In this document: positions 1 to 64,000 of the stretch, in pieces
Layout of the letters: each line of letters opens with the position of its first letter
Position numbering within the stretch: the stretch's first letter is position 1
Assembly: GCF_003967355.1 (NCBI RefSeq)
Contig: NZ_BIFH01000022.1
Span: 62,001-126,000 of the forward strand
Source of the DNA: Embleya hyalina
Lineage (GTDB): Bacteria; Actinomycetota; Actinomycetes; Streptomycetales; Streptomycetaceae
Length of the DNA: 64,000 nt
Direction: 5' to 3'
Position numbers and translations under genes: made by a program
The notes under the pieces: model-generated
The model's input: the letters and a program-made list of their open reading frames with translations, nothing else
Databases searched by the model: none
What the model was told of the DNA's origin: nothing

Positions 1-213
1 CGTCCCGTGTCCTCGCAACAACGGCAGTTCCACGGAGTGCCCCGCGCTCGCCAGGTGCTCCGCCCACGGCCGCAGATTGATCGGGGTCCCGGCGAACCCG
101 TGCGCCATCACGACCCCCGTTCGCCCGCCGCGTACGGCGAACGGGGCCGAGCCCGCCGCCAGGGCGTCTCGGATCGTGTCTCGTCGATCGCTCGAATCAT
201 GCACCGGCACCAC
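1..213 (-). CDS. alpha/beta hydrolase (esterase/lipase), N-terminal part
   Basis: This is the first 71 codons of a gene that runs off the left edge. The product reads VVMAHGFAGTP followed by NLRPWAEHLASAGH and LPLLRGHGT. That is the first beta strand, the oxyanion-loop HGFxGTP motif and the RGHG loop of carboxylesterase/monoacylglycerol-lipase-type alpha/beta hydrolases. The catalytic Ser, Asp and His lie outside the window, so substrate cannot be guessed. Two GTG codons (213 and 210) could start it and neither has a strong Shine-Dalgarno. It is about 85 bp downstream of the ArsR-SRPBCC gene on the same strand and may share its transcript. Confidence 0.75.
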   Translation of the reverse strand, partial: MVPVHDSSDRRDTIRDALAAGSAPFAVRGGRTGVVMAHGFAGTPINLRPWAEHLASAGHSVELPLLRGHGT

Positions 214-298
214 GTTTTCGTCTGTGCGCCCGAGGCGGCAAGGACAAAGGCGACGGCCTCGACGACACAGCGAGGATCCGACCCGATCGTGGTCGGGT

Positions 299-1087
299 TC
301 AGCCGCGGGCGAAGGACATCTCCCATGGGGCCTGCGGGAGTACCTCTCCCGTCTCCAGGAGCGATTTGAGGTTGGCGAGTACGGCCGGCCAGCCCTGCGA
401 GATACCGCCGAGCATCTCGGCGTTGGGCAGGTTCTCGTGGGTCACGGTCAGGCGCACGATGTCCTCGTGCGGCTCGACGAGGAAGGTGACGACGGACGGC
501 TCCCGCGCGGCGTCGGGGTTGTCCTCGAAGGTGACGACCAGGCGCGTGGGCGGTTCGGTGGCGATCACACGGCCGACGACGTCGACGGCGCCCGAGCCGT
601 CGACGCGGCGATGCTCCCAGGTGGAGCCGGGTTGCCAGTCGGAGACGTTGGCGTGTCCCCAGTAGCGCGCCGTCAGGTCCGCGTCGGTCAGCGCCCGCCA
701 CACCTGCTCGGCGCCGGCTTTGATGTAGGTGACGTAGACGTAGTTCGGTACGACCTCGGGGGTGGGGGTGTCGGTCATGGCGTATTCCTCCGCCTGCTTC
801 TTGATGGCGTCGATCGTCTCTAGACGGGGTCGGTCGAATCCGGAGATCCAGCGTTCCTCGATCTCGTGGATCGGTGCCGGATTGAGGTAGTGCAGCCGCT
901 CCCGCCCGCGTCGTACGACGGTGACGAGGTTGGCCCGCTCGAGGATGTCCAGGTGCTGGGTCGCCGATTGGCGGGCCATCGCCAGGTGCTCGCACAACTC
1001 GCGCAGCGTCCGACCGTTGTGCGCGTGCAGACGGTCGAGCAGGAGTCGGCGGGTGGGGTCGGCCAGCGCTTTGAACACCGAGTCCAT
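299..1087 (-). CDS. ArsR-family regulator fused to an SRPBCC (AHSA1-like) domain
   Basis: One uninterrupted 262-residue reading frame carries two domains. Residues about 1-100 are an ArsR/SmtB winged helix (MDSVFKALADPTRR, then LRELCEHLAMARQSATQHLDIL). Residues about 105-262 are an AHSA1-type SRPBCC ligand-binding fold (YVTYIKAGAEQVWRALTD, GWPAVLANLKSLLETGE). In many actinomycetes these are two adjacent genes; here no stop separates them. A methionine (MTDTP) at 778 could be an internal start for a free SRPBCC protein. The ATG at 1087 is preceded by GGAAG at eight bases. A perfect inverted repeat 30 bp upstream suggests autoregulation. The ligand is unknown, and the ArsR part lacks the Cys metal-binding motif of true arsenic sensors. 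Confidence 0.88.
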   Translation of the reverse strand: MDSVFKALADPTRRLLLDRLHAHNGRTLRELCEHLAMARQSATQHLDILERANLVTVVRRGRERLHYLNPAPIHEIEERWISGFDRPRLETIDAIKKQAEEYAMTDTPTPEVVPNYVYVTYIKAGAEQVWRALTDADLTARYWGHANVSDWQPGSTWEHRRVDGSGAVDVVGRVIATEPPTRLVVTFEDNPDAAREPSVVTFLVEPHEDIVRLTVTHENLPNAEMLGGISQGWPAVLANLKSLLETGEVLPQAPWEMSFARG

Positions 1088-1116
1088 CGTGTGTGCTTCC
1101 AAACTCACCCCTCGAT

Positions 1117-1138
1117 TATGCAGGTGATTACCTGCATA
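1117..1138. promoter_or_regulatory. candidate ArsR-type operator (perfect inverted repeat)
   Basis: TATGCAGGT and ACCTGCATA form perfect 9-bp arms around a 4-bp centre (GATT). The site lies 30 bp upstream of the ArsR-SRPBCC start, between it and the oxidoreductase. Size and symmetry fit the 12-2-12-like dyads bound by ArsR winged-helix dimers. Autorepression is inferred from position. Confidence 0.55.
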
Positions 1139-1194
1139 TTGCAATCCGGGAAAGCCGGGCACGCACACCACGACTCGGCGATCGCCTCGCTCGC

Positions 1195-2208
1195 CTACGC
1201 CGTCGCCGCCTCGACGATCATCTTCCCGACGTTGCCGCCGCGCAGCATGGACTCGAACGCCGCCACGATCCGTTCGAAGCCCACGACGATCGTCTCGTCC
1301 GACACCAGGCTCCTGTCGGCCAGGCGCGGCGCCGCGAACGCGTACAGCTCCTCGCGGGCGTCCGTGTGGTCGCGGACCAGGAATCCCTCCATGCGCAGGC
1401 TCTTCTCCACGAAGTCCGCGTGGTCGAAGCGCACGGGCGGGGTGTCCGGGCGGTTGTACTGGCTGATCGTGCCGACCCGGACGATGCGGCCCCGGTCGCG
1501 CAGGGCGCCGACCGCGGCTTCGAGGTGGTCGCCGCCGACGTTGTCGACGAACATGTCGATCCCGTCCGGGGCGGCCCGCGCGAGCAGGTCCGCGACCGCG
1601 CCCCGCCGGTAGTCGAAGGCCGCGTCGTAGCCGACCCGTTCGGTCAGGTACGCCGCCTTGGCCGCCGATCCCGTGCTGCCCACCAACAGCCCGACGCCCA
1701 TCAGGCGCGCGAACCGGCCGACGGCGGTGCCGACGCCGCCCGCCGCACCGGACACGAACAGGCTCTCGCCGCCGCGCAGTGGCGCGATACGGGTGAGGGC
1801 GACGTAGGCGGTCAGTCCCGTCCCGCCGAGCAGGCCCAGGTGCGCGGACAGGGGTACGCCCGGCAGGTCCGGGAGCACCTGTGTCTCGTCGGGGGCGACC
1901 ACCGCGTGCGTACGCCAGCCCCGGCGGTGGAAGACCACGGCCCCCTCGGGCAGCGCCGGATCGCGCGAGGCGACGACCCGGCCGAGCGTACGGCCTTCCA
2001 GTGGGGCGTTCAGGGCGAACGCGCCGTCCATCATCTCGCGGTGGTACGGGTCCACCGACCAGTACAGGTTCTCCACCAGCGCCGTGCCCCGCACCGGTTC
2101 GGGCGGCGGCGTCTCGACGAAGCGGAAGTGTGCGGCGGTGGGAAAGCCGTCGGGGCGGGCGATCTGGTGCACGGTGACCGCCGTGGCGTTCGGCAGGAGC
2201 GCGTTCAT
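1195..2208 (-). CDS. zinc-independent MDR NADP-dependent oxidoreductase
   Basis: This 337-residue protein has the medium-chain dehydrogenase/reductase fold of the prostaglandin reductase / leukotriene B4 dehydrogenase / CurA group. Visible are the N-terminal catalytic domain (YWSVDPYHREMMDG), the coenzyme loop LLGGTGLTAYVAL, the Rossmann motif SGAAGGVGTAVG and the downstream VDNVGGDHLEAA. No zinc ligands are present. It probably reduces an activated double bond or acts as a quinone reductase in the cytosol. It is divergent from a LysR regulator across a 102-bp spacer containing repeated half sites, so the regulator probably controls it. Length is normal for the family. Substrate unknown. Confidence 0.88.
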   Translation of the reverse strand: MNALLPNATAVTVHQIARPDGFPTAAHFRFVETPPPEPVRGTALVENLYWSVDPYHREMMDGAFALNAPLEGRTLGRVVASRDPALPEGAVVFHRRGWRTHAVVAPDETQVLPDLPGVPLSAHLGLLGGTGLTAYVALTRIAPLRGGESLFVSGAAGGVGTAVGRFARLMGVGLLVGSTGSAAKAAYLTERVGYDAAFDYRRGAVADLLARAAPDGIDMFVDNVGGDHLEAAVGALRDRGRIVRVGTISQYNRPDTPPVRFDHADFVEKSLRMEGFLVRDHTDAREELYAFAAPRLADRSLVSDETIVVGFERIVAAFESMLRGGNVGKMIVEAATA

Positions 2209-2255
2209 GGCACGAGACCGTAGGCAGGAATGCCCGGGCCGGGCAGGGGGTTGCG

Positions 2256-2292
2256 CTCATGACGAGCCCGTATCCATGAGACGCCCTCATGG
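2256..2292. promoter_or_regulatory. candidate LysR operator: three CTCATG/CATGAG half sites
   Basis: CTCATG (2256-2261), CATGAG (2275-2280) and CTCATG (2286-2291) alternate in orientation. The last two extend to a perfect CCATGAG-N5-CTCATGG dyad. All lie in the divergent spacer between the oxidoreductase and the LysR gene, ending 18 bp before the LysR start. This is a usual layout for LysR recognition and activation sites. Confidence 0.45.
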
Positions 2293-2310
2293 CAGCAGGT
2301 GGGAGCCCCG

Positions 2311-3243
2311 ATGACCACCCCCTCCGACCTGTCCCCCCAGGAGCTCCGGATCCTGGTCGCCGCCGCCGAGTCGGGCGGCTTCTCGGCCGCCGCCGAGGTC
2401 CTCGGCACCACACAATCGGCCGTCTCCCACGCCGTGCGCGGCATCGAACGCAAGGTCGGCACCGTCCTGTTCGCCCGTGCCCGAACCGGCGCCCGACCCA
2501 CCCCGGCGGGAACGACGGCCGCTGCCCACGCCCGACGCGTACTGCGCATGCTGGACGTCCTGCTCGTCGACGCCCGTGCGGCGGGCCGGGGCACCGGCAC
2601 CGACGAGCACACCGCCGGCGGACCGTTGCACATCGCCGCGTTTCGCAGCGCCGCCCTGCACCTGCTGCCGCCCGTGCTGGAACGTCTCACCGCCCGCCGA
2701 CCGGGCATCGAACCGCACGTGCGGATCGTGCGCGAAGTCGGCCCCGGCACCGCCGGCGAGGTGGCCGCCGGGCGCGCGGACGTGGGCATCGCCACCCTGG
2801 GCACCGCGACCCCGACGCCACCGGGACTGGTCACCGGCATCCTCTTGGAGGAGCCCTATGCTTTGGTGCGCCCCGCCGGACATCGTGCGTCCCGGTCCCT
2901 GCCGCTGGTCGACTGGATCGAGAACTGTTCCTCGTACACCCGCGAGTGGTGGGCGACGCAGGACTGGATCCCGAGGGCGACGATCGAGGCGGACGACGAC
3001 GGGGCCGTCCTGGCCATGGTCGCCGGCGGCCTCGGCATGGCGATCATGCCCGCGCTCTCCCTCACCGGAGCACCATCCACCGTGCGGATCACCGACCTGG
3101 GGCCCACCCGCCCGACCCGTTCGGTCGGCTACGTCACCACCCCCGAACTCGCCGCCTCCACCGCCGTCCGGGCCCTCGTCCACGAACTCCGCCACACCCG
3201 CGCCGCGGGGATGCTCCCCCTGCTGACGGGTGCCCGAGCGTAG
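2311..3243 (+). CDS. LysR-family transcriptional regulator
   Basis: The 310-residue protein begins with a LysR winged helix (LSPQELRILVAAAESGGFS, then TTQSAVSHAVRGIERKVG). It continues into a LysR substrate-binding domain with the usual ARADVGIATLG and GGLGMAIMPALS segments. The ATG at 2311 has GGGAG five bases upstream and was preferred to a GTG at 2299. It is divergent from the MDR oxidoreductase, the classic LysR-target arrangement, and half sites lie in the spacer. The effector is unknown. Confidence 0.9.
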   Translation: MTTPSDLSPQELRILVAAAESGGFSAAAEVLGTTQSAVSHAVRGIERKVGTVLFARARTGARPTPAGTTAAAHARRVLRMLDVLLVDARAAGRGTGTDEHTAGGPLHIAAFRSAALHLLPPVLERLTARRPGIEPHVRIVREVGPGTAGEVAAGRADVGIATLGTATPTPPGLVTGILLEEPYALVRPAGHRASRSLPLVDWIENCSSYTREWWATQDWIPRATIEADDDGAVLAMVAGGLGMAIMPALSLTGAPSTVRITDLGPTRPTRSVGYVTTPELAASTAVRALVHELRHTRAAGMLPLLTGARA

Positions 3244-3302
3244 GCCGGACGAGGCCCCACCGATGGTGGGCCACCTCGCGCTTCGGCGGCGCGCCCGGGC
3301 GA

Positions 3303-4238
3303 TCAGCCCAGGTGGGCAAGTATCGTCTCGGCGGCGCTCTGGTGCCCGCGGACGTTGGGGTGGACCGGGGCGGCGCCGGCGGCGGGACGGGCACCCTCCA
3401 CCCACTTCGTGTCGTCCGACTGGCAGACGTCGTGGCCCAGGCTGGGGGTGTAAAGGTTGACGTACTCGACGCCCGCTGCCTGGGCGCGCTCGGCGAGAAC
3501 CTCGTTGATCCCGGGTACCAACGTGCGCAGGTAGCCGAGGTCGCCCGGCGCGAACGGCGCCTGGGTGGGGCAGCCGAACCCGGACTCGGGCAGGATCGAC
3601 GGGTAGCTGACGACAAGGACGCGCGCCTTGGGCGCACGTCGTTTGATCGCGTCGAGGGTGCCCGCGATCCGGGGTCCGATCTCCTCGATCCGGCGGGCCA
3701 GTTCGTCGCGGCCGTCGGCCGTGTAGAAGTCCTTGCACGGGGTCAACGACAGGCTCAGCGCCTTCTCCCCGCAGGTGCGCAGCACCTCGGTGAACCCGAA
3801 GTCGTTGCCGCCTACCCCGAGGGTGACCAGCCCGGTGTCGGATCGCAGCGCGTCCAGTTGCGGTGGCGGCGAACCGGCCACCTTCTGCGGCGCCGCCATG
3901 TCGACCGTGGTGGCCCCGCTGCACGTCACGTCCACGAAGTCGACGATGCCCTTGCGCTGGGCCACCAGATGCGCGTAGTTCACCTGCGAACGACTGCACC
4001 CGGCGGGCGCGTCGGCCACGATCGGCGAGATCTTCACCCCCGCGGCGTACGAATCCCCCAACGCCACGTAACTCGTCTTCGCGGTCACCGGTACCCGCGA
4101 CGGCGTGGACGTGACCGCCTCGGCGGGCTTGCCCGCGTCGGACTTCGAGCCGAGATCCTTCATGAACGAACACGAAGTCACCCCGGCAAGGGTGACCAGG
4201 ACACACACACCGGCCATCGCCGATCGCAGCACCGACAC
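3303..4238 (-). CDS. secreted SGNH/GDSL hydrolase, predicted lipoprotein
   Basis: This 311-residue product belongs to the Streptomyces SGNH esterase/lipase group. The N-terminus is a lipoprotein signal (LVTLAGVTSC, lipidated Cys about residue 23), followed by a Ser/Thr/Pro-rich linker. Block I is ALGDSYAAG (Ser63 nucleophile), block III is GVGGNDFGF (Asn145) and block V is HPNVRGH (residues 293-299, His). Six further cysteines could form three disulfides, as in extracellular members. It should hydrolyse short acyl esters at the outer membrane face. The GTG at 4238 follows GGGGGAG at ten bases. It converges with the LysR gene. Confidence 0.9.
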   Translation of the reverse strand: MSVLRSAMAGVCVLVTLAGVTSCSFMKDLGSKSDAGKPAEAVTSTPSRVPVTAKTSYVALGDSYAAGVKISPIVADAPAGCSRSQVNYAHLVAQRKGIVDFVDVTCSGATTVDMAAPQKVAGSPPPQLDALRSDTGLVTLGVGGNDFGFTEVLRTCGEKALSLSLTPCKDFYTADGRDELARRIEEIGPRIAGTLDAIKRRAPKARVLVVSYPSILPESGFGCPTQAPFAPGDLGYLRTLVPGINEVLAERAQAAGVEYVNLYTPSLGHDVCQSDDTKWVEGARPAAGAAPVHPNVRGHQSAAETILAHLG

Positions 4239-4553
4239 GTGAAACACACTCCCCCGAGAAGCAACTCCGAGCGACGACCGACGACTTGGCGGCCGGTCGG
4301 GCACCGGGCAAGCTAGCCCTGCGGGGGCGGCGTCGGCTTGTACGGACACGACAGGCCCGAGCCTGACCACGACAGGGATGGTGGCATGGGTCCGAACGCC
4401 CACGAGGTTCGGCCAACCAACCCGGTTGCCATGTCGCCACGTTGTCGGCGGCGCCTCGTCCGGACGCGCCGGCACATGGGAGGACGACGTGACGGGGCGG
4501 ACAGGAACGAGATCGCGTGGGACGGCGGTTCGCATGGAACGGTGGTGTTCGCA

Positions 4554-5042
4554 ATGAGGGGGCAATCGGTGCTGCGGGACGCGGAAGTGTTGGTGTACTT
4601 CGACGGGGTGTTGATCGCTGGGATCGTGCTCGACGACGTGCAGGATTCGTATCCGCACTACCTCGGGACCATCGTCGACGGGCCCGGCCTGGGGCCGTTG
4701 CGTACGTTCGTCGAGCGGTTCGCCGAGGCGGATCCGGAGTTCGACTATTGTCCGCACCATCCGCACGAGGGCCCATACGAGGAATCGGACACCGCTCGAT
4801 ACGTGGAGGCCCTGTCGGCCATCGGCGCGGACTGCGCGAACGTCGACTGGGACGACCCGTGGCTCGCCCCGTGGCGAGGTGCGGACGAATCGACGCTGCG
4901 GAGCTACCTGCGCTTTCTCGACTTCCGGCTCTGGCGGGCCACCAACCGCGCCGGCGAACTCCTCACCTCCATAGCCCTGCCCGTGAGCCTGGACCTGGAG
5001 AGCAGGCGCTTCGTCTACAACCCGTACGAAGGCGACGAGTGA
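4554..5042 (+). CDS. hypothetical protein, 162 aa
   Basis: I do not recognise this protein. It is acidic and soluble, with no signal peptide or membrane segment. It is rich in Trp, Tyr and Asp (LVYFDGVLIAGIVLDDV; WDDPWLAPWRG; LRFLDFRLWRATNR). The reading frame is open further upstream to 4338, but the compositionally protein-like part begins at ATG 4554, with a weak GGAACGG upstream. The flanking genes face away or are unrelated, so context gives no clue. After its stop, 5043-5289 contains no convincing gene, although a 34-codon stretch ending at 5194 looks protein-like and could be a remnant. Confidence 0.6.
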   Translation: MRGQSVLRDAEVLVYFDGVLIAGIVLDDVQDSYPHYLGTIVDGPGLGPLRTFVERFAEADPEFDYCPHHPHEGPYEESDTARYVEALSAIGADCANVDWDDPWLAPWRGADESTLRSYLRFLDFRLWRATNRAGELLTSIALPVSLDLESRRFVYNPYEGDE

Positions 5043-5289
5043 CCCCAGGTCGCCAAGGCGATCCGCGTCCGCCCGGACCACGATGTTCGAACGTGCGTCT
5101 CGACTGGCAAACAGCGCGCGATTTCGGCTACGAGGTGTCGCCGTGGGCTGGTCCGGCGATATTCCGGGACCGCCTCGCCGCGCAATCTCGCTGAGCACCG
5201 ATGTCGCGGGGCCACCGCGGGGCCGGGCTCGATCGGACAGGAGAGTCGTGTGGGAGCGCCTGCGGTGGTCGGTTGCCGTCGGCGGTCCG

Positions 5290-5691
5290 TCACGGCTGTG
5301 TCCACGGCAGCGTCGTCCACGGGCTGTGTCGTCCTCTGGTGAGGACGTGGTGGGTGGCGAGGGTTTCCAGGTACCACCGTCCGTAGGTGTCGGCGTCGAA
5401 CCACAACACGCGCCCCAGCGTGTAACCGGCCGAGAACGCCTCCCAGGAGGCGTAGACCGCGCGGCACAGACGACCGGCCTCGACGATGGTCGGGACCGCC
5501 TGCGCCACCGTGCAGTAGCCGGCTCCCACCGCCCATCGGGCCATGGTCACCGCGCGGGCGAAGTCGAACGCCGCCACCGAAGTCACGACCTGGTCCGGCG
5601 CGAGCAGGCCGTCCGCGCGAAAACGCTCCTCGTAGCGCAGGATGCGCCCGACGGGGTCGGGAAACTCCTGGCGATCGCGCGGATCCGGCAC
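5290..5691 (-). CDS. DUF1266-type protein
   Basis: The 133-residue product matches what I know of the DUF1266 C-terminal region: FDFARAVTMARWAVGAGYC, then LCRAVYASWEAFSAGYTLGR and a final WYLETLATHHVL. Proteins of this family are cytosolic and of unknown function, often found near contact-dependent or stress-related loci. The start is uncertain: GTG 5691 is the first in-frame start and lacks an obvious Shine-Dalgarno, and typical DUF1266 proteins are longer. This may therefore be a short or N-terminally eroded copy. Confidence 0.7.
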   Translation of the reverse strand: MPDPRDRQEFPDPVGRILRYEERFRADGLLAPDQVVTSVAAFDFARAVTMARWAVGAGYCTVAQAVPTIVEAGRLCRAVYASWEAFSAGYTLGRVLWFDADTYGRWYLETLATHHVLTRGRHSPWTTLPWTQP

Positions 5692-6107
5692 GGTGGAGGG
5701 AAGGAGGGCTCAATACGGCCCGGGAGACGCTCGCCGCTTCGACGGGTTGACGTACCTGCGCGGCAGGTTGGCACACGCCTCGACTCCGACTGCCGTCGCC
5801 GCGTTCCTGGTCGGGACGGGCGGTGCGGTGGTGGCCGATCGCCTGGCACGCGTCCCGCAGCCGAGCACGACGACCGCCCGACGGAACCGGTGCGTGTGCG
5901 GCACGGCTGTTTCCCGACTTTCCCGGCTCCCTCGCCGAACTCGTGGACACCGCGGACGCGGTGACGGCCGGGCCGCCCGAGCGCTGACGTCGTCCGCGCT
6001 CGGGCGGCCGGCGTGCTCCCTTCCCGAGCTGCCCGTGACCGACCTCGCGTCGAGCAACTGCCGTGACACGGGCGCGAATCCGGCGGCGGTCGTGGTCGGG
6101 GACAAAG
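5692..6107. other. gene-free spacer
   Basis: 416 bases between the DUF1266 gene and the 3' end of the cysteine dioxygenase gene. Open frames exist on both strands but have atypical composition and no Shine-Dalgarno. I see no structured RNA, repeat or convincing terminator. Confidence 0.5.
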
Positions 6108-6722
6108 TCACCAGTCCTCGGCGTGTTCGATCGTTTGCAGGAGGAAGTCGCCGTCGGTGATCGCGTAGCGGCGCATCAGGGGCAGCGCGGGGCTGTAGAG
6201 GTGGAGGGAGACGGCGTGGGTCGTGGGGGAATCGTTGTGGACGTCGTGGACGTGGGAGGGGCCGAAGGAGCGGCCTCGGCCGGTCGTGAGGCGCAGGGGC
6301 GGGGGTTGGTGCGGGGCCATCGGGACTCGTTCCCGGATTCGGGTGGGGAGGGTGTTCACGCGGACGGTGGATTCGACGAGTTCGCCGCGCAGGACGTGGA
6401 ACGCGCCGCGTGAGCCGCCGTGGTCGTGCCACCCGGTGCGGGTGTCGGGGGGCCAGCCGATGAGCCAGGCGTCGCATCCGGCCGGTGCGGACAGGCGGAT
6501 CCAGGTGCGTCGGGTGGCGTCCAGGGGCAGTCGGTCGAGGAGTGTGGGATCGGCCGCCGTCTCGACCGCGTAGCCCAGGAGCGGGTCCGTCGGCCGTTCG
6601 GCGCGGGTGGTCGGGTCCGGCGTGGTCGCGGTGTCGGCGCTCGCGGGCTCGGCGCTCGTGCCGGACGACGTTCGAGGGCCGGGGACGACGGGGTGGCCGA
6701 ACGCGGTGGCAGGTGTGGGCAT
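6108..6722 (-). CDS. cysteine dioxygenase-like cupin protein
   Basis: A 204-residue cupin of the type I cysteine dioxygenase family. It shows GWHDHGGSRGAFHVLRGEL (two His iron ligands in the first cupin motif) and PSHVHDVHN (third His). The usual reaction is O2-dependent oxidation of L-cysteine to cysteine sulfinate, in the cytosol. As in most bacterial forms, the position of the eukaryotic Cys-Tyr crosslink cysteine is Gly. The first 45 residues are low-complexity Pro/Thr/Ala and may be dispensable. GAGGACC precedes the ATG. Related 3-mercaptopropionate dioxygenases cannot be excluded from the motifs alone. Confidence 0.85.
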   Translation of the reverse strand: MPTPATAFGHPVVPGPRTSSGTSAEPASADTATTPDPTTRAERPTDPLLGYAVETAADPTLLDRLPLDATRRTWIRLSAPAGCDAWLIGWPPDTRTGWHDHGGSRGAFHVLRGELVESTVRVNTLPTRIRERVPMAPHQPPPLRLTTGRGRSFGPSHVHDVHNDSPTTHAVSLHLYSPALPLMRRYAITDGDFLLQTIEHAEDW

Positions 6723-7634
6723 GAAGGGTCCTCGGATCGGTGCGGCGGCACTTCGCGGTGGACCCCGTCATGTACCGATCGGACCTGCGGCGTCGACCCG
6801 CCTACGGACGCGGGAGGGGTCGACCCGGCACCGGGCGTCGGGAGTTCGACGCTCGGTCGGGTGGGGATGATCGGGCATGCGGCAGCCGGCCCTCGGGGCG
6901 ACGAACGGCGGAGGGTGACGAAGGCCACCCCTCGACGCCCTCGATCGCTTCGACGGCTACGGCCGGGGGGAACGGCGAAGAGCGCGCTGGGAAAGGGCTG
7001 GAGGCGAGGTCAGCGCCGGCCGCTACACAGGCAGCCCGCGTGCCGGACGAGGTCCACGTGGGTGCGTCGGAACAAGATCGTGTGACCGTTCACGCCGAGG
7101 GACACAACCAGTGACGGGCGGGTATGTCAAGCCGGTTGCCCCGCCGGCGGGTGTGTCGTCGTGGGTCGTGTGGCGTGAAGTCGGCGGTTGGTGTCTAGGA
7201 TCGGGGGAGCGCTCGTTCGATCGTCGACCTTCGTGGGGTGATCCGAGCGCCGGGCAATCGCACTCGTCTCGGAGGTCGGCGGACATGGACAGGGTCGGCG
7301 GTGGGTCGCGCCCGGCGTTGTCGTGTTCGCCGGCCGGCTCGATCGGTCGGCTCGGTCGGCGTGGTGTGTGGTGCCGTCATCGCCTGTGTCACCGCGCGGT
7401 TCCGCCGGGGACCCGTTGTCGCGGCGGGTACGCGTAGCTTCCGCCGAAAGGGCGGCGGCGTTCGTGTTCGCCGCGTGTGTGGTGTCGGGTTCGGCGGCCT
7501 TGTCCCCGTGTGTGGGTCGGCACGGGAGTGAGGCCCCGCCCGCGGTGTGGTGACGGGAACGTCGTCGGCGAATAGTCGGTGGATCTGCGCGATCGAACCC
7601 TGCCGGTATTCGGTCGATCGAAAGCGGACACGCG
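6723..7634. other. long gene-free spacer upstream of the orphan traG-like gene
   Basis: 912 bases without a gene I can support. Reading frames in this stretch are Arg/Gly/Val-rich out-of-frame products typical of GC-rich DNA. It holds the divergent promoters of the cysteine dioxygenase gene and the traG-like gene. I see no tRNA, no long inverted repeat and no remnant of other transfer genes. Confidence 0.45.
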
Positions 7635-9494
7635 GTGAGCGCCACCCATCGGGGCCGAGGCCCCTCCATGCACAATCCTGTCGTTTCCCTCGTCGTCCTG
7701 GTGGGCGGCGCCGTCCTGGTCTGCGTCTGGCTGTGGCTGGCGGCCGACGTCGGAGCACGCTTGCACGGGGCGCAATCGCCGCCGCCTCCGGCGACGTTCG
7801 TCGTCGCGTGGGTCGTCGGCGAGTACTCCTGGCCGGGTGTATGGGCGACCGTCGCCGCGGCGGTGCCGGCGGCAGTGGTGGCCGCGTGCGGGTTCGCCAT
7901 CGGACGTGAGGTGCGACGGCGGAAGGTGCACCGGATCGACCGGGCCGTGCGATACCTGGCCTCCCGGTGGGAGTTGCGGGCGACGACCACGCGCGGCGCT
8001 CGGGCGGCGGCGCGCCGAATGGGGGTGCGTCGCGGGGCGGGGCCCGGGTTGCGGGTGGGACGGACCGTGCGCGGCGGTCGGGACCTGTGGGGTTCGTGGG
8101 AGGACATGCACGTGGACATCTGGGGGCCGCGTACCGGCAAGACCGTCACGCGTGCGATCCCGGCCGTGGTGTCGGCGCCGGGCACCGTGGTGGTGACCTC
8201 GAACAAGCGGGACATCCTGGACGCGACGCGTGGTGTGCGTGCGCGTCGGGGCCCGGTGTGGGTGTTCGATCCGCAGGCCCAGGCGGGCGAGCCGGCGACG
8301 TGGTGGTGGAATCCGCTGACGTTCATCGGGGACAACGTGGTCAAGGCCATCACGTTGGCGTCGATCTTCGCGAGCGTCAATCGTGCCTCGCACACGCGCA
8401 GTGACGGGTATTTCGAGCCCGCCGGGCAGGATCTGTTCGGTCATCTGATGCTCGCCGCCTCCGTCGACGGGCGGCCCATCACCGACGTGTACACCTGGCT
8501 CACCCGGGCGAACGACGACACACCGGCTCGGATCCTGCGTCGCGGGGGGCACGCGTCGGCGGCCGACGCGGTGGAGGGGGTGCTGACGGCACCCGGGCGA
8601 CAGCGGGCCGGGGTGTACGGGACGGCGTTGCAGATGGCGTCGTTCCTGTCCGCGCCGGAGGTCACGCGGTGGGTGACGCCGGGTGGCGATCCCGCGCGGC
8701 GCGAGTTCTCCCACGCGCGGTTCGCCTCCGTGGTCGGCGGCACGATCTATCTGCTGTCCGAGGAGACGAACAAGATGGCGGCGCCGCTGGTGTTGGCGCT
8801 GACCACGGCGATCGCCTACGCGAGCGAGGGTGCGGCGATCGAGAGTCCGGGTGGCCGGTTGGCCGTGCCGACGGTGTTCGTGTTGGACGAGGCCGCGAAC
8901 GTCTGCCCGTGGCAGGAACTCCCCACGATGTACAGCCACTACGGCTCGCGGGGCATCCTGATGATGACGATCCTGCAGTCCTGGTCGCAGGGCGCCGCCG
9001 TGTGGGGCGAGGTCGGGATGGCCAAGTTGTGGGGCGCGGCCAACGTCCGGGTCTACGGCGGTGGCGTATCGGATACTCGCTTCCTGGGCGAACTGTCCGC
9101 CGCCACGGGTGTGTTCGAGCCGCGCACCACGAGCACCACGCGGCGTTCGTCGGCGTGGTGGCCCGATTCGGTCGGGCGTTCGTCTCGGTCCGAGCCGGTC
9201 TTGGATGTCGCCGACCTGGTGTCGATGCCGCGCGGGCGGGCGCTGGTGCTGATGAGTGGGCGGCGCCCGGTGCTGGTCGAGCCGCTGCCGTGGTGGCAGG
9301 GGCCGCACGCGGACGCGGTCCGGGCGTCGATCACGGCCCACTCCCCGTCGGCTCGGGCAAACCCGTGGGTACGCGCCGCCGCCTCGCGGCCCCGTGTCGT
9401 GCGCGAACGACCTTCGCGGCGGGCGACATCGGCCGGGGTGGGGGCTGTCGCCGGGCCCGCGAGTGGCCCGCGTCGTCGTGGTGGGCGGCGCTGA
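7635..9494 (+). CDS. orphan TraG/VirD4-type conjugative coupling ATPase
   Basis: A 619-residue member of the type IV secretion coupling protein family. Two N-terminal membrane helices are followed by a motor domain with Walker A GPRTGKT (residues 164-170) and Walker B VFVLDEAANV (Asp418-Glu419). Such proteins are hexameric inner-membrane pumps that bring DNA or protein to a type IV channel. It is strikingly similar along its length to the gene at 51525-53279, sharing GSWEDMHVDIWGPRTGKT, SEETNKMAAPLV and WGAANVRVYGGGV, yet no other transfer genes surround it. The GTG at 7635 was chosen over ATG 7668 because both copies begin MSAT. A 34-residue C-terminal extension is basic and unique to this copy. 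Confidence 0.88.
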   Translation: MSATHRGRGPSMHNPVVSLVVLVGGAVLVCVWLWLAADVGARLHGAQSPPPPATFVVAWVVGEYSWPGVWATVAAAVPAAVVAACGFAIGREVRRRKVHRIDRAVRYLASRWELRATTTRGARAAARRMGVRRGAGPGLRVGRTVRGGRDLWGSWEDMHVDIWGPRTGKTVTRAIPAVVSAPGTVVVTSNKRDILDATRGVRARRGPVWVFDPQAQAGEPATWWWNPLTFIGDNVVKAITLASIFASVNRASHTRSDGYFEPAGQDLFGHLMLAASVDGRPITDVYTWLTRANDDTPARILRRGGHASAADAVEGVLTAPGRQRAGVYGTALQMASFLSAPEVTRWVTPGGDPARREFSHARFASVVGGTIYLLSEETNKMAAPLVLALTTAIAYASEGAAIESPGGRLAVPTVFVLDEAANVCPWQELPTMYSHYGSRGILMMTILQSWSQGAAVWGEVGMAKLWGAANVRVYGGGVSDTRFLGELSAATGVFEPRTTSTTRRSSAWWPDSVGRSSRSEPVLDVADLVSMPRGRALVLMSGRRPVLVEPLPWWQGPHADAVRASITAHSPSARANPWVRAAASRPRVVRERPSRRATSAGVGAVAGPASGPRRRGGRR

Positions 9495-9531
9495 CCTCGG
9501 CGGCACGCTGCCTGCGGCGGCGTCAGCGCCG
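9486..9531 (+). terminator. possible transcription terminator after the traG-like gene
   Basis: CGGCGCTGAC (9486-9495) and GTCAGCGCCG (9522-9531) pair perfectly across a 26-base GC-rich loop, spanning the stop codon. There is no U tract, as is usual in streptomycetes. Confidence 0.35.
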
Positions 9532-9759
9532 GGTGGGTGTGCGGCCCTGGAGGTCGACGCACCCTGCCGGGCGCCGCCTCCCCGGCGACCCGCACCGCCG
9601 GCCGTGGCTACGATCCGTGTCGCGAAGTTACTGGCCGCGTCCGGCTCGACTGCCCTTGAGTGGTGTCGCCGTCGACTCGGCGGGGTCCCGTGCGGCTCCG
9701 GTGGGTCGGGCGAGTGCTGCGAGATGTCTCACCACACGAGGACGGAACGGGGAACGAAC

Positions 9760-10464
9760 ATGCGTGGGTGGAGAAACCCGACACGTCGGATCGCTCTGTC
9801 GGCGGTGATCGCCGGTCTGCTCGTGCCGCTGGGCGCGGTCGTCGCGGCGCCGGCACAGGCGGCGGCGTCGTGCGGGACGGGGACGGGCACACATCAGCGG
9901 CGGGTGGAGGCGGCGCTGGGGCTGAAGGTCGACGGGGTTTCCTCGGCGGCCGATTGTCGGGCGATCCGCGCCTTCCAGGTCGCGCAGTCGATCACGCCCG
10001 CCGTCGGCTACGCGGGTCCGATCACCGCGAGCGTCGCGGAGTCGGTGGCGCGGCAGAACGCGGCCGCCCGCAACCCCAACGCGGCGGGGCTGTGCCCCAC
10101 GAACGTCGGCCGCGTCGCGTGCGTGGACTTGACCGCGCAGATCAGTTGGATCCAAAACGGCCAGGACGTGGTGCGGGCGCCGGTGGCCGTGCGCACCGGG
10201 CGCGACGGCTTCGAGACCAGGCCCGGCCGGTTCCGGATCTTCTGGCGCCACCGGGACCACGTGTCCTCGATCTACCACGTGCCCATGCCCCACAGCCAGT
10301 TCTTCGACGGGGACATCGCCTTCCACGCCATCGACGGCCCGATGTGGTCCGCACCCGGCTCGCACGGCTGCGTCAACATGCGCCCACAGGACGCCAAGGC
10401 CTACTGGGACACGCTCCGCACCGGTGACAAGGTCGTCGTCTTCGGCAACAAGCCGGGTACGTAG
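9760..10464 (+). CDS. secreted L,D-transpeptidase (YkuD) with peptidoglycan-binding region
   Basis: A 234-residue exported protein: basic start, hydrophobic stretch and AQAAA cleavage region around residue 36. Residues about 38-105 resemble a PG_binding_1 repeat (QRRVEAALGLKVDG, CRAIRAFQVAQ). The YkuD catalytic domain follows, with His189, His202 and Cys204 in SHGCVNM. The family forms 3-3 cross-links in peptidoglycan or attaches proteins to the wall, outside the membrane. The ATG at 9760 has GGGGAACG upstream. Nearby lipoproteins fit a cell-envelope theme but no operon is evident. Confidence 0.92.
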   Translation: MRGWRNPTRRIALSAVIAGLLVPLGAVVAAPAQAAASCGTGTGTHQRRVEAALGLKVDGVSSAADCRAIRAFQVAQSITPAVGYAGPITASVAESVARQNAAARNPNAAGLCPTNVGRVACVDLTAQISWIQNGQDVVRAPVAVRTGRDGFETRPGRFRIFWRHRDHVSSIYHVPMPHSQFFDGDIAFHAIDGPMWSAPGSHGCVNMRPQDAKAYWDTLRTGDKVVVFGNKPGT

Positions 10465-10622
10465 GCACAGCCGTCCGCACCGCTCCGCGCGTCGGTCGTG
10501 GGTCGGGTTTCTCCGTGCGCCGGAGGTCGGGATCGGGACAGGATTCCCTATTCCGGGGCCTCACGCGGCCGGGGCGGTGCGAAGTCGTCTCGGGCGAGGC
10601 GGACTTCCTCTCGGGGGTGGGC

Positions 10623-11345
10623 ATGACGACCGTCGTTCGGCGCCGCCCGCACGTGCGCGCGGCTCTCGTGGTGGGCGCGGTGGTCCTGGCGTGCGCGGCC
10701 TGCGACGACGCGGGGCATTCGTGGGCGGGGGCGTCGAACGCGCCCACGCCCGGCGACGCGCCCTCGTCGGCCGCCGCGCAACCCTCGATGGCATCGCGCG
10801 CGCCGTCGCCGGAATCGACACCCACGGCCACGGGCGCGAGCCCCGCCGACTCCCCCGATCCCTGCGCCCTGTTGACCGGTGCCGACCTTCGCCTGCGCGG
10901 CTCCGACGCGATCCCCCGGCCCGATCGGCTCGACGGATGGGATCGGGTGTGCAAGTGGTCGAGCATGCAGTTCAACGCGGGCTACACCCCTCCCCCCGAG
11001 GCGAAGCGCGGCGACTTCCCGCCGGGCCCGGCGGGAGATCTCCGGATGGCCACACAGGGCGCCGACAGACTCGCCGAGGTCATGCGCAACTCCTCCGCCG
11101 TCATCGTGCGGATCGCCTTTCGCTCGGGGGCACCCAATCCGCTGCCGAGTTCCTACACCACGTCCGGGCGCCGGGTCGAGGTGAATCCTCCGGACGCGAG
11201 CGCCCCGGACACGTGCGGGGTGTCGACGTCGTGGCGAGGCGGGACGGTCACGCTCGCGGTCAGCGACGGCACGCACGCCTCGGAGGAGCCGTGCGCCCGG
11301 GCGAAGCGCCTGATGGCCGTGGTGACGGCGAAGATCCCCTCCTGA
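10623..11345 (+). CDS. predicted lipoprotein, DUF3558-like
   Basis: The 240-residue product has a short hydrophobic signal ending in VVLACAAC, with two candidate lipid-bearing cysteines. A roughly 45-residue Ser/Thr/Pro/Ala linker follows, then a globular part opening DPCALLTGADLRLRG. This opening and the later Cys pairs resemble the DUF3558 lipoproteins common in actinomycetes, whose function is unknown. It should be anchored on the outer face of the membrane. ATG 10623 is preceded by a G-rich stretch. It lies 158 bp after the L,D-transpeptidase on the same strand. Confidence 0.75.
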   Translation: MTTVVRRRPHVRAALVVGAVVLACAACDDAGHSWAGASNAPTPGDAPSSAAAQPSMASRAPSPESTPTATGASPADSPDPCALLTGADLRLRGSDAIPRPDRLDGWDRVCKWSSMQFNAGYTPPPEAKRGDFPPGPAGDLRMATQGADRLAEVMRNSSAVIVRIAFRSGAPNPLPSSYTTSGRRVEVNPPDASAPDTCGVSTSWRGGTVTLAVSDGTHASEEPCARAKRLMAVVTAKIPS

Positions 11346-11675
11346 ATCGACGCGGGCACGGACGGGACGTGCCCCGGCGCTCGTGACCGCGTCCGGGTGG
11401 GACGCCCCCTCGGGCACCCGAACGCCGTTCGCGGCGCGGCTCAGCCCTCGAATGTGTGTGGCCCACCCGCAACATCTCGCATTCTGCCCACGGTTGGCAG
11501 CGCCCGACCGGTTGCGCAGCATGGCCGTATGGGGGGCGGTCGGCCTTCCGGAGCGCCGCGCAGGGCGGTGAACTCGAATGCGGCGGCGGATTCCGTCGAC
11601 GTCGTCCGGCCGTTCGCGCCGTACGTTTTCGGCCGGGCGACATCGTCCGAGCCGCGTTTCCCGGGGGAAGAGCAC
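11346..11675. other. gene-free spacer
   Basis: 330 bases between the DUF3558-like gene and the next plus-strand gene. The frame of the downstream gene stays open through most of it, but the composition is not coding-like and a strong GGGGGAAG sits only before ATG 11676. No terminator was clear. Confidence 0.45.
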
Positions 11676-12620
11676 ATGACGGTCACGCGTCATCACGACG
11701 GACTCGGCGGCGAGTCCACCGGCTGGGCCTCGGCGGGCACCAGCGTCGAATCCTGGCTGGAGAACATCGCGACGGTGGGGCGGATCCACCGCCATCTGCG
11801 GGCTCGCCTCGACAACGGGGCGGCGGTGGGGCCGAGTGGGGATGCGGTGCGGCGCCTGGAGGCACACGGAGGCCGTGCGCTGACCACCATCCGCGCGGCC
11901 CTGCGCGCGGCGCCCCCGAAGGCCACCATCGTGCCCTGTCCGGACGGGGTGGCCGGTCACGCGTCGGCCTGGGCCGAGGCGTTGACCACCCTGGTGGAGT
12001 CCGCGGGGTGGTTCGATCACGTGTGGGAGGCGCTGGGTCCGACCGGCGGCGATCACCCGGCGCGGGACGACGCCTCGGAGCATGGTGATCGGTGCGCGTC
12101 GATGGGTGAGCGTGTGGTCCACGGTGGCGCCGACCTCGGGAACGGGGATGGGACGACGGTGGGTTGTCGCGTGTGTGGCCGGGCCGTTCGGCGGTCCCAC
12201 GGGGAACCCGGGCCCGAGATCGACGCCCGGACGATCTCACGCTCCGAGTGGTGTGTCGTGGTGGCCGAGGCCGTCGCCGACGCGCGGGCGGTGGACGCCG
12301 CGCTGGTCCACCTGCACGTGGCGCCCGGCAGGTCGGTGCGCGGGGGCGGCGCGGATCCGCTGTTCGTGGACCGGTTTCGGTTGGAACCCGGCGGTCGGGT
12401 CTCGACCACGTTCGAACCGACCGCGCCCCTGGGCGCGGGGGCCGAGATCCAGGCCCTGTGCGTAAGCGGATTCCGGGTGTCCGCCGCGCGCGTACCGGTG
12501 GCGGACTGCGACACCGTACGGCTGCGGCCCGCGAAGGGTCGGCCGACGGCGGCCCGCGTGGTGATCCCGGCTCCCGGCCCCCGTCGGCCGGGTGTGGGTT
12601 CCGTCGGCCTGCGCTTCTGA
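11676..12620 (+). CDS. hypothetical protein, 314 aa
   Basis: I do not recognise a family. The protein is soluble and Gly/Ala/Arg-rich. An N-terminal helical part (SVESWLENIATVGRIHRHLRARL, read in pieces, then AWAEALTTLVESAGW) is followed by a CRVCGRAVRR segment near the middle that could bind a metal, and a beta-rich C-terminal half (VDAALVHLHVAPG; FVDRFRLEPGGRV). GGGGGAAG five bases before the ATG supports the start. The alternating helical and beta-rich halves suggest two domains. Codon use is typical of the window. Confidence 0.6.
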   Translation: MTVTRHHDGLGGESTGWASAGTSVESWLENIATVGRIHRHLRARLDNGAAVGPSGDAVRRLEAHGGRALTTIRAALRAAPPKATIVPCPDGVAGHASAWAEALTTLVESAGWFDHVWEALGPTGGDHPARDDASEHGDRCASMGERVVHGGADLGNGDGTTVGCRVCGRAVRRSHGEPGPEIDARTISRSEWCVVVAEAVADARAVDAALVHLHVAPGRSVRGGGADPLFVDRFRLEPGGRVSTTFEPTAPLGAGAEIQALCVSGFRVSAARVPVADCDTVRLRPAKGRPTAARVVIPAPGPRRPGVGSVGLRF

Positions 12621-12822
12621 GCACCGGTGACCGAGTACCCATGCCCGCGCGTCGCATCGGCTACGAACTCGCGACGTCGGGATCCGCGGCTGGAGTGGAG
12701 TTCCGTGTTCGTTCGGCCGTCAGGTCGTCTGCCCGGACGTTTCGGAGTCGGCGAAAGGGTCCTCGCTGTGCGGTGTCTGCGCGGACGGGGTCGTGTCCGG
12801 CCCGGCACCTAGCCTGTGCGCC

Positions 12823-13800
12823 ATGACGGACATCCCGCTCAGGCAGGCCGAGTTGATCCACGAGTCCGACGAGCCTGTCGGAGCCGAGGTACGGAGGGTG
12901 AGGGGTGGCTGGGCCGCCTACGGACCCTCGTACCGGATCCTGCTGTTCGACGCGGATCTGCGTGTCCGCCGGCGCTTCCCGATCCCCGTCCGCTTCCGCG
13001 GTACCAGGTACTCCTGGGACGTCCATCCCAGCGGACGCTGGGCGGTTTTCTCCGACACGCGCCACACCACCTGCGTCGGGCCCGGTGGCGACACTGTCTG
13101 GGAAGCCGACCACCCGGCTCTGATCAACGTGGACGGGGACCCTGTTGTGGTCTGTGCGTTCTTCCACCCCACCCGTGACGAACTCCACGTGTTCCCTGGG
13201 ATGGCCGACAACGACACCGAGGTCGAAGACGCCGGATATGAAAGCGCGCGATGGACGGTCTCCCTGCCCGACCTGACCGTCACGAAATCAGAGTTTTCAC
13301 ATTCTCAGGATCAATGGCTCATATTTCCGGACGGCCAGTACTACGGCGCGTCCGGGTTCGACGGTCATGACGTGGACGGCTGGTGCGGCCTCTGGGATGA
13401 GGGCGAGGACTCCGACGGGGTCGGCCGTCCCCTCGATGTTCACCCGGACCGCACCACGTGGCTCGGGAATGCGAGTGGCTCTCTCTACATGAACCCACTC
13501 CGACGACCGGATGCCGAATACCCGCAGGACGAGGGCGACGAGGACGAGGTGGCAACGGACCACGACAGTTACGACGAAGCGTTCTTCCTCGACCGGAACC
13601 TGGTCCTGGCAGCAACCCGGGAACCCATCACCCATGAACTCCTGGACGCCGACAACCTGCAGCTCATCGCCCGCGTGGCATACCCCGTTGCCGACCAGGA
13701 GTGGTACTGGCTCGCCGCCACCGGAGACGGCACATGGACCACCACCAGCCGTCCACCGGGCGGCACGACCGCCCGACTGCGGCACTGGCGCCTCGCCTGA
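12823..13800 (+). CDS. hypothetical protein with beta-propeller-like character, 325 aa
   Basis: An acidic, Trp/Asp-rich soluble protein with no signal peptide. Repeating beta-type segments such as YRILLFDADLRVRRRFPI, WDVHPSGRWAVFSD, GDTVWEADHPAL and LDVHPDRTTWLGNASG look like blades of a WD40/propeller fold. This is an inference from the pattern; no family is certain. The C-terminal part has a very acidic stretch (about residues 235-248). Codon use in the second half is slightly less GC-rich than in neighbouring genes. It stands alone between unrelated genes. Confidence 0.65.
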   Translation: MTDIPLRQAELIHESDEPVGAEVRRVRGGWAAYGPSYRILLFDADLRVRRRFPIPVRFRGTRYSWDVHPSGRWAVFSDTRHTTCVGPGGDTVWEADHPALINVDGDPVVVCAFFHPTRDELHVFPGMADNDTEVEDAGYESARWTVSLPDLTVTKSEFSHSQDQWLIFPDGQYYGASGFDGHDVDGWCGLWDEGEDSDGVGRPLDVHPDRTTWLGNASGSLYMNPLRRPDAEYPQDEGDEDEVATDHDSYDEAFFLDRNLVLAATREPITHELLDADNLQLIARVAYPVADQEWYWLAATGDGTWTTTSRPPGGTTARLRHWRLA

Positions 13801-13900
13801 CATGTCCCGCGGGGGGCGGTGTAGCCGGGAGAGGGCTGTCTCGGAGGGCGGCGGGTGGGTGGGGGTCGGCGGGTATGCCGTTGCCTAATCATATGCGGCT

Positions 13901-13913
13901 GCTTATCATAAGC
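13901..13913. promoter_or_regulatory. inverted repeat at the start of the TIGR03086 gene
   Basis: GCTTAT-C-ATAAGC is a perfect 6-bp dyad in an AT-rich patch, ending two bases before the ATG at 13916. A regulator bound here would block initiation. The XRE-type regulator encoded by the next gene is a candidate ligand. Position and symmetry are seen; binding is inferred. Confidence 0.35.
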
Positions 13914-13915
13914 TC

Positions 13916-14530
13916 ATGCATACGAAACTGGAGCGGATCCGCGAGCTCGACGCACGCGCCGTGCGCTACAGCGTCGAGCTGGTCGGGCAGGCCGCGTCCA
14001 CGGACCTCGATCGACCCACGCCGTGCGCGGGATGGACACTGGCGGATTTGCTCGGACACATGACCGCGCAACATCGGGGCTTCGGGAAGGCCGCGGCCGG
14101 GGACGGCGGCGACCGGACGCACTGGGCGATCGCGCCGCTCGGAACCGACCCGGCCGCCACCTACCGGGAGTCGGCCGACGCGCTGATCGCCGCTTTCGCG
14201 GAAGTGGCGGGCGAGGAGGTGGAATTCGACCTGCCCGAGTTCGGCGTGGACCGCGGCTTCCCGGCGGTCGAGGCGATCGGCTTCCACTTCATCGACTACC
14301 TCGTGCACGGCTGGGACGTCGCCCGCGCGCTCGGCGTGCCGTTCGAACCCGAGGCCGATCTGGTCACGGCGGGGCTGCCGATCGCGCTGGCCGTCCCCGA
14401 CACCGACCACCGCCTGCGCCCGGGCGCCGCGTTCGCGCCGAGCCTGGACGGCTGGGATCGTACGCGGGCGCTCGACCGGATCCTGCTGTACCTCGGCCGT
14501 TCGCCGCGATGGCCGGCGACGACGGGGTGA
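13916..14530 (+). CDS. TIGR03086-type metal-binding protein (mycothiol-dependent isomerase-like)
   Basis: 204 residues with the DinB-like four-helix fold of the mycothiol-dependent maleylpyruvate isomerase superfamily. It shows PCAGWTLADLLGHMTAQH (His48) and FHFIDYLVHGWDVARALG, where Asp127 and His131 complete the probable divalent metal site. The founding enzyme uses mycothiol, the actinobacterial thiol cofactor. TIGR03086 members have no proven substrate. It overlaps the XRE regulator gene by four bases (GTGA), so the two are translationally coupled. Confidence 0.85.
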   Translation: MHTKLERIRELDARAVRYSVELVGQAASTDLDRPTPCAGWTLADLLGHMTAQHRGFGKAAAGDGGDRTHWAIAPLGTDPAATYRESADALIAAFAEVAGEEVEFDLPEFGVDRGFPAVEAIGFHFIDYLVHGWDVARALGVPFEPEADLVTAGLPIALAVPDTDHRLRPGAAFAPSLDGWDRTRALDRILLYLGRSPRWPATTG

Positions 14531-15480
14531 GCCCCCACGGAGCGGTGGGCGGGTCCGCGCGCCGATCCCGCTCGGCCGGATCGTCGAGCCGGCACACCGA
14601 GTTGGGCGCCTTCCTGCGCAGCCGGCGCGAACGACGTACCCCCGGCGAGGTGGGCCTGACCCCGGGCCCGAGGCGACGCACCCCGGGGCTGCGTCGCGAG
14701 GAGGTGGCCCTGCTCGCGGGTGTGGGATTGACCTGGTACACCTGGCTGGAACAGGGGCGTGCGATCAACGCGAGCGCCCAGGTGTTGGACGCGATCGCGC
14801 GCACGCTGGGACTGGATCCGGCGGAGCGAACCCACCTGTACCGCCTGTCCGGGATCGAGCGCGAAGTCCGTGCGCAGAGTGTCGAACTTCCCCCGGAATT
14901 CGGCGAGATCCTCGACCATCTCCGCGCTCTCCCGGCGGCGGTGTACAACGCCCGCTTCGACGTACTGGCCTCGAACGCGGCGTACGACAGGGTCTTTCCG
15001 ATGATGGTCGCCAGGCCCCGCGACCGGCGCAATGTCGTGACGGCGCTGTTCGAGGCGACGGATTCCTGCGACCTGTTCGTCGATCGCGACGACGAGGCGA
15101 CCCACCTGGTCGCGGAGTTGCAGACCGCCTTCGGTCGACACGTGGGTGAGCCGGAGTGGACCCGGTTCGTCGACGAACTGATGCGCGGGAGTGCCGAGTT
15201 CGCGCGCATGTGGGGTCGTCGTGAGGTGGCCTCCCCGCAGCGGCGGATCCGGAGAATCCGCAACGCCGAGGTGGGGTCGCTGAATCTCGTCGCGACCAGG
15301 TTGACCGCCGTCACCCCGGAGACCCACGTGATCGTCCACACCCCGGCGGACCCGCCCACGCGCGAGCGACTGGACCGGCTGCTGTTCGCGGCGAATCCGC
15401 ACGCGCCGCGCCGCGTTCGCCGACGAAGTCACGCGGTCCCGATCCCACCGATTCATTTTTTGTACGAACGATCGTGCTAA
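14527..15480 (+). CDS. XRE-family regulator with MmyB-type ligand-binding domain
   Basis: 317 residues. The N-terminal helix-turn-helix is LGAFLRSRRERRTP followed by GLRREEVALLAGVGLTWYTW and LEQGRAINAS. The MmyB-like PAS-type sensor domain comes after it (YNARFDVLASNAAYDRVFP, then GSLNLVATRLTAV). Proteins of this kind in streptomycetes typically control a neighbouring dehydrogenase/reductase gene. Here a thioesterase-SDR fusion follows four bases after the stop. The GTG at 14527 overlaps the preceding stop; ATG 14509 is an in-frame alternative. The last 30 residues are basic and unusual for the family. Confidence 0.88.
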   Translation: MSPHGAVGGSARRSRSAGSSSRHTELGAFLRSRRERRTPGEVGLTPGPRRRTPGLRREEVALLAGVGLTWYTWLEQGRAINASAQVLDAIARTLGLDPAERTHLYRLSGIEREVRAQSVELPPEFGEILDHLRALPAAVYNARFDVLASNAAYDRVFPMMVARPRDRRNVVTALFEATDSCDLFVDRDDEATHLVAELQTAFGRHVGEPEWTRFVDELMRGSAEFARMWGRREVASPQRRIRRIRNAEVGSLNLVATRLTAVTPETHVIVHTPADPPTRERLDRLLFAANPHAPRRVRRRSHAVPIPPIHFLYERSC

Positions 15481-15484
15481 TCTT

Positions 15485-16816
15485 ATGGACATGATGGAGC
15501 CGTCTCCGCAGCCGCGACCGACCGAGCCGTTCCGGTACGGGGCTCGTGTGCACTTCGACGAACTGGACCCGATGGGGATCCTGCACAACGCCCGCTATCA
15601 CGTACACGTCGAGCGCGCGGTCGCCGCGTTCTACGAGAGCCGGGGCTTCCACTGGGCCGACGACCTCGCCGTGAATCCGGACAAATTCCATGCCGTGCGC
15701 CGCGTCGAGGCGGACTTCCGCGCGCCGTTCGTCGGCGAGGGGACGATGGAGGTCGAACTGTGCCTCGAACACCTCGGGCGCACGAGCATCCGCTACGGAT
15801 TCACCTGCCGCAAGCCCGACGGGACGCTGCTGGCCTCGGGGCTGCGCACCGTGGTGAAACTGGATCCGACGACGTTTCGCCCGACCGAGTGGACGGACGA
15901 GTGGCGCCTCGCCCACCTCACGGGCCTGCCACGACCCGATCGACCTGGCGACGCCCCGCCCGAGGCGGACGGAATCCACCGCACGGCCGAGGGTGGTGGT
16001 GACGGACCCATGATCGACCGGCCCCGGTCGGCGGGCCCCGCCGACGGCGACGATCGGGCCACGAAGCGATTCACCGACAAGACCGTCCTGATCACCGGCG
16101 GCGGCAGCGGCATCGGACTCGCCGCCGCACGACGATTCCTCGACGAGGGAGCCCACGTCGTCATCACCGGCCGGGACGCGGCGAGGCTGGCGGCGGCGTC
16201 CGTGCGGTTGGACGCGGGCGAACGTGTCCTGGCCCTTGCCGCCGACGTCTCCGTGTCCGCCGACCTGGACCACCTGATGCACCGGATCCGGGCGTGGCGT
16301 GGGGGGTTGGACGTGGTCTTCGCCAACGCCGGCGTCGGCGTCTTCAAGCCGAGCGTGGAACTCGTCGAGACCGACTTCGACCACACCGTGGAAGTCAACT
16401 TCAAGGGCGTCTTCTTCACCGTCCACAAGGCCCTTCCGCTGCTGCGCGACGGGGGCTCGGTGGTCCTCAACGCCTCCTGGACACTGCACCGCGGTCTGTC
16501 GATCGCGTCGATCTACTCCGCGAGCAAGGCCGCCGTACACAACCTCGCCCGTACCCTCGGGGCCGAACTCGCGCCGCGCGCGATCACGGTCAACTCGGTC
16601 AGTCCCGGCTACATCGACACGGAGATCTACCGCGAGGCCAACCCCGAACCCGCCGAACGTGCCCGCAACGCCCGCGAGGTGCCCCTGGGCACGCTCGGCC
16701 GTCCCGACGAGGTCGCCGCCGCAGTCGCGTTCCTCGCCTCCGACGACGCCTCGTACATCACCGGTCAGGACCTCGTCGTCGACGGTGGCCTCCTCGGGTG
16801 TGTGCCGGCTGGTTGA
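15485..16816 (+). CDS. hotdog thioesterase (4HBT) fused to a short-chain dehydrogenase
   Basis: A single 443-codon frame with two enzymes. Residues about 15-150 are a 4HBT acyl-CoA thioesterase (VHFDELDPMGILHNARYHVHVE, the hotdog active-site region with Asp, in pieces). A Pro/Gly/Asp-rich linker of about 45 residues follows. Residues about 195-443 are a classical SDR: TGGGSGIG at 204-211 for NAD(P), FANAGVG, a Ser in VVLNASW, Tyr344-xxx-Lys348 in YSASK, and SPGYIDTEIY. Coupling thioester hydrolysis to ketone/alcohol interconversion is an inference. ATG 16011 could give a separate SDR, but no stop splits the frame. A Shine-Dalgarno before 15485 is not obvious. Confidence 0.87.
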   Translation: MDMMEPSPQPRPTEPFRYGARVHFDELDPMGILHNARYHVHVERAVAAFYESRGFHWADDLAVNPDKFHAVRRVEADFRAPFVGEGTMEVELCLEHLGRTSIRYGFTCRKPDGTLLASGLRTVVKLDPTTFRPTEWTDEWRLAHLTGLPRPDRPGDAPPEADGIHRTAEGGGDGPMIDRPRSAGPADGDDRATKRFTDKTVLITGGGSGIGLAAARRFLDEGAHVVITGRDAARLAAASVRLDAGERVLALAADVSVSADLDHLMHRIRAWRGGLDVVFANAGVGVFKPSVELVETDFDHTVEVNFKGVFFTVHKALPLLRDGGSVVLNASWTLHRGLSIASIYSASKAAVHNLARTLGAELAPRAITVNSVSPGYIDTEIYREANPEPAERARNAREVPLGTLGRPDEVAAAVAFLASDDASYITGQDLVVDGGLLGCVPAG

Positions 16817-16896
16817 AGGCCCTCACGGCGGCCCGCCTCGCGTTCGTGGCCGCACGGCGTGGGGCACCGATCGACGGGCGCGGTGGGTACACGGCC

Positions 16897-18144
16897 TCAG
16901 GGAAGCACCAGCCACAGTGCGGTGGTGGCGGCGAGCAGCGTGGTGGGAACGGTCAGCAGGCCGAGGCGGGTGAAGTCGCCGAGGCGCACGTTCGTGCCGT
17001 GGTCGTGCAGCACCCTGCGCCACAGGAGGGTGGCCAGCGAGCCGACATAGGTCAGGTTCGGGCCCAGGTTGACGCCGATCAGGACGGCGAGCACGGGACC
17101 CGGGCCGGGTCCGGAGGCGGCAACCGGCAGCAGGGCCAGGACGGCGGGCAGGTTGTTGATCAGGTTGGCCAGGACCGCGGCGATCGTGGCGGTTGCCAAC
17201 AGCGCGGGCCAGGACGAATCGGCCGGCAGTATCCGCCCCAGTGCCCCGCCCAGGCCGTTGTCGACCACCGACGTCACCACCACGCCGAGCGCCGCGACGA
17301 AGAGGCAGAACAGCGGATCGGCCGCCGTCAGCAGTCCGCGCACGCTCGCCGTGCGGCGGTACAGGGCCCGCGCGGCGAGGACGACCGCACCCGCAAGCGC
17401 GGCCCACACCGGATCGGCGCCGACGAACGAGGTCACCACGAACCCGGCCAGGGTGGAGGCCAGGACGAGCAGCGCGAACAACGGGACCTCGGGCCGCGGC
17501 GGCTCCACGGTCGGCGCGGGGGGCGCCGCGAGGTCGGTCCGGAAGTACCAACGGAAGACCGCGTATTCGATCACGATCGCCGCCACCCACGGCAATGCCA
17601 TCAGCGCGGCGAACCGGCCGAAGGACAACCCGCTCGCGGCGAACGCGAGCAGGTTGGTCAAGTTGGACACGGGCAGCAGTAGTGAGGCCGAATTGGCCAG
17701 GTGCGCGCAGGCGTAGGCGGGCGGCCGGGTCGGCGCACCCGCCCGTGCGGCGGTCGCGAACACGACGGGGGTCAGCAGGACGACCGTGGCGTCGAGGCTG
17801 AGCACCGCCGTGATCACCGCCGCCACCACGAACACCCCCGGCAGCAGCCGCCCCGGCCGCGCCCGACACAGCCGCGCCACCGCGTGCCCGGTGGCGACGA
17901 ACAGCCCCTCTTCGGCGCACAGTTCGGCCAGGACCAGCACCGCGGCCAGGAACGCGATCACCGGCGACAGGGTGCACACCCGGGCCCAGGCGTCGTCGAG
18001 CGGGACGGCCCCCGAGGCGACCACGATCACGGCGGCCGGCACCGCGGCGGCGGCCTCCGGCCACCCGCGCGGGCGCACGACGGCGAAGGCCAGGACGGCG
18101 ACCAGAACGAGCGCGGACAGGGTCAGCGAAGCGGTGGAGTTCAG
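16897..18144 (-). CDS. ArsB/SLC13-type membrane transporter, probable CTG start
   Basis: A polytopic permease of the ion-transporter superfamily that includes ArsB, with about ten hydrophobic helices and the paired motifs NLTNLLAFAAS and NLINNLPAVLALLP in the two inverted halves. It probably extrudes an anion (arsenite-like) or takes up a dicarboxylate. The first canonical start is GTG 18078, but that would cut into the first helix. The frame upstream reads LNSTASLTLSALVLVAVLAF, a good first helix, and begins with CTG at 18144 preceded by GGGGAG at six bases. I therefore use CTG, giving 415 residues. No ars gene is adjacent. Confidence 0.82.
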   Translation of the reverse strand: MNSTASLTLSALVLVAVLAFAVVRPRGWPEAAAAVPAAVIVVASGAVPLDDAWARVCTLSPVIAFLAAVLVLAELCAEEGLFVATGHAVARLCRARPGRLLPGVFVVAAVITAVLSLDATVVLLTPVVFATAARAGAPTRPPAYACAHLANSASLLLPVSNLTNLLAFAASGLSFGRFAALMALPWVAAIVIEYAVFRWYFRTDLAAPPAPTVEPPRPEVPLFALLVLASTLAGFVVTSFVGADPVWAALAGAVVLAARALYRRTASVRGLLTAADPLFCLFVAALGVVVTSVVDNGLGGALGRILPADSSWPALLATATIAAVLANLINNLPAVLALLPVAASGPGPGPVLAVLIGVNLGPNLTYVGSLATLLWRRVLHDHGTNVRLGDFTRLGLLTVPTTLLAATTALWLVLP

Positions 18145-18597
18145 GGAGAACTCCCCACCGGTGGCGCGTGTTCGGGGGCGACACCTCGGCCGAGGCGACG
18201 ACAGGTGCGGGCGATTCCGTCGAGGCGGGCCGCATCGCGGCGGGTGACGTCATGGCGGGTCCCACCGATCGCGGCGGCACGCGAGGTGCCACACGGCGGA
18301 CACCGCGCATCGCCGTGTTCCGGTAAAGGCGTGTCCTCGGGCGGGTTCGTGTGGTCGCCGCACGCCGGGGACGGCCGATGTCCTCGTACCGCCGAGGGCG
18401 GTGGATCCGGCTCGTTCACGGTTTCGTCGTCTCGCTTCCTCGCCCGATCTCGCCGGGCGGTCGTCGGCTCGCGGCGCACCGGGAGCCGCGTCGCTCGGAT
18501 GCCCCGACACGATCGACCCACCGGCGTCGCGGCGGACAGTAAGAACGCGCCGAGTCCGCGTCGGCCGCGCGCGACCTCGAGGTGCGCCGCGTGAGGT
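18145..18597. other. gene-free spacer
   Basis: 453 bases between two minus-strand genes. A minus-strand frame ending at 18141 overlaps the proposed CTG start as CTGA, but its composition is Arg/Pro-rich and unconvincing. The palindrome CCTCGGCCGAGG lies at 18184-18195. Promoter elements for the transporter are expected here but not clear. Confidence 0.4.
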
Positions 18598-19719
18598 TCA
18601 GTCGGAGTCGGTCGCGGCCAATACGGCCAGTCGCCGTCGGTCCGCACCGAGGGCGATCACGCCGAGATCCCAGGCAACCTGCGCGAACCACGGGGTGTCG
18701 CCCCCGAAAACATGCCAGGAGCACTCCCCCACCCGCGCCCGGACCTCGTCGACCGCCGCACCCTCGGGGCATCCGGCCAGCGCGACCATGGACCGCCAGG
18801 CCGCCAGGCGGCCGTAGGCGCCACCGGAGCCGAAGGTGTACGCCCCTCCCCCGGCCGCCGCGACGAAGAGCGATCGCCAGGCCCGGGCCGGCGGACCGGC
18901 GGCGACCGACACGGCGGTGTCCGTCCCAGCCCCGCGCAGGCAGTCCAACCCCAGCGTGGGCAACACCTGCGCGACCGCCACGACCTCCACCGGCTCGGCG
19001 AGTTCGAAGACCCGCGCCTCCACCCGCCCATTGGACTCCTCGACCCAGCTCGCCACCGCCCGCGTCATCGCCGCGGCCGTGTCCGGAGCGGTGGTCTCCC
19101 GGGCCGGCGGGACGCGCGCTTCGGCGACCGTTTCGGTCGACGCCGATACCTCCGGCGGGCCGAACGGCGTCGTGTGGTTCCTGCCGTGGTCGCCGTGGAC
19201 GGGAAGGTCCGCGCCCGCCTCCATCTCGGACGGCGTCAGGGGCAGTCGGCCCAGCGGATGGCCGCGCCAGTGCGGCGACGTCGCCCACTCCGCGATCCCC
19301 GGCATACGCTCGACGTCCACGCCCCTGAGCACGAGTTCGTGGACCAGGCAGGCCCGAAGCTCCTCCGGCGCCGGGCTCGTGAACGCGACGGTCAGATTCC
19401 GCGTGTCCTGGCCGGACGCCAACAACGAGGCCACGTGCCGATCGAGCGTCGCCCGGTCGATCGCCGCGACCAAGCGCAGCGTTTGGACCACGTTCTCGAG
19501 ACCCGCGGTGGCGCTCAAACGGCGAAGCACGTGGTCGAGGACGGCGGTGTACTGCCACATGTTCGACTCGGAGCCGTACGTCTCGAAGGCCGCGATCCCC
19601 AGGTCCGCGGCGAACGCGGCGTCCCCCCGGGCGATCCGGTCGTCGATCTCCGCCCATACGTCGGCGACGTGCGTGAGCTCCGCCAACCCGGCCACGATCT
19701 TCGGTATGTGTTCGGCCAC
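18598..19719 (-). CDS. DUF6183-like hypothetical protein, 373 aa
   Basis: A soluble protein resembling what I know of the DUF6183 family. The N-terminal half is helical (VADVWAEIDDRIARGDAAFA, LRRLSATAGLENVVQTLRLV). A variable Pro/Thr/His-rich middle follows, and the C-terminal part reads SGGAYGRLAAWRSMVALAG, then WFAQVAWDLGVIALGADR with a terminal LAVLAATDSD. Function is unknown. GTG 19719 with GGGGG eight bases upstream is the likeliest start. Longer versions add an Arg-rich tail that looks like non-coding sequence read through. Isolated on the minus strand; family name moderately sure. Confidence 0.75.
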   Translation of the reverse strand: MAEHIPKIVAGLAELTHVADVWAEIDDRIARGDAAFAADLGIAAFETYGSESNMWQYTAVLDHVLRRLSATAGLENVVQTLRLVAAIDRATLDRHVASLLASGQDTRNLTVAFTSPAPEELRACLVHELVLRGVDVERMPGIAEWATSPHWRGHPLGRLPLTPSEMEAGADLPVHGDHGRNHTTPFGPPEVSASTETVAEARVPPARETTAPDTAAAMTRAVASWVEESNGRVEARVFELAEPVEVVAVAQVLPTLGLDCLRGAGTDTAVSVAAGPPARAWRSLFVAAAGGGAYTFGSGGAYGRLAAWRSMVALAGCPEGAAVDEVRARVGECSWHVFGGDTPWFAQVAWDLGVIALGADRRRLAVLAATDSD

Positions 19720-19960
19720 GACCTCGACCCCCAACCCTTCCGCGAGAGGACGGCGACACCTCCGACGATGACCGGCCCACACCCGTCCCGGCTTGGACGG
19801 ACACGTCACACGTCGTCGGGCTCCGAACACCGGTCGTCGGTCGGTACCGACGGCCGCTCGACCCGAACACGGTGCGTTCGCGACGTCGGTGGGGTCGCCC
19901 GGGCGTGGGTCTCGGGGCGGTCGGGTCCGAGTCGACGAGGCCACCGGCGATCGCCGGTGG

Positions 19961-21520
19961 TCACGGCCCCGTCATCATGTCGGCCTGCAGGGCCAGGAAC
20001 AGGTCGACCCTGCCCTCGGTGAGCAGTGGGTCGCGGCCGGTCAGGTCGCGGATGCGGGCCAGCCGTTTCCTGAGCGTGTTGACGTGCACGAAAAGGATCT
20101 CGGCCGTGGCGGCGAACTGCGCGTCCTGGTCGAGGAAGACCCGCAGCGTCGGCTCCAGGTGCGTGTTGCGCGCGGCGTCCTGCTCGCGCAACGGGCCGAG
20201 CAGACCGTCCGCCATCCGGCGCAGGGTGGGCGCGTCGAGCCGGCCCAGCAGGGCCGCGTAGGAGGGGAGTTCGGCGAAGGAGGCGACGCGGGGGCCGGAC
20301 GGTTGACGCATCAGGATTCGGCAGGCCTGGCGCGCCTCGACGAGCGAGGTGCGCAGTTGGGAACTGCCGGCCGCGACGCTGGAGAAGCCGAGGATCACCG
20401 GACCGGAACCGGCCTCCTCCAAACGCGCGGCGAATCGGTCGAACCAGGCGCCCAATTCGGTCTCGGGCGTGCGCCACACCAGGATTCCGACGATGTCGCG
20501 GCTGCCCGGGGCGAGTACGGCGGGCACGCCGTCGGAGGCGAAGGCCTCCGCGGCCGCGTCGGCGAGGTCCTGCTGGTCTCCGTCGGTGCCGCGCCGAGCC
20601 AGCGCGCACACCGCCAGCGGAGCGCGGGCGTCGACGCCGAAGGCCTCGAGGCGGTGGGTCAGTTCGTGTGGGGCGCCCATGCCGGACAGGATCATGTCGA
20701 CGAGTTCGCCCGCGAACCGGTTCTCGATGGCCTGCTCGGCCCGCCTGCGGGCGATCTCCAGGCTCAGGAAGTGTGCGGCCTGCTGGAGCGCGCCCTGTTC
20801 GAACTCGCCGAGGTGCGCGGGCGGGCGGAAACAGACGAGCGCCGCCGCGGGCGCGCCGAAGCCGCCGATCGGGAAGAGGGTGGCGCCGCGTTCGGAACCG
20901 ATGGGCACCTCCAGCGGCGGCGGGCGTCGGGTGAGCGCGACGGCGACGGTCGTGCGTTCGTGCTCCGCCAATCGCACGCCGACCTGGGCCAGGGCTCGCC
21001 CCGCGCGGTCCACCACGGCGAGTGGCAGGTCGAGTTCCCGGCGGATCACCCGCAACGCGCCGGCGGTTCCCCCGCCGCCGGAGATGACGTCCGTCAGCGC
21101 GTCGGCCCGGCGGACCGAGGCCTCCAGCGTGCCCTGTCGCCGGCGCGCGTAGGCCGCGGCGGCGGCGTGGGACAACGCGGTGAAGGGTACTTCGACGGCC
21201 AGCTCCAGCAGCGGCAGATCGGCGGCTCGACAGGCGTCGACGAGATCGGGCGGGGTCCGCCGGACCGAGTCGCGCAGGCCGAACACGACGCCCGCCGCCC
21301 GCGCGCGGACCAGGTTGGCCACGAAGTCGACTGCGGGGGTGCCCTGGCTCCACAGACCGTTGGTCATCACCAACTCGCCGGGTCCGACATACGGCGAGGG
21401 GTCGGAGAGTTCGGTGTTGTGGACCCAGTCGACGTCGGCGTCCAACGCGCCGGGTGGCCCGGGTACCAGGACCACCAGACGCAACTCCCGCGCCTCGACC
21501 AGTGCACGCATGGTGAACAT
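19961..21520 (-). CDS. PucR-family transcriptional regulator
   Basis: 519 residues with PucR architecture: an N-terminal purine-catabolism PucR domain (residues about 1-125), a central GGDEF/GAF-like linker region, and a C-terminal HTH_30 helix-turn-helix (TAEILFVHVNTLRKRLARI). PucR proteins sense purine-degradation or related nitrogen metabolites and usually activate the neighbouring transporter and hydrolases. It is divergent from an NCS1 permease, with direct repeats in the 146-bp spacer. ATG 21520 and ATG 21511 are both possible starts. It most likely controls the permease-amidase side of the locus. Confidence 0.9.
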   Translation of the reverse strand: MFTMRALVEARELRLVVLVPGPPGALDADVDWVHNTELSDPSPYVGPGELVMTNGLWSQGTPAVDFVANLVRARAAGVVFGLRDSVRRTPPDLVDACRAADLPLLELAVEVPFTALSHAAAAAYARRRQGTLEASVRRADALTDVISGGGGTAGALRVIRRELDLPLAVVDRAGRALAQVGVRLAEHERTTVAVALTRRPPPLEVPIGSERGATLFPIGGFGAPAAALVCFRPPAHLGEFEQGALQQAAHFLSLEIARRRAEQAIENRFAGELVDMILSGMGAPHELTHRLEAFGVDARAPLAVCALARRGTDGDQQDLADAAAEAFASDGVPAVLAPGSRDIVGILVWRTPETELGAWFDRFAARLEEAGSGPVILGFSSVAAGSSQLRTSLVEARQACRILMRQPSGPRVASFAELPSYAALLGRLDAPTLRRMADGLLGPLREQDAARNTHLEPTLRVFLDQDAQFAATAEILFVHVNTLRKRLARIRDLTGRDPLLTEGRVDLFLALQADMMTGP

Positions 21521-21607
21521 GGTGTGTATTCAACCACCTGTTCTCGGCGGATACGCACTCATCCTCCACTCACCGAGGAGGGTGCCGCGATGGTTCCGTG
21601 AACCTCG

Positions 21608-21640
21608 TCACCGTCGATTCATCGCCGATTCACCGTCGAT
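21608..21640. promoter_or_regulatory. candidate PucR operator: two direct repeats one spacing of 22 bp
   Basis: TCACCGTCGAT occurs at 21608-21618 and again at 21630-21640, start to start 22 bp, about two helical turns. Both lie 27-59 bp before the permease start in the PucR-permease divergent spacer. Confidence 0.4.
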
Positions 21641-21666
21641 CCGGACACACGCAGTGGAGGAGTTCC

Positions 21667-23145
21667 ATGTCCCCCAGCGCCACAGACGACACGGTCCGAG
21701 GTCCGGCCAAAGCCGCCTTCGACCCGCACGGGATCGACCCGATTCCCGCCGCGAGCCGCGATTCCACCGCCTGGGAGCAGTTCTGGATCTGGGCGGGCGC
21801 CAACATCGCGCCGATCAACTGGGTACTCGGTGCCCTGGGCGTCACACTCGGCCTGAGCCTGGTCGAGACATTGCTCGTGGTCGTGTTCGGCAACCTGCTC
21901 GGTTGCGCGATCTTCGGGCTGTTCAATCTCATGGGGCACCGCACCGGGGTGAACCAGATGGTGCTCGGCCGCTCCGCGTTCGGGCGGCGCGGCGCGGTCG
22001 TGCCAGGTGTGATCCAGGGCCTGCTGGCGATGGGTTGGGTGGGGGTCAACACCTGGGTGGTGCTGGACCTCGCGCTCGCGATGCTCGACGAGATGGGCAT
22101 CCGGGGCGGGAGTGGACTGAAGTACCTGGTGGCCGGGGTCATCATGGTCGCGCAACTGGCCCTGGCGCTCTTCGGGTTCTACGCGATTCGCACCTTCGAG
22201 AAGTACACGGTCCCGCTCACCGTCGTGGTCATGGCCGGCATGACGGTGGTCGCGCTCACCCAGGTCGACCCGAACTGGACGCACGCGACCGCCACCACGC
22301 CCGGAGCGAAGATCACCGCCGTCACCCAGTTGGTCACCGCGATCGGGGTGGGGTGGAGCGTGACGTGGTTGCCGTATTCGGGGGATTACAGCCGATTCGT
22401 GCGCCCGGGTACGTCCGGGCGCAAGGTGGTGTGGGCCGCGGCGCTGGGGATGTACGTACCCACGGTGTGGCTGGCGGCGCTGGGCGCGTGCCTGGCGAGT
22501 TCGGGTTCCAGCGGTGACCCCTCGCAGTTGGTGATCGGTGCGTTCGGCGGCATGGCGCTGCCGGTCCTGCTGCTGGTCATGCACGGGCCGATCGCCACGA
22601 ACATCCTCAATCTGTACTCGTGTTCCCTGGCCGCGCTCTCGATCGGCCTGCGTACGCAGCGCTGGAAGGTCACGCTCGCGTCGGGCGTGGTGGCCTCGCT
22701 CGTGCTCGTGGTGTTCCTGCGATCGAACAGCTTCGCGCACGCGTTCGACAACTGGATGGTGTCGATTCTGGTGTGGATCAGCCCGTGGGCGGGGGTGGTC
22801 CTGGTGGACTTCTTCGTCGTCGCTCGCGGACGTCCGGACGTCGCGGCGCTGTACACGACGGGTCACGGGTCCCGGCTCGCGGCGTTCAACCGGAGCGGCC
22901 TGGTGAGCCTGGCACTGGGCATCGTGGCGGCCTGGAGTTGTCAGTACGGGGTCGTGCCCGCGATGCGCGGCCCGCTCGCCCGGGCACTGGGCGACATCGA
23001 CCTGTCGTGGCTGGCCGGGTCGGTCGTGGCCGGCGGGTTGTACCTGGTGCTCACCCGGCCGGCCCGCCGCCGCGTGACCGGGCCGAAGGCCGCCACATCC
23101 GTGGAGCCGGCGGTGTCGGGGGATCCCTCCGTCGCCGTGTTGTGA
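21667..23145 (+). CDS. NCS1 family purine/cytosine/allantoin-type permease
   Basis: A 492-residue membrane protein with about twelve helices of the nucleobase-cation-symport-1 family. The first helices carry the family pattern FWIWAGANIAPINWVLGAL and GNLLGCAIFGLFNLMGHRTG, then MVLGRSAFGRRG and WLPYSGDYSRFV. It should import a nucleobase, hydantoin or allantoin with Na+ or H+. GGAGG six bases before ATG 21667 fixes the start and rejects longer options. Position next to pucR and an amidase supports uptake of a nitrogen-rich ring compound that is then hydrolysed. Confidence 0.93.
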   Translation: MSPSATDDTVRGPAKAAFDPHGIDPIPAASRDSTAWEQFWIWAGANIAPINWVLGALGVTLGLSLVETLLVVVFGNLLGCAIFGLFNLMGHRTGVNQMVLGRSAFGRRGAVVPGVIQGLLAMGWVGVNTWVVLDLALAMLDEMGIRGGSGLKYLVAGVIMVAQLALALFGFYAIRTFEKYTVPLTVVVMAGMTVVALTQVDPNWTHATATTPGAKITAVTQLVTAIGVGWSVTWLPYSGDYSRFVRPGTSGRKVVWAAALGMYVPTVWLAALGACLASSGSSGDPSQLVIGAFGGMALPVLLLVMHGPIATNILNLYSCSLAALSIGLRTQRWKVTLASGVVASLVLVVFLRSNSFAHAFDNWMVSILVWISPWAGVVLVDFFVVARGRPDVAALYTTGHGSRLAAFNRSGLVSLALGIVAAWSCQYGVVPAMRGPLARALGDIDLSWLAGSVVAGGLYLVLTRPARRRVTGPKAATSVEPAVSGDPSVAVL

Positions 23146-23175
23146 CCGGCCTCGGCCGACATCCGGGCCGACCGT

Positions 23176-23206
23176 CGAGGGCCACCCGGGATCCGGGTGG
23201 CCCTCG
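23176..23206 (+). terminator. strong hairpin between permease and amidase genes
   Basis: CGAGGGCCACCCGG pairs perfectly with CCGGGTGGCCCTCG across a three-base GAT loop (14-bp stem). It lies 31 bp after the permease stop and 79 bp before the amidase start. It could end permease transcription or reduce read-through into the amidase. Confidence 0.65.
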
Positions 23207-23284
23207 GTGCGTGGGCGCGGGCGGTGCGCGAAGGAGGCCGGCTTCGCGAAGGGTTCGCGAGGCATCGAGGAAGGAGATCATCCG

Positions 23285-24703
23285 ATGCGATCGACGCGAC
23301 AGCGGTCCACGACGCGGACTTCACCGGGCGCCCTCGGGTATTTCGCCGAGCGCGACCTGACGGGGCTGGCAGAGGATCTACGGACCGGGCGGAGCACGCC
23401 GGAGGATTTGGTCCGGCACACGTTCGAGGCGATCGAGGCTCTCGATCCGACGCTCAACGCGTTCGTCGCCGTCGACGAGCCGGGGGCGCTCGCCGCCGCC
23501 CGGCAGGCGGGACGCGAACTGCGTCGGGGTGTGGACCGCGGTCCCCTGCACGGTGTGCCGGTGGCGGTGAAGGACCTGATCGACGTGGCGGGACTGCCCG
23601 CAAGGCGGGGTTCGGCCCATTTCCGCGACCGCGTCGCCCCGACGGACGCGCGCTGCGTGGCCGATGTGCGCGCGGCGGGTGCCGTGGTGGTCGGCAAGAC
23701 CACGACGCACGAGCTGGCGTATGGGCCCACCGGGGATCGGTCCCTGAACGGCGCCGCCCGCAACCCGCACGACCCGGCCCGCATGACCGGGGGGTCCAGC
23801 GGCGGCAGCGCGGCGGCGGTGGCGGCCGGCATCGTGCCGGTGGCGCTCGGCACCGACACGGCAGGGTCGGTGCGGATTCCCTCGGCGTTGTGCGGCATCC
23901 ACGGGTTCAAGCCGGCCCATGGCGCGCTCGCGCTCGACGGGGTCTTCCCGTTGGCGCCCTCCTTCGACCATGTGGGTGTGCACGCCCGCACCGCGCGGGA
24001 CTGCGCGATCGTGTACCGGATCCTGCGCGGGGACCGGATGGGGACGCCGGCGGAATCCGTGGTGGGAACCCGGATCGGCCTGCTCGATCCGTCGCCGTAC
24101 ACGCACGTGGACGCGCGTGTCGAGGCGGTGGTCCGGGCCCGCCTGGAGGACCTGGTCGGCCCGGTGGAGGGCGTGCCGGGCGAGTCGGTACCCGATCTGC
24201 GCCGACTGCGCGCGGCGTTCGTCGCGCTCCAGGGCGCCGAGGCGTACGCGTTGCACGCCGAACGGGTCGCGCGGGCTCCCGGGTTGTTCGACCCGGAGGT
24301 CTTGGAACGGCTGCGCGAGTCCGGTCGTGTGGGGCGTCGGGACGTGGCCCGGGCCGTACGTGAACGACGCGCCGCCGCACCGGCGTTCGAGGCGTTGCTC
24401 GCACGCTGGGACGTCCTGGCGATGCCGACGGTGCCGGTGGTCGCTCCGGAGGTCGGGGCCCGCGACATCGAGGTCGACGGTGTCCGGGTGGGCGTCCGGG
24501 AGACGCTGCTCGCGCTGACGTGGCCCTGGAACCTCACGGGGCTGCCCGCGTTGACGATTCCCGCGGGAAGTGTCGACGGGCTCCCCGTCGGTCTTCAGTT
24601 GGTCGGCCGAGTCGGCGACGAGGAGAGGCTGTTCGCGGTGGCCGAGGCACGGTTCGACTCGCTCGGGAGTGGTCACGTGCACGTCGGACCGGCGAAGCCG
24701 TGA
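23285..24703 (+). CDS. amidase-signature family hydrolase
   Basis: 472 residues of the AS family. The Ser-cisSer-Lys triad is visible: Lys96 in VAVKDLIDVAG, Ser171/172 in TGGSSGGSAAAV and Ser195 in DTAGSVRIPSALCG. It cleaves a carboxamide or ureido bond; related enzymes include allophanate hydrolase and biuret or aryl-amide hydrolases. AAGGAG eight bases before ATG 23285 supports the start. Following the NCS1 permease, it probably hydrolyses the imported compound or a ring-opened product. The exact substrate cannot be read from sequence. Confidence 0.92.
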   Translation: MRSTRQRSTTRTSPGALGYFAERDLTGLAEDLRTGRSTPEDLVRHTFEAIEALDPTLNAFVAVDEPGALAAARQAGRELRRGVDRGPLHGVPVAVKDLIDVAGLPARRGSAHFRDRVAPTDARCVADVRAAGAVVVGKTTTHELAYGPTGDRSLNGAARNPHDPARMTGGSSGGSAAAVAAGIVPVALGTDTAGSVRIPSALCGIHGFKPAHGALALDGVFPLAPSFDHVGVHARTARDCAIVYRILRGDRMGTPAESVVGTRIGLLDPSPYTHVDARVEAVVRARLEDLVGPVEGVPGESVPDLRRLRAAFVALQGAEAYALHAERVARAPGLFDPEVLERLRESGRVGRRDVARAVRERRAAAPAFEALLARWDVLAMPTVPVVAPEVGARDIEVDGVRVGVRETLLALTWPWNLTGLPALTIPAGSVDGLPVGLQLVGRVGDEERLFAVAEARFDSLGSGHVHVGPAKP

Positions 24704-24751
24704 CACCACTGGGCCCGAGACCGCGTGTCGCGGTCTCGGGCCCAGTGGTGT
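24703..24751. terminator. bidirectional terminator, perfect 23-bp stem
   Basis: The arms at 24703-24725 and 24729-24751 are perfectly complementary (ACACCACTGGGCCCG... outward), with a three-base TGT loop. The hairpin begins on the last base of the amidase stop codon and serves the convergent amidase and deacetylase genes. Confidence 0.85.
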
Positions 24752-24823
24752 GTGGTGTGGAGCCGGGAATGGCCCGCCCGTGCCCCGAGGTCGCCACAGG
24801 CGGCCCGGGACGCGGCTCGGGGC

Positions 24824-25693
24824 CTACCGGGGCGGGAACACCTCGGGAGAGGCCGCCGGCGGGATGTGCGGGCGCGTGGCCAGGGTTTCGTCCGCCGCCG
24901 CCTGACGGGCCAGGTCGCCGCAACGCATGAAGCGCACGTCACCGCGTTCCTGCGCGTGTTCGATGAGCTTGCGCAACACGATCGCCCGCGAGGGGCGCCC
25001 GGTGAGGAAGGGATGGTTCGTCAGGTTGAACAGGCATCCGAACTGTGCCATCGCGTCGAGTTCGTCCGTCCACATCTCCAACACCTTGCGCGGCGACTCG
25101 ATGACGGAACCGACGTGCGGGGACGGCAGGAAGGCGTACTGCTCCCAATCGTCGAGCGACCAGTGCACCGGCAACTCGGTGACGCCCCCGGCCACCGTGG
25201 TGACACGATAGGGACGGTCGTCGCCCATCAGCGACGAGTCGTACAGCAGTCCGTGCTCGGCCACCAGCGTGGCGGTCTCCCACGACGCCTCCCAGTTCGC
25301 GGCGCGATGTCCGAGGATCTCGATGCCCTGCGCGGCGAAGACCTCCATGCCGCGCTCGAAGTCGGCCCGTTCCTCTCCGGGGGCCATCCCGGTCGGTGGC
25401 CGGTGGCTGTACGAGTGGTGGGCCACCTCGTGGCCGCGAGCGACGATGCGCGCCGCCAGCCCGGGCCGGGCCTCGGCCACCCACCCGGGGATGAAGAACG
25501 TGGCCGGCACGCCGGTGACGTCCAACAGGTCGAGGATGCGTGGGACACCCACATCCGGTCCGTACGCCTGGTGCGACATCGTCGAGGCGTGTTCCGCGTA
25601 GTGGTGTCCGTGCGCCAGGATCGGCGCCTCGGCGTCCACATCGAAGGTCAAGGTGGCCACCGCAGCCGCGCCGCCCGTCCAACCGGTGTTCAT
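24824..25693 (-). CDS. CE4 polysaccharide deacetylase/PuuE-like hydrolase
   Basis: 289 residues with the NodB (CE4) fold: TFDVDAEAP (metal and base aspartates), FFIPGWVAEA, and the metal pair in GHEVAHHSYSH. It has no signal peptide, unlike wall-acting deacetylases. It resembles the cytosolic HpPgdA/PuuE subgroup, some of whose members open cyclic ureides such as allantoin. Together with pucR, an NCS1 permease, an amidase and a DUF1989 gene, a role in cyclic amide or ureide breakdown is more likely than a wall role. That is inference from context. Confidence 0.85.
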   Translation of the reverse strand: MNTGWTGGAAAVATLTFDVDAEAPILAHGHHYAEHASTMSHQAYGPDVGVPRILDLLDVTGVPATFFIPGWVAEARPGLAARIVARGHEVAHHSYSHRPPTGMAPGEERADFERGMEVFAAQGIEILGHRAANWEASWETATLVAEHGLLYDSSLMGDDRPYRVTTVAGGVTELPVHWSLDDWEQYAFLPSPHVGSVIESPRKVLEMWTDELDAMAQFGCLFNLTNHPFLTGRPSRAIVLRKLIEHAQERGDVRFMRCGDLARQAAADETLATRPHIPPAASPEVFPPR

Positions 25694-25787
25694 CGCCGAT
25701 ACCGCTTTCGTCGTGGTCGTCGTGGGTGTGGTGCGCGAAAGCGCGGTCCGGCGACGCGGCTCCCCGTGGACGTCGCCGGACCGCGCG

Positions 25788-26930
25788 CTATGCGGCGGCG
25801 CGCCGTTCCCGCCACTGCCGCGCGTTGTCCAGGTCCGCCCGCGGCTGCAGGATCATGTGATCGAACGCCTCCAGGGGCTCGCCCTTCGCGAGACGATGCG
25901 GCAGGTCGGGGTTGGCCAGCGCGCCACGCCCCAGGGACAGCAGGTCCGCGTGGCCCTCGGTGAGCAGGCGATCGGCCTGATCGGCATTATGCATCCCACC
26001 GTTGGCGATCACCGGCAGACCGGAAACCCGGCGGGCCACCGCCGTGATGGTCTCGCCGTTGTCGAGCCTGGCCGTCTCGAGCCAGTCCCGGCCCTCGCTG
26101 GCCACGTGCAGGTAGGAGGCGCCGGCCGCGCCGACGGCGCCGAAGACGATTTCGGCGGCCTTCGCTCCGTCCCAGCGATGGGCGAAGTCGTTGACCTTGG
26201 TCTGCGACAACCGCACACCGACCACGAACTCCGGCCTCGTGTGCCGCCGGACACGCTCGACCACCTCGGCGACGAGCCGCACCCGGTCGGCCACGCCGCC
26301 GCCGTATCGGTCCGTGCGCCGGTTGGTGTAGTCGGTGAGGAACTGGTCCAGCAGGTATCCGTTCGCGCCATGGATCTCCACCCCGGCGAATCCGGCCACA
26401 CTCGCGTTCACCGCGGACGCCACGAAGCCCTGGATCGCCTCCTCGATGTCGTCGAGGCTCATGGCGCGCGGCACGTCCCATGGGCCCGAGCCGCCGTACT
26501 CCGACATCTTCTCGCCGAGGGGTCGTACCGCCGAGGGACCGGCGGTGTCCTCACGGTAGTGACTGCCTTGCGACAGCGCACCGGCGTGCATCAGTTGCAG
26601 GATCATCGGGGTCCCCGTGGCGCCGACGGCCTCGACGACCCGACTCCACGCCTCGACGTGTCGTGAGGTGACGATGCCGGGCTGGTTCGGGTACCCCTGA
26701 CTGAACCGGGTGTCGGTGTAGGTGCCTTCGCTGATCACCACACCGAAGCCGCCCCGGGCGAAACCCGCGTAGTAGTCCGCCATCTCGGCCGTGGCCACCC
26801 CGTCCTCGGACGCGGAGACTCGCGTCATCGGCGCGACCGCCAAGGAGTTGGCCAGGTCGAGGCCCCCGAGACGCGCCGGGGCCAGGGCCGCGTGCACCCG
26901 GTTTTCGGCCACTGAAGTGTCCGTGTTCAT
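25788..26930 (-). CDS. old yellow enzyme family NADH:flavin oxidoreductase
   Basis: 380 residues forming an FMN-binding TIM barrel of the OYE family. Characteristic segments are LANSLAVAPMTRV, GFAGVEIHGANGYLLDQFL, TNRRTDRYGG and the FMN-phosphate region LPVIANGGMHN followed by LSLGRGALANPDL. It reduces activated double bonds or nitro groups with NAD(P)H, in the cytosol. The ATG at 26930 lies 13 bp after the stop of the DUF1989 gene on the same strand, so the two are probably one operon. The ring-reducing step of an N-heterocycle pathway is a plausible role. Confidence 0.9.
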   Translation of the reverse strand: MNTDTSVAENRVHAALAPARLGGLDLANSLAVAPMTRVSASEDGVATAEMADYYAGFARGGFGVVISEGTYTDTRFSQGYPNQPGIVTSRHVEAWSRVVEAVGATGTPMILQLMHAGALSQGSHYREDTAGPSAVRPLGEKMSEYGGSGPWDVPRAMSLDDIEEAIQGFVASAVNASVAGFAGVEIHGANGYLLDQFLTDYTNRRTDRYGGGVADRVRLVAEVVERVRRHTRPEFVVGVRLSQTKVNDFAHRWDGAKAAEIVFGAVGAAGASYLHVASEGRDWLETARLDNGETITAVARRVSGLPVIANGGMHNADQADRLLTEGHADLLSLGRGALANPDLPHRLAKGEPLEAFDHMILQPRADLDNARQWRERRAAA

Positions 26931-26943
26931 CGCAGTATCCGTT

Positions 26944-27621
26944 CTAGCGTCGAGTCTGGGTCGCGTGGGTGGATGTGTCGACGGCGCTCGCCGCGTCGGA
27001 CGGCCGAGGATCGGGATCCCACAGGTGCAGTTCCAGCGCGGACGGCACACCGTCGTTGATACGGACGATGTCCTGCGGGCAGGCGGAGACCACCACCACG
27101 CAGTCGATCAAAGCCTCGAAGGTGATGCTGTCTCCGGGACGTGTCGAGGCCTCGAACCAGTCCAGACCACCGGCGGTGTCCACCGGAATGTCCATGAAAA
27201 CGTTCACGGGTTGCGGAACCACGATGGAGGCGAGGCCCAGGTCCGCCAGGGCGTCCCGCAGATTGTCGGCGCACGAGGCATGGTCCGGGGCGGCGCCCAG
27301 CGCCGCGTAGCGGGCCTTGTCGCAGGCCGCGATGAGCATGTCGTGGCGGCCGGGTGAGGCATCCTCGACCAGCCTCAGGATGGGCCTGCGCAAGTTGGTG
27401 ACGAAGTCCTCGCCGACGGCGGGGAACAGTCGACTCAGCGTCGCTCGGGTGTGCGAGGCGCTCAGGTATTCCCCGAGGTCGTCGGCGGCGAACGTGAAGA
27501 CGTCCCCGACCTGTCGGCCGGCCACGTCCACCACGCGCACACGCCCGCCGGCCACGACCCGAACGGCCCGGCCCTGCCGGGCGGGGACTTCGATGCGGTT
27601 CACGAGGGAGGTGGGTTCCAT
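26944..27621 (-). CDS. DUF1989 (urea carboxylase-associated family) protein
   Basis: 225 residues of the DUF1989 family: GRAVRVVAGGRVRVVDVAGRQV in pieces, LSASHTRATLSRLFPAVGE, DNLRDALADLGL and PVNVFMDIPVD, the latter typical of urea-amidolyase-associated proteins UAAP1/2. Some members accompany urea carboxylase or the related guanidine carboxylase system; catalytic function is not settled. ATG 27621 gives the usual family length; a longer frame to 27795 is poorly supported. It begins the minus-strand group with the OYE gene and is divergent from MarR. Confidence 0.85.
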   Translation of the reverse strand: MEPTSLVNRIEVPARQGRAVRVVAGGRVRVVDVAGRQVGDVFTFAADDLGEYLSASHTRATLSRLFPAVGEDFVTNLRRPILRLVEDASPGRHDMLIAACDKARYAALGAAPDHASCADNLRDALADLGLASIVVPQPVNVFMDIPVDTAGGLDWFEASTRPGDSITFEALIDCVVVVSACPQDIVRINDGVPSALELHLWDPDPRPSDAASAVDTSTHATQTRR

Positions 27622-27858
27622 GCGGCTCAGCGAAACAGCCGATGGTCTCGATCCACAGTGGCGATTCGCCCACCGAATACGCGAGAACGGTGTCGTTTCG
27701 CACCTTTGGCAAAACGGGCCGGGCTCGTAAGGTGAGCCACGCTCCCGACGAGGGCCCCAAAAACCTTTACGTGTACATGCATCGATCGGATCCACGCCCC
27801 GGTGCCGCCCAAGACGCGTTGCGTCGTGCTGCCATGGTCACGAGGAGAGTGAACCCGC

Positions 27859-28305
27859 GTGCCACCGTCTCCGTTTCCACCACCCGCCCGACCCGAGATC
27901 GACTGGCGGGCGCTGCACCGTATCGACGAGGCCATGCGGCAGGAGGTGAATGCGACTCTGGTTCGCCTGCACAACATCACTTCCTCGGAGTACGCGGCGT
28001 TGAGCGCCCTGGCCCGGGCCGCACCCGGCACACCGCTGCGCCTCAACGAACTCGTCGACGCGACCTCCCTGTCGCAAAGTTCCGTAAGTCGGCTCGTCGA
28101 CCGTCTCGTGGAAGGCGAACTCGTCGAACGACACCCCTGTCCGGACGATCGGCGCGGAATCCACGCCTCCATCACGGCTCACGGGTTCGAGGTCGCGCTA
28201 CGGGCTCGGATCTCGTACCTGAGCGCACTACGGCAGGCACGGGAAGCCCTGGCAAACGACAGGGAGTTGGCGCCGTACACAGCTCGGCTGTTCGGCGATC
28301 CGTGA
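27859..28305 (+). CDS. MarR-family transcriptional regulator
   Basis: 148 residues. The MarR winged helix is clear: TSSEYAALSALARAAPG, LRLNELVDATSLSQSSVSRLVDRL and the wing ERHPCPDDRRGIHASIT. GAGGAGAG upstream supports GTG 27859. It is divergent from the DUF1989-OYE genes across 237 bp and is the natural candidate to repress them in response to a small aromatic or heterocyclic ligand. It is the last gene before the repeat-bounded replication module. Confidence 0.88.
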   Translation: MPPSPFPPPARPEIDWRALHRIDEAMRQEVNATLVRLHNITSSEYAALSALARAAPGTPLRLNELVDATSLSQSSVSRLVDRLVEGELVERHPCPDDRRGIHASITAHGFEVALRARISYLSALRQAREALANDRELAPYTARLFGDP

Positions 28306-28455
28306 GCATTTCCGTCACCCACAGTGAAAAGACAGCCTGATGGAGAGGAGGACGGGGGCACCTTTTTTTCACTTTTTGCCCTGTATGTAACAACTCGGGA
28401 AAAGAAAGCCATGTACATCATTCGCTGTGCCTTGTGAGAGCACCCTCGGACCGGC

Positions 28456-28777
28456 GGGACCGAAAGGAGGGGCCGGACGTACTTCGGTCCCCCTTCGGTC
28501 CTTCTTCAGTCCCCCCACAAAAGCGCAGGTCACAGCCCTACGTCTGAATCCGGCAAGGACCGAAGGGACCGAAGGGACTCATTTTGCCTGTTCAGGCGAT
28601 TGTGCGTGCGCGCGTATGTACGCACGAAGACTCTGTATGAGGGATATGCGGCTCATAACTACAAACCACAGTCCCTTCAGTCCCTTAAAATCCGACCCAA
28701 GGCTCTGACCTGCGCTTTTGCCGAGGGACCAAACAGGGACCGAACCCTCCCCCAGTCCCCAGTCCCCCTTCGGTCCC
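28456..28777. repeat. GGGACCGAA-type repeat array A (candidate iterons)
   Basis: Copies and near copies occur in both orientations. Plus-oriented: 28456-28464, 28555-28579 (three in tandem), and 28723-28744 (two). Minus-oriented (TTCGGTCCC or TTCAGTCCC): 28483-28491, 28494-28502, 28505-28513, 28670-28686 (two), and 28769-28777. They lie in an untypically AT-containing 556-bp spacer with no gene. A poly-T tract lies at 28361-28375, just after marR. Related copies are found in array B. An origin or regulator-binding function is inferred. Confidence 0.75.
28519..28719. repeat. inverted repeat nested in array A
   Basis: AAAAGCGCAGGTCA (28519-28532) and TGACCTGCGCTTTT (28706-28719) are perfectly complementary, 173 bases apart. 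Flanking repeat copies keep mirror-image order, so about 95 bases on each side form an imperfect large inverted repeat. The core GCGCAGGTC recurs at 34218-34226 in array B. Confidence 0.7.
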
Positions 28778-28862
28778 TCCGTCACCGTCGGTGCCCGCCC
28801 GATGAGTACTTCCGGACGGCGAGTCCCACGACCGCGATGTGGCGCGGTAGTGTCCGTGCGGA

Positions 28863-29459
28863 ATGAGTACCGACGTCACAGGTCTGATCGCCGAATGGGA
28901 GACGGCGGTCGCGGCCTACCGGGCAACCCGCGGTATGGACTTCTACTGGGACCGCAGTCGTGGTCCCACGGTGGGAGCCGTCGCCGAGGAGCCGTGGGTC
29001 GAGCGTGAGCCGCTGCCGTTCGCCATCGAGCGGGACTTCGCTCCCGGCAGCCACTTCCTCGACGCGCGGGACTACTACGCCTTTCTGAGGCCTCTTCTGC
29101 CGCACTACCTGTTCGGCCCCGTGGATGCCTTCCTGAGCATGCTGTGGCCGGGGCCCGACGCGGGAGATGCGGACGACATCCGGGAGGACGCCGGTCGGCC
29201 GGGGAGACCGGCTCCACCCGACAGGGCCATCGCCTTCTCGATGCGGCCGTTGACGGTCCGCGTCGCCCTGGAACGCGCTTCGAGAATCCCCTGGGACGAG
29301 GTGGAAATCGTCGGCGAACTCCAGGAGATCGAACGGGAAGTGGGCACCACCGATCGGATGGAATCCTGGTACTTCGTCCACGTGGTGGTTCACAGGCAGC
29401 GGGAATGGCTCGCCGAGGCTGCGGACCTGAATCGCGGCCTCATAGTCCTCGTCCACTGA
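28863..29459 (+). CDS. hypothetical protein, 198 aa, replication module
   Basis: I do not recognise this family. It is an acidic soluble protein with an N-terminal helix (TGLIAEWETAVAAYRATRG) and Trp/Tyr-rich central parts (MDFYWDRSRG; DYYAFLRPLLPHYLFGPVDA). A disordered acidic/Pro segment lies near residues 95-120, and the C-terminal half is helical (VEIVGELQEIEREVG; VHRQREWLAEAADL). There is no signal or helix-turn-helix that I can see. It is the first gene inside array A, transcribed away from it and opposite to the replication genes. Confidence 0.65.
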   Translation: MSTDVTGLIAEWETAVAAYRATRGMDFYWDRSRGPTVGAVAEEPWVEREPLPFAIERDFAPGSHFLDARDYYAFLRPLLPHYLFGPVDAFLSMLWPGPDAGDADDIREDAGRPGRPAPPDRAIAFSMRPLTVRVALERASRIPWDEVEIVGELQEIEREVGTTDRMESWYFVHVVVHRQREWLAEAADLNRGLIVLVH

Positions 29460-29535
29460 CGCCCGCCACGGTGCGTCGACCGTGGCGCCGGTTCCTTCGA
29501 GGTCCGGGTCCGAACCGGTTTTTTGCCGAGTCCTG

Positions 29536-30516
29536 TCAGGCCATGTGCCCGCGGATGAACTGTTCTGCGGGGTGGCCGGGGGTTGTCGTGGCGTAGGCGG
29601 AGAGGACCAACTCCCCCAGGTCCGTGCGGGATCGGTGGTCGGGTACTTGGAGCCAGCTGTAGAGAGCGTTGTCGGCCAGCCTGATCGCCTCCGTGTCCCC
29701 CGGCGTGCTCTTGCGCATGGTGATGGCGCTGACGAACAGGCCCACCGCCACCTCGGGTCGGCCGGTGAGCAGGGTGACGTACGCCTGTACCTCGCGTGCC
29801 AGGCCGGAGGTGTCGGGGGTTGCGGTTGCTTCCTGATCCGTCTCCCAGGACACCGCCAGGGCCATCGCCTCGTCCAGGTCGCCTGCCTGGACGGCTCGGG
29901 CGACTTGGGCGACCCGCTCGGAGGCATGCGTGCCGGGCGCGGTGAACGCCTCGGGCTCGTCCTCAGGGTGGGTGATGGCGGGGCTGTGGCGGGGTGTCGG
30001 CGGGGCGACGGGTGCCACCGGTGATGTGTTCTTCGCCGCCGTGTGTGGGCGGCCGGGCTGCCGGTCGTGGGGGATTTCGATCGGGTGGGCCGGGGTTGGT
30101 GGCGTCGGGATGCCGAGGGCTGGGGCGGCGTTGTTCCGTTGGTCCGGTTCCGGAGCGGGCGGGATCGTCGGCACGGGGGCCGAGGGCCGGCTTGGGGCCT
30201 TTTTCGCCGGAGCGGATCTGCTTCGCCCCAGTAGCCTGCGGCGGGCGGCCGGAGCGGGGCTGGGTTCGCCGGCCTCGGTCACGGTGGCATCCGCCGCGAC
30301 GATCAGCGGGAAGGTCGTTCCGTTCGGCTCGACGGCTTCGGCGCGGACCGGGCGGCGCAACAACCGTGCCGTCTCCGCGGCTTTCGCGAGTGCCGCCTGT
30401 CGGGCGGAGTCGCCCGGAGGCACGGCGATCTCCTCGCCGTCCACGCGTACCACGTCGTCCGAAAGGAGTTCGATGTGGACGATGGGCCATGCCGGTACGA
30501 CGGGGTCTGTGTCCAT
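29536..30516 (-). CDS. hypothetical protein with Pro-rich centre and helical repeat C-terminus, 326 aa
   Basis: No known family recognised. Residues about 1-80 form a compact beta/alpha domain (VVRVDGEEIAVPPGDSARQA; VRAEAVEPNGTTFPLIVAA). Residues about 80-205 are a Pro/Ala/Arg-rich disordered linker. Residues about 205-326 look like TPR-type helices (VAQVARAVQAGDLDEAMALA; YVTLLTGRPEVAVGLFVSA). GGAGG before ATG 30516 fixes the start. This layout is often seen in actinomycete plasmid-borne proteins next to transfer or replication genes, but the role is unknown. Confidence 0.72.
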   Translation of the reverse strand: MDTDPVVPAWPIVHIELLSDDVVRVDGEEIAVPPGDSARQAALAKAAETARLLRRPVRAEAVEPNGTTFPLIVAADATVTEAGEPSPAPAARRRLLGRSRSAPAKKAPSRPSAPVPTIPPAPEPDQRNNAAPALGIPTPPTPAHPIEIPHDRQPGRPHTAAKNTSPVAPVAPPTPRHSPAITHPEDEPEAFTAPGTHASERVAQVARAVQAGDLDEAMALAVSWETDQEATATPDTSGLAREVQAYVTLLTGRPEVAVGLFVSAITMRKSTPGDTEAIRLADNALYSWLQVPDHRSRTDLGELVLSAYATTTPGHPAEQFIRGHMA

Positions 30517-30799
30517 GGGACCTCCGTCGAGGGAGTGGATCGTCGAAACGTCAGGCGTGTCGGAGGCGGAACCGGGCCGGCACACCGCGACGCGTCCGGA
30601 GACGAAGTCGCCGCACGACGATCTTTCTCTTCGGCCGTCCGCGAGGATTGTAAATTCCGGACAGGAAGAAATCGCCCCTTTTCGTTACCGAATGCGCCAT
30701 GGTCTCGAATCGGGAGTAAACCGCACCTTCGGCCCGGTCGAACAAATGGGCGTGACAAGGACGATCAATCGGCGTCACGGAGGGCAGGAAGCGGCGCGT
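30517..30799. other. AT-richer spacer in the replication module, possible tiny ORF
   Basis: 283 bases with an AT-rich patch (30640-30740) likely to hold promoters. A minus-strand frame at 30551-30700 would encode a 49-residue very basic peptide (SVTKRGDFFLSGIYN, then RGRPKRKIVVRRLRLR). It has no good Shine-Dalgarno, so I do not call it. Confidence 0.35.
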
Positions 30800-31183
30800 T
30801 CAGTGGCTTGCGGGTGAAACCGCAGAGGAACCGCGCTGGGATCGCGGCGTTTTCCTTCCGACGCGCCTGGGGGCGATGGTGCGGGGGTCCACCGCCTCGC
30901 CGGGCGCCCCGGCCTCGTAGGGCCCTTCGGGCGCGGTGTCCCGGTCGTGCGGGAGGAGGAAGAAGACCCTGCGCAGTTGCAGGCCGCTGTCGGGATCCGC
31001 CTCGGCGCTCTTGCCGAGTTCGGTGTATCCGACCAGGCGGCCGTCGCGTTCGTAGCGGGGCTTCCCGCGCCGGCGCATCGTCTTGTCGAGGGCCTGGCGC
31101 ACATAGTCGAGGTGGTCGGGACTTTCCAGCCACACCACGTTGTCTTCATGGAGGAGATCGCCCTCATTCAGTAGCGAGCTCAT
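30800..31183 (-). CDS. hypothetical protein, 127 aa, replication module
   Basis: A small charged soluble protein of no family known to me: an acidic start (MSSLLNEGDLLHEDNVVWLE), a helix (DYVRQALDKTMRRRGKPRYE) and a short beta part (RVFFLLPHDRD), then a basic Ser/Arg tail. It lies 102 bp downstream of the helicase gene on the same strand and probably belongs to the same transcript as Prim-Pol and helicase. Start ATG 31183 has GAGAAGG upstream. Confidence 0.65.
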   Translation of the reverse strand: MSSLLNEGDLLHEDNVVWLESPDHLDYVRQALDKTMRRRGKPRYERDGRLVGYTELGKSAEADPDSGLQLRRVFFLLPHDRDTAPEGPYEAGAPGEAVDPRTIAPRRVGRKTPRSQRGSSAVSPASH

Positions 31184-31285
31184 GGCCGGCCCTTCTCGCT
31201 TTCGGTCGCTGGTGTCTCTCGCGGGAGCTTTCCCCGCTCATGGGTCCATGGTAGTTGGAGGGTGCGTGCCCGCGGCAGGAGTACA

Positions 31286-32866
31286 TCAGCCTTCATGACG
31301 CCCGTTTTCGGAGAAAAGGGCCGATGGATCGGCATCGTCCTCGGGTAGCAGCCCCAGGCCCGGGTAGTACTTGCGGCCACTCGACTTCGTCATGTCGGCA
31401 GGTGAGGCCAGGCCGAGTTCCTGGCGGACCCGGTTCGCGAAGGCCCGTGCGCTGGCGGGTCGGGCCTCCTCCCCGCTGCTGCACCACGCGCTGTAGGTGG
31501 CGTAAAGCAGACCCTGTTCGACCTTGAGGTCCGTGCGCTCGCCGTTCGAGGTCCGGATGCAGCATTCGCCGAGGAAGCGTCCGATGTGGTCCTCCGTGGT
31601 GGCGTACGCCTCGGTGGCGGTCCGTACCGACACCGGCCCGGTCAACGGATCCCGGGTGATCAGATAGCGGCGCGCGCCCTCGACGAGCCACTGGAGGATG
31701 CCCGGGCCCTCGCTGTCGACGAGTTCCTTGGCCAGGTTGTCGATCTTGCGGGAGGCGGGTACGACGCGTTCGAAGGGGATCAGGCGCATCCGGCGCCAGA
31801 AGGCATGCCCGCCGGTGCCGACCTCGGGGCGGTGGTTGCCCAGCAGCCAGAGCTTGTGGGTGGGGGTGAAGCTGAAGAAGTCCTGACGCATGCGGCGCGC
31901 GCTGATCCGGTCGCCGCCGGTCAGGAGCTTGACGCGGGCCTCGTCGAACTTGTCGTTGGGCTTGAGTTCGCTGCACACCACGATGCGGCGTCCGTGCAAC
32001 TCGGTCAGTTCGGTGCTGTGTTCGCTGAACTTGCCCTTTTCCATCAGGAATCCGGGCGGGGCGGCCTGGGCGTAGTCGCCGAGGATCTGCGTCATCACGT
32101 CCAGCAGCACGCTCTTGCCGTTGGCGCCGGTGCCGTACAGGAACGGCAGGACCTGGGCGCCGACGTCCCCGGTGATCGAGTAACCCAGGAGCAGGTGGAG
32201 GAAGTCGATGGTTTCCACACCCTTGGCGTCCTCGCCGAAGGTGTCGGCGAGGAAACGGTGCCAGCGCGGTGTGGGGATGCCTTCGGGGGCGACGCCGGTG
32301 GCCCGCGAGTGCATGTCCCGGAGCGGATCGGGCTTGCGCAACGCTCCCGTTCGCAGGTCGACCACGCCGGCGGGGGTGCACAGGGAGTAGGGGTCGCCGT
32401 CCAGGACGTCCGGGTCGAGGGCCAGGGCGGGCGAGGCCTTGGCCTGGGTGAGCATCGCCTTGATGCCCGACGTCGACATCGCCCGCCCTCGGTGCGCCGT
32501 GAGTTCGCGGTTGCCGAAGCGGCCCTCCACGTCGGTGGCGGGCATCTGTTCGGCCATGTCGCCGGCCGCCCACACTGCGGCCTTCTCACCACCGGCGCGC
32601 TTCCAGCGGTAGGTGTCCCAGGCATACCAGCCCAGGCCCTCCACATGACGGAATCGGTCGCTGTACATGGTGGCGAACAACTTCGCGTTGCCGCGGTCGG
32701 TGAGCAGGGCGGGCAGTTGTCCCGTCGTGGAATGGGTGGGCTCTCGCGCGTCGGAGGCGCCGTGTTGCGCGGGGACGCCCACGGACGTCGCCTGGTCCCG
32801 GATGGCGCGCATCTGTCGGCCCGCGTCCACAGGATCGAAGCGAGTGCTGTCGGCGGCGCTGCTCAT
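31286..32866 (-). CDS. P4/D5-family superfamily 3 helicase (phage/plasmid primase C-terminal type)
   Basis: 526 residues. A D5_N-type region occupies about 130-225 (PYSLCTPAGVVDLRTGAL, in pieces; RWHRFLADTF). The SF3 motor domain follows: Walker A YGTGANGKS (244-252), Walker B RRIVVCSEL (293-301), motif C LWLLGNHRP with Asn344 and an arginine finger region near FWRRMRLIPFERV. A C-terminal winged-helix-like part follows (ARAFANRVRQELGL). It unwinds DNA at a plasmid, satellite or phage origin as a hexamer. Its ATG overlaps the Prim-Pol stop by four bases (ATGA), so primase and helicase are coupled. Confidence 0.93.
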   Translation of the reverse strand: MSSAADSTRFDPVDAGRQMRAIRDQATSVGVPAQHGASDAREPTHSTTGQLPALLTDRGNAKLFATMYSDRFRHVEGLGWYAWDTYRWKRAGGEKAAVWAAGDMAEQMPATDVEGRFGNRELTAHRGRAMSTSGIKAMLTQAKASPALALDPDVLDGDPYSLCTPAGVVDLRTGALRKPDPLRDMHSRATGVAPEGIPTPRWHRFLADTFGEDAKGVETIDFLHLLLGYSITGDVGAQVLPFLYGTGANGKSVLLDVMTQILGDYAQAAPPGFLMEKGKFSEHSTELTELHGRRIVVCSELKPNDKFDEARVKLLTGGDRISARRMRQDFFSFTPTHKLWLLGNHRPEVGTGGHAFWRRMRLIPFERVVPASRKIDNLAKELVDSEGPGILQWLVEGARRYLITRDPLTGPVSVRTATEAYATTEDHIGRFLGECCIRTSNGERTDLKVEQGLLYATYSAWCSSGEEARPASARAFANRVRQELGLASPADMTKSSGRKYYPGLGLLPEDDADPSALFSENGRHEG

Positions 32867-33930
32867 GAACGTCCTCGGGGGTGGAGCGGCCGGAGCATAC
32901 CGGCGGACAGGGCGGAGGCGACGATGGTCGCGTTGCGGTGTTCCTGGCGAGGGCGCGCCGATCGGGCGGCGGCGAGGAGGACTTCGCGTATCCGGTCCTC
33001 CCGGGCCCGGCCCGCCGCGACCAGTCCCCCCGCGGTATAGGCGGCTCGGTTCAGCTTCTCCGTGAATCCGGCTCCTTCAGGGGTCGCCGCACAGGCTTCC
33101 ACCTCGGCCAGCAGGGCGTCCAGTGCCCGACGGCTCGCCTTCGGGGCGGCGGCGCGTGGGGAGCGGGCGACCTTCGTGGGTGGTGGCGTCACGGGGTGCC
33201 CGGTCCTGTCGAGTTCGGCGGCGAGCCAGGTCGGGAGCGGCGCGGGCAGGCGCGTGGTGCCGATCGCGCGGTACTCCCCTGCCGGGGTGCGTGTCCCGGG
33301 GGCGACGATGTAGCCGCCCTCGGCCCGGACGTCGACCTGCCAGGCCAGGGCGACCTTGGTGCTCGATCCGGTCGAGGATCGGTAGCGGGCCTCGGCACGC
33401 GTGGTTCGGTACCAGATGTGCAGGCCGCCGGAGGGGGTTCGGATCCTGAGGGTCGAGGCGTCTTGCGCCGGGTCGGGGTGTTCGCGGTAGGCGGCGAGCA
33501 GGGCGAGGGTGTCGAAGCCGGACGCGAGCCCGGTCAGGTCGATGCTTTCGTGGATCGGGATTCCGGGCAGGAGGCGGTCGCGGTCGGGTACCGGGACCTG
33601 GTGGGCGTCGACGTCGATCACGACGAGCCCGGCCGGGCCGCAGGACACGCCCACGCCCAACCCCGGTGTCGACCCCCACCAGGCGTCGATGCGTGCGGGG
33701 TCGGTGGTGGCCGCGTGGAAGCCGTGGCACCAGCGGCCGGCGGCGCGGCACGGGCATTGTCGGGGGGAATGGGTGCCGGTTCGGCACGCGTCGCAGTTGG
33801 CCGCCGGGATCTTGCTGTTCGGGGCCAGCGGATGCACGGGCCATCCGTTGCGCGCGCACCACCGTGCCACGTCGAGGGACTGTACGACCCCCGGTGGCCT
33901 GGGAACTCCGTCCTCGTCGTGGCGTCGCAC
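32863..33930 (-). CDS. bifunctional DNA primase/polymerase (Prim-Pol)
   Basis: 355 residues with an archaeo-eukaryotic primase domain. The acidic catalytic pair is VVIDVDAH (Asp106, Asp108), the SGGLHIWY motif holds His171, and the third carboxylate is probably Asp200 in WQVDVRAEGGYIVAPG. A Cys cluster at 46, 49, 59 and 61 (CDACR...CPC) precedes the core and could bind zinc. The C-terminal part is helical and likely links to the helicase. The protein would prime and extend DNA for the element. GTG 33930 starts it. Array B lies immediately upstream, a natural place for the origin and promoter. Confidence 0.92.
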   Translation of the reverse strand: MRRHDEDGVPRPPGVVQSLDVARWCARNGWPVHPLAPNSKIPAANCDACRTGTHSPRQCPCRAAGRWCHGFHAATTDPARIDAWWGSTPGLGVGVSCGPAGLVVIDVDAHQVPVPDRDRLLPGIPIHESIDLTGLASGFDTLALLAAYREHPDPAQDASTLRIRTPSGGLHIWYRTTRAEARYRSSTGSSTKVALAWQVDVRAEGGYIVAPGTRTPAGEYRAIGTTRLPAPLPTWLAAELDRTGHPVTPPPTKVARSPRAAAPKASRRALDALLAEVEACAATPEGAGFTEKLNRAAYTAGGLVAAGRAREDRIREVLLAAARSARPRQEHRNATIVASALSAGMLRPLHPRGRS

Positions 33931-34005
33931 GCGCTCGTCCTTGTCGGCGGTTTTGCGGAATCGTCGTCGGTCTCACCGAGAAAGCGCAGCTCGCGGCGCT
34001 GCGCG

Positions 34006-34450
34006 GAGGGACCGAAGGGACTGAAGGGACTCAACTTGCGAATGAGAGTCAGAGCCTAGCGCAGAGCTCCGGACCTGCGTGTGATGCCACGCCCACTTCA
34101 TTCCTTCGGTCCCTTCGGTCCCTCTCTTGGGTGCGGACGCGGCCGCCTCGCCGAGCTCTCCATGGGTCGCGGGGACCGGCCCCGCGTCGGGTCCCGTGCG
34201 TTCGGTCCCTGTCGAAGGCGCAGGTCGGGGCCGTTTCGGTGATCGTCGAGGGATCATAGGGACCGAAGGGACCGTAATGTCCGATCGTTGATGGTTGTGT
34301 CGGCCGGGTGTTGCGCCGTTCGCCCGAGTGCCTCCCCGCACGCGTTCCTCGAAAAGGGAAAATTGGTCCCTTTGGTCCCTTCGGCCCCCGACTGATCTAT
34401 GCGCGGGTCGTTGACCTGGCCTTTTCCCGTGGTGGAGGAGAGGGACCGTA
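34006..34450. repeat. GGGACCGAA-type repeat array B (candidate iterons)
   Basis: Copies lie at 34006-34031 (three in tandem, plus orientation), 34101-34126 (two, opposite orientation), 34200-34210 (opposite), 34258-34277 (two, plus), 34363-34388 (three, TTGGTCCC/TTCGGCCCC variants, opposite) and 34441-34450 (one). GCGCAGGTC at 34218-34226 matches the core of the inverted repeat in array A. The 608-bp region 33931-34539 holds no gene. It begins 75 bp upstream of the Prim-Pol start. Confidence 0.75.
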
Positions 34451-34539
34451 CTCGGACGGTACCGGTGAGAGTCCCTGTCATACGCTGTCCCGTCCACCTC
34501 GGGTCGTCGTCGGACAGGCCGTCCTCCCGGGGCCGGCTG

Positions 34540-35109
34540 TCACGAACCGTGGGACGACATCCCGGCGTAGGTCCCGGAAGAGCGCATGCCCGGGAGTATC
34601 CCGTGAGCGTCGCCGACCGCCTTCGACGTCAACGGCTCGGGGAACCGGGCGGATCGGAAGGCCCATCCGCCGTGGCGGCGCACGATGTGGCCGAAGCCGA
34701 GAAACCGTCCGGCCGTCGGGTTCCGCAGTTCGGCGGTCGCGTACTCCGATCCCGTGTTGTAGTCCTCCAGTCTCAGGCGCAGGCCGGACGGCCGCTTCGG
34801 GTGCGGCGCCGGTGTGCCGGGAACCCCCAGGTACAGCGCGATCCTGTCCAGTGTGGGCAGGGCCACGATCAGGCTCACGAGCAGTCGTGTTCTCCCGGTC
34901 AGTCGCAGTACGCCGTCGGTGGTCTCGACGTGATTTCCGTACACGTAGTGCCAGGGGTGCAGCGCCGCCCCCGTCATCGCACATCCCACGGCCAGCAGGC
35001 CGGCTCCTCCCACATCCGGCGAGCCGTCGCCGGTGGTGAGGGTGACGACCAGAGCGTTCGGCGGTGCGCCGTTGACGCCCGGTAGCGCGTCTTCCTGGAA
35101 TTCGTTCAC
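34540..35109 (-). CDS. divergent TerD-like protein, 189 aa
   Basis: The C-terminal two thirds follow the TerD/TerE pattern: LPTLDRIALYLGVPG, then SGLRLRLEDYNTGSEYATAEL and LGFGHIVRRHGGWAFRSA. TerD proteins bind calcium and act in tellurite/stress response at the membrane surface. The N-terminal calcium loop, usually rich in Asp (DWDPxxDADLD), is here TTGDGSPDVGGAG, so binding may be altered. GTG 35109 has GGGGG five bases upstream and gives a normal family length; longer frames add Arg-rich sequence. It lies beside repeat array B, outside the replication genes. Confidence 0.68.
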   Translation of the reverse strand: MNEFQEDALPGVNGAPPNALVVTLTTGDGSPDVGGAGLLAVGCAMTGAALHPWHYVYGNHVETTDGVLRLTGRTRLLVSLIVALPTLDRIALYLGVPGTPAPHPKRPSGLRLRLEDYNTGSEYATAELRNPTAGRFLGFGHIVRRHGGWAFRSARFPEPLTSKAVGDAHGILPGMRSSGTYAGMSSHGS

Positions 35110-35538
35110 TGGGACCCCCACGCGGGCCGCCGGACACGACGCGCGGCGACACGTTCGCACCGCGTGTGGCGGCGCGACGACCCGGCGATCGCCCCTCGGA
35201 CCCGTTCGACTTCGTCGAAAAACCTCGGACGGACAAATCTTGCGAAGAGATGCCCCCGGACACTTGGACAAACGCGTCCACAGCAGTCACGAAACGTATA
35301 AAAAAATCCATATCGGAGCAAAATTCATTGCGCATCGTCCACTGCCCCTGTGCGCGGTGGAGATGGGCGGGACCCGAATCAACTCAGGCGCGTTTGTCCG
35401 ATTTTCGCATCGACGCATTCCGCACACTGTCCCGTGCGGCCGTGCCCCTGCCGCCACGCTCGTGAGCGGAATGGAGAAGTGGTGCGTCGATCCCGGTCCT
35501 CGGAGTTCGCCGACGCGAGGCGGGACGGAGTCGGCTCC
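35110..35538. other. divergent promoter spacer with AT-rich core
   Basis: 429 bases between the TerD-like gene and a lipoprotein gene, divergently transcribed. An AT-rich stretch at 35285-35335 (including ACGTATAAAAAAATCC) stands out from the GC-rich flanks and is the likely promoter region. No gene was seen. Confidence 0.45.
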
Positions 35539-36435
35539 GTGCCGTTTCGCCGACGGCGACGGCGCATCGTGAGCCTGGTGGTGCTATCCCTGCTGGTCGC
35601 GAGCGGTTGTGCCGCACAACGACCGACGAACACGCCCGAGGCTTTCCGGCAGGCCGTCACCGCCCTTGTGGGACCGGCCACCTTCAGCGCCAAAACCTGC
35701 GGAAGTCTGTTCGACGGCGACCCGAACAGCGCGCTGCTCGCCAAGGGCACGAGCACCGTACCCGCGTCGTCGGTGGCCGGGATCCGAACCAGGGCACTCG
35801 CCGCAGGCTGGCAGCCCCAAAAGCACGGCGGGTTCACGTTGGCCCTGCTCGGGCCGGACCACTACCAGATCGGTGTTCGGGTGACGGGTGACTCGGCGGT
35901 GGTGCGTGCCGAACTGGACCGCTGCAGCGTCCGAACCCGCAGCAGCATGCTCGGCAACGCCCCGCTGCCGATCCCGGAACCCGGGCAGCGGCAGTCGTTG
36001 GAACGGGCCTTCGCGCTCGCCACCCCCGTCGTTCGCGAGCTCCTTCGGGCCGCCGGCGTCGCGGCCCGCGACGACCTGTTTCCGGAGAGCGGCAGCATGT
36101 CCGATGCCGACGCGGTCCCGCCGGAGAACTGCCGGACGCCGAACGAGGGACGCCTGGGCGTGACCTGGCGGGCGGTCGCCAAGGCGGAATTGCCGGTGTC
36201 CACCGACGTCGCCGGCTTCTTCGCCCGACTGACACCGATCCCCGGCCCCGACTGGACGGTCGCCCCCGAAACGCCCCGGGACGATCCCCAGGTGAACGTG
36301 GTGACCCGCGAGGGCGTCCGGATCCGGGTCCACACCACCCGGCAGACCTCCGGGGAGGGCGGAGCGAGCCTCGAACTCCGGGTGTCCGCGGAAAGCGCCT
36401 GCGTACCCGTGACGACGACTCCCGCGGCCCCGTAG
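35539..36435 (+). CDS. predicted lipoprotein, 298 aa
   Basis: The N-terminus is a textbook lipoprotein signal: an Arg cluster, VSLVVLSLLVASGC and lipidated Cys24. The mature part has a helical opening (TPEAFRQAVTALVG), a Cys at 54 and a beta-rich core (DHYQIGVRVTGDSAVVRAEL) and ends in a Cys/Thr/Pro tail. Family unknown; it resembles other actinomycete Cys-paired sensor or wall lipoproteins. GTG 35539 has GGAG eight bases upstream. An upstream in-frame extension to 35350 lacks support. Confidence 0.72.
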   Translation: MPFRRRRRRIVSLVVLSLLVASGCAAQRPTNTPEAFRQAVTALVGPATFSAKTCGSLFDGDPNSALLAKGTSTVPASSVAGIRTRALAAGWQPQKHGGFTLALLGPDHYQIGVRVTGDSAVVRAELDRCSVRTRSSMLGNAPLPIPEPGQRQSLERAFALATPVVRELLRAAGVAARDDLFPESGSMSDADAVPPENCRTPNEGRLGVTWRAVAKAELPVSTDVAGFFARLTPIPGPDWTVAPETPRDDPQVNVVTREGVRIRVHTTRQTSGEGGASLELRVSAESACVPVTTTPAAP

Positions 36436-36496
36436 TCCCGGCTTCGCCCGCGGACCGTGCTCGTCGTCACCGCCCATCCAGCTCCCGAGGAAGCGT

Positions 36497-36964
36497 ATGG
36501 AAACGCCCGCCTATCACCCCTTTCCGTCCGGGGAGCACCGGATCGATCCGTTCGACGTGTCCATCGGGGCCACCCAGTTCGTGCTGCTGAGCCGGGGGAT
36601 CATGAGCTACGCCCACACGGCACACCCGCCCGACACACCGGGATTTCGCTGGGCCGATGTCGTCGAGGCGATCCCCCTGGGCTACACGATCCTGCGCCGA
36701 GCCCAGAAGATCGCGGTGATTCGCGACGGGGCCGTCCTGCGTACCTGGCCCAAGGTGGTCGACCGCGCCGAGGCCGACGATGTCCGCACCCGGACCTGGC
36801 TCGATACGGCCTGTGGGTACGTCGTCTTCGACGATCGTCGTTACGAGAGCGAAGGGTTCGATCGCGAGGATCACGACGGCGCGTTGGCTCGGGCGGTCGC
36901 GGTGTCGGCGATGGGGTGCGGTGCCCTGCTCTTGTACGTCTATGCGGCACAGGACTGGCACTGA
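36497..36964 (+). CDS. hypothetical protein, 155 aa
   Basis: Unrecognised soluble protein with no signal. It has a C-terminal hydrophobic stretch (ALARAVAVSAMGCGALLLYVY) that could be a single membrane anchor or a buried helix. Central beta-type segments include TILRRAQKIAVIRDGAVLRTW and CGYVVFDDRRYESEGF. GAGGAAG precedes ATG 36497. It follows the lipoprotein gene by 61 bp on the same strand and may be cotranscribed. Confidence 0.65.
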   Translation: METPAYHPFPSGEHRIDPFDVSIGATQFVLLSRGIMSYAHTAHPPDTPGFRWADVVEAIPLGYTILRRAQKIAVIRDGAVLRTWPKVVDRAEADDVRTRTWLDTACGYVVFDDRRYESEGFDREDHDGALARAVAVSAMGCGALLLYVYAAQDWH

Positions 36965-37018
36965 GTTCACCCGTGCGTCCACCGCGTGTACCCGTGACGG
37001 GTCCGCCGGGGCGGTCGA

Positions 37019-37237
37019 TCAGCGCATGATCGACGACAACAGGGCGACCGCCGCGCCGGGCGTGGTCTCGTCGTGGTCGGCGTCGGTCTCGGGAAACAGG
37101 GCGAGCATGTCCAGGAGTTGCCGGCAGTCCGCCGCGTCGATCGCCTGCGCGGCGACGGTTCGGCGGGCCCGTTCCCGCGTGGTCGGGGTGGGCTCGGGTC
37201 GAGCGGCGGCGGCGCCGTCGATGTCATCGGTGATCAT
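37019..37237 (-). CDS. small hypothetical protein next to an anti-sigma ATPase, 72 aa
   Basis: A short acidic protein (MITDDIDGAAAARPEPTPTT, then VAAQAIDAADCRQLLDMLAL). It lies 50 bp downstream of the RsbW-like gene on the same strand with GAGG before the ATG. Small partners of this sort often follow such ATP-binding genes in Streptomyces; the function is unknown. Confidence 0.6.
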   Translation of the reverse strand: MITDDIDGAAAARPEPTPTTRERARRTVAAQAIDAADCRQLLDMLALFPETDADHDETTPGAAVALLSSIMR

Positions 37238-37287
37238 GCGTTGCCACCTCGCGGTGCGGCGCCCGCCATGGGGGCGCGGGGCTTGCT

Positions 37288-37758
37288 TCAGCCGAGGCGG
37301 ACCTGTCGCTGCCTCGGTATCGCGACCGACGGGGCCATACGGGCCGGCGGGCCGAAAACGGCCCAGACGGTCTTGCCCGGGTCGTGCCATTCGATCGTAA
37401 TCCCGCCGTCGTACTCCTCCAGGAGGGCCTCCACGATCATCAGACCCCGTCCGTCGACGTCTTCGTCGTCGCAAGACCCGCTCGAAAGGGGTGGTCCGGG
37501 GTGGCAGTCGCGCACGCCGATGCGCAACCGGCCGACACCGTCGAGTTCCAGCAGGACGGTCACGAAAGGGGTGAGATGACCGGCGTGGCTGACGGCATTG
37601 GTGATCAATTCCGATGCCACGAGCCGCACGGTCTCCTCGTCGTGCCTTCGCAGGCCCCAGGAGGTCAGCACACGCACGGTCCGGCGGCGCGCGTCCGCGA
37701 CTCGACTTTCGATCGCGGGGATCGCGAACATGTGTCTGCGCACGCCGGCTGGGATCAT
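37288..37758 (-). CDS. RsbW/SpoIIAB-type ATP-binding protein
   Basis: 156 residues of the GHKL (HATPase_c_2) fold: N box ELITNAVSHAG, G1 box DVDGRGLMIVEAL and a final ITIEWHDPGKTVWAVF. Such proteins in streptomycetes act as anti-sigma kinases or as partners of bld/whi-type signalling. No sigma factor or anti-anti-sigma is adjacent. AGGGA six bases before ATG 37758 supports the start. It may be coexpressed with the 72-residue protein downstream. Confidence 0.88.
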   Translation of the reverse strand: MIPAGVRRHMFAIPAIESRVADARRRTVRVLTSWGLRRHDEETVRLVASELITNAVSHAGHLTPFVTVLLELDGVGRLRIGVRDCHPGPPLSSGSCDDEDVDGRGLMIVEALLEEYDGGITIEWHDPGKTVWAVFGPPARMAPSVAIPRQRQVRLG

Positions 37759-38211
37759 CTCGGTCCCTGATTCGTTCCTGGTCGAGCCGTGGACGGCCCG
37801 GCTTCGGGGCTCTCGTCGCTCCGGGGTGGACGAGAGGGTTCATCAGTATGCGAGCGTCGAGGACGCCGAACATCACCCAAGTGGCCGATAGTGGTTTTGG
37901 CTTCCGTACACCGTGAGATGTACGGCACGGCCCCTGTCGCCACCACGAGGATCGCGACTCGGCGCCGTCGTGTATTTGCAAGTCCGTCCGGGCCGTCCCG
38001 GTCGAGACTGCGTCGCGATGGCTTGGTCGTCATCGATACCGGGGGCCCGTACAGCCACAACTCCCGGATGACGACGCGAGTCGTCCGCAGACGCCCGGAT
38101 CGCCGGTCACCCACCATGGTTGCCCCAACAGGCGTGGTGTCGTCGTCCGGGCGTCGAGACTTCCCCGTGTGCGCCGTCGCGTGCATCCCCGATCGGAGGG
38201 CGAGACCTCGC
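37759..38211. other. spacer between anti-sigma-type gene and lipoprotein gene
   Basis: 453 bases in a divergent gap. The lipoprotein frame remains open upstream to 37789 but yields an Arg/Ser-rich sequence before the clear signal peptide, so I treat it as non-coding. No repeats or structured RNA were noticed. Confidence 0.4.
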
Positions 38212-39819
38212 ATGCGCAAGGGATGGACGGCCTGGGTCGTCGGCGTCACGGTGAGCCTGGCGCTCTCGGGATGCAGCGGTGACGGCGGTGGCGGTCCCGT
38301 GCCCGGGGAGGGTGCCCGGGAATCGGTCTCGGTGGGGCCGGCACCGGCCGATGTCGCCACGGTGGCCCCGGTCGACGATCACCCCGTGGACGCCGCGCGT
38401 GCGGCTCTGCGGCGCCTGGACGCCTGCGCGTTGATCGACCGGTCCGTGACGGCGAGCACGGGCATGGCCGACAAACTCTGGCAGTTGCCCGACAGCCCCC
38501 ACTCCTGCACGGTGACCGACAAGCCGTTGATCGGCAGTCGGATCAGTGTGCAGGCGGGATATTCACTGAGTCGTGCGCAGCGATACCGTGCGGAACCGAT
38601 CACCGCGGGCCGGGCGAAGGCGTACCTGGATCGTGCCGAACTGCCCTCGCGGTGCCGCGTGGACCTGCCGGTCGGCCGCACGTTGTCGATCCGGTTCACC
38701 TACGAACTCGCGCACGGGACCACCGGGGACGCGTGCGGCTCCGTGAAGGCCTTCGCCGAGGCGGGCGCGGGACTGCTCGCGGGCGGCGGGCCGGCCGAGG
38801 GTGATCCCGGGAAGCGCCCGCTGGTCGATCGGGAGGCGTGCACCGTCATGCGCGGGGCGTTGGCCGCCGACGCGGAACGGTTCACGATCGCGGAGAACGG
38901 CATCTACGCGCTCGACAGCTGCACGGCGACGCCCAAGGACACCAAGGTGTTGCGACGCGGGATCGACCTGGAGGTCAAATACACCACCGATCCGATGGGC
39001 GGGACCAACGTGGTGACCCGGGCCGTCGGCACCAGGCAGGCACGGGTCACCACGTACTCCGGTGCCTGCAAACTCGAATGGAGCCAGGGGGCGTCGGGTC
39101 TCGGCGGCACGCTGAACGGCTTCACCGTGGTGGCCCTCAAGGCCGAAAGTTGCGACGCGGCGGCCGACCTGGCCGCGAGGATCGTGCCGCTGCTGGACGG
39201 CGCGGCGACGCCCGACGGGCAGGAACCGGCGCGGCGGCTGCTCTACGCGCCGGAGGAGTCCGACTCCTCGGCGGTGGGCGCGTGCGTCGACTTCCTCGCC
39301 GACGATTCGTTCCCGTGCACGCCGTACGACTCGCTGCCGGTTCCCGCGACGATCCAGGGTGTGCTCGACGGCGCCGACGACCCCCGCATGGGATGTGCCC
39401 TCGCCGCAGACGCGGTGAGGGAGGTGTTGGGCGACGCGTACCGGGCCGTGCTCTGGGGGCAGAGCTGCTTCTTCGTCGAGCCCACGCACACTTCCGTACT
39501 GCGCGTCGACGTCGACGCCCGCGCGATGGCCCGCGCGTACGGAGGCGACTCCAAATCCTCCGCGGATCGCCGGGAGGTCGACGTGGCCGGCAAACCCGCG
39601 GTCACCTTCCGGACCGGTGGTGGCAACGGCAAGCCCGCGACGGGGTATTCCGTCTACGTCGCGCTCGCGGGCGACGTGAACACTCCCGGCATCGTGGCCG
39701 GTCGCCTCGAGGCGCTCCCGGCTCGCGGACTGGGCACCGGGGCGGTTCCGGACACCACCGGACTGCCGCGTTTGGATCAGGTCATGACCAAGCTCGTCGC
39801 GAGCCGACTCCCCCGGTAG
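38212..39819 (+). CDS. large lipoprotein with tandem four-Cys modules, 535 aa
   Basis: Signal peptide MRKGWTAWVVGVTVSLALSG with lipidated Cys21, then a Gly/Pro linker and three related segments. Segments 1 and 2 carry four cysteines at matching places: 72, 99, 148, 175 and 210, 237, 286, 314, an offset of 138-139 residues. This indicates tandem duplication of a disulfide-linked domain. Segment 3 (from about 356) keeps a DPRMGCALAADAVREVLG start but has diverged. Each segment opens like a DUF3558 domain (DACALIDRSV, EACTVMRGAL). It should sit on the outer membrane face; function unknown. Confidence 0.82.
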   Translation: MRKGWTAWVVGVTVSLALSGCSGDGGGGPVPGEGARESVSVGPAPADVATVAPVDDHPVDAARAALRRLDACALIDRSVTASTGMADKLWQLPDSPHSCTVTDKPLIGSRISVQAGYSLSRAQRYRAEPITAGRAKAYLDRAELPSRCRVDLPVGRTLSIRFTYELAHGTTGDACGSVKAFAEAGAGLLAGGGPAEGDPGKRPLVDREACTVMRGALAADAERFTIAENGIYALDSCTATPKDTKVLRRGIDLEVKYTTDPMGGTNVVTRAVGTRQARVTTYSGACKLEWSQGASGLGGTLNGFTVVALKAESCDAAADLAARIVPLLDGAATPDGQEPARRLLYAPEESDSSAVGACVDFLADDSFPCTPYDSLPVPATIQGVLDGADDPRMGCALAADAVREVLGDAYRAVLWGQSCFFVEPTHTSVLRVDVDARAMARAYGGDSKSSADRREVDVAGKPAVTFRTGGGNGKPATGYSVYVALAGDVNTPGIVAGRLEALPARGLGTGAVPDTTGLPRLDQVMTKLVASRLPR

Positions 39820-40260
39820 CCGCACCGACGTCACGGGTGTTCGGCGCTCCCACCACCCCCCGGGCCTTGACGCCCGCGACGCCTTCACCTGTGGGCGCAT
39901 CAACCCGCAGGACGTGAGGGTGTGCGGTCGTGGCGTGTTTGTCCGAGCCACCGATGTGCTTCGGCGACCAGCATGAGCGCGCCCTGTCCTGGCAACCGTC
40001 ATAGGTCGTCCGCGCGTCCGCGACGATTCGACGCGGTTGCTTCCGCGCCGAGGTCACCACTCGTGTGGGCGATTCGGGGGGAGATCCGGTGCGACGTTCG
40101 CCTACCGGATCGGCGGGAGTCGGCGGTAGCACCGGGCAGGGCGATCGGAGTGCGGCGCGGACGTCGACGACGGCCCCGGTCGCGGCGCCGGCGCGTACCG
40201 TGGTGGTTGTCGCATCGGCGGGGACCATCACGGGTATTCGGCGTTTCATGGGAGGCCGTG
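39820..40260. other. spacer upstream of the first ATPase-LuxR gene
   Basis: 441 bases, no supported gene. The regulator frame stays open upstream to 39922 but with Arg/Pro/Ser composition, and the only good Shine-Dalgarno is GGGAGG before ATG 40261. Weak imperfect palindromes were not convincing. Confidence 0.4.
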
Positions 40261-43116
40261 ATGGTGGGTAGCGCCGATTCCGCCGCGAAGGTGCCCTGGC
40301 CGGTGATCCTGACGAGTTTTGTCGGGCGCGAGGGGGAACTGGGCGAGCTGCGCGCACTCCTGCGTCGTGACCGTCGCCTGTTGACGCTGGTCGGACCGGG
40401 CGGCATCGGAAAGACCCGGCTGGCCCTGCGGCTGGCCTCGCACGAGGTCGGGCAACCGCCCGCCGATGTGGTGTTCGTGGACCTGGGGGCCCTGGGTCAG
40501 GAGCACCTGGTCGACGCGGCGGTCTCGGACGCGGTCGCCCCCGAGGCCGGTCCCGGTCACACACCCCTGCGCACGGCCGCCCGTCGGTTGTGCGAACGTT
40601 CGGCCCTGGTGGTGCTGGATACCTGCGAACACCTCCCGTTCGCCGCAGCCCGGGTGGCCCGAACGTTGATCGAGCGGTGTCCCGATGTGCGTGTGGTGGC
40701 GACCAGCCGCATTCCGCTGCGTACCGACGGCGAGCGGGTGTGGCGGGTGCCGCCGTTGGCCGTCGGTGACCGGTACTCCCCCGGGCCCTCGGAGGCGGCG
40801 CGGCTGTTCGTCGATCGGGTTTCCCTCGTGTGTGGGGATCTCGACTTCTCCGAGTCGATGTGGAGCGAGGTGGAACACATCGTCCGGGCGTTGGACGGCT
40901 TTCCCCTGGCCATCGAACTTGCCGCCGCCCGCACGCGAATGATGACGCTCGGCGAGATCGCCGCCGGCTTGGACCTGCGGTTCCTCAGCGGGGGTCCGGC
41001 GCGTGGTCAGCCCCGCCACCAAACGATGCACCGCTGCCTCGACTGGAGCTACGCCCTGCTCTCCGGGAGGGAGAAGATGCTGTTCGCCCGGTTGTCGGTG
41101 TTCGCCGAGGGGTGGACCGCCGAGGCCGCGGCGGAGGTGTGTGCCGGTGGGGAGCTGACCGCCGAACGGGTTCTCGCCTCGTTGACGGCGCTGGTGGACA
41201 AGTCGTTGGTGGTGCGGTTCGCGGTGTCTTCGGGGGATCGTTTTCGCATGCTTTCGCCGATGCGGCAGTACGCTGCGGCCTTGCCGATGGGGTTTCCGGA
41301 GTCGGGCGGGCCGACGGGGTCGGTGGGGTCGGTGGAGTCTGTGGGATCGACCGAGTCGGCGTCGCCGGGTGGCCCGGTCGATACGGCGGCCCGTCATCTG
41401 GCGTATTTCGTGCGCTTCGCCGAGCGGGCCGACGCGGGGTTGTGGGCCCTGCGTCCTCGGGAACGCCGGTTGCTCGAGGTGGAGATGCCCAACCTGCGGG
41501 CGGCCCTGGACGAGGGATGCCGGCTGGGTTCGACCGACGCGTTGCGCATCACCGCCGCCCTCGGTTCGTACTGGCGCGCGCGGGGTTCCCTGGCCGAGGG
41601 GGTCGAGGCGACGGCGAGGGCGTTGGCCGCGGTTCCTTCCGTGCCGCATCCGGCGCGTGCGATGACGCTCGCCGTTCGGGCGACCCTGTCCTTTTGGATG
41701 GGCGACCTCGAGACCACTCGGGCGGCCGCGACGGAGGCGATCGAGGTCGCGAAGGTGGTTCGGGACAAGCGGGCCCGCTCGCATGCCCTGTTGCGGCTGG
41801 CCAACTTCACGGCGATCACCGATCCACCGCTCGGGCAGCCCATCCTGCGCGAGGCGGTCGAGTTGGCCAGGGCGTGCGACGACGTCCCGGCACTCGCCGA
41901 TGCCCTGGGCAGTTTGGCCATGACCCTGCTGTGGCAGGACGATTTCGCCGCCATGGCGCGCACGGCCGAGGAGGCGCTGGCCGTCGCCGTGCCGGTCGAC
42001 TTTCAGAGTGTGCGGTCGCTGACCCTGTGGTGCCTGGCGCACGGGGCGCGGGCGAGGGGCGATCTCGACGAGGCGGTACGGCTGGCACGCGCGATGACGC
42101 CGCCGGAGGACGACGCGGCGGACTCGGACGGCGACGGTGAGGCGGGATCGTTCACCCGCAGCTGTCGGATCCAGGTGCTCTCACTGGTTGCCGCCATGCG
42201 CGGCGACGCGGCCGGTGCGCGTGCGCTCGCCCTGGCCGACCTCGCGCGCCTGGAGCAGGAACCCATGCGTTGGGGCACCGGGCTGCTCACCTACGCACTC
42301 GCCTTCGCCGCACTCGCGGCGGGCCGCCTGGACGAGGCCCGCGACCTCGCCCGGCGGCTCGACGCCGGGGAGAGCGGGGGCTCCTCGCATCTGGCCGCCC
42401 AGGCGCACTCGATCCTGATGTTCGCGGCCCTGGCCGATGGCGACGCGGCGGCGGCCCGCGCCCATGCCGCCGACGTCGTCGGTGTCGCCGACCGCCTCGG
42501 CAACCATCGTGCGCTCGCGATCGCGACCCTGGGCGAGGCTCGCGCCGCCCTGCTCGTCCCGGACGCCGGCAGCGCGGAACCGGCCGCGCTGAAGGTCTTG
42601 GCCCACGCCCTCGACGAGGGATGGTGGCCGGAGGCGGTCACCGCCCTGGAGTTCACCGCGGCCGCCGCCGTGGAACGCGGCGAACACGCACGCGCCACGC
42701 GCCTGTTCGCGGCCGTCGACACGGCCCGTCGGACACGGGGCATGGTCCGTGTCCCCGCCGAGACCACCTATTGGGAAGCCCTCCGCGCTACCGCCGGCGA
42801 GGGCCTGTCCGAGCCCGACCGTCGTCGAGCCCTCGCCGAGGGCGCGGCCATGTCCCTGTCACAGGCCGCCGACCACGCCCGCACCACCCACAACCCGCGG
42901 GCCCGGGCAACCCGAGGCTGGGAAAGCCTCACCCCCACCGAAACCCGAGTGGCCCTCCTGGCCGCCGACGGCCTCTTGAACCCCGAAATCGCCGAGCAAC
43001 TCTTCGTCTCCCGCGGCACGGTCAAGATCCACCTGTCCCACATCTACACAAAACTCTCCCTCACCAACCGCACCGAACTCGCCGCCTACATCCACGCCCG
43101 CCGTCCTCACACATGA
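40261..43116 (+). CDS. AfsR-like ATPase with C-terminal LuxR HTH (regulator 1)
   Basis: 951 residues. The N-terminal NB-ARC/AAA ATPase has Walker A GPGGIGKT (45-52), Walker B-type LVVLDTCEHL, TSRIPL and GFPLAIELAAART. A long TPR-like helical middle follows (about 350-870), then a LuxR/GerE helix-turn-helix at the end (LTPTETRVALLAADGLLNPE, then VSRGTVKIHLSHIYTKL). These MalT/AfsR-related regulators use ATP and an inducer to activate secondary metabolism or transport genes. Its target is unknown. It ends 58 bp before a hairpin and the transfer island. A paralogue lies in convergent orientation at 54026. Confidence 0.92.
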   Translation: MVGSADSAAKVPWPVILTSFVGREGELGELRALLRRDRRLLTLVGPGGIGKTRLALRLASHEVGQPPADVVFVDLGALGQEHLVDAAVSDAVAPEAGPGHTPLRTAARRLCERSALVVLDTCEHLPFAAARVARTLIERCPDVRVVATSRIPLRTDGERVWRVPPLAVGDRYSPGPSEAARLFVDRVSLVCGDLDFSESMWSEVEHIVRALDGFPLAIELAAARTRMMTLGEIAAGLDLRFLSGGPARGQPRHQTMHRCLDWSYALLSGREKMLFARLSVFAEGWTAEAAAEVCAGGELTAERVLASLTALVDKSLVVRFAVSSGDRFRMLSPMRQYAAALPMGFPESGGPTGSVGSVESVGSTESASPGGPVDTAARHLAYFVRFAERADAGLWALRPRERRLLEVEMPNLRAALDEGCRLGSTDALRITAALGSYWRARGSLAEGVEATARALAAVPSVPHPARAMTLAVRATLSFWMGDLETTRAAATEAIEVAKVVRDKRARSHALLRLANFTAITDPPLGQPILREAVELARACDDVPALADALGSLAMTLLWQDDFAAMARTAEEALAVAVPVDFQSVRSLTLWCLAHGARARGDLDEAVRLARAMTPPEDDAADSDGDGEAGSFTRSCRIQVLSLVAAMRGDAAGARALALADLARLEQEPMRWGTGLLTYALAFAALAAGRLDEARDLARRLDAGESGGSSHLAAQAHSILMFAALADGDAAAARAHAADVVGVADRLGNHRALAIATLGEARAALLVPDAGSAEPAALKVLAHALDEGWWPEAVTALEFTAAAAVERGEHARATRLFAAVDTARRTRGMVRVPAETTYWEALRATAGEGLSEPDRRRALAEGAAMSLSQAADHARTTHNPRARATRGWESLTPTETRVALLAADGLLNPEIAEQLFVSRGTVKIHLSHIYTKLSLTNRTELAAYIHARRPHT

Positions 43117-43173
43117 GGGGATTAGCACGGTCCACATGACAGAGGTAGGCCAGTGGCATCACGATATTGATCG

Positions 43174-43192
43174 GACCTGCTACAGGCAGGTC
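43174..43192 (+). terminator. hairpin between regulator 1 and the transfer island
   Basis: GACCTGC-TACAG-GCAGGTC is a perfect 7-bp stem with a 5-base loop, 58 bp after the regulator stop. No U tract. It may terminate regulator 1 transcription or mark the island edge. Confidence 0.45.
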
Positions 43193-43381
43193 GGGAAGAC
43201 GGTGCCGCGTTCTCGAAGATGGTGCACGCGGTCCCGGGGTCCAGGACGGCGCATTTTTCCTATGCGTCCGCCAATGCTGATCACAGGATAACTTGGGGAA
43301 GTGGGACTTGGCCCTTGTATCCGACCCGACAAGCGAGTCCATAGATTCCCTGTTTCCGACAGCACCTCGTGTACAGGAGTC

Positions 43382-44329
43382 ATGGTGTCTGGCACAACGC
43401 GACGGGGAGAGGTACCGAGATTCGGGTTGCGATTTTCGCTGGGCGCGAGAGTCTCCCGCGGCGCCGGCAGGCGGTTCCTCGGATCATTGCTGTGCCTCGT
43501 CGTCATATCACTCGCATGCGTCTCCAGTGCACAGGCCGATGCCTACGATGATGGGTATCGAGATGAATGGAAAAACTGCATATTGATTCCGCAGGATCTC
43601 GAAGGAATAACTTTCGGAATATTCTGCAACGGTCGAGGGCCTGAAAGCTTCCAGGTCAGGCGAAAAGGCTGGGGTGTGCGCTTTTGGTGTCCGAAATATG
43701 AAACCTCGACAAGCTTCTGGGAAAAGCAGGGCGGCAGCTATCAGAATGAATATGCGGAGGACTTGACGGCCCAGAATCTAATCGCCGAATGCCAGTGGGA
43801 CGAGGGACGAACTCGGATGGTGGCATGGCTTGAACGCTATCGAAAAAATGGTGGCCCCGACACGGGAACCATAAATAGCAATCCATGTCTTTCTCTTACG
43901 AGAACCAGTGATCTGGATGTGTGCGCCGATGTAACGAAATCAAACTTCGAAAATCTCGAAACGAATCCTTGCAAGCACCGACTTCCCGGATCTACAGTGC
44001 CGGTTCTCACGCCCTCCGATCAAATTGTCTGCAGAAATGCCAACTATTGGTTCGAGCTTCGCGGTGGGGGTCGGGGTGACAAGAATTCATACAGCCGATA
44101 CGACTATTCTGCCCCATCGAGTTTTGCCGGACCCATCGGGGAGCTATTGGGGTTGGCGGTCTGGGTCGGAATACTGTGCTGCTTCATGGCGGTGTTGTGG
44201 TGCGTAGCGCAGTTGGCCATGGCGTATCAAAGCGGCGGTCACGTCGGCGGTGGGGTGTTGCATGCTCTCGTGGGGGCGCTCCTCGTCGGCAGCGCTTCAG
44301 GAATAATCCATTTTGTGCTTATTGGGTGA
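43382..44329 (+). CDS. exported Cys-rich protein with C-terminal two-helix (VirB2-like) module
   Basis: 315 residues. The signal peptide ends near SSAQA (residue 52). The ectodomain, about 53-250, has eight cysteines (66, 82, 103, 137, 169, 181, 197, 217) and many Tyr/Trp. Two membrane helices follow (about 253-281 and 289-313), joined by a short AYQSGGHVGGG loop. The helical hairpin recalls VirB2/TrbC-type subunits of type IV systems; assignment is by topology and neighbours only. It opens the island. AGGAG lies five bases before GTG 43385 and two before ATG 43382, so GTG 43385 may be the true start. Codons are AT-rich for this genome. Confidence 0.8.
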   Translation: MVSGTTRRGEVPRFGLRFSLGARVSRGAGRRFLGSLLCLVVISLACVSSAQADAYDDGYRDEWKNCILIPQDLEGITFGIFCNGRGPESFQVRRKGWGVRFWCPKYETSTSFWEKQGGSYQNEYAEDLTAQNLIAECQWDEGRTRMVAWLERYRKNGGPDTGTINSNPCLSLTRTSDLDVCADVTKSNFENLETNPCKHRLPGSTVPVLTPSDQIVCRNANYWFELRGGGRGDKNSYSRYDYSAPSSFAGPIGELLGLAVWVGILCCFMAVLWCVAQLAMAYQSGGHVGGGVLHALVGALLVGSASGIIHFVLIG

Positions 44330-44825
44330 AATACCCAGGTTTCGATCAAATATTCCGTATCTCCACTGCCCCGTAAATCTCCACGGATTGGCTGTGCGGT
44401 GCCCCAGGGACCCGGCCGTGCCTCCGATCGGCACCGTGTAACGTGTCGCGAATTTACTAGGTTTGCGGATCGCACCTCGTCGATACTGACTTTGAAGCCA
44501 TTCGAACGGAGGCGTTCGTAAAACCGGGCGTCGCTTGGATTCGATCACTCGGCGCGACGGGATCAACTTGCCGCAGGCGTCGGATTGACGAGGTGATCAT
44601 CACGACTCCATTTGCCCAAGCCCGACGGGAGATACTCCGCCGTCGAGATTGCGCGTGAAGACCCACCGGCCTTTGAACCCAGGTGTGGGTGGACACGACG
44701 GCAATTCGCCATGGCGAAGCGAAGGCGTCTTTCTCGGATGTCGATAAAGTCTGATCGAACCTGGATCGGATCCCGAGAGGGCTTCGACTTGCCGGCTTTC
44801 GCCGTACGCAATCACGAGGAAAGCC
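44330..44825. other. AT-richer spacer inside the transfer island
   Basis: 496 bases with no clear gene. Several short frames overlap here on both strands without good starts, and the stretch may be a decayed gene. A plus frame from 44612 continues into the DUF6668 gene in another phase. I see no large inverted repeat that would mark oriT with confidence. Confidence 0.4.
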
Positions 44826-45431
44826 ATGACATCCAAGCCTCCGATGAGCAACCCATGGATCACAGCGAAAGTGCCTCTCGAGGCGGAGGCGCGTACTCCA
44901 ACCGGCAAGAGGAAATCACATCATGTGGCTGCCGAGCGCTCGTACGTCTTGCCTGGTGATCCTGCGGGCCGACTTCCCCAATGGAGCGTACCGTCGAGTC
45001 GGAATGTGCCATGGTGGTGGACGGGCTGCCATGGGGGTGCCGGCGTGAGCAGTCTCGCTGCCACTATCCCGGCGGGAATCGACGCGGGTCGACGTTGGCC
45101 CGTGCCGACAGACGACTCCGCGTCCCGGGTACTACTCGTGGCCAGATCCCATGCTCCGGGACTACGCGCGGCACAGGGTGCAGCTCGCCAATGGGCTTCG
45201 GGGACCATACCGCAGGTCCATCTCCTCGGATTGGTGGTCGTCGCGGATGCCCCAGGAACGCTGCCTCGCCCCTTGAGGGACCTGTTGCGATTGCTTACCG
45301 GTGCCTTTCCGGCGATATGGACCGTGCCGTGGATCGAAGAATGGCGATTCGGCACGGCCTCCCCGTCCCACTCGCCGGCTTCCTTGTCCCGGCTTGCCAA
45401 GGCTTTGCTGACATATGTCGGCAAGAATTGA
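44826..45431 (+). CDS. DUF6668-type P-loop-like protein
   Basis: 201 residues. The centre carries WWTGCHGGAGVSSLAATIPA (P-loop-like turn at 67-76, lacking the usual Lys). It continues with LLVARSHAPGLRAAQGAARQ, LLGLVVVADAPGTLPRPLRD and VPWIEEWRFG. This matches what I know of the DUF6668 family, ParA/MinD-related proteins that accompany SCO6880-type transfer clusters. It may help position or assemble the transfer machine. GAGGAAA precedes ATG 44826. Confidence 0.82.
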   Translation: MTSKPPMSNPWITAKVPLEAEARTPTGKRKSHHVAAERSYVLPGDPAGRLPQWSVPSSRNVPWWWTGCHGGAGVSSLAATIPAGIDAGRRWPVPTDDSASRVLLVARSHAPGLRAAQGAARQWASGTIPQVHLLGLVVVADAPGTLPRPLRDLLRLLTGAFPAIWTVPWIEEWRFGTASPSHSPASLSRLAKALLTYVGKN

Positions 45432-45438
45432 GACACGC

Positions 45439-45801
45439 ATGCTTATCGACCTGTTTTCAACCACTCACAACCTATTCCATATGCTTGTGGGTAGTGCCTC
45501 GATCGAGCCTTCGTCAGCCTTTGGCCTGCTTCAGGACATACCCCAACCAGTCGATTTCGACAACAATGTCACGGACGACATGAATCAGCAACTGGGGCGC
45601 ATCATTGGCTTTGTAGTCTGGACGATATTGATTCTCGCATTCTTCTCCACTCTGGCTTGTGTTGCCATGATTGTCAAGGCACACAAAGACGGAGGTGAGG
45701 CTCCTGTCAAAGGTTTCGTATTTTCGGTTACGGCGGTTGTCATGTCCGGCAGTGTCGTATCCATTTTCAATTGGGTGATCGACGGGCCTGGTGCGGGTTG
45801 A
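45439..45801 (+). CDS. small two-helix membrane protein of the transfer island (VirB2-like)
   Basis: 120 residues from ATG 45439 (128 from ATG 45415, which overlaps the previous gene by 17 bases). Two membrane helices (IIGFVVWTILILAFFSTLAC and GFVFSVTAVVMSGSVVSIFN) are joined by a loop MIVKAHKDGGEAPVKG. The pattern parallels the C-terminal part of the 43382 product, so both may be pilin-like or channel subunits. Shine-Dalgarno weak for either start. Confidence 0.78.
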   Translation: MLIDLFSTTHNLFHMLVGSASIEPSSAFGLLQDIPQPVDFDNNVTDDMNQQLGRIIGFVVWTILILAFFSTLACVAMIVKAHKDGGEAPVKGFVFSVTAVVMSGSVVSIFNWVIDGPGAG

Positions 45802-45839
45802 TAAAGTAAATTCGACACAGAAGTAGGCACGGGTTTCGC

Positions 45840-46637
45840 ATGAAAGGAAAACGGAGCGGCCTCGATACTGCACTCGAAGAGGAGCGCAGTCCCTTCATGA
45901 AGCCGGGGTTCATTGCCTCGGCTCTTTTGATGATCTTCGTTGTCCTGTGCGTGGCGGTCATTGCTTTCGATGGTTATCGATCTTCTCCGCCCGTGAAAGG
46001 AGACCAGGATTCCCCTGCAGCGGTCGGGGTAGTTGTCACGGAGCCTCCGATCGATCGTGCGGCGGGCTCTGCGGGACCATGTCCGATATCTGCACTGCAC
46101 GATGCAGTCCGCCCGGCGACTGCTCCGTCCGGTGTCAGGTGGGAGATCTTTCGTACCCTTTCACTTCCCTATTCCGTCGCTGCGGGCCCGAAGCGGATCC
46201 AAGGCGAGGTCGCGCGTTGTTTCGAACATACGCCGACCGGAGCTCTTTTCGCTGTCGCCCATATAACGGCCCGCTTCATCCTTTCGCCGGAATGGAACAG
46301 CGTCGTCAAGTATCAGGTTGTCTCGAATTCTGAAGTCGAGAGATATCGAATGATTCGACTGGGCGAGGAACTGGAAGCAGGAACCCCGGCGATCCCGAGG
46401 TCGGGCGAAGTGACCCAACTGGCCGGATTTAAATTCGTTCGCTACACCGGCGATTCGGCGGAGATAGCGATAGCACGTCGAGATATGCAAGGTCTGCTCA
46501 TTGCGTTCCATCAGACCGTCGTGTGGGAGAACGGCGATTGGAAGCTGGTACTTGGAGCGAATGGTACGGATTCCACATCGGTCGAACGCCTGAATTCGCT
46601 GATGGATTTTGTTCCGTGGGGGGATGCCAGGCGATGA
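45840..46637 (+). CDS. membrane-anchored VirB8/TcpC-like transfer protein
   Basis: 265 residues: a charged cytoplasmic start, one membrane helix (about 23-44) and an extracellular domain. The outer part shows ARCFEHTPTGALFAVAHITA, GFKFVRYTGDSAEIAIARR and a final TVVWENGDWKLVLG, a pattern like the NTF2-like fold of VirB8, TcpC and TraH assembly factors. Such proteins nucleate type IV channels. The stop overlaps the next start (ATGA), so the two are coupled. Identification is by topology and position, not sequence identity. Confidence 0.78.
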   Translation: MKGKRSGLDTALEEERSPFMKPGFIASALLMIFVVLCVAVIAFDGYRSSPPVKGDQDSPAAVGVVVTEPPIDRAAGSAGPCPISALHDAVRPATAPSGVRWEIFRTLSLPYSVAAGPKRIQGEVARCFEHTPTGALFAVAHITARFILSPEWNSVVKYQVVSNSEVERYRMIRLGEELEAGTPAIPRSGEVTQLAGFKFVRYTGDSAEIAIARRDMQGLLIAFHQTVVWENGDWKLVLGANGTDSTSVERLNSLMDFVPWGDARR

Positions 46638-48349
46638 CATCTGAATCAAGACTCCCTCGGGAGAGTACGTGGACGTCGCGATTCTCTGCTCTCGGGACGC
46701 CGCTGCTGCATCGTATGAGCGTGGTGATTCTTGCCGTGGCCGTACTTCTTATTTTGCAGGGATTCCACACCGGCTCCGCCGTGACTCCGAAGCCTGCAAC
46801 TGCTCCAACCCTTCGCCCCATTGAGCAACCTTTTGATAATACATGCATGTGGATGCCGGATAATGTGGTGGGTACCTGGTGGTATTACTACTGTGCTCCG
46901 ACCAAGCCGGGGGACCCGCCGACGTACAAAAAGGTGTCGGGGGTGTACATACTCGGAAGCCCGAATGCTCAGGAAGCCCAGGACGCCTGGGTTCGTGCAA
47001 GTAAAGTGAAAGGCGAAGCTCTGGCCAACTCCATCGGAAAGCCGGATCCAACGTCGTCTCAGCAGCATCGTTCGTTCGTCATGCCGGGCTCGGAAGGCAC
47101 CCCCGACCCATGCGATCTCATGAATGGAACCCATGGTGGTGCAGGCCTGAAGCGAGAATTCAGTAGATGTATCTATGTGAAAAATCTACTCGAGCAGAGG
47201 AATAATCCGTGCGGAGAGATTCCGGTGCCAGAATTGCGGGGTATATGCCTCAATGAACATCCGGAATGGACGGCAATGTCGAGGCCGCTCGACCCTGGGA
47301 CTCTTCCTTCCTGCAGTAGGAATGGGGGGTCCATCTGTACAAATAATCACCCCACCTCCCTGGAGGGGAAGAAGGAAGGAGAGGAGAAGGACTTTGTAGA
47401 GGACCCGATCGGATGGATTCGTGACGCGAGTCTGGACGCCGTTCAGATCACCACGCTCTGGTGGGTGACGGCGCCGGACCCTCTGATCTCGACGAATGAC
47501 AAGGACTGCAAACCGGATAAGGAACCGGTCAAGGTGCGGCATGCAGCGTTGCCGTGCAGTGGCAATACAGTGAGTTTCTTGACCAGGCATACCAACGCAC
47601 TTACTTATGGCCTGTCCATTCTCTGTGTCGTCCTTGCGGGTGTGAAATTGGCCTTCAGCCGAGATGTCGGCTCGGTCAAGGATGCCATCAAAGGTGTGCT
47701 CACTTTGATTCTGGTCGCCGGAAGTACTGTTTTCCTGGTCAATGTGACAGTGCGAATGGGGCAAGGTTACAGCGATTGGATCGTGCTCGAAGGCCTCGCC
47801 CCCGACGCTGGAGGAGGCGCTGACCCGGATCAGGAACTTCAACTCGCCATAGGAAAGTTTACTCAGGGTCTGGATCAGATCACGTCGTTCCCCGTTTTCA
47901 TGATGGCTGTCGTCATAATTGTTCCCTCCAATGTCGTCGAATTCGGAATGATGACGGTCCCGAGTTTTATCGCCCCGGTGATGGTGGGCGTCATGCCACT
48001 TTTTGCGTCGGTTTCCTCGACGGCATATGGAAGGGCACTTCTTCGGACCAATATCACCGGTCTTGCAGCTTTTGTTCTTTTGAAGCCCGCAACTGTGACC
48101 ATATTCGTGGCCGGCGCTAAACTATGGGCGCCACCCGGCGGTGCTCAACTGCAGTGGGCAGAGCAATTCCGCGGCCTGATCGTCTTGGTCCTTGTCACAT
48201 GGCTCGGTCCCGCCACGGTGCGATTCGTCTTCACCATCATCGGTCCCGCCACGGGCTCCACGTCGGCAAGAACCGAGGCAACCTCCTTCACACTCACGAC
48301 CGGGGCGAGGGTCGTTGCCTCCGGGGCAAACCTTATTCGTCATCGGTAG
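46634..48349 (+). CDS. VirB6/TrbL-like polytopic membrane protein with Cys-rich ectodomain
   Basis: 571 residues. One N-terminal helix (28-50) is followed by an extracellular region of about 260 residues with ten cysteines (71, 87, 160, 179, 193, 205, 227, 235, 292, 308). Five or six membrane helices then follow (for example YGLSILCVVLAGVKLAF, GVLTLILVAGSTVFLVN, FPVFMMAVVIIVPSNV, FRGLIVLVLVTWLGPA). The helical bundle and its place between VirB8-like and SCO6880 genes suit a VirB6/TrbL channel. AT-rich codons. The ectodomain may sit at the wall or reach the recipient. Confidence 0.82.
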   Translation: MTSESRLPRESTWTSRFSALGTPLLHRMSVVILAVAVLLILQGFHTGSAVTPKPATAPTLRPIEQPFDNTCMWMPDNVVGTWWYYYCAPTKPGDPPTYKKVSGVYILGSPNAQEAQDAWVRASKVKGEALANSIGKPDPTSSQQHRSFVMPGSEGTPDPCDLMNGTHGGAGLKREFSRCIYVKNLLEQRNNPCGEIPVPELRGICLNEHPEWTAMSRPLDPGTLPSCSRNGGSICTNNHPTSLEGKKEGEEKDFVEDPIGWIRDASLDAVQITTLWWVTAPDPLISTNDKDCKPDKEPVKVRHAALPCSGNTVSFLTRHTNALTYGLSILCVVLAGVKLAFSRDVGSVKDAIKGVLTLILVAGSTVFLVNVTVRMGQGYSDWIVLEGLAPDAGGGADPDQELQLAIGKFTQGLDQITSFPVFMMAVVIIVPSNVVEFGMMTVPSFIAPVMVGVMPLFASVSSTAYGRALLRTNITGLAAFVLLKPATVTIFVAGAKLWAPPGGAQLQWAEQFRGLIVLVLVTWLGPATVRFVFTIIGPATGSTSARTEATSFTLTTGARVVASGANLIRHR

Positions 48350-48380
48350 ATCATCCGGAATCGGGAATGGAGGAGGCACG

Positions 48381-49880
48381 TTGAGCGACACCTCGAGACA
48401 GGAAACTCGCACTTACGGAAACTGGCGTAAGCCGACTTCTCCGGGCCTCGGTCGTCTCGGTTTCGCAGGAACCGCAGCCGGGATCGTCGGCCTGCTCTTC
48501 ATGATCATCGTATCGATGTTCTCCTTCAAAGCCGCGCTCGTGGTCGGTGGATTGATCGCCCTCGCTTTGTCACCACTGGTGTTTCGGGACAAGCACGGTC
48601 GAAACGGCCTCAAGTGGATCGTCGCTCGAATGGCCTGGGCGCAGGGAAAAGCGCAGGGACAGCACCTCTATCGATCCGGACCTCTCGGTCGCATCCCCAT
48701 GGGGACCTGCAAGCTTCCCGGATTGCTCGCAACCAGCGCCCTGTACGAGGCGCACGACGCCTACGGTCGACCTTTCGCGATCGTCACCACGCCCTCGACC
48801 AATCATCACACCATCGTCCTGACCTGTAGTGCGGACGGTGCTTCACTGGTCGATGTCGAACAAGTCGACGTATGGGTCGCCTATTGGGGACTGTGGCTTT
48901 CGCAGATAGGCCATGAACCGGGCATCGTCGCTGCTTCCGTGACGATTGAATCCGCCCCGGATACGGGTGAGCGTCTTCGCAGTGAACTGGAATTCAGCCT
49001 CCATCCCGACGCGCCCCCACTCGCCAAGCAGGTTCTCCAAGAGGTGACCGAGGTCTACGGCCGCGGTTCGGCGCAGGTGACGACACGCGTGGCGCTGACC
49101 TACTCGGGTGCCGCTCGCGCAACACGAGCGAAGCGCACGGCACAGGAGATGGCGGTTGACCTGGGGATGCGGCTGCCGGGCTTGTGCAACAGCCTGCAGA
49201 TGACGGGCGCGGGCCCGGCCCGCCCGATGACCGGCCCCGAGATGACGCAAATGGTTCGTATCGCCTATGACCCCACCGTCGCGCCCTTCATCGAGAGAGT
49301 CGACGCCACCGCTCGAGGCGATCTCCGTTGGGATGACGCAGGTCCCACGGCGACACAGGAGGGGTGGGGTTACTACCGTCACGACAGCGCCTTCTCGGTG
49401 ACTTGGGCAATGTCGGAAGCCCCACGGGGTGAAGTCTATTCGAGTGTGCTGTCCCGACTGGTTGCCCCACATCCGGACATCATGCGCAAGAGGGTCACCC
49501 TTCTGTACCGCCCTCACAATCCGGCAGCAGCGGCGCACCTGGTGGAACGCGACCGCAAGGACGCGATCTTCAAGGCCAGACAGTCGAAAAGAGGCAACGC
49601 CCGAGATTCCGTCGCGGTACAAGCCGCGGAACAGGCGGCTCGTGAGGAGGCAACCGGCGCCGGGCTCGTGCGTTTCGCGATGCTGATCACCGCCACCGTG
49701 CAGGAAGCCGAGGATGTGCGACTCGCGGCGTCTGCCATCGACAACCTCACGGCATCGTCACGGATTCTGGTCCGGCGTGTGTACGGCTCCCAGGCCTCGG
49801 CGTTCGCCGCAGCTCTTCCACTCGGCCTGGTTCTGCCCCAGCACTTGAAGGTGCCACAGTCCGTCCAAGAGGCCATGTGA
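48381..49880 (+). CDS. SCO6880 family transfer protein (VirB3/PrgI-like)
   Basis: 499 residues. Two N-terminal helices (GFAGTAAGIVGLLFMIIVSM; SFKAALVVGGLIALALSPLV), as in the PrgI/VirB3 family, are followed by a large cytoplasmic domain. That domain has FAIVTTPSTNHHTIVLTCSA, YWGLWLSQIGHEPGIVAASV and LHPDAPPLAKQVLQEVTEVYG in pieces. It is the signature member of actinobacterial type IV clusters related to SCO6880 of S. coelicolor. The start is TTG 48381 with GGAGGAGG before it, an uncommon start codon with a strong ribosome site. Confidence 0.9.
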   Translation: MSDTSRQETRTYGNWRKPTSPGLGRLGFAGTAAGIVGLLFMIIVSMFSFKAALVVGGLIALALSPLVFRDKHGRNGLKWIVARMAWAQGKAQGQHLYRSGPLGRIPMGTCKLPGLLATSALYEAHDAYGRPFAIVTTPSTNHHTIVLTCSADGASLVDVEQVDVWVAYWGLWLSQIGHEPGIVAASVTIESAPDTGERLRSELEFSLHPDAPPLAKQVLQEVTEVYGRGSAQVTTRVALTYSGAARATRAKRTAQEMAVDLGMRLPGLCNSLQMTGAGPARPMTGPEMTQMVRIAYDPTVAPFIERVDATARGDLRWDDAGPTATQEGWGYYRHDSAFSVTWAMSEAPRGEVYSSVLSRLVAPHPDIMRKRVTLLYRPHNPAAAAHLVERDRKDAIFKARQSKRGNARDSVAVQAAEQAAREEATGAGLVRFAMLITATVQEAEDVRLAASAIDNLTASSRILVRRVYGSQASAFAAALPLGLVLPQHLKVPQSVQEAM

Positions 49881-49932
49881 TGCAACAACTTCCCTCATGC
49901 AGTGAATGTCACCCTATTCAGGGGCTTGTGTC

Positions 49933-51528
49933 GTGAAGAAGGAACGTACTCGCATCAGCGAACAGTTGACCGAGGAGTCCATACGGGACGTGCCCGCCGA
50001 TGACCGGCGCTCCGTCGATGCGCGCGGGCGACGACGGGCGTTCGGGAAAGTGAAAGGTCCCACGGTTCGGATTTCTCGGGCAGGTGCTCGTGGTTTCGCC
50101 GGTTGGGGTCGCGGTGCCGCCTCGTATGTGGAGGCGCCGGCGGAATGGAGGGGAACCACCGTCCAGGTCTGTGGACTGTGGCCGTTCGGATCCGGATCGG
50201 GTACGCCGAGCATCGGGATTCCGCTGGGACGTTCGCTGGCCGGCGGTTCGACTGTTTGTTGCGACCCCGTCAACTGGTTCACGCGGGCCAACCTCGTGCT
50301 GAACCCCAGCGAGTTCGTGTTGGGTAAACCTGGCCTCGGTAAGTCGACCGTCGTTCGTCGTCAAGCCCTTGGCCTGGCGGGGTACGGGGTTCATCCTGTG
50401 GTCTTCGGAGATCTGAAGCCGGACTACGTGGACCTGATCCATGCGCTGGGCGGACAGGTCATTCCACTCGGTCGTGGGCGCGGGTATCTCAATGTGTTGG
50501 ATCCCGGTGAGGTCACCGAGGCGGCTCTGAGGTTGCCGATGAGTTCCCGAACGGCTCTGCTGGCGGAGGCCCATGGGCGTCGCCTGACGGCGGTCGCGTC
50601 GCTGATCACCGTACTGCGTGGACACCCTCCCACCGATCGTGAGGAAACCATCCTCAATACGGCACTCGAGGTGCTTCACGAACGGCATACGGGGGTTCCG
50701 GTGCTCTCGGATCTGCTTCGTCTGCTGCAAGAAGCGCCGGATCCGGTTCGCAATGCGGCTTTGGACCGGGGTGAGATGGCGCGGTATCGCGAGATCACCG
50801 AAGACTTGGAGGCCTCCCTGATAGGCCTGTTGGGGGGTGGTCGGCTCGGTGAGTTGTTTGCGCGCCCGACCACCGAACCCATGCGCCGTGACCGTCCAGT
50901 GTGTTTCGACGTGAGCACCATCGACGACTCGGAGGCCCAACTCCAGGCGGCGGCACTGCTCGCGTGCTGGAGCTATGGGTTCGGGGCCATCTCGGTCGCC
51001 CACGCGCTTTCCGATGCCGGTCTGGAACCCCAACGTCACTACTTTGTCATTTTGGACGAGCTGTGGCGCGTGCTGCGTTCCGGCCGCGGGCTCGTGGACC
51101 GAGTGGACGCGTTGACGCGTCTGAATCGTCAACGAGGTGTGGGACTGGCCATGATCACGCACACCATGTCGGATCTTCTCGCGTTGGCTGCCGAGGAGGA
51201 CCGCATGAAAGCGAAGGGATTCGTCGAACGCGCGGGCATGGTGATCTGCGGCGGGCTTCCGGCGGCCGAAATGCCTCAGCTGAACGAGGTGGTGCATCTG
51301 ACCGGAGCGGAACAACAAATGCTGGTCGATTGGTCGACGCCTCCCTCCTGGGACGACGCCGCCGGACGGGGAGCGGCTCCACCCGGTCGAGGGAAGTTCA
51401 TGGTCAAGGTCGGTGGGCGTCCCGGTATCCCCCTCGAGGTCGAACTCACCGAGGCTGAACTGGGAATCAACGACACGAATCGTAGATGGACCAGGGTTCC
51501 CGACGACACCCGAAGGGAGACCCCATGA
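49933..51528 (+). CDS. VirB4-like conjugation ATPase
   Basis: 531 residues. Walker A is GKPGLGKS (131-138) and Walker B is YFVILDELWRV (Asp375-Glu376); HTMSDLLAL and CGGLPAAEMPQL lie in the C-terminal motor half, all typical of VirB4/TraC-like ATPases. It powers assembly and substrate movement at the inner face of the channel. GTG 49933 has AGGGG eight bases upstream. The stop overlaps the VirD4 start as ATGA, so VirB4 and VirD4 are coupled. It is shorter than Gram-negative VirB4 proteins, as usual for this actinobacterial type. Confidence 0.92.
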   Translation: MKKERTRISEQLTEESIRDVPADDRRSVDARGRRRAFGKVKGPTVRISRAGARGFAGWGRGAASYVEAPAEWRGTTVQVCGLWPFGSGSGTPSIGIPLGRSLAGGSTVCCDPVNWFTRANLVLNPSEFVLGKPGLGKSTVVRRQALGLAGYGVHPVVFGDLKPDYVDLIHALGGQVIPLGRGRGYLNVLDPGEVTEAALRLPMSSRTALLAEAHGRRLTAVASLITVLRGHPPTDREETILNTALEVLHERHTGVPVLSDLLRLLQEAPDPVRNAALDRGEMARYREITEDLEASLIGLLGGGRLGELFARPTTEPMRRDRPVCFDVSTIDDSEAQLQAAALLACWSYGFGAISVAHALSDAGLEPQRHYFVILDELWRVLRSGRGLVDRVDALTRLNRQRGVGLAMITHTMSDLLALAAEEDRMKAKGFVERAGMVICGGLPAAEMPQLNEVVHLTGAEQQMLVDWSTPPSWDDAAGRGAAPPGRGKFMVKVGGRPGIPLEVELTEAELGINDTNRRWTRVPDDTRRETP

Positions 51529-53279
51529 GTGCGACGAAGAGAAAACGCGGTCCGGATCCGTTTACCGACTGGTATCTCATAGGCACCGTGCTGGCGGTGC
51601 TCATGGTGGTCACCGGCGTGATGTGGCTCGGGGCCGCAGCAGGAACCGCTCCGAACGAGTCCGGACCGCCGCCACCACCAGCCATCGTGTTTCTTATGAT
51701 TGTCGGCGACTATCGGTGGCCGGGCGTCGACGCCACGCTGATCACCGCAGTGCTGGGTGTGGCTGCTTCAAGTGTTCTCGGGGCATTCGCCGCGCTCGTG
51801 ATGAGCTTGCGCAGGAAGCAGGTGCCGATTGATCGGGCGGTCCCGTATCTCGCACGTCCTCGGGAGCTCACAGCGGCCACCACGAAAGGTGTTCGCTCCA
51901 AGGCCGAGAACTTCGGCGTGTCGGCTCGGGAGATGCCGGGTGTCTACATTGGCAGGGCTGTGCGGCACGGGATCGATGTATGGGGTTCATGGGAGGACAT
52001 GCACGTCGACATATGGGGGCCGCGGACAGGCAAGACGACGGCACGTGCCATTCCGAATATCGTTGCAGCGCCCGGTGCGGTTGTCGTTACATCCAATAAA
52101 CGCGACATTGTCGACGCGACACGCCTATCTCGGTCCAGGCGCGGCGAGGTGTGGATATTTGATCCCCAGAATCAGGCGGGAGGCAAACCCACCTGGTATT
52201 GGGATCCCTTGACCTATGTCGGCGACAGTATCGTCAAGGCAACCAAGTTGGCCGGCCGGTTCGCATCCATCAATCGACCGTCGCATGCTCGCAGTGACGC
52301 CTACTTCGAACCGGCGGCGGAGACGTTGATCTCCAATCTGCTTTTGGCGGCCTCGGTCAACGGTGACGAGATCACGCGCGTGTACACGTGGCTGACACGG
52401 CCGACCGACACCACTCCCGAGCGAATCCTGCGCGCGGCTGGGCATACACCCTCGGCGGACGCCGTGGACGGTGTGATCACCGCCCCTGATCGGCAGCGGG
52501 CCGGCGTGTACGGCACCGCTCTTCAGATCGTTTCCTTCCTGATCGCACCCACAGTGACCGCTTGGGTGACTCCAGGAGATCAGCCCAATCGGCCATCGTT
52601 CGACTACAAGGCCTTCGTACGCGGCGGTGACACGATCTACCTCCTCTCCGAGGAGACGAACAAGATGGCGGCGCCGCTGGTGGTGGCGTTGACGGCTGCT
52701 CTGGCCGAGGAGGCGGAGAACGCCGGACTCGACCAGCCCGACGGTCGACTCCCCATTCCCATGCTTTTCGTCTTGGACGAGGCGGCGAACGTATGCCCGT
52801 GGAAGGCATTGCCCGATAAATACTCGCACTTCGGGTCACGAGGCGTGGTGATGATGACGATTCTCCAGTCGTGGGCTCAGGGAGTGGCGGCGTGGGGGGA
52901 TGTCGGGATGGCCAAAATGTGGGGCGCGGCGAATGTTCGGGTCTACGGTGGAGGCGTTCTCGATACCAAGTTTTTGGGCGACCTCTCCAGTGCGTCGGGT
53001 ACCTTCGAGCCGGGGACCATCAGTTACTCGAGGAAGTCGTCGGACTTTTTCGAGAAGAACATCAGTAGAGCATCCCGAGCCGAATCCGTTCTCGACGTGG
53101 CCGACCTCGCCTCAATGCCGAGGGGGCGAGCATTCGTGCAGTTCAGCGGTACCAAACCTGTTCTGGTCAAGCCCGTACCGTGGTGGGAGGGGAGCTATGC
53201 CGACGAGATTCGCCTGTCTTTGGCTCAATTCGCACCGCAGGGTGAAGGACATCGTACCCATGTCATGAAGGCGTCATAA
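51525..53279 (+). CDS. TraG/VirD4-type coupling ATPase
   Basis: 584 residues. Two N-terminal helices, Walker A GPRTGKT (165-171), then Walker B LFVLDEAANV. It should recruit substrate DNA or protein to the channel made by the upstream genes. It is very similar to the orphan at 7635, including a 36-nt identical stretch encoding SEETNKMAAPLV (52648 and 8758 regions), and it lacks that copy's basic tail. GAAGGGAG precedes ATG 51525, whose first bases overlap the VirB4 stop. Confidence 0.93.
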   Translation: MSATKRKRGPDPFTDWYLIGTVLAVLMVVTGVMWLGAAAGTAPNESGPPPPPAIVFLMIVGDYRWPGVDATLITAVLGVAASSVLGAFAALVMSLRRKQVPIDRAVPYLARPRELTAATTKGVRSKAENFGVSAREMPGVYIGRAVRHGIDVWGSWEDMHVDIWGPRTGKTTARAIPNIVAAPGAVVVTSNKRDIVDATRLSRSRRGEVWIFDPQNQAGGKPTWYWDPLTYVGDSIVKATKLAGRFASINRPSHARSDAYFEPAAETLISNLLLAASVNGDEITRVYTWLTRPTDTTPERILRAAGHTPSADAVDGVITAPDRQRAGVYGTALQIVSFLIAPTVTAWVTPGDQPNRPSFDYKAFVRGGDTIYLLSEETNKMAAPLVVALTAALAEEAENAGLDQPDGRLPIPMLFVLDEAANVCPWKALPDKYSHFGSRGVVMMTILQSWAQGVAAWGDVGMAKMWGAANVRVYGGGVLDTKFLGDLSSASGTFEPGTISYSRKSSDFFEKNISRASRAESVLDVADLASMPRGRAFVQFSGTKPVLVKPVPWWEGSYADEIRLSLAQFAPQGEGHRTHVMKAS

Positions 53280-53331
53280 AAGAAAACTCTTGATTCAAGG
53301 TGGCCGTTCTCGAACGGATGGAAGAGGAAGA

Positions 53332-53817
53332 GTGCGAGAATCCGAAGAGCCGATATTTTTCACCTCGCTCGAGGAATTCGTTACAGTGTTCTTCGCGCCC
53401 CTGATCAGGCGTCGCCTGAATCGGGCCGTGGCACTGTGGTGCCCGGAATGGTGGGCTCATCCCGAGGCGGTATCACGGTTGAGCAGTATGTGGCGTTCGT
53501 TCGAGTACCTGCGCAACGACGTCAGTCTGGGAATGTCCGTATGGTGGACTCAACATGCGGATCCGCACCTGCGACTCATGATGGATCCCGACTACGGCCC
53601 GTTTGCGCTATGCGACCCGAGAGATGGGCACAACTCCACCCCTCTGCCCCCTCTGCCTCTCGTCGCGGTTCCCGAAGGTCTCCTGGATCATGCGGCATTC
53701 CGTGTCGACACTTCCATCTACCAGCAACAAAAGATGGCGGAGAAAGAGGGCACGCAACGGTCGGACACGGATGGTCTCAACAAGAATAGTGAGCTCAACC
53801 CCGGAATGGGATTCTAG
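53332..53817 (+). CDS. DUF4913 domain protein
   Basis: 161 residues with the DUF4913 pattern: SLEEFVTVFFAPLIRRRL, ALWCPEWWAHPEAVSRLSSM, MSVWWTQHADPHLRLMMDPD and GPFALCD. DUF4913 proteins are frequent in actinomycete plasmids and transfer clusters; the function is unknown. GTG 53332 follows GAGGAAGA. The tail after residue 135 is polar and looks disordered. Confidence 0.82.
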   Translation: MRESEEPIFFTSLEEFVTVFFAPLIRRRLNRAVALWCPEWWAHPEAVSRLSSMWRSFEYLRNDVSLGMSVWWTQHADPHLRLMMDPDYGPFALCDPRDGHNSTPLPPLPLVAVPEGLLDHAAFRVDTSIYQQQKMAEKEGTQRSDTDGLNKNSELNPGMGF

Positions 53818-53832
53818 TCTCGGGAGGATTGT

Positions 53833-54018
53833 ATGGCGGGTGATGCGCTCGAAACCGGAAATGCATACGGAGGCTTCCTTCGTGTGCTTGGGGACGCCAC
53901 GAAGGTTATGGAAGCATCGACCAGAAAGATAGGTTACGCAACTCATCTGGGTGCGGTTCTTCCCGGGGCCAGGGAGATCGCAAGTGGTCTCAGCGCATCG
54001 ATGGAGCCGATAATATAG
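53833..54018 (+). CDS. small hypothetical protein at the end of the transfer island, 61 aa
   Basis: A short soluble peptide (YGGFLRVLGDATKVMEASTR, then GYATHLGAVLPGAREIASGL) starting 15 bases after the DUF4913 gene with a strong GGGAGG five bases before the ATG. It stops seven bases before the stop of the convergent regulator 2. It resembles nothing I know; the ribosome site is the main support. Confidence 0.55.
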   Translation: MAGDALETGNAYGGFLRVLGDATKVMEASTRKIGYATHLGAVLPGAREIASGLSASMEPII

Positions 54019-54025
54019 GAATATC

Positions 54026-56764
54026 TCAATCCTCCACTGCCCGCCGCAAAATCGTGGCCAGTTCGGTGCGGTTGGTGATGGCCAGTTTGGCGAAGATGTG
54101 GGACATGTGGCTCTTGACGGTGCCCGGGGCGATGAAGAGTTCCCGGGCGATGTCGCGGTTGGGGAGGCCGCGGGCCGCCAGTTCGGCCACTCGGTGTTCC
54201 ATCGGGGTGAGGCCGAAGGGGTTGTCCGTCGGGGTCTTCTTGCTGCCTCGACCCCGGCGTACGTAGTCGGCCAGTTGGGGTAGGGACATCGTGGCGCCGG
54301 CGCTTTCGGATGTGGCGCGGTCGGCGTGGTCCAGGCCCGCGAGGGCGAGGGCGGTTTCCTGTGTCCACAACGGTTCCTCGCGGGGGATCCGGTGGAGGCC
54401 GTGTCGGTCGCGGAAGGTGCGGACTCCCGTGAATACCCGGACCGCGCGGTCGTGTTGGCCCCGGCGTGTGGCCACCATGGCGATGAGTTCCAGGGCTGTG
54501 GTCGCGTCGACCCACCAGCCGTTGTCCACGCAGGGCGCCAGGGCTTCCTGTGCCCCGGTCTCGGCCTCTTGGAGGTCACCGGTCAGCAGTGCCGCGCGGG
54601 CCCTGCCCGCGGTGGCCACCGCCGCGGCGCGGGCGTTGCCGAGCCGATCCGCGATCGACAGCACCACCTCGGCGTGCGCTCGGGCGCGGTGGTGGTCGCC
54701 CTGTGCCAGGGCGGCCAGCATCATGATCTCCTGGGCGTGCCAGGCCAGGTAGCCGGATCCGTGCCGCTCTCGTTCGTAGAGGATTCGGCCGCACTCGTGG
54801 GCCGCGTCGAGGCGGTCGGCGGCCAACTCCACCATGCCGAGGCCGTGGTGCAGGATTCCCTCTCCCCAGCGGGTGGCCTCGTGCGCCATGCGCCCCGTTC
54901 GGGAAGAGATCATCGTGCGCTGCGTGTCCGGGTCGTCTCCGGACATGACGGCGACCAGGACGGCGAGTTCGGTGAGGGCACTGAGCCCCAGGAGGTCTTC
55001 CCCGAACGTGAGCGCGGCGAGTTCGTCGGCCGCGCGGCGGGCGCCGGCCATGTCGCCGGCGAGGCGTGCGCGGTGTCCGCGGCCCCACAGGTTCCAGGAC
55101 AGGACGGTGTCGAAGGCGATGGGCGCGGCCACCGCGTCGCCCATCGCCGCGACCTCCGACAGGCGCGCGTAGTCGTCCTGCCAGTGGTAGCTCATGGCCA
55201 GGCTGCTCAGCGCGTCGGCCAGCGCGACGCTGTCGTTCGCCGTCCGGGCGAGATCGGCCGCCTGTTCGAGCATGGGTTGGGCGGTGCGGGGATCCATCAT
55301 CATCAGGGCGGTGGCGAGGCGCACCAACGCGTGTGCGTGGGCTCGTCCGTCGCCCGACGCGGTCGCGACCTCGATCGCCTGTGTGGCACTCGCGCTCGTC
55401 TCCTCCAGACGCCCCATCCAGAAGACGAGCGTGGAGTGCATCGCGAGGGTGAGGGCCCGCTCGGGCAGACCCTCGGCATCGGGCAGCGCCAGGGCCCGAC
55501 CGGTGGCGTCCGCGCCCTCGCGCAGACGTCCGCGAAGTCGCCGGTACAGCGCCAGCGACGCCGCCGAGCGGAGCGCGTCTCGGGCGTCGTGCCGGCAGGC
55601 GTGGTCGAACGCGGCGCGCAGGTTCGGTGATTCCTCGTCCAGGCGGCTGCGTCCGACCTCGTCGAACGCCCACTGTTCGCGGTCGGCCCGCAGGGCCAGG
55701 TCGGTGAAGAAGCGGCGGTGGCGCGCCGGCAGGGCCGGATCGCCCGCCACGGCGTCGGGGGTTTGCGCGGCGTACTGTCGAACCGGTTCCAACATGCGAA
55801 AGCGGCTGTGTCCGTTCACGTTCGCCACCACGACGAGCGACTTGTTCTGGAGCGCCGTCAGGGCGTCCAGGATCAGCGGGCCGGGGAGACGTTCGTCGGC
55901 GCATACGTACTCGGCGGCCTCCAGTGTCCAGCCGTTGGCGAACACCGACAGCCGAGCGAACAGGAGTGCCTGGTACGGGTCCAGGAGGCTGCGGCTCCAA
56001 TCCAGGGACCGGCGCATCGTCGCGTGTCGTCCCGGGGGCTCGTCCGGTTCCTCGTTCGTCGGGAAGGCCCGCGCGGGACCGGTGGCCGGGTCGTGGTTGG
56101 GGGCGTGCGCGGCGGCCAGTTCGATGGCGAGGGGGATTCCGCCGAGTTCCCCGACCAGGCGCTCCACCTCGGCCGGGTCCATCGGATGCGCGGAGGTCGC
56201 GGGCAGGCGCTCGGCGAACAGTCGTGCCGCCTCGCTCACGCCGTCGGCCGGTGCCGCGGTGTCCAGGCCGAGCGGGGGTACGGACCAGATCACCTCTCCC
56301 GGGACGCCGAGGTGTTCGCGGCTGGTGGCCAGCACCTGTACCCGGGGGCATCCCCCGAGCAGTTCCACCACGACGCGTGCGGCCTCCGCCGGCAGGTGCT
56401 CACAGTTGTCCAGCACGAACAGCGCGCGTTCGGCGGCGAAGCGCTCGATCGTCATGTCGAGGTGAGAGCGGCCCGCGCCGGGAAACAGGCCCGCCGCCTC
56501 GAGGATGGCGGTCTCGACGAGCTCCGGGTCGTCGAGCACGGCCAGGTCGACGAAGATCGTCGCTGCCTCGAACGTGTTCGCCCAGGCGGCGGCCGAGGCC
56601 ACCGCGAGCCGGGTCTTGCCGATGCCGCCGACGCCGACCAGGGTCACCAGTCGGCGGCCGTTCGCCAACAATGCCGCGAGATCGGCCAGTTCGGTGCGTC
56701 GACCGACGAAGCTGGTGGCCTGGCCCGGTAGCGCGGAGCGCGGGTGTCCGCTCGGTTCACCCAT
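54026..56764 (-). CDS. AfsR-like ATPase with C-terminal LuxR HTH (regulator 2)
   Basis: 912 residues, same architecture as the genes at 40261 and 59008. SFVGRRTELADLAALLANGR leads into Walker A GVGGIGKT, then LFVLDNCEHLPAEAARV, IPLAIELAAAH, a helical repeat region and a LuxR domain (LTPMEHRVAELAARGLPNRD, IAPGTVKSHMSHIFAKL). ATG 56764 was chosen because it places the ATPase near the N-terminus as in its paralogues. Its Shine-Dalgarno is weak and a longer frame exists to 56935. It converges on the transfer island, with seven bases between stops. Confidence 0.9.
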   Translation of the reverse strand: MGEPSGHPRSALPGQATSFVGRRTELADLAALLANGRRLVTLVGVGGIGKTRLAVASAAAWANTFEAATIFVDLAVLDDPELVETAILEAAGLFPGAGRSHLDMTIERFAAERALFVLDNCEHLPAEAARVVVELLGGCPRVQVLATSREHLGVPGEVIWSVPPLGLDTAAPADGVSEAARLFAERLPATSAHPMDPAEVERLVGELGGIPLAIELAAAHAPNHDPATGPARAFPTNEEPDEPPGRHATMRRSLDWSRSLLDPYQALLFARLSVFANGWTLEAAEYVCADERLPGPLILDALTALQNKSLVVVANVNGHSRFRMLEPVRQYAAQTPDAVAGDPALPARHRRFFTDLALRADREQWAFDEVGRSRLDEESPNLRAAFDHACRHDARDALRSAASLALYRRLRGRLREGADATGRALALPDAEGLPERALTLAMHSTLVFWMGRLEETSASATQAIEVATASGDGRAHAHALVRLATALMMMDPRTAQPMLEQAADLARTANDSVALADALSSLAMSYHWQDDYARLSEVAAMGDAVAAPIAFDTVLSWNLWGRGHRARLAGDMAGARRAADELAALTFGEDLLGLSALTELAVLVAVMSGDDPDTQRTMISSRTGRMAHEATRWGEGILHHGLGMVELAADRLDAAHECGRILYERERHGSGYLAWHAQEIMMLAALAQGDHHRARAHAEVVLSIADRLGNARAAAVATAGRARAALLTGDLQEAETGAQEALAPCVDNGWWVDATTALELIAMVATRRGQHDRAVRVFTGVRTFRDRHGLHRIPREEPLWTQETALALAGLDHADRATSESAGATMSLPQLADYVRRGRGSKKTPTDNPFGLTPMEHRVAELAARGLPNRDIARELFIAPGTVKSHMSHIFAKLAITNRTELATILRRAVED

Positions 56765-57008
56765 GGTGGCGCCGCCGATCGTCGCGCCGGTCACGGTGAC
56801 GTCGGGTGTGCGCGGCGGAGCGGTCCGGCGCCGGGCCGCGTGCCTGCGGCCGGTGTGAGGGAGCGGATGGAAGATCCACCCCTGCATGGTACGAATCGTC
56901 GTGGCGCGTCGTCGGGTACCACGCGGTATGCGCACGATCGGATCGCCTCGGCATCGGACCGTTGTACCTACCCGAGGAGCCGAGTGCCGATCCCGGTGGG
57001 AGGGCGGG

Positions 57009-58106
57009 TCACGCTCGTCGTCGATTCGGTGGGCGTTCCCGCCACGCCGGCGGACCGGTTCCCCGGGTCGGGCGCGCCGACTCGCGGAGCGCGGTGCCGT
57101 CGTCCCTACCGAAGGTGCGCGTGCCGGGGCGTTCGATGATCTCCCAGGAGAAGGTCCCCCGTGGGTGGGTGGACTCGGCGACGATCCGAAGGAGTGGTCC
57201 GTCGTGGTCGTGGTCCACGAGTACGCCGAGTTCGGCGAGCGCTTCGCGGGAGTGCCGCATGGGGAAGGGCCGGGTTCTCGCCGGCTCGCGTCGGGCGGCT
57301 GGTGTGGTCGGGAAGCGAACCCCGTCGTCGACGAGGCCCGAGACGGCGGCGACGATGTCGTCGCAGGCCAGGGCGATGTGCCGGACGCCGGGCCCGTCGT
57401 GGTCGCGCGGGAAGCCGTCGATCCGCCCGGGCGCGTGTGAGGGTTCGGGCTCCACGAACGTGATGGTCAGCGCCTGGGAGCGGCTTCGCACCGCCTGGGA
57501 GCGTGTCGCCCGGCCGCCGACGGCGACGCGCGCGGCGGAGGTCGCCACGCAGCCCAGGACGCGCCGGTAGTAGTCGACGGTGCAGGCGAGTTGCCCGCTC
57601 GGCAGGCACACGGCGAAGTGGTCGATGGCACGCACACCGTGCCGCGGGCGGGCGCCGACGAAAGCGGAGATCGGACCGATGCCCGGTACGTACGCGCCCT
57701 CGTCGTACTTCTCCGGGACCTGGATGAGCGTGTGCCGTACGTCGCCGAAGCCGGCGATCGCCGCGATGCGACCGCCCCACCCGTCGGCCGTGGGCTGCGG
57801 GCGCAACAGGGCCACGCCGCCGGCGTCCAGGGTTCGTCGGAAGGCATGGTCCACGTCCGACACGCGTAGCGCGATGTCACCGACGCACTCGCCGTGTCGC
57901 TCCAGGCCCGCGATCGCCTCGACCTGGTCGGGTCCGGGTCGGGTGAACAGCAAAACCACGTCGCCTTGACGAACGGCCACCGACAGCGTTCCCGGGTTCT
58001 CCCCGTCGTTGCAGCCTCCCGCCACCGCGAACCCGTAGCGGTGGACCATCTCACGGGCCCTGCCCGTCGGGTCGTCGGTCCAGATCCGGACGTGATCGAC
58101 GGCCAT
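57009..58106 (-). CDS. 4-hydroxyphenylpyruvate dioxygenase/hydroxymandelate synthase-like enzyme
   Basis: 365 residues of two VOC repeats. The iron facial triad is His163 (AIDHFAVCL), His243 (GVRHIALACDD) and Glu322 (SWEIIER), almost the same numbering as bacterial HPPD. HPPD makes homogentisate in tyrosine catabolism; the close relative HmaS makes hydroxymandelate for glycopeptide and related antibiotics. The C-terminal lid (TRTFGRDDGTAL) is more divergent than usual, so product and substrate are open. Start ATG 58106 has only a weak ribosome site. No other tyrosine-catabolic genes are nearby. Confidence 0.85.
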   Translation of the reverse strand: MAVDHVRIWTDDPTGRAREMVHRYGFAVAGGCNDGENPGTLSVAVRQGDVVLLFTRPGPDQVEAIAGLERHGECVGDIALRVSDVDHAFRRTLDAGGVALLRPQPTADGWGGRIAAIAGFGDVRHTLIQVPEKYDEGAYVPGIGPISAFVGARPRHGVRAIDHFAVCLPSGQLACTVDYYRRVLGCVATSAARVAVGGRATRSQAVRSRSQALTITFVEPEPSHAPGRIDGFPRDHDGPGVRHIALACDDIVAAVSGLVDDGVRFPTTPAARREPARTRPFPMRHSREALAELGVLVDHDHDGPLLRIVAESTHPRGTFSWEIIERPGTRTFGRDDGTALRESARPTRGTGPPAWRERPPNRRRA

Positions 58107-58668
58107 GCCCGGGTCCGCCCATTGCCGGTATTCGACCACTGATCTCAACGCTCCACTCGCACGCGGGATCGCGAACGATTCGGGGAGGAGCCGTCCATCG
58201 ATGCACGAACAGGGCCGGGGTGTCGTGTCGACCGGCCGTCGACCGCGTTTCGCCGTTGCCGTCGCAAATCGGAAACGCTCCTTCCGATTCGTCGTCACGA
58301 GTGTGTTTGCGGTCGAGGTCCGCCGACTTGGAAAAAGGCGACCGTACGGCGGCCACCGAAGGTCGCTCGTGGGGTCTCGTCGTCCTCGATGGCACCGCCC
58401 CGGACGTGATGTCGGTGGGCGCGGTGGTCGGCCCGCACGAGCGCGTCGGACATCGAGCTCGCCGGGCGTGCAGCTGCCGCGATCGCCGTCCCCACCCACG
58501 ACGGCGAGGGCCGTCCGCGGCGTCCAGGATCGCGGCCCGTCCGCTCCCCCACGTCTCGAAGGCGCTCTGTACACCCGGAACACCCGCCTCACGGCGACCT
58601 GCCCGACTTTCCCGCCACGGGTGCTCGGCTCCGCCTATGTGTGCCGCGTCGGTCGTAGGGTGTGCGCC
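58107..58668. other. divergent spacer
   Basis: 562 bases between the HPPD-like gene and the ABM gene, pointing apart. Open frames exist on both strands but none has coding composition plus a start signal. A less GC-rich patch at 58255-58335 may hold promoters. Confidence 0.4.
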
Positions 58669-58980
58669 ATGGACTCGTATGTACTGGTTGTCGCCGATGT
58701 GTCGTGCGACCCGAAGGATGTCGACGCGTTCGGCCGTGTCATGCGGGAATTCGCCGCCGCGTGTCGCGAGGAGCCTGGTTGTCTGTCCTACGAGATCTTC
58801 CGCTCCGAGGACGTGCCCGAGCGATTCGTGTTCTTGGAGAAGTACGTGGATTCCGCGGCATTCGCCGCCCATCGTGCCTGCGACCACTACCGCGACATCG
58901 GCCTCGCCCGGCTGCTGCCGCTGATCACCGCGCACGACGTGCGCATGTACGACCGACCACGCGAGGTCCCGCCCGAGTGA
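58669..58980 (+). CDS. ABM-family (antibiotic biosynthesis monooxygenase fold) protein
   Basis: 103 residues of the dimeric alpha-beta barrel family: YVLVVADVSCDPKDVDAFGR, ACREEPGCLSYEIFRS, FVFLEKYVDSAAFAAHRACD and YRDIGLARLLPLI. Members act as cofactor-free monooxygenases on quinone-type substrates or as detoxifying proteins such as YgiN. It is divergent from the HPPD-like gene. Function in aromatic or antibiotic metabolism is inferred only. Confidence 0.85.
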   Translation: MDSYVLVVADVSCDPKDVDAFGRVMREFAAACREEPGCLSYEIFRSEDVPERFVFLEKYVDSAAFAAHRACDHYRDIGLARLLPLITAHDVRMYDRPREVPPE

Positions 58981-59007
58981 CGCCGACGTGGGTGCGGCGT
59001 GTCGGGG

Positions 59008-61770
59008 TCAGGAGGAGACGCGGTTCAAATGGTCTCGGCGGGCGGCGAGTTCGGTGCGGTTGGTGATTTCCAGCTTGCCGAAGATGTGGGCCAGGTGGTT
59101 CTTCACGGTGCCCATCGCGATGAACAGTTCGGCGGCGATGGCCGCGTTGGGCAGGCCCTGGGCGGCCAGTTCGGCGACTTGGCGTTCCATCCGGGTCAGG
59201 CCCGTCCAGCCGCGGCCCCGGGGCTTGCGGCTGCCCCTGCCCCGACTCGCGTACTCCAGCGTCTGTTCCAGTGATCGCGAGGCGCCGGCCGCCTCCGCCC
59301 GCGCGCGGGCCGGCGGATCCACGGCGGCGCGGGCGGCGTCGAGACGGGACTGCCAGAACGGATCCTCGGAGCGAAAACGCACCAGTCCGCGCTGGGCCCG
59401 CGCCGCGCCGACGCCCGCGAACAGACGTATCGCGCGGTCGGGTTGACCACGCTCGACCGCCACCGCCGCCACGATCTCGACGATCCCCAACGCGTCGACC
59501 CACCACCCGTGCCGCACACACGCCGCCAACGCCTCCTGCGCGCGCGCGTCCGCGTCCACCAGGTCCCGCTCCAGCAGTGCGGCCCGGGCCAGCCCGGCGC
59601 GCGCGACCGTGTCGGCCCGCCGGTTGCCGAGGTGGTCCGCGATGGCGACGATGCGCTCGGCGTGAACCCGGCCGGCGCCGGGGTCGCCCGAGCCGAGCGC
59701 CGCCAGCATCAGGATCTCCTGCGCGTGCCACGCCAGATATCCGGCACCGTTTTGTTCCCGCGCGTACAACCCCTCCCCGAGGTCGCGGGCCGCGTCGAAG
59801 TCCCCCAGCGCGACCTTCGCCAGGCCCATGGCGTGCCGCAACATGCCCGTGCCCCAACGCAGCGCCTCCCGCCGCGAGCGTGCCGCCTGAGCGTCGGCGA
59901 TCGCGTATCCCCTCGCCGGATGGCCCGCCATCACGTCGATGATCGCCCGTACCTCCGTCGCGACGCCGCGCACGAGCGCGTCGTCCCGGTTCACCAGCGC
60001 GGCCATCTCCGCCGCCCGCGCCCACGCCGCCCGCGGTCCTTCGGTGAGCCGCGCCCGGTGGGTCAGGGCCCAGGCGGTCCAAAAGCGAGCGCTGTCCAGG
60101 CCGATCGACGCGGCGACCTCGTCGTTGCGTTGAATCGCCTCGATCATGCGGGGGAAGTCATCCTGCCAGTGGTAGCTCATCGCCAGGCCGCTGAGGGCGT
60201 CGCACAACGCGACCGGGTCGTCCACCTCCCGGGCCAGGCGCACCGCCTGCCGCAGCGCCGGTTGCGCATCGCGAGGGTGGGCCATCGTCACCGCGGTCGC
60301 GTGTCTGGCCAGACCGTGCGCGTGTGCCCGGCGATCGCCCACGACGCGGGCGACCTCGATCGCCTCCAGGGCGCTGAGCTTGGCCCGGGTCAGGTCCCCG
60401 GTCCAAAACACCAGGGTCGCGTGCGTCGCCAGCGCCCTGGCCCTTGCCCCGCTCGCGGTTTCGGGGACCGCCTCGAGGGCCTGGGCCGACGCGTTGGCCC
60501 CCTCGGCGAAGCGGCCCCGGATCCGCCAGTGCAGGGCCAGCGCGGCGGTGATGCGCAGCGCGTCCGCCGAACCGCGGCGACACGCCTCGTCCAGTGCGGC
60601 GCGCAGGTTCGCGGCCTCCACGTCGAGGCGTTCGTGGCGGGCGGGGTCGTGGGACTCCCCCGGTACGTCGGTGTGTTCCGCCAGGGCCAGGAAGTAGCGT
60701 CGATGGCGTGCGACGACCTCGGCGCGGTCCGGGTCCGCGAGAAGTTCGGCGGCGTACTCGCGCACCACCCCGAGCAGGTCGAAGCGAACACTGGACACGC
60801 CGTGTCGGAGGGTGATCAGGGACTTGTCGAGCAGGCCGGTCAGCGCGTCGAGGATCGCCGGCTCGGCCAGGGCGGCGTCGGCGCAGACGCGTTCGGCGGC
60901 CTCCAGGGTCCAGCCGCCGGCGAACACCGAGAGCCGGGCCAGCAGCAGCGCCTCGTCGTGGGAGAGGAGGGCGTGGCTCCAGTCGAGCGAACGCCGCATG
61001 GTGCGGTGTCGTTCCTGGCGGGTGGGGTCGTCGGCCGACAGTCGCCATCGGTGGACCGAGGCGTGGATGTCGGCCAGCGCCGTGGTCTTGGCGTACGCCG
61101 CCACGAGTTCGATCGCCAACGGGATGCCGTCGAGTTCGCGCACGACGTCGTCGACCATGTGCGATTCGGTGCTCGTCAGGTGTTGTCGCGGTTTTCCGGA
61201 CAGGATCCGGTCGATGAACAGTCGGGCCGCGTCGCCACGATCGCCCCGGCCGTCGACTCCGGAAGGGTCGACGGCCAGGGGCGGCACCACCAGGACGGTC
61301 TCGCCGGGCAGTCCGAGCGGTTCCCGGCTGGTGATCAGCAGCCGCAGGCGCGGGCACCGCGACACCAGGACGTCGACGACCGCGGCCACGTCGGCCGACA
61401 GGTGCTCGCAGCCGTCCAGGACGAGCAGTCCGTGCCGGTCCGCGAACGCCTCGGCCACGGCGAGCAGTGGCGAGCTGCCGGCCGAGGCCGCCACCGCCGA
61501 CGCGTCCAGAATGGCGGCGGCGACCGAACACGGATCCGTCACGGTGACGAGGTCGACGAAGGTGACCCGGTCGATGTCCGCCTCGAACGCGGTGGCGGCG
61601 TGCTCGGCGAGCCTGGTCTTGCCGATGCCGCCGGGCCCGATCAGTGTGACGAGCCGTCGCCCGCTCTCGAACAGCCGCTTCAGTTCCGCCAGTTCGTGGC
61701 GTCGCCCGACGAAGGACGTGGGCGGTTCGGACCGGGGCCGGGCGACGCGCGCGGGTCGATCGGTGCTCAC
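59008..61770 (-). CDS. AfsR-like ATPase with C-terminal LuxR HTH (regulator 3)
   Basis: 920 residues. TSFVGRRHELAELKRLFESG, Walker A GPGGIGKT, LLVLDGCEHLSADVAAV, IPLAIELVAAY, a long helical repeat region and a final LuxR domain (LTRMERQVAELAAQGLPNAA, IAMGTVKNHLAHIFGKL). GTG 61770 has GGAG five bases upstream. It is more like regulator 2 than regulator 1 by eye (shared SLDWS, LDALT and MSYHWQDDF segments). It may respond to a separate ligand; the nearest candidate targets are the HPPD-like and ABM genes. Confidence 0.92.
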   Translation of the reverse strand: MSTDRPARVARPRSEPPTSFVGRRHELAELKRLFESGRRLVTLIGPGGIGKTRLAEHAATAFEADIDRVTFVDLVTVTDPCSVAAAILDASAVAASAGSSPLLAVAEAFADRHGLLVLDGCEHLSADVAAVVDVLVSRCPRLRLLITSREPLGLPGETVLVVPPLAVDPSGVDGRGDRGDAARLFIDRILSGKPRQHLTSTESHMVDDVVRELDGIPLAIELVAAYAKTTALADIHASVHRWRLSADDPTRQERHRTMRRSLDWSHALLSHDEALLLARLSVFAGGWTLEAAERVCADAALAEPAILDALTGLLDKSLITLRHGVSSVRFDLLGVVREYAAELLADPDRAEVVARHRRYFLALAEHTDVPGESHDPARHERLDVEAANLRAALDEACRRGSADALRITAALALHWRIRGRFAEGANASAQALEAVPETASGARARALATHATLVFWTGDLTRAKLSALEAIEVARVVGDRRAHAHGLARHATAVTMAHPRDAQPALRQAVRLAREVDDPVALCDALSGLAMSYHWQDDFPRMIEAIQRNDEVAASIGLDSARFWTAWALTHRARLTEGPRAAWARAAEMAALVNRDDALVRGVATEVRAIIDVMAGHPARGYAIADAQAARSRREALRWGTGMLRHAMGLAKVALGDFDAARDLGEGLYAREQNGAGYLAWHAQEILMLAALGSGDPGAGRVHAERIVAIADHLGNRRADTVARAGLARAALLERDLVDADARAQEALAACVRHGWWVDALGIVEIVAAVAVERGQPDRAIRLFAGVGAARAQRGLVRFRSEDPFWQSRLDAARAAVDPPARARAEAAGASRSLEQTLEYASRGRGSRKPRGRGWTGLTRMERQVAELAAQGLPNAAIAAELFIAMGTVKNHLAHIFGKLEITNRTELAARRDHLNRVSS

Positions 61771-62849
61771 GTGTGCTCCGACCGTAGCGCCGTACGATCG
61801 ATGCCGGAAAGCGGCCCCCGGCTCCCGGCCGCGGTTCGCCGTCGTGTGTCGCAACCACACGTATCGATGGGTTCGCCTCCGTTGACCCGGGTCGTCCCGG
61901 GAATCGACGCCGGGACCAACTCCTCGCCTGTTCGAAGAGACCGTCGTCGCGCGTCACACCGGAGGCCGGTTGGCCGCGTCGGCGAGAGCCGCGCTCCGTC
62001 GGCCGAGCACTCGCGCGCGGGCGCCGTGGGGCACCGGGCGGCCCTGACGGGGGCACAGGCAACGTCGGTCGCCGTATGTACATCGTGGCCCTGCCGGTGC
62101 CGGCGGGCATCGGACAAACACGCCAAGTGCCCGTGTGCCCGCGAGGGGCGACGATCCGGGCCGCCGTACCGCGCGGATGCCGGGACGGGACAGGGCGGAG
62201 ACCGGAAATAGGCCACCTGGGCCATGCTCCCGGCGGATGATCGCGACAGGGTTCTAGCGCAATCACAAGATCTTCACTCGCTCGACCAACCCTCTACGTC
62301 GGGCAACGGGGAACGCGAAGAATCCATGAACTCCACCCTCGGCCCGGCTTCTCCCGGGTCACGTACACCCATACCCACCGGCCCCTTCACGGCCGAGACA
62401 CCGCCTGAACCCAACGGGCCCCTCGCGGCTGGAACACCGCCCGAGACACCCGGGTCCCGGGCACCGGACGCACCGGCCTCGCGACGGTCGTCGGCGACCG
62501 TCGGGCACACGTCGAACCGGACTCGAGGCATCGACCCCACGAGCACACGCGACGGGCACAGCCGTCGGCGGCGCGTCACGCCTGTCCGCGACAGGGCGAT
62601 CGTCGTGGCCGCTCGGATCCGATGCCGCCTCGCACCGCCGACCGGCCCGTCGGCCCCAACCGGCGCACCGGCTCCGGAGGAACGACGTCACGACCGGTTC
62701 CTCGCCGAGCGAGCCCGCTCCGACACGCGCTGACCCCCGCGACGAAACACCCCACGCCTCGAACGTGCCGACCACACTGCGGTCGGTGTCTGACGCGACG
62801 GCTTGTTTCCGTGTTCGCGAGATCAGGCGCCGGCTCGATCGGAGTCTTC
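61771..62849. other. long spacer with one doubtful Pro-rich ORF
   Basis: 1079 bases. A plus frame from 62326 to 62733 would encode a 135-residue Pro/Thr/Arg-rich protein with a short internal repeat (TAETPPEPNGPLAAGTPPET). Third codon positions are mixed and the start signal is weak, so I do not call it. Otherwise I see only the promoter regions of the flanking regulators. Confidence 0.4.
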
Positions 62850-63725
62850 ATGCAGTACCCCGTCCCGAGCGATACGAATTGGTCGGTCCTGCCCGCGATC
62901 GGAATCGTGGGCATGCGCAATGTGCGAATCTCGGCGGACCGGCACCCGTGCGGAAGCGAACTCGCCGATGTGATCGACCGTTTCTGGACGGTGCGATGGA
63001 AGGTCCCGCCCGGTGAGCAGGGATCGGCGGTCTTCATCGGACATCCCGAGACGAACCTGGTCCTGGGCTCCGGCCGGGTGTCGGCCTACGGCGTGCAGCG
63101 CAAACGCCTGACGGTGCGGTTCTCCGGGACGGGAAGCGCCTTCGGCATGGCGTTTCGACCCGGTGCCGCGCTCGGCCTGCTGGGCGGAACGGCCGTGCAG
63201 TACACCGACAGGTCCAGGCCGCTGGCCGAGTCGTGGGGCACGGCGGAGGTCCGCCGTTTCGAGGAGGCGTTGCGCGCCGCGACCGACACAGGATCGCGGA
63301 TCGCCGTGGTCGAGCGACATGTGCGGGCGAGACTGCGCATGTCACACGGTGAGGAACGGGACCAGGGTTTGAGCCGTGTCGAGGAGATCGTCGACATGAT
63401 GCGCGACGAGCAGTCGATTACCCGGGTCAGTGAGGTCTGCCGGCACAGTCACCTGTCCACCCGATCCCTGCAGCGCCTGTTTCGGCACTATCTGGGGATC
63501 TCCCCCAAGTGGCTGCTTCGGCAGTACCGGCTCCAGACGGCCGCCGCCCGTCTGGCCGCGGGTCTGCCGCAGCGGTGGACGGAGATCGCGGTGGATCTGG
63601 GCTACTTCGACGAATCGCACTTCGCGCGGGACTTCACCCAGATCGTGGGCGTCACCCCGTCCTCCTACGCCCGCAACCGCGTGCGCGCATCGACCGCCGC
63701 GGCGACCGCGGAACGGGCGGCGTAA
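62850..63725 (+). CDS. AraC-family regulator with DUF6597-type N-terminal domain
   Basis: 291 residues. The N-terminal half is a cupin-like sensor of the DUF6597 type (ADVIDRFWTVRWKVPPGEQG in pieces, VSAYGVQRKRLTVRFSGTG, GMAFRPGAALGLLG). The C-terminal double helix-turn-helix is clear: ITRVSEVCRHSHLSTRSLQR, LGISPKWLLRQYRL, then WTEIAVDLGYFDESHFARDF and GVTPSSYAR. GGAG five bases before ATG 62850 supports the start. Its target and ligand are unknown; it stands alone. Confidence 0.92.
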   Translation: MQYPVPSDTNWSVLPAIGIVGMRNVRISADRHPCGSELADVIDRFWTVRWKVPPGEQGSAVFIGHPETNLVLGSGRVSAYGVQRKRLTVRFSGTGSAFGMAFRPGAALGLLGGTAVQYTDRSRPLAESWGTAEVRRFEEALRAATDTGSRIAVVERHVRARLRMSHGEERDQGLSRVEEIVDMMRDEQSITRVSEVCRHSHLSTRSLQRLFRHYLGISPKWLLRQYRLQTAAARLAAGLPQRWTEIAVDLGYFDESHFARDFTQIVGVTPSSYARNRVRASTAAATAERAA

Positions 63726-63794
63726 CGCCGTTTCGGCGCGTCGTGGTGGATCCGGCTCGGCCCGGACCGGTGCGCCGCGACACCGCCCGTGTGT

Positions 63795-63828
63795 GGCCGC
63801 TGCGGTGAACTACCCTCCCGCAGCGGCC
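63795..63828. terminator. hairpin between convergent genes at the right edge
   Basis: GGCCGCTGCGG (63795-63805) and CCGCAGCGGCC (63818-63828) are perfectly complementary with a 12-base loop. It lies between the AraC gene and the convergent gene ending at 63847, so it can serve both. Confidence 0.7.
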
Positions 63829-63846
63829 GATTCGTACCCGCTTCGG

Positions 63847-64000
63847 TCAGTCGCAGGTCCACAGCCGGGCCGACGAGAACGTTCCGGCGGCCGAGTTCGG
63901 GGTTCTGACGTACAGGTCGGTCATGTAGCCCTGGACGCGTGCGCCTCCCGCGGTGTACGTCACCCTGTCCCAGATGTCGCTGGGAGCGGCGGGCTCGTCA
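63847..64000 (-). CDS. C-terminus of a secreted (SH3-like) protein, partial
   Basis: The last 51 codons of a gene entering from the right edge. The tail reads DIWDRVTYTAGGARVQGYMT, then DLYVRTPNSAAGTF and a final RLWTCD. This WxxVxY...GYMTDLYV pattern resembles the end of extracellular bacterial SH3-type or peptidase-inhibitor-like proteins of streptomycetes, with the terminal Cys in a disulfide. The rest, including any signal peptide, lies outside the window. Confidence 0.7.
   Translation of the reverse strand, partial: DEPAAPSDIWDRVTYTAGGARVQGYMTDLYVRTPNSAAGTFSSARLWTCD

Follow-up and report, generated by a model that had tools for sequence, protein, structure and literature searches.

In phage P4, the same iterons are found at two separate sites, ori and crr. 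According to PMC13152386, citing Redenbach et al. (1999), large Streptomyces replicons carry an SCP1-like replicon that is made up of a helicase and iterons. In replicons of the SCP1-like type the core usually precedes the first replication gene, but this is not strictly defining. In the Streptomyces plasmid pWTY27, the footprint of RepA covers the two arms of a ~105-bp inverted repeat and spares the loop (PMC3583192). The plasmid pRN1 of Sulfolobus requires a ~100-nt stem-loop downstream of its replication gene, and this stem-loop also works when it is displaced (PMC4234260). The alpha protein of phage P4 and the pRN1 protein both use a winged helix for origin binding (PMC4234260).

Here we discuss a replication module found in a 64-kb stretch of DNA from Embleya hyalina (the window), which lies on a 338-kb contig of a draft assembly (C22). 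The features of the module are collected in Table 1. The coupled Prim-Pol and SF3 helicase genes that the first-pass annotation of the window had recognized are confirmed by their family matches, and the two genes share 4 bp. Three further genes had been counted as unknown members of the module. One of them, the 127-aa ORF, is a conserved DUF6009 gene and does belong to it. The 349- and 198-aa genes, on their distribution, are passengers outside the replication module because they are missing from the plasmid collection and from the loci of relatives. The 349-aa ORF had 0 matches in the plasmid collection, the loci of relatives and the protein families, and the 198-aa ORF has one diverged paralogue on the same contig (C22:184.8 kb) and 0 homologues in 120 other genomes of the family, the plasmid collection and the loci of relatives. 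The structure model of the helicase is of the D5 type, with modest confidence, and a Pox_D5 match in the family search fell below threshold. The C-terminal part of the helicase is predicted to run helix-helix-strand-helix-helix-strands, which is compatible with a winged helix. DUF6009 is predicted to have a small beta fold; its model had no convincing match in the PDB and no function could be read from the fold. No known RNA families were found in the module region, and a search for sigma-70-like promoters found none.

Table 1. Genes, iteron arrays and predicted origin elements of the module (positions in the window)
Feature	Position	Strand	Details
Array A	28456-28777	+	7 exact GGGACYGAA; 10 with <=1 mismatch to GGGACCGAA; both orientations
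Predicted intact origin core in array A	28518-28739	+	convergent tandem 9-mers 103 bp apart
198-aa ORF, passenger	28863-29459	+	no family match
349-aa ORF (326 aa from inner ATG), passenger	29536-30585	-	no family match
DUF6009 protein, 127 aa, conserved third module gene	30800-31183	-	PF19472, E=8e-60
D5/P4-type SF3 helicase	31286-32866	-	D5_N PF08706, DUF5906 PF19263, TIGR01613
Prim-Pol (AEP primase-polymerase)	32863-33930	-	PF09250, E=2e-35
Promoter-proximal iteron unit (unit 2) of array B	33967-34127	-	carries GCTAGGCTCTGACTCTCATT
Array B	34008-34450	both orientations	6 exact GGGACYGAA
Predicted decayed core of array B	34199-34426	-	at the canonical site in front of Prim-Pol

Hundreds of Streptomyces plasmids have as their replication module this trio of Prim-Pol, helicase and DUF6009 genes, accompanied by the same iterons. 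The helicase matched 406 plasmid records by tblastn, 330 of them from Streptomyces, and on annotated plasmids the trio adjoins genes for ParA/ParB. The sister replicon by helicase phylogeny, a 325-kb linear plasmid from Embleya sp. NBC_00896, has the module at its midpoint. Contig C22 has its own parA-parB pair (133.3-135.2 kb), and nine near-identical palindromic copies of ACTTTACGGCCGTCAAGTT lie within and around this pair (L156:7144-9665, corresponding to C22:133.1-135.7 kb). The ACTTTACGGCCGTCAAGTT array, which was not present in the other stretches read, is likely to be a parS-like centromere array. Only one other ParB was found in this genome, on contig C27. Following the description of the SCP1 type, we take this to be an SCP1-like theta-type iteron replicon belonging to a Streptomycetaceae plasmid that is large and probably linear; alternatively, C22 may be a segment that is integrated in a chromosome arm. 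Collinearity of the window with known plasmids did not extend beyond short gene matches, and nothing corresponding to the flanks was present in three congeneric genomes. Two genes for coupling proteins of the TraG/TraD type (T4SS) flank the module (window 7635-9494 and 51486-53279). The second of these lies within a stretch of lower third-position G+C (~45.4-53.8 kb) that was perhaps acquired recently. Among the window ORFs scanned, there was neither an integrase nor an FtsK-type Tra, the genes that an AICE combines with its Prim-Pol module.

The window contains 40 matches to GGGACCGAA with at most one mismatch, compared with 31 expected from shuffles, and half of these are packed into two stretches of 320-440 bp, arrays A and B, with 10 matches in each. 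All 13 exact copies of GGGACYGAA on either strand fall within the two arrays and none lies elsewhere in the window. The arrays are gene-free and bracket the Prim-Pol, D5/P4 helicase and DUF6009 operon, as had been described in the first-pass annotation, and array A additionally contains two copies of a second motif, GCGCAGGTCAGAGC. It had been proposed that these repeats are iterons tied to the replication module, a link that would be accidental if the arrays occurred genome-wide away from such modules. A search of 298 Streptomycetaceae genomes supports the proposal. The exact tandem 18-mer GGGACYGAAGGGACYGAA gave 36 matches in 22 of the genomes, versus 2 for the reversed control pattern, and comparison of their coordinates with a survey of DUF6009 genes places 29 of them no more than ~4 kb from such a gene. 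Of the remaining seven, five are lone tandems outside any such iteron cluster. The other two are small clusters that share a contig with a complete module but lie ~10 and 40 kb away from it (L173:7012-7189 and L175:6387-6405). The survey itself found DUF6009 in 78 of the 298 genomes, with at most six matches in each and many truncated copies, as expected for genes that come and go with plasmids. In the genome of the window, tandem pairs of the 9-mer (<=2 mismatches) cluster at two places, namely here and, in the form GCGACYGAA, at a second trio module on contig C34 (L029:6623-10302). In the C34 module all 14 GCGACYGAA iterons lie upstream of Prim-Pol, with none behind.

The locus was compared with 80 relative loci from GTDB genomes. 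The order of the trio is fixed in these relatives, and with few exceptions an array immediately precedes Prim-Pol. The canonical core of the G class consists of convergent tandem 9-mers ~103-109 bp apart in front of Prim-Pol, and a second, shorter unit with a spacing of 80-93 bp lies beside the Prim-Pol gene. The cores of both iteron classes, G and C, have ~55% G+C and an alternating purine-pyrimidine tract with a median length of 22 nt in the G class and 17 nt in the C class. Motifs like TCATAACTA occur in 41 of the 48 G-class loci. Profiles of the core (from 20 canonical cores) and of unit 2 were trained on the upstream arrays of the relatives. The core of array A scored 132 bits (E=3e-40) with the core profile, versus 43 bits for the core position of array B, and the promoter-proximal unit of B scored 75 bits (E=3e-22) with the unit-2 profile. 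Core A has 55% G+C, contains TCATAACTA and has an alternating tract of 26 nt, and tracts of 20 nt or more occur in 0.1% of random 222-bp stretches of the window. The core of B, in contrast, has 62% G+C, lacks TCATAACTA and has a longest alternating tract of 9 nt. Identity to canonical G-class cores is 66-67% for core A and 53-56% for the B core, and the two cores are 54% identical to each other.

Since the bit scores, the A+T-rich centre, the alternating tract, TCATAACTA and the identities all favour A, we conclude on these sequence features that array A is the sole apparently intact origin core of the window and that B is a putatively decayed core together with a promoter-proximal unit. The two arrays are thus not equivalent, as the first-pass annotation had treated them, and its suggestion of two origins holds up only in the form of an intact core and a decayed one. 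Shuffled sequences fold less well as single strands than core A does (z=-3.2); this was rejected as a sign of RNA because the fold follows from the inverted iteron pairs.

The position of the core varies among the relatives. Among 73 testable loci, 63 have it upstream of Prim-Pol, inverted in 13 of these, and four (L106, L119, L130 and L138) have it solely behind the operon (after DUF6009 or helicase). The remaining six, mostly loci without an adjacent Prim-Pol, have no core above 50 bits in place. No locus has cores on both sides. Arrays at both ends of the operon are unusual, as had been claimed. The window differs from the usual SCP1-like layout in that its intact core does not precede the first replication gene, a variant that it has in common with the same four loci. 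When the window is counted, the downstream positions require the core to have switched sides three times in the helicase tree. These comparisons suggest that the side and orientation of the core seem to be free and that the number of cores is fixed at one. In ~20 loci an extra small iteron group with a local iteron variant, for example GGGACTGAC, lies within 300 bp of the DUF6009 stop. The module is a widespread Streptomyces plasmid replicon, and with these ~20 second groups and four cores behind the operon the statement that no described element has this layout does not hold as regards the kind of layout.

Several relatives show other departures from the canonical anatomy. Modules of the G class and the C class lie side by side on one contig in L065-L068, L076, L090, L093, L099 and L104, possibly providing two compatible origins per plasmid. 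L080, L087, L088, L094, L110 and L122 have no adjacent Prim-Pol gene and keep the array and the helicase (and DUF6009), and from such loci Prim-Pol looks dispensable or replaceable.

The arrangement of the two arrays is open to several explanations. Arrays at both ends of the module and in opposite orientation are what would be seen if A and B were the termini of a mobile element whose own replication protein moves it, as had been suggested. The arrays of relatives, however, are mostly one-sided and do not bound the module, only origin-like features recur, and neither an integrase nor att-like evidence was found among the ORFs scanned; here they are internal to a contig that is plasmid-like and carries parAB. 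We give this explanation hardly any credence. A second possibility starts from B, which with its six exact iterons could, as far as its sequence indicates, be a working origin: A would then be an origin orphaned by the loss of a second G-type module and B would serve the present one. Two modules side by side are frequent on plasmids, L080 has two modules of the G type, and by the core profile array A points outward from the operon, as though genes on its right had once been served by it. The decay, on the other hand, is in the wrong direction for such a history, since it would have spared the orphan and struck the core in use. The sequence to the right of A contains no trace of another trio, and A and B have a common repeat bias that is in no other locus. 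It is therefore unlikely that A is an orphan.

The layout also resembles the ori and cis-enhancer pair of phage P4 (ori and crr), in which both arrays would be required and would be joined by the initiator. The gene content is similar to that of phage P4, and the small iteron groups near the DUF6009 stop of ~20 relatives, with their local iteron variants, could be second sites of this type. The array is one-sided in most relatives and in the C34 paralogue, however, which argues that a second site is not generally required, and we regard a P4-like requirement for both arrays as quite unlikely.

The two iteron types track the replication proteins. Base 2 of the iteron (G or C) changes once on the helicase, Prim-Pol and DUF6009 trees, versus ~20-22 changes with shuffled labels. 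Because the trio co-evolves, the agreement of the trees alone cannot tell which protein reads the iterons. Within the window, GGGACCGA is preferred over GGGACTGA in 5 of 7 repeats in A and 5 of 6 in B, together 10 of 13, the small set of repeats on which this C-for-T bias is based. In 48 other G-class loci GGGACCGA accounts for 164 of 548 repeats (30%; Fisher p=0.0008 versus A and B together), and its share in A and B exceeds that of every one of the 48. Because both share the preference for GGGACCGA, A and B seem to be read by one and the same protein. The most likely binder is the helicase, because the array and the helicase persist in several loci without an adjacent Prim-Pol and, in L106, without DUF6009 too. 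Eight residue columns diagnostic of the iteron type were found in the helicase, four in DUF6009 and none in Prim-Pol; these counts are suggestive only as to the reader protein because Prim-Pol is more diverged.

We consider it probable from these comparisons that the module is a theta-type plasmid origin in which the active core has moved 3' of the operon, with B left as an operator or auxiliary site and one initiator serving both. The core would have been duplicated or moved 3' of the operon, the old core would then have decayed, and the two passenger genes would have come between DUF6009 and the displaced core. The helicase, through its predicted C-terminal winged helix and perhaps together with DUF6009, would bind the convergent tandem 9-mers of A, melt the A+T-rich alternating purine-pyrimidine centre and load itself as a hexamer onto the melted core. 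Prim-Pol would lay the first primers, and bidirectional replication would follow. The same protein, bound to B in front of the operon, would repress or tune its own synthesis, and pairing of A and B by looping (handcuffing) may limit the copy number. In an extended version, the initiator would hold both arrays at once with the 5-kb operon looped between the active 3' core and the 5' operator array, coupling initiator expression, origin firing and copy number, and the side of the origin would be free to flip across the family; this version is speculative and rather doubtful as a whole.

An operator role for B is shared with an explanation in which both arrays are operators or silencers only, with replication starting elsewhere or the module being a chromosomal relic. 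The B unit is indeed at the expected site of the Prim-Pol promoter, and C22 may not be a plasmid. Nevertheless, none of the three genes is damaged, core A is much better conserved than would be expected in a relic, and parAB and a centromere-like array are on the same contig. This explanation is very improbable, and the earlier suggestion of silencing by the repeats found no support.

The locus belongs to a known type of replicon, in an arrangement that is rare and informative, and its readings as an element with ends and as a silencer array are not supported. This plasmid origin family is very common yet little dissected, and the split layout shows where the core that is essential to the origin has to lie. 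Compared across ~80 relatives, the displaced layout separates out the essentials, namely one core, present once, on either side and with a defined architecture. The two iteron specificities, GGGACYGAA and GCGACYGAA, track the replication proteins, and the origin, the initiator and the possible incompatibility groups of Streptomyces megaplasmids become directly testable. The comparison of layouts also suggests a route for building compatible mini-replicons.

Of the systems described, the SCP1-like replicons (rep1/rep2) of large Streptomyces linear plasmids, as presented in PMC13152386, resemble the window in having replication genes and iterons with parAB nearby. The module is central on the linear replicon in these and in the 325-kb Embleya relative. 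Canonical members place the core ahead of Prim-Pol, whereas in the window it is behind the operon with the passengers between. Plasmid pWTY27 similarly combines a primase/polymerase, RepB, and RepA with iterons as direct and inverted repeats (PMC3583192), and its ~105-bp inverted repeat has the same geometry as the core of the window. It differs in its repeat (GTGGGAAC), in its size (14 kb) and, by its description, in being one-sided. pRN1 is likewise a Prim-Pol/SF3 helicase replicon with a movable origin part, as proposed here for the window, but it is archaeal, has one fused protein and lacks iterons. As precedents for the proposed mechanism, pRN1 and pWTY27 are both a close fit. Phage P4 shares with the window a P4-family helicase with a winged helix and the occurrence of one type of iteron at two separated sites; unlike the window, it is a phage satellite with a Toprim primase, and a need for two sites is not seen in most of the relatives considered here.
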